Shown one piece after another: positions 1-26,907 of a stretch of 26,907 bases of DNA. Positions within the stretch are counted from its first letter, which is position 1, and each line of letters opens with the position of its first letter. The notes under the pieces were generated by a model. The model saw nothing but the letters and a program-made list of their open reading frames with translations. It did no database searches and was not told the origin of the DNA. Both the position numbers and the translations under genes were made by a program. This DNA comes from a virus: positions 1-26,907 of the IMG/VR virus record IMGVR_UViG_3300008110_000338; one strand, given 5' to 3'.

Positions 1-633
1 GTTGTCACCAGCATGGGGCACAGGGTGGTTAATCAACGGCAGGATTTCATTCAGCGTTAAGCTGTAGGTTTGGTTAGCAGCAATAGCAGGAACGCTAACA
101 GTAAAGAGAGGGAAGAACTGGTTGGTGTTAGTAATAGAAGAAGTACCCACCACATAAAAACAAATGTCGATGGGTTGATAAACATTGACGTTACCAGAAG
201 TTGTTAACGTGCCTGCACTGGTAACAGTGAAGGTGCCGGAGGTAATTGCAGTAACAGTTGCAGTCTCATCAACAGCAGTGCCACTGGTGTAATCCAGATA
301 AACAGATTGACCAACTTTTAAGTTGTGGTTAGCAAGGGTAACAACAACAGCGGTGGTGCCGCTTTGTGAATAGGTTCCAGCTCCAGCAGTTGTTGCATCT
401 AAAAAGATATTACGTTCTTTGGAATAACGTAACCAGATCTCATCAATATAAGCACCACTGATAGAAGTATCTGTCAGTGAACTATCAACATCAAGAACGT
501 TTGTTGCGTTACCCACAGCTGTTGGAATCAAGCTTGTGGAAAACAGCTGGCCAGAAGCAACAGTAACTAACGTACTGTTAAGAAATGGCCGGTCAATCAT
601 TGCCGGCTGTTTGTTGGTAGAAGAACTAGCCAT
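1..633 (-). CDS. Fibre-like or tail-associated virion protein, 3' end cut by window edge
   Basis: An ATG at 633 opens a frame that stays open for 211 codons to the window edge, so the gene is partial. The protein is rich in Thr, Val, Ser, Asn and Gly with predicted beta character. Around residues 94-128 it has a pattern of the type HNLKVGQSVYLDYTSG followed by alternating Thr/Val stretches, which resembles repeats in phage tail-fibre and baseplate-attached proteins. No signal peptide or membrane segment is seen. An AGAAGG sequence lies immediately before the start, closer than ideal. It is the last gene visible in the late minus-strand block, 44 bases after its upstream neighbour. The fibre role is inferred from composition and position. 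Confidence 0.72.
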   Translation of the reverse strand, partial: MASSSTNKQPAMIDRPFLNSTLVTVASGQLFSTSLIPTAVGNATNVLDVDSSLTDTSISGAYIDEIWLRYSKERNIFLDATTAGAGTYSQSGTTAVVVTLANHNLKVGQSVYLDYTSGTAVDETATVTAITSGTFTVTSAGTLTTSGNVNVYQPIDICFYVVGTSSITNTNQFFPLFTVSVPAIAANQTYSLTLNEILPLINHPVPHAGDN

Positions 634-677
634 TCCTTCTGGTTAACGTTACTTGCTAAAGCTATTGTAGCGCAGGT

Positions 678-887
678 TTAAGCAAACAGCTTCTTAAAGA
701 TCATGGGATCATATTGTTGCATCCCTTTGATCTTGCTCCCTGCCATTCGGTAGTCGCCAGGGAGAGGTCGATTGCCTGGTGCATTATCACCTGGAAGGGG
801 ACGCAGACCTGGTTCGTAGTCTCCTGTACGCGTGCCAAGACCTCGACCTTGAACAGGTACCTCACGCCCCTGGAGTGGATCAATCAT
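678..887 (-). CDS. Small Pro/Gly-rich protein with a repeated PLPGD motif
   Basis: This 69-residue protein starts in an ATGA overlap with the stop of the preceding gene, the coupling used throughout this block. It contains two near-identical units of the form RPLPGDN/RPLPGDY at about residues 29-46, a Gly/Arg-rich first half and a C-terminus ending KKLFA. I do not recognise the family. Proline and glycine content suggests an extended or disordered chain, possibly a minor virion peptide. Support comes from the conserved overlap and the internal repeat rather than from homology. Confidence 0.55.
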   Translation of the reverse strand: MIDPLQGREVPVQGRGLGTRTGDYEPGLRPLPGDNAPGNRPLPGDYRMAGSKIKGMQQYDPMIFKKLFA

Positions 888-1096
888 TGTCCTTTGTGTT
901 TGGTTGCAAGTTCAACAGCACGCCGTGCTTTCTTGGCAGCAGGTGTGTTCTTCACAAACTGTTTGCCGCTACGGGATTCCCGTTGTTTCTTTTGGTCAGT
1001 TTGTTTGCGCTCTTCTGGAGAGAGCTTTGCCCAAGCAGCTTGAGGTAAGTAACGCTCTGTACTTTTCTTACCAGGTTCAATAGCGCGATCAGCCAT
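884..1096 (-). CDS. Basic protein resembling the C-terminal part of DUF5872 proteins
   Basis: The chosen ATG at 1096 overlaps the upstream stop by 8 bases and gives a 70-residue, Lys/Arg-rich protein. A longer frame exists, but it would overlap the upstream gene by about 60 bases. The core TERYLPQAAWAKLSPEE followed by a Lys/Arg-rich RESRSGKQFVKNTP segment matches what I remember of the second half of DUF5872 proteins from phages and large viruses, where it follows a GSKGGKPGQWSARKAQ segment. That first segment is encoded separately at 1514-1747, with one other gene between. Function is unknown; a nucleic-acid-binding or packaged basic protein is possible. Confidence 0.65.
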   Translation of the reverse strand: MADRAIEPGKKSTERYLPQAAWAKLSPEERKQTDQKKQRESRSGKQFVKNTPAAKKARRAVELATKHKGQ

Positions 1097-1517
1097 CTTG
1101 AATAGAACCTCCATAGAGCCAAGCATCGCAAGTACGTGCTGCTGCACACTTGAACTTAAACAACTGACAGTAACCTAAGTTGGCACGATCTAAAACTTCA
1201 TAAGGATCTGCAGCACCGTTTTCATTGATGCCTTCAATAATGCAGTCCAACACCAATCCAGATTGATCAAAAGCAGCACAGTTGCCACAGCGTGAGGACA
1301 TTACAGTATCAACATCACTGTTCCACATGTCTGCTTTCTTTTCCCAGAACCCAGGATCAGGTTCATCAGGATTCAGCGGACCATAACCAAAGTTGTCAAT
1401 GGTCCAGTTTCTATTTTTGATATTTTCTTTAATATCAGTTGTTGCACGAGGACATGACTGCCCTACAGCAGTTGCAGTTTTACCAAGCAGTGCTTTTGCT
1501 TTGTACTCTTCCATCAT
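1089..1517 (-). CDS. Cysteine-rich protein with a HiPIP-like cysteine pattern
   Basis: This protein has 142 residues with six cysteines besides C22: C77, C80, C92, C117, C124 and C130. The pattern C77-GN-C80, then GYCQLF around C117, then TCDAW around C130 closely resembles high-potential iron-sulfur proteins, whose four cluster ligands lie in CxxC, a GCQLF-like segment and a GWCxSW-like segment. The final spacing is 12 residues here and 13 in classical HiPIPs; the gap between the CxxC and the third ligand is longer here. No export signal is seen. It lies inside a chain of overlapping small late genes. A [4Fe-4S] cluster or structural metal is an inference; a disulphide-rich virion protein is the alternative. 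ATG 1514 is an equally possible start. Confidence 0.72.
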   Translation of the reverse strand: MMEEYKAKALLGKTATAVGQSCPRATTDIKENIKNRNWTIDNFGYGPLNPDEPDPGFWEKKADMWNSDVDTVMSSRCGNCAAFDQSGLVLDCIIEGINENGAADPYEVLDRANLGYCQLFKFKCAAARTCDAWLYGGSIQDG

Positions 1518-1747
1518 CCTTTTTTCTTTTCATACTCATCTTTGGTCATCCACTTCTGCTCACCCCAACGCTTTAAGGATTTTTGTCCTTCTGTTTTCTC
1601 GCCAGAGTAACCACCACCTTTCTTCTTGTATTCCTGTGCTAACAGCTGCGCCTTCCTAGCACTCCATTGACCCGGCTTACCTCCTTTAGATCCGGCCATA
1701 ATCCGATCTTTAATGCGCTCACGCATTTCTGGTTTGGTATACGCCAT
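1514..1747 (-). CDS. DUF5872-type basic protein, N-terminal-half-like
   Basis: This protein has 77 residues and is very rich in Lys, Arg and Gly. The segment GSKGGKPGQWSARKAQLLAQ (residues 19-38), followed by EYKKKGGGYSG and a KSLKRWGEQKW segment, is what I recognise as the characteristic first part of DUF5872 proteins. In the versions I recall the chain then continues into a TERYLP segment, which here is encoded by the gene ending at 884. It starts in a TGATG junction with the upstream gene. Role unknown. High positive charge and small size suggest DNA or RNA contact or packaging in the virion. Confidence 0.72.
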   Translation of the reverse strand: MAYTKPEMRERIKDRIMAGSKGGKPGQWSARKAQLLAQEYKKKGGGYSGEKTEGQKSLKRWGEQKWMTKDEYEKKKG

Positions 1748-2028
1748 CAGAATTGATTTTGAATGGGTCTTTTATTAAGAATAACAGGAGGCACTGCATC
1801 ACTTGCAGAGCGATCTACCTCACGCATGTAAGCAGGATTGTTTAGTTGATAGCGTGGATCATTGCTTCCGTTATAACCAACAACATAGGAGCAAGGACTG
1901 TGCTGCTCTTTCATCTGGGGTTGAAAAGGATCAGCAAAACCAGCCGTGGTCATGCTGTAATCCTGGTACATGTTGCTGTAATTAACAGGATAAGCAGAGC
2001 TATAACCAGGAACGTTTGCGAATCTCAT
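1747..2028 (-). CDS. Small Tyr/Asn/Pro-rich protein, unknown
   Basis: This 93-residue protein is rich in Tyr, Asn, Pro and Ser and has no membrane segment. It starts in an ATGA overlap with the peptidase gene and ends in a TGATG junction with the next, so translation is probably coupled. Its first residues MRFANVPGY are almost the same as the start of the 403-residue protein encoded at 16224-17435 (MRFANIPNY). I do not recognise a family. A minor virion component is the simplest reading from position. Confidence 0.6.
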   Translation of the reverse strand: MRFANVPGYSSAYPVNYSNMYQDYSMTTAGFADPFQPQMKEQHSPCSYVVGYNGSNDPRYQLNNPAYMREVDRSASDAVPPVILNKRPIQNQF

Positions 2029-2678
2029 GCAAAGTAATTGGTAGTTGGCTGGCTCTGCATCATCTTAACCAGACTGTTAACAGGAAGTACAGAGCTTGAA
2101 GACTGGCTCATCTTGGCAATGTAATTTTTTAAATACTGTTCAGGTGTTTGTTCTTCTTCTTCTTTCTTGCCAGTCTGAATAACAATGTTAATGGATTGTG
2201 GAGAATCAACTCCAGGAGGCTGTTGCGTTGGCTGCACCTGTGGAGATTGTTGATTACCTAAAGATGCTTGTTGTCCACCCTTGGTATGAAGAAGTTCAAT
2301 CTCATAACCCTCGGGTGTTTGAATAGTTCCTAAACCTTTGCCAGGTTTAAAAGCACCTGCACCTTTCCAGTACAATGGTGTGCCGCCAGGGATGCCAAAA
2401 TCAATCCCTCGATGAAATGTTGAAGCTCCAGCAGTTGGCGCGGAACGTGGGCCAAAACCAGAAGTAATGGGAAAGGATGGTTTGAACCCATCTTGAGTTT
2501 GCTGATAAAGGGGAGTTTTTCCCTCCCCAATAACCAGGTTTTGCAAGCCACTACGCCATGTACTGGGATCAATATATTGCCCACCTTTTTTAACACGAAC
2601 ATCAAGGTGAGGTCCAGTTGTTGGAAAGATGTCCTCTCCAGGTTTTGCAATATAACCAGTATGGATAAGGCCTGCCAT
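2025..2678 (-). CDS. M23-type (LytM/lysostaphin-like) peptidase with rearranged motif order
   Basis: M23 enzymes cut peptidoglycan cross-bridges using zinc held by an HxxxD motif and a distal HxH. Here HRGID (H89, D93) sits in a typical SGFGPR...FHRGIDFGIPGGTP setting at residues 73-101, and a GYEIELLH segment ends at H131. The segment that normally closes the domain, TGPHLxFxV...YxDP, is instead near the N-terminus (TGPHLDVRV, H24 and D26, then YIDPSTW at 35-41). The domain therefore looks circularly permuted, and the distal motif reads HLD rather than HLH. A Gln/Pro-rich linker follows, then a tail (about 162-217) shared with the next enzyme upstream. Probably a virion-borne lysin. Activity is uncertain because of the altered motif. 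Confidence 0.8.
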   Translation of the reverse strand: MAGLIHTGYIAKPGEDIFPTTGPHLDVRVKKGGQYIDPSTWRSGLQNLVIGEGKTPLYQQTQDGFKPSFPITSGFGPRSAPTAGASTFHRGIDFGIPGGTPLYWKGAGAFKPGKGLGTIQTPEGYEIELLHTKGGQQASLGNQQSPQVQPTQQPPGVDSPQSINIVIQTGKKEEEEQTPEQYLKNYIAKMSQSSSSVLPVNSLVKMMQSQPTTNYFA

Positions 2679-2680
2679 GA

Positions 2681-3406
2681 TTAGCCGAAGTAATTAACAG
2701 GCTCAGTTGTTGTCATTGCTTTTGCCATTTCCATTGGAGATGGAATGGAAGAACGCCTGTTCTTTTGATATTCTAATAGGAAACTTAAAGGATCACTTGC
2801 TGCACTGCTGGAAGTCTTAGCTCCATCGGTAACAATGATGTTAATGTTTGGCATCCCTGCTTGTTGCAGTTGTTGCTGAGGTTGTTGAGGCTGCTGGCTA
2901 GCAATACTTCTTGTCCCGGTTTTTTGTTTCTGCTGTTCATAGTATTGATACAAGTCACCGAGTTTTTTAGAAGGCTGCCCGTAGTAGCTTCCTCCACTAG
3001 ATGTTGGCAATGCAGCCCACTCTGGAGCAAGCTTGTTAATAACAGTTCCAAATTTTTCTCCTTTTAGGAAGGGTTCTAATGCGCCTCGCTTTTTATCAAT
3101 CAAATAAAGAGCAGCAAGGTCTTGGGATTTCGGATCAAACTGAGTTAAACCAAGTGCTTTTGCTGTGCCCTGCCATGTAGGCTGTAGAAATTGATAGGCT
3201 CCAGCAGCAGTACTAGTGTAACCACCACTTGAAATAGCTTTGTTGGGATGTTGCCATCCTTTGGTTGTGTCAAATTTGCTGCCACCAAACATAGTTTGAT
3301 AGCCAGCATCACCGGGAGTACCCTCTGCATACCGAATAGTATTAAGAAGAGAGCGTACTTCAGGACGTTGAAGCAATGCTTCGTAGCGCTGGCGCAGATC
3401 CGACAT
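2681..3406 (-). CDS. GH104-type (lambda R-like) lytic transglycosylase in the virion block
   Basis: It resembles the lambda endolysin family: a catalytic-Glu segment IRYAEGT (E28 from the chosen start), a GYQTMFGG segment, HP, then TAAGAYQFLQPTW, LGL..F.P.SQD and a RGAL turn, ending with PEWAALP and YYGQ. Family members cleave the glycan strand to an anhydro product. The ATG at 3406 lies four bases after the upstream stop; a longer frame to 3499 would overlap that gene by 89 bases, so I prefer 3406 (241 residues). A Gln-rich linker (about 157-183) leads to a C-terminal tail with NINIIVTDGAK and a final PVNYFG, paralogous to the tail of the M23-type protein. Likely a virion-associated lysin acting at entry. 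Confidence 0.87.
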   Translation of the reverse strand: MSDLRQRYEALLQRPEVRSLLNTIRYAEGTPGDAGYQTMFGGSKFDTTKGWQHPNKAISSGGYTSTAAGAYQFLQPTWQGTAKALGLTQFDPKSQDLAALYLIDKKRGALEPFLKGEKFGTVINKLAPEWAALPTSSGGSYYGQPSKKLGDLYQYYEQQKQKTGTRSIASQQPQQPQQQLQQAGMPNINIIVTDGAKTSSSAASDPLSFLLEYQKNRRSSIPSPMEMAKAMTTTEPVNYFG

Positions 3407-3410
3407 GGGT

Positions 3411-3890
3411 TTACCGGTGGTTGTACTCGAAGTAGAAGCGGGTACCGATTGCCACGTCTGCGGGGCCGGGTAAAGCTTGGATAAATTCGGCGCCTTCACG
3501 CTCGAAGCGATAACGGGCTTGCATAGGATTCCTATAGTTAGCCACGTATAAATGCAGAGCTAATCGATCAGTTTCATAAAGATAAATCTCTGTCCAGGTT
3601 TTAAGTGTTTCTTTGAAATCAGTCGTTGTGATAGTACGGTCAACATCACCAGCGATGTTTTCTAACCGGTTACGAGGAACTGAATTATTATTCACACTAC
3701 CTGTCATGTCAGTGCGCTTCTCCGCCTCATCGCACCGACCGACTTGTTCGACTAATTTCGTGTACCAGAAAGAATCCGGTACATTGTTCAAAGCTTCCTC
3801 AAGTCGTGAAAGATCACCAGCAGGAATTGATGTTGTGTTGTATCCCAGGTGCCAACGAATCTTTGACTTGAGGAAGTTATCAAGTTGCAT
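3411..3890 (-). CDS. Connector- or neck-like virion protein, unknown family
   Basis: This protein has 159 residues, with a mixed charged composition that looks globular. It begins MQLDNFLKSKIRWHLGYN and has LSRLEEALNNVPD, which suggests helices. It lies between the helix-hairpin-helix protein and the lysozyme, downstream of capsid genes, a place where many tailed phages encode head-tail adaptor or neck proteins. Its start overlaps the upstream stop by one base. I cannot name a family from sequence alone; the adaptor role is inferred only from order and size. Confidence 0.7.
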   Translation of the reverse strand: MQLDNFLKSKIRWHLGYNTTSIPAGDLSRLEEALNNVPDSFWYTKLVEQVGRCDEAEKRTDMTGSVNNNSVPRNRLENIAGDVDRTITTTDFKETLKTWTEIYLYETDRLALHLYVANYRNPMQARYRFEREGAEFIQALPGPADVAIGTRFYFEYNHR

Positions 3891-4330
3891 TATTCAACTC
3901 GAATAAGATTTTCTTTGATAATTTCATCCCAATCAACACGCTTAATAGCTTTAAGTTGATCTAAACGGACGAACTTTTCGCCGGGCATTGAGGTTTGTAA
4001 ATCCTTAATATCCCGTGCTGTTTTCAATCCTACTCCAGGTAAATGGTCGGCAATCTGCCGGGCACTCGCAGTATTGAGATTAATGCGAGTATCCAGTGGG
4101 AAAGTTTCTTTTTTGGTAGGAATAGGAGGATTAACGCCTTCTTCTTTAAGCTGCTCAGTCAGGCGTTCTTCCGTCCGATCCTTCTCATTGGTAGCACCAA
4201 TGTGCGGAACCAGATCATCGCGTTCGATGTACAGAACTTCATCCTGTGCATCAATACACATCATGATCCCATCACCGTGGTGAGAAATCATTTCAACGAG
4301 TTGACCAGTTGGTTTGTATTGGTAGAGCAT
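3890..4330 (-). CDS. Helix-hairpin-helix (ComEA-like) protein with an N-terminal beta domain
   Basis: This protein has 146 residues. Residues 83-134 form a helix-hairpin-helix unit of the ComEA type: INLNTASARQIADHLPGVG with GLKTARDI, then FVRLDQLKAIKRV. Such units bind DNA backbone non-specifically. Residues 1-45 look like a small beta barrel (YKPTGQLVEMI, DEVLYIERDDLVP), joined by a charged, probably flexible stretch. It is encoded right after the decoration-like protein and couples by one base to the next gene. Virion-located HhH proteins could contact packaged DNA near the portal or neck; that role is inference. A promoter-like sequence lies just upstream. Confidence 0.82.
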   Translation of the reverse strand: MLYQYKPTGQLVEMISHHGDGIMMCIDAQDEVLYIERDDLVPHIGATNEKDRTEERLTEQLKEEGVNPPIPTKKETFPLDTRINLNTASARQIADHLPGVGLKTARDIKDLQTSMPGEKFVRLDQLKAIKRVDWDEIIKENLIRVE

Positions 4331-4354
4331 TCAAGAGAAATGACAACTACCAAT

Positions 4355-4383
4355 ACAATACCAACCTCAACTCAGCTAATCAA
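4355..4383 (-). promoter_or_regulatory. Possible sigma70-type promoter before the HhH gene
   Basis: On the minus strand TTGATT is followed after 17 bases by TATTGT, in the 59-base gap between the decoration-like gene and the HhH gene. Each hexamer keeps four or five of six consensus bases. No transcript data; chance is possible in this AT-rich gap. Confidence 0.3.
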
Positions 4384-4389
4384 TATAGA

Positions 4390-5208
4390 TCAGCTATCGG
4401 TGCCACCAACCTGAGAAGCAAAATCAATGAACTCATTGATATCTTCCCAAGCCACGGCAGCAGCGGGACGCAGGTAGTTCACGCGGCAGATAATGTAGCC
4501 AGCTTTGCCAGCATCCTTATCGGTCGAGCTGATGAACACACCGTCACCATCCACGGTGGTGGAGGTCACGCCGTTCACGTTGAACACCTTGAAGGTGGTG
4601 TCAGCGGTGACGCGGTAGAACATCGAGTTGGCAAAGTCAGCCGCCACGATGCCAGCAGTGGTCACGCTGGTGGTGAAGGGCAGGTCAGCAACAGTGGTGT
4701 CGCTCAGACCCTGAGCAAACAGCGAGCTGGTAGCGCTCACGATAGAGCTAGCAGCAGCAAGACCGTTGGCTTGAGTCGAAGGCACACCAAAGGGAGCGCC
4801 AGCATTGTTAGGGCCGAGCAGCAGACCTTCAGTGGAGGTGCCACCAATGTCAGCAGTGACAGGAGCAGCAGGGAAACCAGCCAGACCGCCAGCGGGGATG
4901 TCCTGAGCAATGGCGATAGAAGCGCCATAGATGTAAGCAGGACGGGCAGAGCTAGCACTCACCACCAGGGAAGTACGGTTGTCACGCACCCGGTCATCAG
5001 GACGACGATCAGGGGAGGGAACAGTAATGTCAAAGCTCTTGAAGTTAGCTTTGTCAGCAGCGAGGTTATCGATTTTGACGTAGCCAATCAGCTCGAAAGC
5101 TTCAACACCAGGCCAGCCATACACACCTTCGGTGTTGTAGGAGGAAAGGCGGTTGATTTGGTTACCGGGCTGGAGAATAGCGCCAGCGTTAGACTTGTAA
5201 GTAGCCAT
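4390..5208 (-). CDS. Abundant virion (decoration-like) protein
   Basis: This protein has 272 residues, rich in Ala, Gly, Thr, Ser and Val, without membrane segments. It follows the capsid gene by 18 bases and has the best ribosome binding site in the window (AAGGAGGT, 8-base spacer), which fits a protein needed in high copy. Codon choice is more GC-rich at third positions than in the surrounding small genes, as in the capsid gene, another sign of high expression. The middle region (about 95-190) is low-complexity and Ala-rich; the ends look globular. A capsid decoration or second major structural protein is the likely role, from position and expression signals; no family was recognised. Confidence 0.72.
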   Translation of the reverse strand: MATYKSNAGAILQPGNQINRLSSYNTEGVYGWPGVEAFELIGYVKIDNLAADKANFKSFDITVPSPDRRPDDRVRDNRTSLVVSASSARPAYIYGASIAIAQDIPAGGLAGFPAAPVTADIGGTSTEGLLLGPNNAGAPFGVPSTQANGLAAASSIVSATSSLFAQGLSDTTVADLPFTTSVTTAGIVAADFANSMFYRVTADTTFKVFNVNGVTSTTVDGDGVFISSTDKDAGKAGYIICRVNYLRPAAAVAWEDINEFIDFASQVGGTDS

Positions 5209-5216
5209 TGTTAATT

Positions 5217-5224
5217 ACCTCCTT
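5217..5224 (-). promoter_or_regulatory. Strong Shine-Dalgarno site of the decoration-like gene
   Basis: AAGGAGGT on the minus strand, with eight bases to the ATG at 5208. It sits just after the stop codon of the capsid gene, so ribosomes can reload there. Most other genes in the window have much weaker sites, which makes this one stand out. Confidence 0.85.
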
Positions 5225-5226
5225 CC

Positions 5227-6369
5227 TCAAACGATGGTGAACGCAGTGGTCACAAAGTCCTTGTTCAGGTTAGCAAAACCGGCGTACAGCTGCCAAATTA
5301 AAATAATAAAGCGGCTGAAATCGTCGTTATTGTTGATAAGAACCTGAGCGTTAGGACCGCCAATGCCCACACCCACGGCCTGAGGACCGAAGAACAGTGC
5401 AGGAGGAGTGTCGTGAGAAACAGCACCAGCGCCGTCGCCAATGTCAACGGTGATGGTCTTGGAGGGGAAGTTGGTGGATTCGAAGAAACGCACACCTTCA
5501 AACACGAAGCCAGAAGGCATGGTGGGTTCGCCGCCCACAAACTGAGCTTGGCCGTACTGACCACCGCCATAGATAGCAGCGTTGGGGTTCATGCCGCTCA
5601 TCAGCGGGTTACCAGCAGCAAAGCCGGGGTAACGAGCCACTTCACGGAAGCCCTGATCAGCACGCAGATCCTTCATGAAGGAGGGATCAGCAATACAGCG
5701 GTAGTAGCCATCAGCAAAGACGGGGACGTTACGCTTGCGGAGGCTCTTCACCACTTCAAGCAGGTCGGTCTTCACGTTGAACTTATAACGCTCAGAGGCA
5801 TACTCAGTAGCAGTATAAGCAGTCAGCGTGGTGGCGCCGGTCTTCGCTTTGTTGTTAGGATAGTAGTAACCACCCTGGGTGTCAGAGGACTGACCACGGG
5901 ACTCGGACTTGAACAGTTCGTCGAGAAACACGCGGTCGCGCCAGCGGCGATAGTCATCCAGCAGGGTCAGCGAACCGATGGACTGGTGGAACATGTTGAG
6001 GTTCCCGGTGTCCAGCAGCAGACGCTGAGCGGTCATCAGAGTCTCACGAGCAATCTTGAAGGTGCTCGGAAGGTTGGCGTTGTTCGGGTCAGCAGGACCG
6101 GTGTACTCACGAAGAGACACCAGGACCTTATCCTTCACAATCGACCGGCTGTTAGCAGTACCAATGGTTTGATCCTGGGTACGCTCACGGTTGGTCTTCG
6201 TGCCGGGGTTGCCCCAGAAACGATAGCGGTCGAGCTGAACGGTTTGACCCGGCTGTTTGGTGAAGTCGTGGACAACTACAGGCTCGCAAGCCATTTCCAC
6301 GATATAAGCTGGGTGGGGACGGTACAGCTCCGCGCCCAACAGCTTGGGAAAGTCGTTATCAATAAACAT
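5227..6369 (-). CDS. Major capsid protein (putative)
   Basis: This protein has 380 residues and begins at the ATG at 6369. It has the length, mixed alpha/beta composition and position (after portal, scaffold-like and protease genes, before a highly translated second structural protein) of an HK97-fold major capsid protein. Features such as VQLDRYRFWGNPG, RERTQDQTIG, VLVSLREYTGP and FFGPQAVGVGIG resemble large-capsid families with an early beta hairpin and a late G-rich loop. I place it near the N4-gp56-like/DUF4043-like group with low certainty. Third codon positions are GC-rich compared with neighbours. It has its own upstream region of 133 bases with a strong promoter-like element, and its stop is next to the strong ribosome site of the following gene. 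Confidence 0.85.
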   Translation of the reverse strand: MFIDNDFPKLLGAELYRPHPAYIVEMACEPVVVHDFTKQPGQTVQLDRYRFWGNPGTKTNRERTQDQTIGTANSRSIVKDKVLVSLREYTGPADPNNANLPSTFKIARETLMTAQRLLLDTGNLNMFHQSIGSLTLLDDYRRWRDRVFLDELFKSESRGQSSDTQGGYYYPNNKAKTGATTLTAYTATEYASERYKFNVKTDLLEVVKSLRKRNVPVFADGYYRCIADPSFMKDLRADQGFREVARYPGFAAGNPLMSGMNPNAAIYGGGQYGQAQFVGGEPTMPSGFVFEGVRFFESTNFPSKTITVDIGDGAGAVSHDTPPALFFGPQAVGVGIGGPNAQVLINNNDDFSRFIILIWQLYAGFANLNKDFVTTAFTIV

Positions 6370-6473
6370 GTTGGTTATTCAGCGTAGTTTTAGCTGACAC
6401 CGGAGATCAAGAAGATCCCTGACTTGTGACAAAGAGCCACGGTAAATCTGGGAACTTCCGCCCCATTAATAAA

Positions 6474-6482
6474 ATTATAGCA
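6474..6482 (-). promoter_or_regulatory. Extended -10 promoter before the capsid gene
   Basis: The minus strand reads TGCTATAAT, a perfect extended -10 element (TGnTATAAT), 105 bases before the capsid ATG. No good -35 is present, which extended -10 promoters tolerate. The leader of about 100 bases contains a short GATC-aagaa-GATC inverted repeat. This would give the capsid and decoration-like genes a separate transcript start. Confidence 0.55.
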
Positions 6483-6502
6483 ATACTTACTTATTGGGTT
6501 TA

Positions 6503-7174
6503 TTAATTTTGCCTCATTTGCTGGACAAAAGAACGTAAAAACCTACCTGCACCAAGGCCACCAAGTGCTGCAGCTGCTGGAGCTATTACATAACCTGCAG
6601 CTTGGAATGCGCCAGGGGCAGCAGAAACAGGATAACCAGCTTGGTTAACAAGGTTAGTTCCACGGCGAGTGGCTTCAATTTCAGAGATGATGCGTCCGCT
6701 GTTATTCAGATAATTCATCCCCAAAGCAAGAGAAGCAGCACGACGAGCAGAGGGAACTGCAGCACTAACACCAATAGTTGCTAGTCCCATCACGTTAGGA
6801 TTAACTCCACCATAGGTATGACGTTGAATCCACTGAGGAATTCCACCGCCTGCTTCAATGGACTGGTGACCTAACTCATGGCCAAGTGTAAACTTGCTTG
6901 CTTTATCTACATTTAAAGAGATGGAGTTTTGTCCAATCCGAGAATAACTAACGCCAGATGGTTGGAAGTTTGCAGTAACTTCTGGATCTAATCCTGTTTG
7001 CTTTGTGTATTGTTCAACAATTTGATTAAGAGCTGGCTGCTCAAAAGCAGTACCAGTTTCTTGCATCCCACGCTGTTGATATTGTTTAACGGCACCACGT
7101 TGCAAAGCACGTGCACCAGCCATACCAGCTAGTGCAATACCACCTTGCAATGCAGTTTTAGCAGATTGGTTCAC
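6503..7174 (-). CDS. HExxH zinc metallopeptidase in the maturation-protease position
   Basis: This protein has 223 residues. TLGHELGHQ (97-104) gives the zinc motif H99-E100-x-x-H103, and ISEIEATRRG (163-172) could give the third, glutamate ligand (E165 or E167), as in gluzincins and YugP-like (Zn_peptidase_2) enzymes. Flanking Gly/Ala-rich hydrophobic stretches (about 9-24, 129-152 and 189-210) suggest membrane or coat contact. It is encoded between the portal/scaffold genes and the major capsid gene, where tailed phages usually place the prohead protease. It starts in an ATGA overlap with the 67-residue protein. Capsid maturation is one hypothesis; host-envelope degradation or a virion-internal role are others. 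Confidence 0.8.
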   Translation of the reverse strand: MNQSAKTALQGGIALAGMAGARALQRGAVKQYQQRGMQETGTAFEQPALNQIVEQYTKQTGLDPEVTANFQPSGVSYSRIGQNSISLNVDKASKFTLGHELGHQSIEAGGGIPQWIQRHTYGGVNPNVMGLATIGVSAAVPSARRAASLALGMNYLNNSGRIISEIEATRRGTNLVNQAGYPVSAAPGAFQAAGYVIAPAAAALGGLGAGRFLRSFVQQMRQN

Positions 7175-7374
7175 TCGGGATCAAAGTACGGTTCAACATC
7201 TTGGTACCCAGCAGAGCGGTTCCAATAGTTGTAACTGTTAGGAGGCAATGGACCAATCCGTTCATATGGGTTGTAGTCCATAGGCTGTAGCGTTGCCATC
7301 TCAGAGCGGATTTCTGGAATCAACTGCTCTGTATATGCTTTTAGTTGTTGTTTTGCTTTATCAGCTTTAGACAT
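7171..7374 (-). CDS. Small protein, unknown
   Basis: This 67-residue protein overlaps both neighbours (ATGA with the peptidase, one base with the preceding gene). The first 28 residues are charged and helical (KADKAKQQLKAYTEQL); the rest is Tyr/Pro/Asn-rich and probably extended, ending in an acidic YFDPE. No family recognised. Its tight coupling to the metallopeptidase suggests joint expression, and it could be a partner or substrate. Confidence 0.62.
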   Translation of the reverse strand: MSKADKAKQQLKAYTEQLIPEIRSEMATLQPMDYNPYERIGPLPPNSYNYWNRSAGYQDVEPYFDPE

Positions 7375-7931
7375 CAGGACTCACCTTCAGTGCCGTTGTA
7401 ATACATTGCTTCTGGTCCCATAGCAGCACGCAGTAAACGTTGACGCTCTTGTGCAGTTTTAACATCAAACGACATCCGCATTTGTTGCATACCAAGTGGA
7501 GAACCTGGTTGATTTAATGCAATGTAACTTGTTTGCAAATCAGAGGGCATTACGTTGCCACCCATAACACCAGGTTCTGCTGGTGGGCGAGCACGTAAGT
7601 TAGTTGATTGATATCCCATCAATGCATTAATACCTGCATTAGCACCCATGCCACCAACAAACGCGCCGGTCATAGCAGCACCAGCAGCAGCAAGACCTAC
7701 ATCACGTTTTTTAATTGCACCTTTTGTTCCCACAGAAGCACCAAACTGTTGGGCTTGGCTGCCCATATTCTGAAGAAAATTCCCTACCTTCTGTCCAATA
7801 CCGCTACCAGCTGATTCAGCAGCTTGCATTCCTGCTTTTGCAACTTGAGCACCTTTTTGTTCAATACCACGTGCAATACCACCACCTAAATAGGCAGCTG
7901 CAGTACGTGCAGATTCTGGAAGCATTCCCAT
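7374..7931 (-). CDS. Gly/Ala-rich virion-like protein with a hydrophobic segment
   Basis: This protein has 185 residues. The N-terminal 70 residues are Gly/Ala/Gln-rich and amphipathic. Residues about 77-102 are strongly hydrophobic with small residues (DVGLAAAGAAMTGAFVGG), a possible membrane-inserting segment. The C-terminal third is Met/Gln-rich. Similar small-residue hydrophobic blocks recur in at least six other late proteins here. It begins just after a strong terminator, so it may need its own transcript start or read-through. No family recognised. An internal virion or ejection protein is plausible. Confidence 0.65.
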   Translation of the reverse strand: MGMLPESARTAAAYLGGGIARGIEQKGAQVAKAGMQAAESAGSGIGQKVGNFLQNMGSQAQQFGASVGTKGAIKKRDVGLAAAGAAMTGAFVGGMGANAGINALMGYQSTNLRARPPAEPGVMGGNVMPSDLQTSYIALNQPGSPLGMQQMRMSFDVKTAQERQRLLRAAMGPEAMYYNGTEGES

Positions 7932-7940
7932 ATCTTTACA

Positions 7941-7970
7941 ATAAAAAAGGGGCAGTAATCACTACCCCTT
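7941..7970 (-). terminator. Rho-independent terminator after the scaffold-like gene
   Basis: On the minus strand AAGGGGTAGT and ACTGCCCCTT pair over 10 positions with one mismatch around a four-base loop, and the hairpin runs straight into TTTTTT. It lies 27 bases past the scaffold-like stop. This is the clearest terminator in the late block and implies that the terminase-portal-scaffold transcript mostly ends here. Confidence 0.85.
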
Positions 7971-7996
7971 ATTCTAAACTCAATTGTTTTTAAAGA

Positions 7997-8971
7997 TCAT
8001 TCCATCACCAGGAGTTTCTGGCGGAACACACCGGGGTTGCGTTGTGCTTGCGACAGATAACGCCAGGCATTGGCAGGATCACGTTCAGCAACGTTGCCAA
8101 AATTATCCCAGAAGTTCTGCGAATCCATGTCGAGCTGAGGGCTCGGAGGAACTGGCATACTGGCCCGCTCCAGGGAAGGACTGTAGTATTCCTGTTCCGG
8201 ATAAGCTTGCTGTTCTGGATAACCATAGGCAGGCTGCTCATCCTGTACTGGATAAGGACCATTCTCACCGAAGAACTCACAGGTGTAATCAGCTAATACG
8301 TCAGGATCGGTAAGGATCTTTTCGTAAGCCTGGTGTTCCTGAGCCAGTTCTTCCAGCAGTTGAACAGCTTCTGTCAGTTGCTCATAGCGAGCAATCAGCG
8401 CATCTTCAACAGTGCAGGCATATTCATTGAGGACAGCAGGGGCATCAGCACCAAAGTGATCAATAACCTCAAGACTTTGAGGACTTACTCCGTTTGCCAG
8501 GAGTTGTTGCGTTGTTATTTCCTGCGATGTTTGGGAATAGTTGGGCGAGTAACCCTGGCTGGACGGATAGATCGGGGCTGCCGAATTGCTGCTGAATGTT
8601 CCGGTCTGTTGGGAACTGAAGCTGGCCGGGTCGATTCCTGGTGTCGGTCCGGACTGTTGACCCTGGAACGGGAATTGAACTGGTGAACTCAGGAGTGACA
8701 CCACCCGATTGAACGCTTCCTTGTACGGGTTCTCCGCTGAAGGTTGGGACGGCTGGTACGACTGGATAGGGGCGTAAGGTGCCGCCGAGATCTGCGCCTG
8801 CATCTGGGGCGCTGGTGCCTGGGCCGGCTGGTAAGGCGCCACCCACTGGCTGGTTGTTGCCACCGGTGCCTGCGCTGCCGTCTGTTGTGCCACCGGCGCC
8901 GCGTAGCTGCTCGGCGGGGTCGAATACTGTTGGGGTACCGATTGGATCGGCGCTGCGGTATCGGCCTGCAT
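7997..8971 (-). CDS. Putative scaffolding / capsid assembly protein, overlapping the portal gene
   Basis: This protein has 324 residues. The first 160 are Pro/Gln/Ala/Ser-rich and probably disordered, apart from a helix-like NPYKEAFNRVVSLLSS at about 81-96. Residues 186-230 are acidic and helical (EDALIARYEQLTEAVQLLEE), followed by an acidic Tyr/Gln-rich linker and a C-terminal helical segment (NAWRYLSQAQRNPGVFRQKL). Acidic helical proteins between portal and capsid genes are typical scaffolds. Residues 1-167 lie in another frame of the portal gene. The start at 8971 has a good AGAGGT site five bases upstream, inside the portal reading frame. Scaffold function is inferred from position and composition. 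Confidence 0.8.
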   Translation of the reverse strand: MQADTAAPIQSVPQQYSTPPSSYAAPVAQQTAAQAPVATTSQWVAPYQPAQAPAPQMQAQISAAPYAPIQSYQPSQPSAENPYKEAFNRVVSLLSSPVQFPFQGQQSGPTPGIDPASFSSQQTGTFSSNSAAPIYPSSQGYSPNYSQTSQEITTQQLLANGVSPQSLEVIDHFGADAPAVLNEYACTVEDALIARYEQLTEAVQLLEELAQEHQAYEKILTDPDVLADYTCEFFGENGPYPVQDEQPAYGYPEQQAYPEQEYYSPSLERASMPVPPSPQLDMDSQNFWDNFGNVAERDPANAWRYLSQAQRNPGVFRQKLLVME

Positions 8972-10703
8972 AAGTTACCTCTTTCTGGAGACTTTCGAGT
9001 GTTCTGTAAAGGAATGGCGTCAAATCAAGACGCGGATCAGCTGCCAGGGGGAGATCTGGGCGCTGGGGGTGAGGTGTACGCATCTCTTGATTAATGAGAT
9101 CAAGGAACGACGCATACGCTCGTTGCACTTGGCCAACCATCCGGAAGGGATAACCAGAGAGCATTTCTGCAACCTCGTCATCCGTCTTGGAGGGGAACAA
9201 GTACTTAAGTGCCTCAATACTATCAACACCCAATTCTTGTAGGTTACGAGTAAAGATAGATTGATTAACTTTGTCCTGAGGTGTGTCTTCATAGACAGGA
9301 CCCATCCAGCGCCAAAGCACTGTACGGTCTCCATCTGGAGCAAGACCAATAACACCATCAGGAATCTCTTTGGTTTCAAAAGCTTTATCTAAAGCTTTGT
9401 CCAAACCTTTCTCATACTTTTCTTTTGCTTTGCGGTGCTTTTCTAATGCTTCTTCATCGGCATTCTCAGGCAATATCGGATATGTTAACCCAGATGCAAC
9501 TGCTAATGATTTACGGAAGAGTTGTTCTTCCTGGTAGATCATTAGTTCAAAGCACCGGCAAATACCATAGGTATAAAGCTGCAGGCACTTCTTCTTGGCT
9601 GTGGCACTAACACGGCCATAGGCAGATTTGATTTCAGTCGCTGTTACGTTGGTAATTGAAAGGTCATCAATACCGCCAAGCGCCAGGCGAATCTCGGAAC
9701 GCAGCTGATCCACATAGCGGGACTGGTCTGTGCTGATGGCGTTCGGTGTAATAAAACCAACGCGATCTGTCGGCTCCAGGTTGGCAATCACCCGTGGCAC
9801 ACGCAGCCCGCCGCCAGGTAATCCGATATAGCCAGCTTGTTGGCGCTCTGTCGGATCTTGCTTAAAGGTGGAACTGGATAGTGAAAACTCAGATTGGAAA
9901 CCAGATTGGCTTGCAATGCTAGGACGTTGAACTGCACCATCACGTGCTGTTTCAACAATGTCGTGTTTTGGACGAGAGGAGAGCAGGGTGGGGTTGCCAA
10001 AGAACGATAGGTTTGCCCTGATGTTCTTTACCATCTCATCGTGGGCAATGATCTGATTAGCTAACCATTCAAATTCACCGCTACCATCAGTACCAAAAGC
10101 ATCAGGGTTGTTGAGAACTTCTACGCAAGGAATAAAACCTAGTGTGTTCTCAAGTACCTTGTTATCATTGAAATTAAGTGTTGCCTCCAGGGAATCAAAC
10201 GACAGTTCTTGTTCACTGTGGAGTTCGTGAATTTCACTTGGCGTGATACGGAGCCGCACATAACGCTTATCAGTAACAAGGCCAACACCGCCAAAACCAC
10301 GACTGGATTTAACCTTGTAAGCATAAATAATGATGACTTCTTCTAGATCACCATCTGGAGAGTAGTAAGTGCGATAAGCATCTTTATCAAACCAATACAA
10401 ACGATATGTTTTCTTTGTTGGCCTGATATAAAACAGCCCTTTACCGTAAGATAAGAACCGATCCCAAATAGAGTCTAATCGTGCATCTAAACGATTGAAC
10501 TTGATAACTTGTTGGATAAAATCAAAACGTTGCGTTCCAAAGTTATCTTGATTGGGATAAAACTCGACGCCCTGTCGAATCCCAAACATCTTCATTTGGG
10601 AAAGGTGGGCATTGATGAGCATCGTATCTGCTGTGCCCGTGGACTCACGGTTCACAACAGCTTTGAGCATTCCTTCTAAAACGGATTGGCTCTGGGTGCT
10701 CAT
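8469..10703 (-). CDS. Portal protein with a long disordered C-terminal extension
   Basis: This protein has 744 residues. The portal forms the dodecameric ring through which DNA enters and leaves the head. Residues 1-570 look folded: an N-terminal helical clip (FIQQVIKFNRLDARLDSIWDRF), a beta-rich YWFDKDAYRTYYSPDGDLEEV region, a stem-like DQSRYVDQLRSEIRLALGG segment, and a Lys/Glu-rich helix at about 430-455. The last 160 residues are Pro/Gly/Thr/Ser-rich and probably disordered; they are read from the same DNA as the N-terminal half of the scaffold-like gene. It lies two genes after the terminase large subunit. The assignment rests on order, length and overall pattern. No Shine-Dalgarno site is visible before ATG 10703. 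Confidence 0.87.
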   Translation of the reverse strand: MSTQSQSVLEGMLKAVVNRESTGTADTMLINAHLSQMKMFGIRQGVEFYPNQDNFGTQRFDFIQQVIKFNRLDARLDSIWDRFLSYGKGLFYIRPTKKTYRLYWFDKDAYRTYYSPDGDLEEVIIIYAYKVKSSRGFGGVGLVTDKRYVRLRITPSEIHELHSEQELSFDSLEATLNFNDNKVLENTLGFIPCVEVLNNPDAFGTDGSGEFEWLANQIIAHDEMVKNIRANLSFFGNPTLLSSRPKHDIVETARDGAVQRPSIASQSGFQSEFSLSSSTFKQDPTERQQAGYIGLPGGGLRVPRVIANLEPTDRVGFITPNAISTDQSRYVDQLRSEIRLALGGIDDLSITNVTATEIKSAYGRVSATAKKKCLQLYTYGICRCFELMIYQEEQLFRKSLAVASGLTYPILPENADEEALEKHRKAKEKYEKGLDKALDKAFETKEIPDGVIGLAPDGDRTVLWRWMGPVYEDTPQDKVNQSIFTRNLQELGVDSIEALKYLFPSKTDDEVAEMLSGYPFRMVGQVQRAYASFLDLINQEMRTPHPQRPDLPLAADPRLDLTPFLYRTLESLQKEVTYAGRYRSADPIGTPTVFDPAEQLRGAGGTTDGSAGTGGNNQPVGGALPAGPGTSAPDAGADLGGTLRPYPVVPAVPTFSGEPVQGSVQSGGVTPEFTSSIPVPGSTVRTDTRNRPGQLQFPTDRNIQQQFGSPDLSVQPGLLAQLFPNIAGNNNATTPGKRSKSSKS
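8977..8982 (-). promoter_or_regulatory. Internal Shine-Dalgarno site for the scaffold-like gene
   Basis: AGAGGT on the minus strand, five bases before ATG 8971, within the portal coding sequence. It decides the start of the overlapping gene: without it the overlap could be dismissed as an accidental open frame. Confidence 0.7.
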
Positions 10704-10719
10704 AGTGGGAAAAAATTAA

Positions 10720-10905
10720 TTAGTTGTCTTCGATCTCGTAACCAGTTTGTAGGCGCCGTAAGGTAATTACGTCATCCTCTACCTCAATGTCAAACTCAGT
10801 CCCTGGTTGAAGCGCCATGTCGTGACATAGCTCATCAGGTAAAGGAATGATAGCTGAACCGTAAGCATCTTGCTCAAGTTCAACAACAAAGTAACCGGTG
10901 CTCAT
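10720..10905 (-). CDS. AbrB/MazE-like swapped-hairpin small protein
   Basis: This protein has 61 residues. The segment SAIIPLPDELCHDMALQPGT (17-36), followed by EFDIEVEDDVITLRR, matches the AbrB/SpoVT/MazE beta-hairpin fold, which normally dimerises and binds DNA (x-I-x-I/L-P-x-x-L, then L-x-x-G-x-x-x-x-x-x-E-D-x-I-x-L). It lies alone between the terminase and portal genes with no toxin-like partner beside it. It could be a late-gene regulator, or a domesticated fold used as a packaging cofactor. The fold assignment is good; the role is open. Confidence 0.78.
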   Translation of the reverse strand: MSTGYFVVELEQDAYGSAIIPLPDELCHDMALQPGTEFDIEVEDDVITLRRLQTGYEIEDN

Positions 10906-10945
10906 TTGGACGTAGTATCAGTCTAATTCCGACAATACTCTAACC

Positions 10946-12469
10946 TTAATATTCCAACTCCAACTTACCGCGTGTCATCAGGCCATTGCACAGCCAAACC
11001 ATGGCGTCAACACAATCGTCATGGGAACTGACGCCAAAGTTAACGATCTCATCATGGAGTGCTTGGAACTTGCGGAACTTGTTGAAGAAAATCTTGCGTT
11101 GCTCAAATAGACCCATAATGCCCCTAAACCGTGCAAGTTTGTCGCCACGGAATCCTTTGACTGGATGCCAGATCAAGTTGTAAAGACCATGTTCTGCTTG
11201 GCAAATGCGTTTGAAATCAGCCTCTAGGGATGCTTGGTATGCCACAGCTTCTGACCAGATATCTACATTGGATCCAGTGGGGAAATATTTGTCACCATCT
11301 TTATAAACAATTCCCCATTCATACATCATTTCCATCATGGCCTCTAGCTTCTCCAGGTTGCCCATCAACCGAAGCCGCTTGGTATCAATGATGTAGATCT
11401 TGTCCCCAACCCTGCCTCCTAGTACAAACACACTATAGTCATTACGTTCGCGCACACCTGCAGAAAGATCAACGCCAACACCTAGAGTGTCAAACTCAGT
11501 TGGGATCTTACTTTTAACAAGCAAATCAGGTGAGATGGAAAGCTCGCTGGTTTGAACAATCTGGTTCTGATACTGGAAACTAAAGCTGATTGGTGCCTGG
11601 CGCTTTCGGTCCTGCAGGTATTCCAGTGACCACATCTCAGGCCAGTAGGACTTTTCATCACCATTCTCATCAACTGTGATTGCTGATTGAACAATTTGTA
11701 CCCAGTCATTAGCTGGAGTAAAGGTACTGTTATGAATATCGTCATGGCGGAATCGTGTACCTAAGCAGATTGCACGCGCACCTTCAAACATGGTAGGAAC
11801 GATAACTGAGTTCCAGTTATCCTCCATAGCAGCACGAATATCCCTGTTCTTAATATCGTCTGCCGATTTGATAGCGTCATCAATAATACAAAGGTGCGAA
11901 CGTTTAGAGGTCACAGCACCTTTCAAACCTGCACAACAAACAGTAAATTCTTCTTCACCGGTAGACCTGATCCCTGCAAACTTCCAATCAATACTCCAGT
12001 ATTCGTTAGAGTTAATCCCTTTGGCAATCTTAACCATTGGGAAGATTTCTTTGTAGTGTTTATTCTCTTCAATGATGCGTTTGATGGCTGCACTTTTAGG
12101 ACGTGCAACATCAACCGTATAAGAGATATAAAGAATCTTGAGTGGTTTCTTATGAAGAGCATGGACCCCAATGGACCAAGCAGTAAACAAACCAAGCACC
12201 GTGCTCTTTGCTGAACCGCGTGGTGCCAGGATGTCTACGTTAGGACCAGCAATGCCCATCAGGCATTCAGAGTTGTTGCCAGTGCACAGGTGTTCATGCC
12301 ACAAACGCATGTGCGTTGCAGGTGGTTTCTCACCAACTACATCACAGAAGTACGAGAAATCAACACGTGCCCGCTCAATGTCAATATTGCTGGTTTTCTT
12401 GACGACCTGTTGCTTTGCACCGGCACGGGCAGTCCGCCTGTAAACAGCGTAAAGAGATGTGTTTGCCAT
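10946..12469 (-). CDS. terL: Terminase large subunit
   Basis: This 507-residue ATPase/nuclease drives DNA packaging. The Walker A-type loop is APRGSAKST (82-90), Walker B is LCIIDDA with D197 and D198, and the coupling motif may be CLGTRF (235-240). The C-terminal nuclease shows VGVDLSAG (D333), an RNDYSVFVLGG strand and SSHDDCVDAMVWL (D484, D485 and D488), the acidic residues expected for metal-dependent cleavage. The length is normal for the family. The upstream gene is a small subunit candidate; the AbrB-like gene and the portal follow. A weak purine-rich TAAGGGG precedes the start. All key motifs look intact. Confidence 0.96.
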   Translation of the reverse strand: MANTSLYAVYRRTARAGAKQQVVKKTSNIDIERARVDFSYFCDVVGEKPPATHMRLWHEHLCTGNNSECLMGIAGPNVDILAPRGSAKSTVLGLFTAWSIGVHALHKKPLKILYISYTVDVARPKSAAIKRIIEENKHYKEIFPMVKIAKGINSNEYWSIDWKFAGIRSTGEEEFTVCCAGLKGAVTSKRSHLCIIDDAIKSADDIKNRDIRAAMEDNWNSVIVPTMFEGARAICLGTRFRHDDIHNSTFTPANDWVQIVQSAITVDENGDEKSYWPEMWSLEYLQDRKRQAPISFSFQYQNQIVQTSELSISPDLLVKSKIPTEFDTLGVGVDLSAGVRERNDYSVFVLGGRVGDKIYIIDTKRLRLMGNLEKLEAMMEMMYEWGIVYKDGDKYFPTGSNVDIWSEAVAYQASLEADFKRICQAEHGLYNLIWHPVKGFRGDKLARFRGIMGLFEQRKIFFNKFRKFQALHDEIVNFGVSSHDDCVDAMVWLCNGLMTRGKLELEY

Positions 12470-12492
12470 CCCCTTACCCTAACTCCCTACAC

Positions 12493-12978
12493 TCAAGATT
12501 CTTCCGACAGAATTTTTGTCCACACTGCCATCACAGCATCTTGGAGTGGGCCTTCAATTGGATCGTCCCTAAAGATTAAGACGATTTCACGCAAAGCTCG
12601 ATCAGCACCAGCAAGAATTAAACCCTGTTTATCTCCTACATAGCGTTCATCTTGAATCTGTTTGATGGCACCACGTAGTTCTTTCTGGAGCATAGCAATA
12701 CGAGCGGTGCCATTGTCCTGCTTGACCATACCAAGATCAATGGCTTGACGTAGTTTTTCTACGTCTTCTCTCATATTGTCAATCTCAATCTCCAGAATTT
12801 GTTGGAGATTTCTTTTCTTAAATGTAGATTGCTGCCACTCATCACATTCCACAATGCTACCTGCATACCCAAGGAAGCGGGCATACAGGTACATCTGAAT
12901 AGGAGAGCTATGCTTTTTACAGAATGTAAGGAACGCTTCTTTCTCGTTAGGACTTAAGGTTTCTAACCAATCAATCAT
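12493..12978 (-). CDS. Terminase small subunit candidate
   Basis: This protein has 161 residues and is almost entirely helical, with a long coiled-coil-like stretch (about 60-110: ILEIEIDNMREDVEKLRQAI and following). An N-terminal region (KKHSSPIQMYLYARFLGYAG) could hold a helix-turn-helix-like unit. It is encoded 23 bases upstream of the large subunit, the usual place for the small subunit, which recognises viral DNA and loads the motor. No clear family motif is seen, so the call rests on position, size and helical pattern. It starts inside the end of the upstream gene (ATGA overlap). Confidence 0.62.
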   Translation of the reverse strand: MIDWLETLSPNEKEAFLTFCKKHSSPIQMYLYARFLGYAGSIVECDEWQQSTFKKRNLQQILEIEIDNMREDVEKLRQAIDLGMVKQDNGTARIAMLQKELRGAIKQIQDERYVGDKQGLILAGADRALREIVLIFRDDPIEGPLQDAVMAVWTKILSEES

Positions 12979-14207
12979 GCACGGAATGCAGCACGAGATT
13001 GAGCATAGTCCTTCTCCTCTCTAAAGCGACGATAGAGTTCCTGTTGCAATTCAGTTTCCCGTTGTTCACGAGCTTGGCGACCAATGGTTTCACGTTCCTC
13101 TGTTCCACGGGTCTGTTCTAATCCAGTTTCACCAATAAAACGTTCGCGCTGTGTCGAACGTTCTTGCTCACCAGTAGCGGCAATCCCTAGACGTTCTTGT
13201 TCTCCACGAGTAGCAGTGGTTAAACGTTCCTGTTCACCAGTGGTAGCAATCCCTAAACGTTCCTGTTCACCGCGAGTAACGGTGGTTAAACGTTCTTGCG
13301 CACCAGTCAAACCAATCTGACGCTCTGCGCTTTCAGATGCAACTCGTTGGGTTTCAATCTGACCACGAGCAGACTCAGTTGCTGCAAACCTGGTAGCGCC
13401 AGCAGACTGTTCAGCTGCATACTTTGTTGCTTCTGCTTGTGCTTGAACACCTTGGAGATTGAATTGACCAAGACGCTCATTGGATTGATTTTCAAGGAAC
13501 TGTTCATCTAAGTTGTACTGACCTTCTAGTTCATTGAACGTTTCAGCTTGACCAGCACCAAGAACATCCATGATGCTGCCAAATACACTTTCAATATCAC
13601 CAAGATCAACAAATGTTCCGGCTGGTGTTTTTGTTACACCAGGACCGGGTTGCTTTTTATCTTTTGGAGTTTTATCTTTATTTTTACCAGAACCAGGACC
13701 AGAGCCAGATTCAGATTTTGTTTTAACAGTAACAGCGCCAGCTTTAACTGCATCTTGAAGAATACCCCTACCCTTGCTACCAAATTTATCAATTAAAGTT
13801 TCTTTTTCTTTTTGGTTGATATTTGAACCAAAAGAAGCTAAAAGATCTTTAGCTTTTTGTTGTGGAGTTTTACCGCCACTAGAAGATGTAGTGGTTTTAG
13901 TAGTAGCAGTTGTTTGAGCTTTAGGTGCAGCACCTGAAGTTTGACGTGTTGGTTGCTGTTGTTGAGCTGCTTTTGCTGCCTGTTGTTGATTTGATTTTTT
14001 TTGTTGTGCCGGAGCTTCTGCTTTACGCTGCTGTTGTTGTGCAGGCGCAGAAGGTCTTGCAGCAGGAGCTGGTGCCGACCGTGCAGCAGGAGCTGGTGAA
14101 GGGGCCGGAGCAGGACGGGGCGCTGGTGCAGGCGCTGGGCGTGGGGCAGGAGCTGGTGCTGATCGTGCAGCAGGTGCTGGTGCACTGCTTCCGCCTTTTT
14201 TTGCCAT
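12975..14207 (-). CDS. Long coiled-coil protein with Pro/Ala-rich head and 11-residue repeats
   Basis: This protein has 410 residues. Residues 8-57 are an Ala-Pro repeat region with spaced Arg, 58-112 are Gln/Thr/Ser-rich, 113-160 form a small helical unit (KAKDLLASFGSNINQKEKET, then KGRGILQDAVKAGAV), and 165-196 are a Gly/Lys linker. From about 225 to the end it is a charged helix. Residues 306-349 are four exact-register 11-residue units of the form RLxxxTRGEQE/RLGIATTGEQE, a hendecad coiled coil, flanked by degenerate copies. Such rods occur in virion fibres and internal proteins of phages. A TATAAT box lies 27 bases upstream. Function unknown; a structural rod is likely. Confidence 0.78.
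   Translation of the reverse strand: MAKKGGSSAPAPAARSAPAPAPRPAPAPAPRPAPAPSPAPAARSAPAPAARPSAPAQQQQRKAEAPAQQKKSNQQQAAKAAQQQQPTRQTSGAAPKAQTTATTKTTTSSSGGKTPQQKAKDLLASFGSNINQKEKETLIDKFGSKGRGILQDAVKAGAVTVKTKSESGSGPGSGKNKDKTPKDKKQPGPGVTKTPAGTFVDLGDIESVFGSIMDVLGAGQAETFNELEGQYNLDEQFLENQSNERLGQFNLQGVQAQAEATKYAAEQSAGATRFAATESARGQIETQRVASESAERQIGLTGAQERLTTVTRGEQERLGIATTGEQERLTTATRGEQERLGIAATGEQERSTQRERFIGETGLEQTRGTEERETIGRQAREQRETELQQELYRRFREEKDYAQSRAAFRA
13161..13292 (-). repeat. Tandem 66-bp repeat (33-bp subunits) coding for hendecads
   Basis: Four 33-bp units alternate in two types, RLTT(V/A)TRGEQE and RLGIA(T/A)TGEQE, giving two 66-bp copies with few base differences. Near-identity at DNA level suggests recent duplication by slippage or unequal exchange, so copy number may vary among relatives. 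Confidence 0.88.
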
Positions 14208-14234
14208 GATAAATCTTTTTAAACTGCTTTACTT

Positions 14235-14240
14235 ATTATA
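14235..14240 (-). promoter_or_regulatory. TATAAT -10 box before the coiled-coil gene
   Basis: A perfect TATAAT on the minus strand lies in the 59-base gap before ATG 14207, predicting a short leader of about 20 bases. No convincing -35 hexamer is seen at normal spacing, so this is a weak call. Confidence 0.35.
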
Positions 14241-14266
14241 GAGTTAGTACCCAACAGCTCCAGGTA

Positions 14267-14851
14267 TTAACCACGGCTGCGGAAAGGTTCAACAGTGGCT
14301 CGCTTTAAATCACCAAAAGCACGACGCTTCTCAGCCTGAGCAGAAGCAGCTAGTTGTAGTTGTTGTTGACCAACAAGGTTACGTGCTGCTTGTGCAGTAG
14401 GAGATTGCTCACGTGCTTGGAATGCTGCAAGCTGACGGTTGTAGTCTTGGTTGCGCATGTACTCCGTGAACGGAAGAGATGCTGCACCAAAAGCCGTGGC
14501 CGCACCAAGGCTTAAAACATTTTGCTTGAGTTCTGATTTTAAGAGATTTTCTTGCAGAGCTTTAACTGTATTGGCGTACTGTTCTGCACCAGTCAGATCA
14601 GTTGGTGATAAATCAGCAGCTCCAGCAATAGGAGGAACCTGAGCAAAGTAATCAAAGGGTTGATTAGAAGTACCAGCTGCTTTTTTATATTCTTCTAAAG
14701 CAAGGTCAACTGTTTTACCAGTATTAAAATCAATACCTTTGTACTTGCCAATAGCAGCTTTTAACTTTTCTAGATCAAGCTCCTTACCAGTGGAAACACC
14801 AAAGTAGTTAGGTGTTCCTGGCTTGTAGTAGCTACTAAAATCTTGAGGCAC
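14267..14851 (-). CDS. Virion-like protein, unknown, mixed helical
   Basis: This protein has 194 residues. The N-terminus carries a KPGTPNYFG motif that echoes the NYF-type ends of other late proteins. Residues 23-60 and 85-115 are charged helices; residues 110-128 are a mildly hydrophobic Ala/Gly patch (LSLGAATAFGAASLPF), and the C-terminal 65 residues are Gln/Ala/Arg-rich and amphipathic. It begins 15 bases after its upstream neighbour. No family recognised. Its place in a run of Gly/Ala-rich proteins suggests an internal or ejected virion protein. Confidence 0.65.
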   Translation of the reverse strand: MPQDFSSYYKPGTPNYFGVSTGKELDLEKLKAAIGKYKGIDFNTGKTVDLALEEYKKAAGTSNQPFDYFAQVPPIAGAADLSPTDLTGAEQYANTVKALQENLLKSELKQNVLSLGAATAFGAASLPFTEYMRNQDYNRQLAAFQAREQSPTAQAARNLVGQQQLQLAASAQAEKRRAFGDLKRATVEPFRSRG

Positions 14852-14866
14852 GATTAGCCCCTCCTA

Positions 14867-15673
14867 TCAGAAGTAACGATACTGGGTAGCACCAGCTTGA
14901 CCAACGTTGGTTAAGAAACCTTCTGCCATCCGTTGAGCACCAAGTTGACCCTGTTGACGCATTGCAGCATCAGTAGCTAGAGCAGTCGCAAGTTGTGCAG
15001 CTTTGGCGCCACGGATAAGATCAGCTTCTTTGGAGCGTTGTTGATAAGCTTCCTGGTACGGAGCATAACGCAGAGCATTCTGCAGACTCTGCATGTACTG
15101 CTGTTGCTCAAACCGAAGCTGACTTTGGATTGAACCAAGAGGATCAGCATAACCAGCAGCACCTGGAGGACCAAACTGACCCAAATTAGAAGGGGTCATC
15201 TGACCTGCTCCATAACCAGGAACATCAGGCAGCTGGGGCATACCGGCACCCGTTGCTTGCTGAGTTAAACCAACAGCTTTAGAAACGGGTTGAACAGCTT
15301 TACCTGCAAGGCTTGCACCGCCAGCTGCAAGAGCCGGAACAGCTAAACCGCCTCCAATCAGGGCGGCACCGCCAAGACCTTTAGCAAGGGCGGCTTTACC
15401 TAAGGCTTGCTGGCCAATTGGGTTAATAGTGCTTGCACCGCCACGGGCAAATAACTGAGATGCTTTATAAGCTTCTGGAGCAATCTTGGCACCAAGAGCG
15501 GTACCAGCAAGACGCGTACCAATAGCACTAGCAGCACCAGGGAGAACAGCACCTAAACCAGTGCCCAGAAGACCACCACCAACAGTTTGGCCAATATCAC
15601 CACCACTACGTTTGTAAGCTTCTGTTGCTCCTAATCCTCCGCCAACTAAAGCGCTAATCAGTAACGGGTTCAT
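14867..15673 (-). CDS. Gly/Ala-rich hydrophobic virion-like protein
   Basis: This protein has 268 residues. The first 130 consist of glycine-zipper-like hydrophobic stretches (about 4-16, 30-62 and 88-122) with repeated GGGLGxGLG and AAGGASLAG patterns, typical of proteins that insert in membranes without classical charged flanks. The C-terminal half is Gln/Ala-rich and helical, and ends TQYRYF. A clear AAGAGGA ribosome site lies eight bases before ATG 15673. Such proteins could form a DNA-ejection channel in the host envelope; that is inference. No enzymatic motif seen. Confidence 0.7.
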   Translation of the reverse strand: MNPLLISALVGGGLGATEAYKRSGGDIGQTVGGGLLGTGLGAVLPGAASAIGTRLAGTALGAKIAPEAYKASQLFARGGASTINPIGQQALGKAALAKGLGGAALIGGGLAVPALAAGGASLAGKAVQPVSKAVGLTQQATGAGMPQLPDVPGYGAGQMTPSNLGQFGPPGAAGYADPLGSIQSQLRFEQQQYMQSLQNALRYAPYQEAYQQRSKEADLIRGAKAAQLATALATDAAMRQQGQLGAQRMAEGFLTNVGQAGATQYRYF

Positions 15674-15714
15674 GAAATTAAATCCTCTTAAATGTTATTT
15701 TAGAAGAACTACGC

Positions 15715-16224
15715 TTAACCAAAGAAACCGCCTAAGGTTCCGCCAAGAGCTGGAGCAGCAGCAGCGGCAGCAGCGCCTACACCAGGAATCATTGAAACAC
15801 CGATTCCAGCCAAAGTTCCTAATGCACCGCCAATACCTCGGCTACCACCAGACTGTGTGGTTTTCTGTGTTGGCGTGGGAAGGAACATAGTATAGCCACG
15901 GCCTTGTACTGCAGTGGGCGCATTAGAACCGTAACCACGATAACTACGAGAACCAGGATTAGTACTGTTTTGTGATTTGTAAGTAAGAGCTTTGTTCAGT
16001 GCTTCAAAACCTTTTTGTACCCAGTCGGTGCCAGAGGAACGTGCGGCTAAACCACCAGCACCGCTTAAGCCAGGTAAATCAAACGAACCAGTCCAATCAA
16101 CACTTGGAGTTTGGCTCCAATCTGTGTTACTAGAAACAGAGCCCCAATTGTAGTTGCCAAGGCCAGGTGCTTCGCCCTTGAAGATATTATCTGTTTGAAC
16201 GTAGTTGTCGTAAAGCCCTGCCAT
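15715..16224 (-). CDS. Virion-like protein with a glycine-zipper C-terminus
   Basis: ATG 16224 forms a TAATG junction with the upstream stop and gives 169 residues; a longer frame to 16257 would run into the upstream gene without a better signal. Residues 1-60 are Asn/Trp/Ser-rich; residues 85-125 are Ser/Gly/Tyr-rich; the last 40 residues are a Gly/Ala hydrophobic block (GGALGTLAGIGVSMIPGVG, then seven consecutive Ala) ending GGFFG. Such a C-terminal block could insert into a membrane. Family not recognised. Confidence 0.66.
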   Translation of the reverse strand: MAGLYDNYVQTDNIFKGEAPGLGNYNWGSVSSNTDWSQTPSVDWTGSFDLPGLSGAGGLAARSSGTDWVQKGFEALNKALTYKSQNSTNPGSRSYRGYGSNAPTAVQGRGYTMFLPTPTQKTTQSGGSRGIGGALGTLAGIGVSMIPGVGAAAAAAAPALGGTLGGFFG

Positions 16225-17435
16225 TACTGATTCATGTAAGGAGTGAGTTCTTGCCAACTAGAAGCCGGAGGTTGTCCTAAAGCTTCACTAGCAGATTGGA
16301 AAGAACCATATTTATGCTTTAGGTATTCTACTGGTTGTTCTTTCTTTAAACGATTCTCAGCTTGTTTGTTGAAGATAGCTTGTGATCCTTTCTTTGCTAA
16401 ATAACCGGCGCCAAGTCCAGCAGCCACAATCCCGGCAGCTGTTGCAAGCTTAGGTGCACCAATCGGTTCTTTTTGTGCTACATCTTCTAATAAACCAGTC
16501 AGATATTGCACTCCACCTTTTGTTCCCTTATTGATAGGGATACCTGCTTTTTCCACAGCAATTTCACGCCCTAACTGTTTAACAGCTTGTTCCATTTCAG
16601 GAGTCCTGGCCATCACAGTTTTTGCGTAGCGCATTTTTTCTGGTAATGCTTTTTGCAGTGCACCTGTAGTTCCAATAGCAGCTGCAGTACCAATAGCTGT
16701 GGATGCCGTAACAGGGAAACCAAAATATTGAATCTCTGGTTCATTTAATCCTTTTGCAGTACCACGAATAATACCAAGTGGTCCAACAAAAGATTGCGAT
16801 TGTGGATCAACCTTTCCAAACCCATCTGGCTTCATGTGTTTGTAGCGCAGATATTGTTGATAGGTAGGATAAGCAACTTCAGGACGTTCTTCTTTAAACG
16901 TTGAGTAAGGAAGTGGATCACCACGGCGACCTGTGAAGTAACGCAGAACAGATTCCGCCATGGGGTTAGCCGATGTACGACCAGTCGGATCTTCTTCCTT
17001 GGAAACAGGTAGGATGCTCTTGAAACCAGCAGGACGAGCACCTGTCAGCGGGTTACCAACAGCACCTCCTAAAGCGGCAATAGCAAACGGAGTACTGCGG
17101 CCAAGCAGATCAGTGGTGACAGGATCAAGACCCATCTTCTGGCCAGCGGCACGCCCAACATTACGACCAACTGCTAAGGTGTGATTTAAGAACCAGTAGG
17201 TGCCACGTGATGCATCTGTTAAAACATCAAGGGTGCCAGTAGCAGCAGCCAATGGAAGATTACCTTGCTTTGCATATTTAACTGCTTCTTTGACACCACC
17301 ATAAACAGCACGTGGTCCGGTAGCACCACGGCCAAGGTTTAAACCTTGTTCTACATAGTTACTAAATTCACTACCAAACTTACTAGCAGCAGCAATGCTA
17401 TTGGAGAGATAGTTTGGAATATTTGCAAAGCGCAT
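16224..17435 (-). CDS. Large internal-virion-like protein with several hydrophobic segments
   Basis: This protein has 403 residues and begins MRFANIPNY, like the small protein at 1747-2028. Hydrophobic Gly/Ala segments lie at about 112-130, 240-262 and 330-350, separated by basic, folded-looking regions (for example STFKEERPEVAYPTYQQYLR at about 178-197). Starts and stops overlap both neighbours by one base (TGATG, TAATG), so expression is coupled. No catalytic motif was found. It belongs to the chain of small-residue-rich late proteins, which I interpret as internal or ejection proteins. Confidence 0.68.
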   Translation of the reverse strand: MRFANIPNYLSNSIAAASKFGSEFSNYVEQGLNLGRGATGPRAVYGGVKEAVKYAKQGNLPLAAATGTLDVLTDASRGTYWFLNHTLAVGRNVGRAAGQKMGLDPVTTDLLGRSTPFAIAALGGAVGNPLTGARPAGFKSILPVSKEEDPTGRTSANPMAESVLRYFTGRRGDPLPYSTFKEERPEVAYPTYQQYLRYKHMKPDGFGKVDPQSQSFVGPLGIIRGTAKGLNEPEIQYFGFPVTASTAIGTAAAIGTTGALQKALPEKMRYAKTVMARTPEMEQAVKQLGREIAVEKAGIPINKGTKGGVQYLTGLLEDVAQKEPIGAPKLATAAGIVAAGLGAGYLAKKGSQAIFNKQAENRLKKEQPVEYLKHKYGSFQSASEALGQPPASSWQELTPYMNQ

Positions 17436-18121
17436 CAGAAGTACCGAGTTGTTGGAGTACTTAACATTTGGTTTGCAATCTCAAAGGGATTAGAAGAACC
17501 GCCTTGAGAAACATGATAGATATAGCTAGGGAACTTGTAGTTCCTGGCATAGGTTAATTCTAAACGACGTTGGTGCTCCAGGGCATTGGGATCAGTGCCG
17601 ACAACTGCCTCTGGCATTGCAGCTAACTCTGCATTTGTAACATCTGCTTGGATGCCAGTTTGTGTATTACGGCCACCGCCATAACCTTCAGGAAGAACTG
17701 AACGTGTCACCGCTCGGGTTAAAGGTTCAGTAACAGCCATACCACCAATAACACCAATGCCTAACTTACCAAGACCTGCTGCTGCACCTGCCAAACTCTG
17801 AGCAGCTGGAGCGGGTATTCCCATTCCTGCCATTCGTTGTGCTGCACCAGCTTCCATTTGAGAAAGGCCTGGTGCTACTTGTTTAACACCCGCCATAATC
17901 CCGCGTTCGATGGGGCCGCTTAATACACCAAGGGTTGCAGCACGCGCCAGACTTTCAGGAAGCGGAGGAGCTTCTTTGCCAAGAGCAAGCGGTAATCCCT
18001 GTTCAAGTGCCAAACTTAGTGCACCTGTACGAGCTGCTTCTTTAGCAAACGCTTTACCGCCAGCTGGAGCAATGATGGGAAGCAGGCGTTGTCCTGCTAA
18101 ACGTAAGGCAGTTCCAATCAT
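17435..18121 (-). CDS. Gly/Ala-rich virion-like protein with a TTRYF tail
   Basis: This protein has 228 residues. Residues 1-155 are Ala/Gly/Leu-rich with pseudo-repeats (LAxEQGLPLALGKEAPPLPE, AAQSLAGAAAGLGKLGIGVI). The last 50 residues are polar and end STPTTRYF after a SNPFEIANQML segment, which resembles the ends of the two lysin-like proteins (QPTTNYFA and TEPVNYFG). It overlaps the upstream gene by four bases (ATGA) and the downstream gene by one. No enzymatic motif seen. An internal virion protein is likely. Confidence 0.67.
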   Translation of the reverse strand: MIGTALRLAGQRLLPIIAPAGGKAFAKEAARTGALSLALEQGLPLALGKEAPPLPESLARAATLGVLSGPIERGIMAGVKQVAPGLSQMEAGAAQRMAGMGIPAPAAQSLAGAAAGLGKLGIGVIGGMAVTEPLTRAVTRSVLPEGYGGGRNTQTGIQADVTNAELAAMPEAVVGTDPNALEHQRRLELTYARNYKFPSYIYHVSQGGSSNPFEIANQMLSTPTTRYF

Positions 18122-18537
18122 GAGACGCTAGTACCTTCTGAACCTGGAAACTCTTTTCCTTTTTCAGCTCTTTGTTGGATGATGGCAGTTAGTCCGCCAG
18201 GATTAACACGTTCTTCTGGAGCAATTACAGGACTTTGATCGTAATTTGCTAAGAAGGATTTCAGATAATTTGTACCACTAATTGCGAACGGATCTTTGCC
18301 AGTGTTAGGTACAATCTGATCAGTTCCAGGAGCTTTCGCAAGATCTAAATCTTCTTGGAAAGATCCATACTGTTTAGCTGGAAATACAGGGTTTGTATCG
18401 CGCAAGTTTGCTAAGTACTTATTTAAGAACCCTTTCTCTCCTGCCATTTGTTGATCTACAAATGGACCCAAAGAATCACCTGCATTTTTGGATGCAGCTT
18501 TAACTCTATTGAGATAAGGGATTTGCGTTTTAAACAC
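18118..18537 (-). CDS. Small polar virion-like protein, unknown
   Basis: This protein has 139 residues, polar and with a globular mix, and no membrane segment. It contains MAGEKGFLNKYLANLRDTNP and DPFAISGTNYLKSFLANYDQ segments and a Pro-rich APEERVNPGG near the end. It is five bases after the upstream gene and overlaps the next by ATGA. Not recognised. The genes around it suggest a minor structural protein. Confidence 0.62.
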   Translation of the reverse strand: MFKTQIPYLNRVKAASKNAGDSLGPFVDQQMAGEKGFLNKYLANLRDTNPVFPAKQYGSFQEDLDLAKAPGTDQIVPNTGKDPFAISGTNYLKSFLANYDQSPVIAPEERVNPGGLTAIIQQRAEKGKEFPGSEGTSVS

Positions 18538-18542
18538 AGTAA

Positions 18543-18749
18543 TTAGCTACCTTTCTTTTTCTTACGCAGACCAGCAAGGGTCTTTGCAAGTTGTGCACGC
18601 TTTACAGTTTTGTCGCTGTATTTGTCGGGATTGTCAGTAACAGTTTTTGCAAACTCTTCTGTGCTCATCCCTGCTTTCTCTGCCTGTGCAGAAAAGGCGC
18701 CAGGTTTTTTGATAGCGCCTTTGATCCAGTTACCTTTGCCTTGCGCCAT
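18543..18749 (-). CDS. Small basic conserved-phage-type protein
   Basis: This protein has 68 residues, Lys-rich, with the pattern NWIKGAIKKPGAFSAQAEKA, then AGMSTEEFAKTV and a basic C-terminus RAQLAKTLAGLRKKKKG. I recall many phage and large-virus genomes encoding short proteins with the same 'IKxAIKKPGAFxxxAxxAGxS' signature, usually of unknown role. It starts in a TAATG junction with the TM protein before it. DNA binding or packaging into the virion is possible from the charge. Confidence 0.72.
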   Translation of the reverse strand: MAQGKGNWIKGAIKKPGAFSAQAEKAGMSTEEFAKTVTDNPDKYSDKTVKRAQLAKTLAGLRKKKKGS

Positions 18750-19183
18750 TACTTAAGAAGTGCCTTTACTTTGTTGATGGTTTCTTCTTTACGAGCTTGG
18801 CCAGAGATCACATCAGTTAAGAGATCAGCAGCAACCATTGTCTTGGGACGGTCGGCCATTGCTTCATACTGACGCACTTTATTTGCAGCAACTTGTGGCA
18901 ACCAACGCTTGGTAACTTCCAGAGTTAGTTCTTTTAATTCGGCTGCAGTGATGTGACCATCAGCAACAGATTCAATAGCAAGTTCAACTGCAAACTCAAC
19001 ATCAGATCCACTCCACGAACGCATGTTGCGCTCAAGAAGAGGATCTAACACATCATAAACACGGGACAGAATAGGACCGTATTTAACTAAATTACGTGCA
19101 GCAATCAAACGCGATACCCAACCAGCGCCAGCCGTAAGGCCAGCACCAAGTAGCAAGGCAATGATCGGCTCTAGGGTTGTCAT
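18749..19183 (-). CDS. Protein with an N-terminal membrane segment; holin-like candidate
   Basis: This protein has 144 residues. Residues 5-24 (EPIIALLLGAGLTAGAGWVS) form one membrane segment, followed by a basic RLIAARNLVKYG. The rest is charged and helical (VEFAVELAIESVADGHITAA, then a Lys-rich C-terminus). One N-terminal segment plus a cytoplasmic helical domain with 'AVE-A' spacing recalls LL-H-type holins, but similarity is weak. A virion membrane-anchored protein is the alternative. A GGGAG site precedes the start. It lies just downstream of the first and largest late gene. Confidence 0.65.
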   Translation of the reverse strand: MTTLEPIIALLLGAGLTAGAGWVSRLIAARNLVKYGPILSRVYDVLDPLLERNMRSWSGSDVEFAVELAIESVADGHITAAELKELTLEVTKRWLPQVAANKVRQYEAMADRPKTMVAADLLTDVISGQARKEETINKVKALLK

Positions 19184-19214
19184 GTTAACTCCCTAATAAT
19201 GATCATTCTAAATG

Positions 19215-21527
19215 TCACAACTCACCACGTAATGCTTTTCTTACAATCTCTGCACGCTGACGCAGAACCTCTGCTTCCTGCGCTCTGGGGCTACCAGGAG
19301 TTGCTGGACGCCAGGTTGAGAACCGTGTACCCATTGCGGCGGGTGCACCGCTTTCACTGATTGCACGACCTTCTCGGATGCTTGCTGGAATGGTTGCGCC
19401 AGGGGTCATGCGGCTTGCAACACGACGACCGCTTTCACGGGCAGCTTCAATACGACGGCGTGCTTGAGCTGCTTGCCGACCACCCATTGCTTGCTGGCTG
19501 TAAGCAAGGCCAGTTGTGGGATCAAGCACTTCAGGTGTTGCTTCTGCTAACTGCGATAAAGCAGCAGGATCAAAAGAACGTGGATCAATTACTTCAGCAC
19601 TTACACCTTTGAAGGTGCGGCCTTCTCGTCCCATAATTCGTTGGGGCTCAACAGCGGTACCACGAACTGCGCGGACAGCGCCACCAAGAAGATCTTCCCG
19701 CTTGATCTGTCCTTCTGTCAGGATCTCGCCAGTATCTACATTCTTGTAGAGGAATGGAGTTGCTTCAATGGTGCTACCTTCTCCAGCGGTAAATCCCTCT
19801 GCAGCCAGTGCTTCCCGGCGGCGACCCACACCACCAACTTCTTGACGACCTGCACCACCAGCAGCACGCATCCGGTAGTACTGACTGGTTGGCATCCCTT
19901 CCACTTCAGGAACTACACGCGATCCCACAACTTCACCAGTGGTTTCACTGATGACAGGAACTTCACGGATTCCCTCTGTAACTTCAGGACGCAGTTTGTA
20001 AAGAACACCAGAAGCTTGTGCTTGCTCCAGGCGATTGCGTGCATCTTGGCTTGCAGCAGCTGTTCCACGCAGCATACGCTCAGTACGTGGACCTAAGCTT
20101 TGCAGCTGTTCTTGAGTTGGTTGATATGTAGAAGGAAGACCAAGTTGCGTTAAAGCACGTTCTTTCATGATGCTCTGCATATTCAACGCAGCTTGCAGAG
20201 ATTCAGCACGACTAGTTGCAACAGGAACACCAGTCTCTGGATTAATGGTTTGACCAAAAGCTTCGTAAAGAGAACCGGTTGGGACACTTTCACCAGAAGG
20301 AAGTGTTACACGAATTGGTAAACCTGGAGTTTGACTGTATGCAGACCGGATTACACCAGGGTCACCAGTTGCTTGGAAGATTGCTTCTGCTTGCTTCTGT
20401 ACAGTTGCTGCACGAGGATCAGCAGAGAAGGTACGTTGTACACCGGAAAGGGAACCTTCTGGGATAGGACGTTGCGTTCCCAGTAATCCCCTAAGTGTTT
20501 CACCAGATTCCACAAATTCTTCTGATGGCATCTGGCGAATGTTGCGTTCAATGTTAGTAAAGAACGGAGCATTAGCTGCTTCTGTTACCTGACCCGTCAT
20601 TGGATCCAGCATTGACCCTGGCGACAACCGTTGCCGCATCCTCTGCATGGAGCCGGTCTCTAATGCTGGGTTGCCGTAACCAATCTTCTGGGTGAACTGG
20701 GAAATACGGGATTGAATATCGGGATCAATGCCGGCACCGGTGGTTTGTGTTCCAATAATGCTCTGTTCTGCTGGCGCAACCATAGTTTGGCCGGCGCTAC
20801 CAAGAGCGGATTCACTCCAAGGGTCTGGAATCCTTGATTTCAAGGACTGATTAACGCGAACTTCAGCAGGAACAACGTTTTGTGCCCGCACAACACCAGG
20901 TGCGGTGTCGTCGATAGCAGAAATACCATGTTGTGCTACAGAAAGAACGTTTTCTGCACCTTCACGGGTAACAAATGTAGGTTCAGCCGCTTCTTGTGCA
21001 ATACCAAGCGCCGATTTGATCCCAGATTTAGCACGTTGCCCCAGATCACGCACCATTCCCCCAACTCGTCCAACACCGAGGTCACGGCCCGTCAATTTCT
21101 GGGCACCATAAACGCCAGCAGCAACAGCACCGACCCCTAACGCCCCTAAGGCAGCCTTTTCAAGGAGTGATTTTGGCTGCTCAGTACCACCAAAACCGGT
21201 TTCACTGGCGTCATCAGCATGGTGTTGGACATAATGTTGCCCGGTCAGGCTGTTATTGAGCTGACCTGCAACCTTTGGGATGTTGTTATCAGGTGTAATG
21301 GGCGACTGCAGCAGCGTATTGTCGCCATAATGCCGCACAGATTGCGGTTGGTCATAAACAATATCCCCTTGAAAACCTTCAACCTCATTAAAACCGCGAA
21401 ATTTACCAAATCCACGATTGAAATCATACACTTCAGGCGCTAAACGTGCCTTATCTTGTGCAGTTTTAGGGTATGGATTGCCTGTCGCAGCTGCCCACAA
21501 TGCATAATCCTGCGGAGAAACGGGCAT
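19215..21527 (-). CDS. Large virion-like protein, first gene of the late block
   Basis: This protein has 770 residues, mostly polar, with abundant Gln, Glu, Arg, Ser and Thr, and long probably extended regions. A single hydrophobic stretch lies at about 122-144 (EKAALGALGVGAVAAGVYGA). The last 120 residues are Arg/Ala/Glu-rich and helical. No catalytic motif was found. Size, lack of enzyme features and its lead position in the virion block fit an internal virion or tail-associated structural protein. No Shine-Dalgarno site is seen before ATG 21527; the leader is AT-rich with two overlapping 10-base palindromes (AGATATATCT and TATCTAGATA). Confidence 0.78.
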   Translation of the reverse strand: MPVSPQDYALWAAATGNPYPKTAQDKARLAPEVYDFNRGFGKFRGFNEVEGFQGDIVYDQPQSVRHYGDNTLLQSPITPDNNIPKVAGQLNNSLTGQHYVQHHADDASETGFGGTEQPKSLLEKAALGALGVGAVAAGVYGAQKLTGRDLGVGRVGGMVRDLGQRAKSGIKSALGIAQEAAEPTFVTREGAENVLSVAQHGISAIDDTAPGVVRAQNVVPAEVRVNQSLKSRIPDPWSESALGSAGQTMVAPAEQSIIGTQTTGAGIDPDIQSRISQFTQKIGYGNPALETGSMQRMRQRLSPGSMLDPMTGQVTEAANAPFFTNIERNIRQMPSEEFVESGETLRGLLGTQRPIPEGSLSGVQRTFSADPRAATVQKQAEAIFQATGDPGVIRSAYSQTPGLPIRVTLPSGESVPTGSLYEAFGQTINPETGVPVATSRAESLQAALNMQSIMKERALTQLGLPSTYQPTQEQLQSLGPRTERMLRGTAAASQDARNRLEQAQASGVLYKLRPEVTEGIREVPVISETTGEVVGSRVVPEVEGMPTSQYYRMRAAGGAGRQEVGGVGRRREALAAEGFTAGEGSTIEATPFLYKNVDTGEILTEGQIKREDLLGGAVRAVRGTAVEPQRIMGREGRTFKGVSAEVIDPRSFDPAALSQLAEATPEVLDPTTGLAYSQQAMGGRQAAQARRRIEAARESGRRVASRMTPGATIPASIREGRAISESGAPAAMGTRFSTWRPATPGSPRAQEAEVLRQRAEIVRKALRGEL

Positions 21528-21774
21528 TTCTATAGATATATCTAGATAATAACGATTTTAGGCGCAATCAATACAGTATCAACGCCAGGTGAAGCCCCCC
21601 TAACGGCCTTAGAAAACCAGCCTTTAGGGTGAAAATCGCGGTAGACATCAAGCTCGCTCTGCTCGCAGGAGCGTGCGAGAGGAAAAAAAGAAAGGGGGCG
21701 TGGATATGCTCCCTGCGGTCGCATTTAAACCGAAGAGAAAGTTCTATTCGGCAGTGTCCTTTGAATCATCTGTG
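21528..21774. other. Divergent intergenic region between the late and early arms
   Basis: No convincing gene. Next to the late start it holds overlapping palindromes AGATATATCT and TATCTAGATA, which could be a promoter or operator core. Around 21654-21678 a GC-rich inverted repeat (CTCGCTC ... GAGCGtGCGAG) is followed on the plus strand by AAAAAAAG. At 21708-21722 is the first copy of the GCTCCCTnCGGTCGC element. Short open frames here (plus from 21673, minus 21724-21542) lack support. Confidence 0.5.
21708..21722 (+). repeat. GCTCCCTGCGGTCGC element, copy 1
   Basis: This 15-base element recurs at 21949, 22631 and 23263 with one variable base. Here it precedes the first early gene and is not followed by a T-tract, unlike the copy at 21949. 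It is one reason for starting the first early gene after it. Confidence 0.7.
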
Positions 21775-21927
21775 ATGGCTTATCAAGTTGTGATTGCAAA
21801 CAACGATGAGTTTGCGCAAGCTTACCTGCAAGGATGCGAGAAAGTATTCGAGTGTCTATCAGAAGCAGAAGAGTATGTAGCGAGCTTCGAAGAATGGGAG
21901 CAAGCAATGCTGCGGATCGCAGCTTGA
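21775..21927 (+). CDS. Small acidic protein, unknown (first early gene)
   Basis: ATG 21775 gives a 50-residue acidic protein (MAYQVVIANNDEFAQAYLQG, then SEAEEYVASFEEWEQAML). The same frame is open back to 21673, but that part runs through a repeated hairpin element found outside genes elsewhere, so the shorter start is preferred; ATG 21706 is an alternative. No ribosome site is evident. A terminator follows 10 bases after the stop. Function unknown; small acidic early proteins often bind host factors, which cannot be judged here. Confidence 0.5.
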   Translation: MAYQVVIANNDEFAQAYLQGCEKVFECLSEAEEYVASFEEWEQAMLRIAA

Positions 21928-21936
21928 GTTTAAATC

Positions 21937-21968
21937 GGGGGAGCAACCGCTCCCTCCGGTCGCTTTTT
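21937..21968 (+). terminator. Rho-independent terminator with GCTCCCTCCGGTCGC, copy 2
   Basis: Arms AGCAACCG and CGGTCGCT pair with one mismatch around a seven-base loop and run into TTTTT. An alternative fold pairs GGGAGC with GCTCCC. It directly follows the first early gene. Confidence 0.75.
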
Positions 21969-21981
21969 GAGTTTTCCACAG

Positions 21982-21993
21982 GGTATTTATACC
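21982..21993 (-). promoter_or_regulatory. TATAAATA motif in an inverted repeat (late-promoter-like), site 1
   Basis: The minus strand reads GGTATAAATACC; arms GGTAT/ATACC flank the centre. TATAAATA is the T4-type late promoter box, and it points towards the late block, but 450 bases before its first gene. No T4-type sigma factor is encoded in this window. Confidence 0.35.
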
Positions 21994-22044
21994 TACCCAC
22001 ACACCCTATATTCCCTCAAATCCCTGTCATACCAACGGATCTCA

Positions 22045-22061
22045 GTCCTATTTATCAGGAC
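22045..22061 (-). promoter_or_regulatory. GATAAATA motif in an inverted repeat (late-promoter-like), site 2
   Basis: The minus strand reads GTCCTGATAAATAGGAC; five-base arms GTCCT/AGGAC enclose a seven-base centre with GATAAAT. Same direction and layout as the site 60 bases away, which argues against chance. Confidence 0.35.
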
Positions 22062-22281
22062 ATGCGTGACAATATAGCTTGCACTTTTCCACAAGCAAGT
22101 ACAAACTTGGCCTTATTTTAGCCTTGATTTTTATATAACTAGAAATACTTTTAGCAAGATTGTCCAGAAGATTGCCTCCAGGAGCTAGTTATTCCTCCTA
22201 GATGCAGTCCTTTGACTGCTGTTCTTTGCTTGTTTTCTCGTGGAGAAATTCGGTGCTGCAGTGTGTTGCATTGCTATCGGC

Positions 22282-22416
22282 ATGGCAGCTCTCACTCAGC
22301 TAACGATTCACTTGCTTGATCAGGCAACCACTGATCAATGCAAGCATCACAAGTGGCCTGCCCACTCCGATCAACTGCACCGTGACTGGTGCATTGCTAA
22401 CAACTACGAACTCTGA
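22282..22416 (+). CDS. Small His/Cys-containing protein, unknown
   Basis: This is a 44-codon frame from ATG 22282, ending seven bases before the next gene's ATG. The protein has C20, H22, H23, H28, H33 and C37 in a short stretch (QCKHHKWPAHSDQLHRDWCI), enough to bind one metal ion. Codon use resembles neighbouring early genes and spacing to the next start is normal. No family recognised. The small size keeps confidence moderate. Confidence 0.45.
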   Translation: MAALTQLTIHLLDQATTDQCKHHKWPAHSDQLHRDWCIANNYEL

Positions 22417-22423
22417 TCTAACC

Positions 22424-22624
22424 ATGATCTCTATCACAACTGAGCACGGTCTCAAACTGTGCGACCAACGAGGTACCTACCTCTATGACCAACGCCAGGG
22501 GGAGGAGCCCACTCCGATCTGCTGGCCCGCTGCCGATTCTCCAGTCCGCTGGTCACTCCAGCAGATGATTGAGAAGTGGGCGGATTACTCCGCCTTCGGT
22601 ACCTATGAACTTCACCTGTGGTGA
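22424..22624 (+). CDS. Small protein, unknown
   Basis: ATG 22424 in an AACC-ATG context gives 66 residues. The frame opens at 22316, but that part overlaps the small His/Cys gene. The protein is polar with LKLCDQRGTYLYDQR near the start and an aromatic C-terminus (WADYSAFGTYELHLW). It looks like a small globular domain. No family recognised. The GCTCCCT hairpin element follows six bases after the stop. Confidence 0.6.
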   Translation: MISITTEHGLKLCDQRGTYLYDQRQGEEPTPICWPAADSPVRWSLQQMIEKWADYSAFGTYELHLW

Positions 22625-22630
22625 ACATCC

Positions 22631-22676
22631 GCTCCCTGCGGTCGCTTTCTCTTCTTGCTTGATCAGGAAGAGAAAG
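22631..22676 (+). repeat. GCTCCCTGCGGTCGC element, copy 3, with a 10-bp inverted repeat
   Basis: The 15-base element forms a CCGC-TCCCT-GCGG hairpin with the bases before it. It is followed by perfect arms CTTTCTCTTC (22645-22654) and GAAGAGAAAG (22667-22676) around a 12-base loop. Probably a terminator or RNA-processing region; there is no long T-tract, so the type is uncertain. Confidence 0.6.
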
Positions 22677-22713
22677 TTCAGAACATTTTGTCCATCATTA
22701 CCTTCTCATTCCA

Positions 22714-22941
22714 ATGTCCCTGTTTAACAACCTTGTCAAAGCAAGCATTGCCGGTGGCGTTGTTATCGGCAGTGCTGTTGCTTATACCCGGTTAAATGAT
22801 CAGCAGCGTCAAGCGCTTAACTCTGATCTAAACAGACTGCGCCGCAAGGTAGCAGATCTGATTGCACCTAACGATGGTGTCTACACCATCCCAAAGGAAG
22901 TCGAAGCAGAACTAGAGGCTCTGCTCAACGACGACAATTGA
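22714..22941 (+). CDS. Small membrane-anchored protein, unknown
   Basis: This protein has 75 residues. Residues 8-24 (KASIAGGVVIGSAVAYT) form a short Gly/Ala/Val membrane segment, followed by a basic helix (LNSDLNRLRRKVADL) and an acidic end (EVEAELEALLNDDN). It starts from ATG 22714 without a visible ribosome site. One-segment early proteins of this kind may act at the host membrane. Not recognised. Confidence 0.66.
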   Translation: MSLFNNLVKASIAGGVVIGSAVAYTRLNDQQRQALNSDLNRLRRKVADLIAPNDGVYTIPKEVEAELEALLNDDN

Positions 22942-22949
22942 TGGTCCCT

Positions 22950-22977
22950 CAGAGGGAAGCGCAAGCTTCCTTCTCTG
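22950..22977 (+). terminator. GNRA-loop hairpin after the small membrane protein gene
   Basis: GGAAGC-GCAA-GCTTCC is a perfect six-pair stem with a GNRA tetraloop, extended by CAGAG/CTCTG across a two-base bulge. A second hairpin GTGATC-ttcatt-GATCAC follows at 22977-22994. No T-tract, so it may protect or process RNA instead of terminating it. Confidence 0.5.
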
Positions 22978-23014
22978 TGATCTTCATTGATCACGTTCTT
23001 CGCATATTCCATCC

Positions 23015-23239
23015 ATGGAATCTTTCATCTACGAGAAGGGCAACGACGGTTATCTCGTCACCATTCGTGGTGATTTTGCTGAGATGACCAAGATTGACCT
23101 TGAGCGGCAGGTGTCCAAGTACATCCGCTTGGAGGCACCTGTCGAGCATATCCGCTCCAGTGTGAAGAAGATCGTTAGCCAGGGCTACAAACTGAGCAAT
23201 CAGTTGGAGCTAACCTGGCAACGGTTCATCGAAGCCTAG
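23015..23239 (+). CDS. Small protein, unknown
   Basis: This protein has 74 residues and is soluble-looking, with a beta start (MESFIYEKGNDGYLVTIRGD) and a helical second half containing SVKKIVSQGYKLSNQLELTW. No membrane segment or cysteine pairs. Codon use is like that of its neighbours. Starts at ATG 23015 with no clear ribosome site, and is followed 11 bases later by a strong hairpin. Not recognised. Confidence 0.66.
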   Translation: MESFIYEKGNDGYLVTIRGDFAEMTKIDLERQVSKYIRLEAPVEHIRSSVKKIVSQGYKLSNQLELTWQRFIEA

Positions 23240-23250
23240 GACGAAACCGG

Positions 23251-23277
23251 GGGAGCTTTACCGCTCCCTTCGGTCGC
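23251..23277 (+). terminator. Hairpin with GCTCCCTTCGGTCGC element, copy 4
   Basis: GGGAGC and GCTCCC pair around TTTACC; alternatively ACCG pairs with CGGT. The two folds exclude each other, as in copy 2. No T-tract follows; the HNH gene begins 19 bases later. Confidence 0.5.
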
Positions 23278-23295
23278 TCCCTGCTATTAATTACT

Positions 23296-23796
23296 ATGTC
23301 TTTTGAATTGTTTTCAAAACGCTGGAAACGAGATGACAATTGCCCATCTTGTTTGTATTCCTTAACCAGAAATCGTTGTGTTGGTTGTTCTAAAAGACGG
23401 CCTCATCATTTAACTAATTATTGGGTAATTGGTTATGACAACAGGAAGAAACTTATGGTTCACAATGTTTTGTGGGTTTTAGATACGAAACAACAAGTTC
23501 CGGATGGTTTACAAGTAGATCATATTGATAGAAATGGAGAAAACAATTTACAGAGTAATCTTAGGCTCTTAACTTCTGCTGAGCAGAAACTTAACACACT
23601 TGCCAGGAAGAATTCAACTTCACCATATAAAGGAGTTTCTTGGTCCAGGCATAAGCTTAAGTGGCGATCTCAGGTTCAACTTAACAAAGTTAAGATTTTT
23701 CTCGGATACTTTGATACTGAAATTGAAGCTGCAATTGCTTATGACTTTTATATGAAGACGCATGGACCTGAATGTAGCTATTTAAATTTTCAGTAA
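23296..23796 (+). CDS. HNH endonuclease with zinc ribbon and AP2 domain
   Basis: This protein has 166 residues. C16, C19, C28 and C31 form a CPSC...CVGC zinc ribbon. The HNH core runs about 44-93: VHNVLWVLD with H56, VPDGLQVDHIDRNGENN with D75-H76 and N84, then NLRLLT. An AP2 DNA-binding domain follows (about 109-166: YKGVSWSRHKLKWRSQV, FLGYFDTEIEAAIAYD). This layout is common in free-standing homing endonucleases of phages. The gene is clearly more AT-rich than its neighbours, especially at third positions, which suggests recent arrival. Start ATG 23296 in a weak context. Role: DNA cleavage for self-spread, possibly with marker exclusion. Confidence 0.93.
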   Translation: MSFELFSKRWKRDDNCPSCLYSLTRNRCVGCSKRRPHHLTNYWVIGYDNRKKLMVHNVLWVLDTKQQVPDGLQVDHIDRNGENNLQSNLRLLTSAEQKLNTLARKNSTSPYKGVSWSRHKLKWRSQVQLNKVKIFLGYFDTEIEAAIAYDFYMKTHGPECSYLNFQ

Positions 23797-23810
23797 ATGT
23801 TTTCACTTGG

Positions 23811-23847
23811 AGTTGTTTGCAACTTCAACTGAAGGCTTTTGCCTTCA
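23811..23847 (+). promoter_or_regulatory. Paired hairpins after the HNH gene
   Basis: AGTTG-TTTG-CAACT (23811-23824) and TGAAGGC-TTTT-GCCTTCA (23830-23847) are two perfect small hairpins. The second resembles the TTTT-loop hairpin at 24751. Terminator or RNA-stability role is possible; neither has a T-tract. Confidence 0.45.
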
Positions 23848-23884
23848 CTATGATGAGTCCCTGCTTTTACCTGCTTTGCTCACC

Positions 23885-24142
23885 ATGTCTTTTTCTGCTG
23901 CCATCATTAATTTCATGAACCGCAATCGTGAGCAGTTGCCTGCTTACATTGGCATCACACTTGGCATGGGTATCGGAGGACTGCTGTGCGTTGGCTTGAA
24001 CAAAGCGATCAATGCCAGAGTTCTTGAGACCTGTGACAGGAACCTTAACCAAATTATCTATATCAAAACAGCCGTTGGTGATAGCTACGGCTGCGTATCT
24101 CGCATGGTTCTAAACGGGCCACCCGCTCCGATTAAACCATGA
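23885..24142 (+). CDS. Small membrane protein, unknown
   Basis: ATG 23885 in a CACC-ATG context gives 85 residues; the frame opens earlier at 23807 but runs over the hairpins. One membrane segment lies at about 22-38 (IGITLGMGIGGLLCVGL), followed by a polar C-terminal domain with C50 and C69 and a Pro-rich end (GPPAPIKP). Its last codons overlap the start of a 20-residue hydrophobic peptide by ATGA. Could act at the host membrane; a lysis role is only a guess. Confidence 0.62.
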   Translation: MSFSAAIINFMNRNREQLPAYIGITLGMGIGGLLCVGLNKAINARVLETCDRNLNQIIYIKTAVGDSYGCVSRMVLNGPPAPIKP

Positions 24143-24201
24143 AGAAAGTTTTAATCAATTCAATGATCTTAACGATCATTATGTTGTTTCTTTGTCTTTG
24201 A
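24139..24201 (+). CDS. Tiny hydrophobic peptide (20 residues)
   Basis: ATG 24139 overlaps the previous stop (ATGA) and the frame ends two bases before the next ATG. The peptide starts MKKVLIN and continues with an Ile/Met/Leu stretch ending LFLCL. It looks like a signal or anchor sequence, and LFLC is lipobox-like (LxxC) although only one residue follows the Cys. Coupling on both sides supports translation. It could be a small membrane toxin, a leader or a remnant of a lipoprotein. Size limits confidence. Confidence 0.42.
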   Translation: MKKVLINSMILTIIMLFLCL

Positions 24202-24203
24202 CA

Positions 24204-24476
24204 ATGGAAGAAGTTATGTACAGCCACGATGATGTGTGGCTGCTTATCCAATCTCTTCAAACCATGGACATTACCAGGAGAGAACAATCTCCTTGGTGGT
24301 ACATGTTTGAAAAATCTGTTTGTGAAGAAACCGCTAATGCTTACTCGCCAGAGTGGGACACAGCATCCGTTATCTGCAAGATGGCGGATGACTTAGGTTC
24401 TTTCAAACTTCTACTCGGCATGTGGATCCGCATTGAGGATGCCATGAACGAACACTCTGTCATTACTGACAAATGA
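24204..24476 (+). CDS. Small protein, unknown
   Basis: ATG 24204 gives 90 residues; an upstream TTG at 24192 would add four residues. The protein is acidic and aromatic (SHDDVWLLIQSLQTMD, EQSPWWYMFEKSV) and looks helical and soluble. It overlaps the next gene by ATGA. No motif recognised. It forms a coupled set with the two genes around it. Confidence 0.65.
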   Translation: MEEVMYSHDDVWLLIQSLQTMDITRREQSPWWYMFEKSVCEETANAYSPEWDTASVICKMADDLGSFKLLLGMWIRIEDAMNEHSVITDK

Positions 24477-24712
24477 ACTACACCTTTTACCTTCCTTACA
24501 TCAACAAACTCATGGGCTTGGAGATGGCTGATTGGCAGTTCCTTTGTGAACGTGCAAAGGAGAACAATGTTCTTCCTGAAACACTTGCTGCCAGGATTAT
24601 CGCCAATGAATTGGCTCAGTGGCGTGATGAAATCCATTACACCAATGAACAGGAAGCTCTCCATGCCAATCGAGAGATGAACATAGAGAAAGGTATAGAG
24701 GAGATTGTTTAA
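24473..24712 (+). CDS. Small acidic helical protein, unknown
   Basis: This protein has 79 residues and starts in an ATGA overlap with the previous stop. The sequence is charged and helical (CERAKENNVLPETLAARIIA, then EQEALHANREMNIEKGIEEI). A segment 'MADWQFLCERAKENNVLPET' resembles a small helical DNA-binding layout, but no turn motif is convincing. Function unknown. Two hairpins follow. Confidence 0.65.
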   Translation: MNYTFYLPYINKLMGLEMADWQFLCERAKENNVLPETLAARIIANELAQWRDEIHYTNEQEALHANREMNIEKGIEEIV

Positions 24713-24750
24713 TCTTTTCTTAACTTTCCCGATGTCTGCACTTTGGGATT

Positions 24751-24795
24751 CCATGTTTTTACATGGTTCCTTTTCTGCAGGCTTCACTTGCCTGC
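24751..24795 (+). promoter_or_regulatory. Paired hairpins in the leader of the SSB-like gene
   Basis: CCATGT-TTTT-ACATGG (24751-24766) and GCAGGC-ttcactt-GCCTGC (24777-24795) are both perfect, 25 bases before ATG 24820. The second ends in TTT. They could terminate upstream transcription or control translation of the SSB-like gene. Confidence 0.5.
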
Positions 24796-24819
24796 TTTGC
24801 ACACCTACGGACAACTACC

Positions 24820-25269
24820 ATGTCTGCTGCTAACAACGGAAACCTTGTCGGTACCATCGTGTCCGACATCATGACCAAGAATCCTAACGATTCTCTTTCG
24901 GTCACACAATTCCGTGTTGCTCCTCTCGATGCCAGGGAAGAGGATTCTCCGCTCCCTGTCATTGCTTATAACGGTATCGGTGACAACATCATCAAGCGCT
25001 ACAACAAGGGTGACACTGTTGCCCTGACGACGCGCTTGCGTTATGTGACCTGGATGACGCCAGAAGGTGAACCCCGTGGTCGAATGGAGGTTATCGTGAC
25101 CTCTGTGAACACGGTTCGCCTTGGTCAGATCTCAACAGCTCAGCGTGCTGCTGAAGCTGCTGGGGTCATTGAAGCGAATACGATTGACAAATCGCTTCAT
25201 CCTGTCGCCGCCGCTGCCACCAGGGCTCCCTATGCACAGGAACCGACTGCTGAAGTCGTGCCTTTCTGA
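24820..25269 (+). CDS. Single-stranded DNA-binding-like protein
   Basis: ATG 24820 in an ACC-ATG context gives 149 residues; the frame opens at 24763 but that part lies over hairpins. The first 100 residues fit an OB-fold SSB: a GNLVGTIVSDI start, SVTQFRVA strand, VIAYNGIGDNIIKRYNKGDT loop-strand, RLRYVTWMTPEG and MEVIVTSV strands. The C-terminal 45 residues are Ala-rich and end AEVVPF. Bacterial SSBs end in an acidic DDDIPF tip that recruits partners; here only the final PF and one acid remain. Expected to protect phage single strands during replication. No catalytic role. Confidence 0.8.
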   Translation: MSAANNGNLVGTIVSDIMTKNPNDSLSVTQFRVAPLDAREEDSPLPVIAYNGIGDNIIKRYNKGDTVALTTRLRYVTWMTPEGEPRGRMEVIVTSVNTVRLGQISTAQRAAEAAGVIEANTIDKSLHPVAAAATRAPYAQEPTAEVVPF

Positions 25270-25271
25270 GC

Positions 25272-25362
25272 GTAGGAACGAACCTACAATCCTACACTTT
25301 ACCTTGCGAGTGATACGAATTCGTATCGCCCGCTTGGTTTTCTGTAGGACTGACAATCCTAC
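25272..25362. promoter_or_regulatory. Palindrome cluster: two GTAGGA hairpins flanking a 16-bp palindrome
   Basis: GTAGGA...TCCTAC occurs twice (25272-25295 and 25344-25362), each ending ACAATCCTAC. Between them is a perfect palindrome GATACGAATTCGTATC (25312-25327), extendable to 25306-25333 with one wobble and one mismatch. The set fills the 113-base spacer after the SSB-like gene. It could be an operator array, terminator, or replication-related site. Confidence 0.6.
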
Positions 25363-25382
25363 GCACTCTTTGCACTCCACCA

Positions 25383-25772
25383 ATGGGCCTCGACCAGTAC
25401 GCCTACATCAAATTTCAACCTGAGTATGAGCACTGGCTCTTTCTCGCTGAATGGCGAAAACATCCCAATCTCCAAGGTTGGATGGAACGCCTGTGGCGCA
25501 AGAAGGTGAATAGTACTGAACCATATGAGAAAGACACATTCATCGATGATGGTTTCAATGGAATTGAACTTGCTCTCACTATGGAGGACATCCTCAAGTT
25601 GGAGCAAGACATCAGTGATGAATGTCTTGATGGTGGTTTTGGTACAACCACAGGTTTCTTCTTCGGTGAGAAAGCCGACAATGAATACAAGTGGAAAGAC
25701 CTCACCTTCTGTTCCCGTGCGAAGGTAGCGCTCAACAATAACCACACTGTTTATTACAACAGTTCTTGGTAA
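25383..25772 (+). CDS. Conserved phage-type protein with an MGLDQYAY start
   Basis: This protein has 129 residues. The pattern MGLDQYAYIKF, then AEWRKHPNLQGWMERLW, an acidic ELTxEDIxxLEQDI-like helix, TTGFFFG and a VYYNSSW end is one I recall from many phage proteins of similar size, some labelled 'phosphoglycerate kinase' in databases without evidence for that activity. No ATP-binding motif is present here, so I do not accept that name. Start ATG 25383 in a CACCA-ATG context. Function unknown; probably a soluble early protein. Confidence 0.82.
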   Translation: MGLDQYAYIKFQPEYEHWLFLAEWRKHPNLQGWMERLWRKKVNSTEPYEKDTFIDDGFNGIELALTMEDILKLEQDISDECLDGGFGTTTGFFFGEKADNEYKWKDLTFCSRAKVALNNNHTVYYNSSW

Positions 25773-25861
25773 CTTGTTGAGCTTCTCAAGAAGGGAGCGT
25801 TGTATCAATTCATACAGATTCAACATCCCTTCCTTCTCATTTCCTTTACCATCTATGAACC

Positions 25862-26236
25862 ATGAACAAATCTCTTCAAGACCTCCACCCTGTCGAACTG
25901 GTCATTGTTGTGATCATGTTCTTCATTGCAACTCTCATCAACCTATGCACACCCTCACCTGCTGGGGTAACGAAACCCCAATCGAAAGAACTGAACGTTT
26001 CGGAGAGTGGTACGACCGCTACACCGAATACGAAAGTGAGCCGACCACGATCACGGTCCACCAAGTCTGGGACAACTTCGGTGGTCCAGAAGAAGGCGGA
26101 TGGACCTTCCGAGCGGGTTATCCAATCGAAACCGTCTGCATCTTCTCGCGCCCGCAAGCCATCAGGGTTCTCCACGAACTCCACGAGAAGTACAGCACGG
26201 AAGAGTTCGAAGACGACACTTTCGACATCTGCTTAA
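25862..26236 (+). CDS. One-segment membrane protein with a basic Ser/Thr-rich tail (overlapping frame)
   Basis: ATG 25862 in an AACC-ATG context gives 124 residues. Residues 12-29 (ELVIVVIMFFIATLINLC) form a clear membrane segment; the remaining 95 residues are Ser/Thr/Lys/Arg-rich and probably disordered. From 25945 it overlaps the next gene in another frame by 292 bases. The membrane segment lies before the overlap, which supports the start; the tail may be only the by-product of the other frame. No family recognised. Confidence 0.45.
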   Translation: MNKSLQDLHPVELVIVVIMFFIATLINLCTPSPAGVTKPQSKELNVSESGTTATPNTKVSRPRSRSTKSGTTSVVQKKADGPSERVIQSKPSASSRARKPSGFSTNSTRSTARKSSKTTLSTSA

Positions 26237-26286
26237 GCCAGGGCTACGCTCAGGTCTATCCACTTACGCGTCCTCACTACGAATGA
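25945..26286 (+). CDS. Small globular protein, unknown
   Basis: ATG 25945 gives 113 residues; the frame is open from 25774 but that part is Cys/His/Pro-rich and unlike a protein. The chosen part looks folded: TERFGEWYDRYTEYESEPTT, VHQVWDNFGGPEEGGWTFRA, RPQAIRVLHELHEKYSTEEF and a Tyr/Pro-rich end. No family recognised. It overlaps the membrane-peptide frame; of the two, this one has the better globular composition. Confidence 0.68.
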   Translation: MHTLTCWGNETPIERTERFGEWYDRYTEYESEPTTITVHQVWDNFGGPEEGGWTFRAGYPIETVCIFSRPQAIRVLHELHEKYSTEEFEDDTFDICLSQGYAQVYPLTRPHYE

Positions 26287-26306
26287 TCTCTCTGCCTGCA
26301 CCAACC

Positions 26307-26567
26307 ATGGCTATCCCTAAGAATCTCTTTAAGCTCCAGCCTGACTCGATGCCTACGGAGAAGGATGCCGATCCCTATGGCGATATCCTGTTTTTCTCCA
26401 GGAAATCAGGCTGGATCATTACAAAGCTGGAGGAAGTCCAGGAGATGATCGAGGAGTACAACTGTACTCATTGGACATGGACTCCTGAAACTCCTCCAGC
26501 TGATAACTATGAACTGGACTCCACCAGGACTGAATACCTCCGTAACACCGGTTGGTTGAAGGATTAA
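26307..26567 (+). CDS. Small protein, unknown
   Basis: ATG 26307 in a CCAACC-ATG-G context gives 86 residues; the frame opens at 26100 but that part is an Arg/Pro-rich shadow of the previous gene. The protein is acidic, with DPYGDILFFSRKSGWIITKL then EEVQEMIEEYN and a Thr/Pro/Trp-rich C-terminus. Looks like a small alpha/beta fold. Not recognised. Its last codons contain the ribosome site of the next gene. Confidence 0.68.
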   Translation: MAIPKNLFKLQPDSMPTEKDADPYGDILFFSRKSGWIITKLEEVQEMIEEYNCTHWTWTPETPPADNYELDSTRTEYLRNTGWLKD

Positions 26568-26569
26568 AC

Positions 26570-26737
26570 GTGGAGAAAGTTCAGAAAACCACGAGAGCAG
26601 GTAAGGCAGGTAAAGATATTACCTGTCCTGCCTGCTCTTTCATTACTACTGTCTATCACTTTGCTTGGTCAGCATTAAGTTGCCAACGCTGTGAAAAGAT
26701 GATTGACAAATACGATTGGTATTTAGAATCTCAATAA
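26570..26737 (+). CDS. Zinc-ribbon protein
   Basis: GTG 26570, six bases after an AAGGA site, gives 55 residues. A TTG at 26552 would extend it into the previous gene. C18-PA-C21 (TCPAC) and C37-QR-C40 (SCQRC) form a two-knuckle zinc ribbon, with a hydrophobic FITTVYHFAWSALS between them. A very basic start (KVQKTTRAGKAGK) suggests nucleic-acid contact. I recall similar short zinc-ribbon proteins with a 'VYHFAWS' core in cyanophages. Function not known. Confidence 0.78.
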   Translation: MEKVQKTTRAGKAGKDITCPACSFITTVYHFAWSALSCQRCEKMIDKYDWYLESQ

Positions 26738-26766
26738 ACGTCAGTTATAACGATAACAACTAAACC

Positions 26767-26804
26767 TACTCAAGATGGGGGTGGTTCCACTCACTTCTTG
26801 AGTA
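26767..26804. repeat. Nested inverted repeat
   Basis: Outer arms TACTCAAGA (26767-26775) and TCTTGAGTA (26796-26804) are perfect; inside, GTGG-TT-CCAC (26781-26790) forms a second hairpin. A cruciform-like element 30 bases past the zinc-ribbon gene. Confidence 0.65.
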
Positions 26805-26815
26805 CATATGAACTA

Positions 26816-26852
26816 GCGGGCGTCATGTTTTCTTTCGTGGCGTCCGCTTTAT
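26816..26852 (+). terminator. Terminator-like hairpin at the end of the window
   Basis: GCGGGCG pairs with CGTCCGC (one G-U pair) around an 18-base loop and is followed by TTTATCTT. It probably ends the zinc-ribbon transcript. The rest of the window to 26907 shows a TTGACA box (26854-26859) but no clear -10 and no gene. Confidence 0.5.
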
Positions 26853-26907
26853 CTTGACAAATTGCATACCAAGTCTGCTTCTCGCTGCGGATTGCTGTAG
26901 CCTTGGC

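Follow-up and report, generated by a model that had tools for sequence, protein, structure and literature searches.

A shared C-terminal tail beneath exchangeable catalytic heads, a candidate docking tag for the lysins of S-EIV1-like cyanophages

The stretch of DNA analysed here, hereafter the window, is a virus record of 26,907 nucleotides (26.9 kb) that represents an S-EIV1-like phage. The terL product, the large terminase, shares 64% identity with the counterpart of Synechococcus phage S-EIV1, its portal matches phrog_20475 (E 2e-216), and orthologues of several of its late genes are found together with an M23 gene in the related record L002. On the homology of the terminase, the portal and the neighbouring late genes, the window is a member of the S-EIV1 cyanophage lineage, and a genome group that includes S-EIV1 represented 3.3% of the cyanophage content in one marine survey (PMC5332604). 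Two lysin genes lie downstream of the capsid gene in the late block, on the - strand, and the proximity of the major capsid gene (5227-6369) places them within the structural gene block. The features considered are as follows:

1747..2028, - strand, small conserved late gene (the anchor gene), downstream of lysin 1
2025..2678, - strand, lysin 1, with a circularly permuted M23-type peptidase head, a Q/P-rich linker and the shared tail
2028..2198, - strand, shared C-terminal tail of lysin 1, from profile alignment with the GH104 tail (probability 98.4%)
2274..2678, - strand, exchangeable head segment of lysin 1 (M23 here), from the head-swap breakpoints in near-identical relatives
2681..3406, - strand, lysin 2, with a GH104 (lambda-lysozyme-like) head, a Q-rich linker and the shared tail
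2684..2851, - strand, shared C-terminal tail of lysin 2, from profile alignment with the M23 tail
5227..6369, - strand, major capsid protein, from a match to phrog_1357 major head protein (E 9.6e-17)
14867..15673, - strand, possible fourth carrier, ending ATQYRYF, homology to the tail not supported
17435..18121, - strand, third tag carrier, a late protein of 228 aa whose last ~22 residues match the lysin tails
17438..17506, - strand, short form of the tag, i.e., the last 23 residues, ending NPFEIANQMLSTPTTRYF

Related loci were located among viral contigs through the anchor gene (1747-2028), whose direct upstream neighbour usually encodes a lysin in related lineages. In the sub-clade of L040, L051 and L067, the anchor gene is present with neither a lysin nor the capsid gene upstream of it, and the late gene order is rearranged. 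Several other observations were made in passing. An out-of-frame overlap of ~500 bases links the portal gene with the following late gene (7997-8971 and 8469-10703), and is also present in relatives, e.g., L040, L033 and L264. Between the portal and capsid genes, the late protein encoded at 6503-7174 exhibits a zinc-protease-like HELGH motif and a weak match to the phrog_87 metallo-protease (E 0.16), and an ORF at 23296-23796 on the + strand resembles, by eye only, an HNH-type homing endonuclease (CPSC ... VDHIDRNGENN). The contig L276, assigned to a Euryarchaeota MAG (PAJN01000013) but probably a misbinned virus contig, also carries late genes and an S-EIV1-like terminase (53% identical).

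The HxxxD and HxH zinc motifs by which M23 (LytM-like) peptidases are recognised do not follow their standard order in the head of lysin 1: the order is permuted, with GPHLDV first, HxxxD second and LLH third, and the HxH motif reads HLD. The C-terminal half of PF01551 matches residues 10-38 (E 0.015), the HxxxD half (residues 68-115) matches M23 peptidases in the PDB and PHROGs, and H24, H89, D93 and H131 are invariant across 20 relatives. A permuted M23 head is otherwise seen in tape measure proteins of Acinetobacter phages, with the same motif order, as in that of phage Ab105-2phi. The AlphaFold2 model of lysin 1 (pLDDT 59) was too poor for judging the fold and gave no match in Foldseek; judging from the sequence, the permuted head would work like M23. 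As for lysin 2, its residues 52-180 match the lambda lysozyme (3d3d/1am7) with an E-value of 1.7e-13 in phmmer and the protein matches phrog_90 (E 3e-33), and this homology over the catalytic domain assigns it to GH104, i.e., the lambda-type lysozymes. The ATG at 3406 is supported as start codon since the 31 residues upstream overlap the gene at 3411-3890 and vary in length among relatives. In other phages, some GH104 homologues are annotated as tail-fibre/lysozyme or internal proteins and others as endolysins.

Beyond their linkers, the two lysins end alike. The tail of lysin 1 reads SINIVIQTGKK...PEQYLKNYIAKM...VNSLVKMMQSQPTTNYFA, and can be divided into SINIVIQTG, a first helix (PEQYLKNYIAKM), a second helix (VNSLVKMMQ) and the terminal TTNYFA. 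The tail of lysin 2 reads NINIIVTDGAK...PLSFLLEYQKN...PSPMEMAKAMTTTEPVNYFG, with NINIIVTDGAK, DPLSFLLEYQKN and IPSPMEMAKAMTTTEPVNYFG as successive landmarks. In two details, the preliminary description needs correction, as the M23 tail starts with SINI rather than NINI and the helix motif, given as P-x-[YS]-[LF]-L-x-x-Y, has the form P-x-x-[YF]-L-x-x-Y. Comparison of the M23 and GH104 proteins alone returns a BLASTP E-value of 0.03 with a match limited to the tail, and tail profiles from ~24 relatives of each align over 57 columns with a probability of 98.4%. Because hhalign E-values are uncalibrated in so small a search, weight was placed on control families, the C-terminal 60-mers of late families being compared with both lysin tails: GH104 and M23 score 68-69, the 17435-18121 protein scores 35-42, and the 20 other late-gene families score at most 16, with a probability of at most 4.4%. 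The common tail that the preliminary description had claimed for the M23-type and GH104-type proteins, and had proposed to check by aligning the last 60 residues across late proteins, is borne out by this separation; on these alignments, both proteins end in a homologous module of ~57 residues. In a position-blind search of 21 whole records, the tail profile matched 13, all 13 with tails at both the M23 position and GH104. A third match by the same profile, of 18-25 residues, falls at the 17435-type protein in 8 of the 13 records (E 3.6e-5 to 5e-3 per genome), and the 21 records gave no further match at E <= 1.

The helices of the lysin 1 tail are placed by AlphaFold2 at residues 179-191 and 200-208 with low pLDDT, and a model of an M15-like relative (see below) likewise shows short low-confidence tail helices, the predicted tail comprising two short helices overall. 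Such helices would be compatible with a peptide that becomes ordered upon binding. When compared with Pfam, PHROGs and NCBIfam, the tail matched no known wall-binding family.

The third late protein, also held in the preliminary description to share the end of the tail, does so over its last ~22 residues, which match the lysin tails with a probability of 92-97%; in comparisons of C-terminal 28-mers, the probability reaches 97% over the last 21-23 residues. The 17435-18121 protein has no recognised enzyme domain, with no match in Pfam or PHROG. As in capsid targeting, a short terminal sequence is thereby common to three otherwise unrelated carriers per genome, in 8 records. As regards the 14867-15673 protein, its QYRYF ending was correctly read and is kept in close relatives, but the protein gave no profile alignment with the tail (probability <1%) and was rejected as a tail homologue. 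A resemblance at the other end of two late products may be mentioned: those of 1747-2028 and 16224-17435 begin with MRFANVPGY and MRFANIPNY, respectively, a likeness that may mirror the shared tail at the N-terminus.

The relatives provide natural exchanges of the catalytic part. Seven near-identical pairs of viruses, with flanks at about 91-99.7% DNA identity, differ in the catalytic head and retain the tail, the head being either permuted M23 vs. M15-like or SLT_3 vs. GH104. In L091, L092, L098 and L107, the relative of lysin 1 matches it only from the linker onward and has another domain as its head, in which H..H..D and HVH motifs are seen. In the pair L092/L093, the flanks are 99.6% and 98.1% identical in DNA and the tails 88%, for unrelated heads; the corresponding values are 95.4/97.1% and 98% in L107/L111, 98.5/94.7% and 93% in L098/L099, and 92.3/90.7% and 87% in L245/S-EIV1, where the isolate S-EIV1 carries M23 and its metagenomic sister the M15-like head. 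In marine sub-lineages, the pairs L169/L171, L178/L181 and L193/L172 exchange SLT_3 and GH104 heads (assigned from Pfam and PHROGs, some pair members via similarity to scanned neighbours) between flanks of 95-98% identity and with tails 75-100% identical. M15-like and M23 heads also contrast in an eighth pair (L152/L200), which is more diverged, its tails being 55% identical. At the M23/M15-like swap, DNA identity (94-99.7%) ends around codon 2-3 and returns at the head/linker border. The second lysin of the S-EIV1 clade also appears, from sequence comparison, to swap its head, L244 matching the second lysin of S-EIV1 (PF18013 head) in the tail only.

In the alternative head of lysin 1, H33, H39, D48, H99 and H101 are invariant, and a profile of 31 such proteins matches the Zn DD-carboxypeptidase 1lbu (E 0.0078) along the FNEALGPGDKGHDTHVHLA stretch. 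Membership of M15 being defined by SxHxxGxAxD and HxH motifs and homology to Zn DD-carboxypeptidase, the head was named M15-like on the basis of its motifs and of this profile match; its AlphaFold2 model has a confident head, for which Foldseek matches 1lbu with a probability of 0.80 but a weak E-value (0.17). Assembly chimeras are an unlikely cause of the swaps, because the M15-like version of the L092/L093 pair is present in two metagenome records (L091 and L092) and six contigs carry the M15-like head joined to the S-EIV1-type tail.

The M15-like head is well conserved, yet it carries different tails according to virus lineage. The tail of S-EIV1 (..ALNPMSFLDDYK..DILSGMFG) is not found by the window tail profile and is not recognisably homologous. 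At the extreme C-terminus, 39 of the 40 distinct sequences encoded upstream of the anchor gene end in [YFL][FLMY]x(0-3), a pattern satisfied by 9% of random internal 12-mers. This pattern is loose: most 7997-8971 orthologues (..LLVME) satisfy it too, as do some members of other, unrelated families, and for that reason it was not taken alone as evidence. Where both lysins are present (11 lineages), their tail cores share 7.1 of 20 residues within a genome vs. 6.1 in shuffled pairs (P 0.005), and the BLOSUM62 score compared with permuted pairs gives P 0.025; this similarity could partly reflect shared ancestry. In L019, NYLG and EYLKM close the two lysins, RYM the 17435-type protein and RYL the 14867-type protein; in close relatives the corresponding residue is F, otherwise nearly constant, so that four proteins changed a terminal Phe to Leu or Met, all within one lineage. 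In L264, neighbouring proteins with different heads end PNYLV (M15-like) and PNYLT (a head resembling a SleB-type hydrolase, by eye only); its lysins end PNYL, whereas its 17435 and 14867 types end PQYG and YNYS. More generally, these two types show their own terminal pattern in distant clades (PQY/QYQYQ, PQYG/YNYS). A strict terminal-residue code for all carriers was consequently rejected, as it fits the window clade and L019 and fails in distant clades.

As to the tag proposed in the preliminary description, its separability from the catalytic heads finds strong support in the natural swaps with the tail kept, the one head with lineage-specific tails, the third carrier, in which no enzyme domain is recognised, and the aromatic/hydrophobic C-terminal signature. 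The tail is, on balance, probably a C-terminal docking tag recruiting exchangeable lysins, most likely into the virion. With the shared tail, its third carrier, the repeated exchange of heads and the lineage specificity established, we infer a virion location, a common receptor or binding partner and an action at entry. Each S-EIV1-like phage would make one or two virion-type peptidoglycan hydrolases, in which the catalytic head would hang on a flexible Q/P-rich linker and the ~57-residue tail would consist of (i) a short strand, (ii) a helix, (iii) a second helix, and (iv) a C-terminal [YFL]-[FLM]-x. On a virion component, this tail would occupy a receptor site specific to the lineage. The particle would in this way carry the enzymes and, attached via its last ~22 residues, the 17435-type protein, and the enzymes would then cut the wall at genome entry. 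With a receptor recognising the tail alone, any suitable head could be exchanged, namely M23, M15-like, GH104, SLT_3 or PF18013, by recombination between the start codon and the linker. Loading into the virion by the tag is plausible given that the genes have structural genes around them and the major capsid gene close by, that these kinds of head are known from tape-measure and internal virion proteins, and that separate untagged GH24 lysozymes exist: S-EIV1 and several large contigs of relatives encode such enzymes and, among those with C-termini read, the shared tail is absent. Against this reading stand the terminal signatures of the 17435 and 14867 types, which fail to follow those of the lysins in distant clades, the sub-clade lacking a lysin next to the anchor gene, and the want of recognisable homology between the tails of the window and of S-EIV1.

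Four other explanations of the tail were weighed. The presence of three carriers with related tails in one genome could indicate a self-association module, by which the 17435 protein and both lysins would bind one another through their tails, as a multi-enzyme complex with no separate receptor, and correlated change within a genome is also expected of mutually binding partners. This explanation is rather unlikely, since several related lineages show one lysin at the locus and the tail persists there, the 17435-type protein has just the last ~22 residues, and a C-terminal aromatic signature would be more typical of pocket binding. Still less probable is that the tail binds the cell wall, like the corresponding domain of classical modular endolysins, the proteins being ordinary lysis enzymes: a head with a C-terminal module is indeed the usual endolysin layout and shuffling of heads and binding domains is known, but the terminal part is also on a late protein without recognised enzyme domain, the separate GH24 lysozymes of relatives lack the tail, no known wall-binding family is matched, the tails track virus lineage and not head type, and the prediction for the tail is a pair of short, poorly ordered helices and not a folded domain. 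Local duplication of neighbouring lysin genes, or gene conversion between them, is very improbable as the source of the tails, which would then be leftovers with no shared function. The genes are adjacent and tail cores within one genome are 24-37/60 (40-62%) identical in DNA, as leftovers might be, but such identity is too low for recent conversion, the tail outlasted at least seven replacements of the head, and its terminal part recurs on a gene ~14 kb away. Finally, a degradation or quality-control signal, by which host tail-specific proteases would remove unassembled lysin, is scarcely credible, for short hydrophobic C-terminal ends can be protease signals but here the similarity spans ~57 residues with two predicted helices, tracks virus lineage, and is found neither in other late proteins nor in the GH24 lysozymes.

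The docking-tag reading has counterparts in known systems; of those in the literature consulted, the internal proteins of phage T4 and the tailspike depolymerases come nearest. While the capsid targeting sequence (CTS) of T4 is N-terminal and cleaved, the tag here is C-terminal, ~57 residues long and with no known processing, and its payloads are wall hydrolases and one protein of unknown function. The likeness lies in diverse payload proteins bearing one common targeting sequence, the CTS being the sole conserved part of diverse internal proteins, which it brings into the head (PMC3012670). In tailspike or receptor-binding depolymerases, a conserved N-terminal anchor is combined with a separate catalytic domain (PMC12692247), i.e., a constant virion anchor with a distinct catalytic domain; the module here is instead C-terminal, occurs in several proteins per genome and has a cargo acting on peptidoglycan. 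Modular endolysins and virion-associated lysins, e.g., HydH5 (PMC3150257), resemble the present proteins in joining peptidoglycan-cutting heads to further modules, but here the second module matches none of the wall-binding families, and its end recurs on a late protein in which no enzyme domain is recognised. A further counterpart is S-EIV1 itself, whose M23 protein (AHV82231) and PF18013 lysozyme (AHV82234) belong to the same lineage and late gene block as those of the window; its M23 head is 46% identical to the window M23 head, and its own clade-specific tail survives the M23/M15-like swap.

A more general rule, to which we would give an even chance, is that of plug and socket, where a lineage-specific C-terminal tag fits one socket on the particle, common to several proteins, and recombination replaces the enzyme as tag and socket coevolve. 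In a widespread group of aquatic cyanobacterial viruses, the enzyme in front of a common tag has been repeatedly exchanged in evolution, and such natural head swaps reveal which parts of a lysin are exchangeable and which are retained. The presence of the same tag on different enzymes and a non-enzyme protein, together with the swapping of the enzyme, suggests that the tag provides all of them with one site of attachment, probably in the virus particle. The shared tag also offers a handle on how S-EIV1-like particles are built, as its binding partner may be the entry or injection apparatus.
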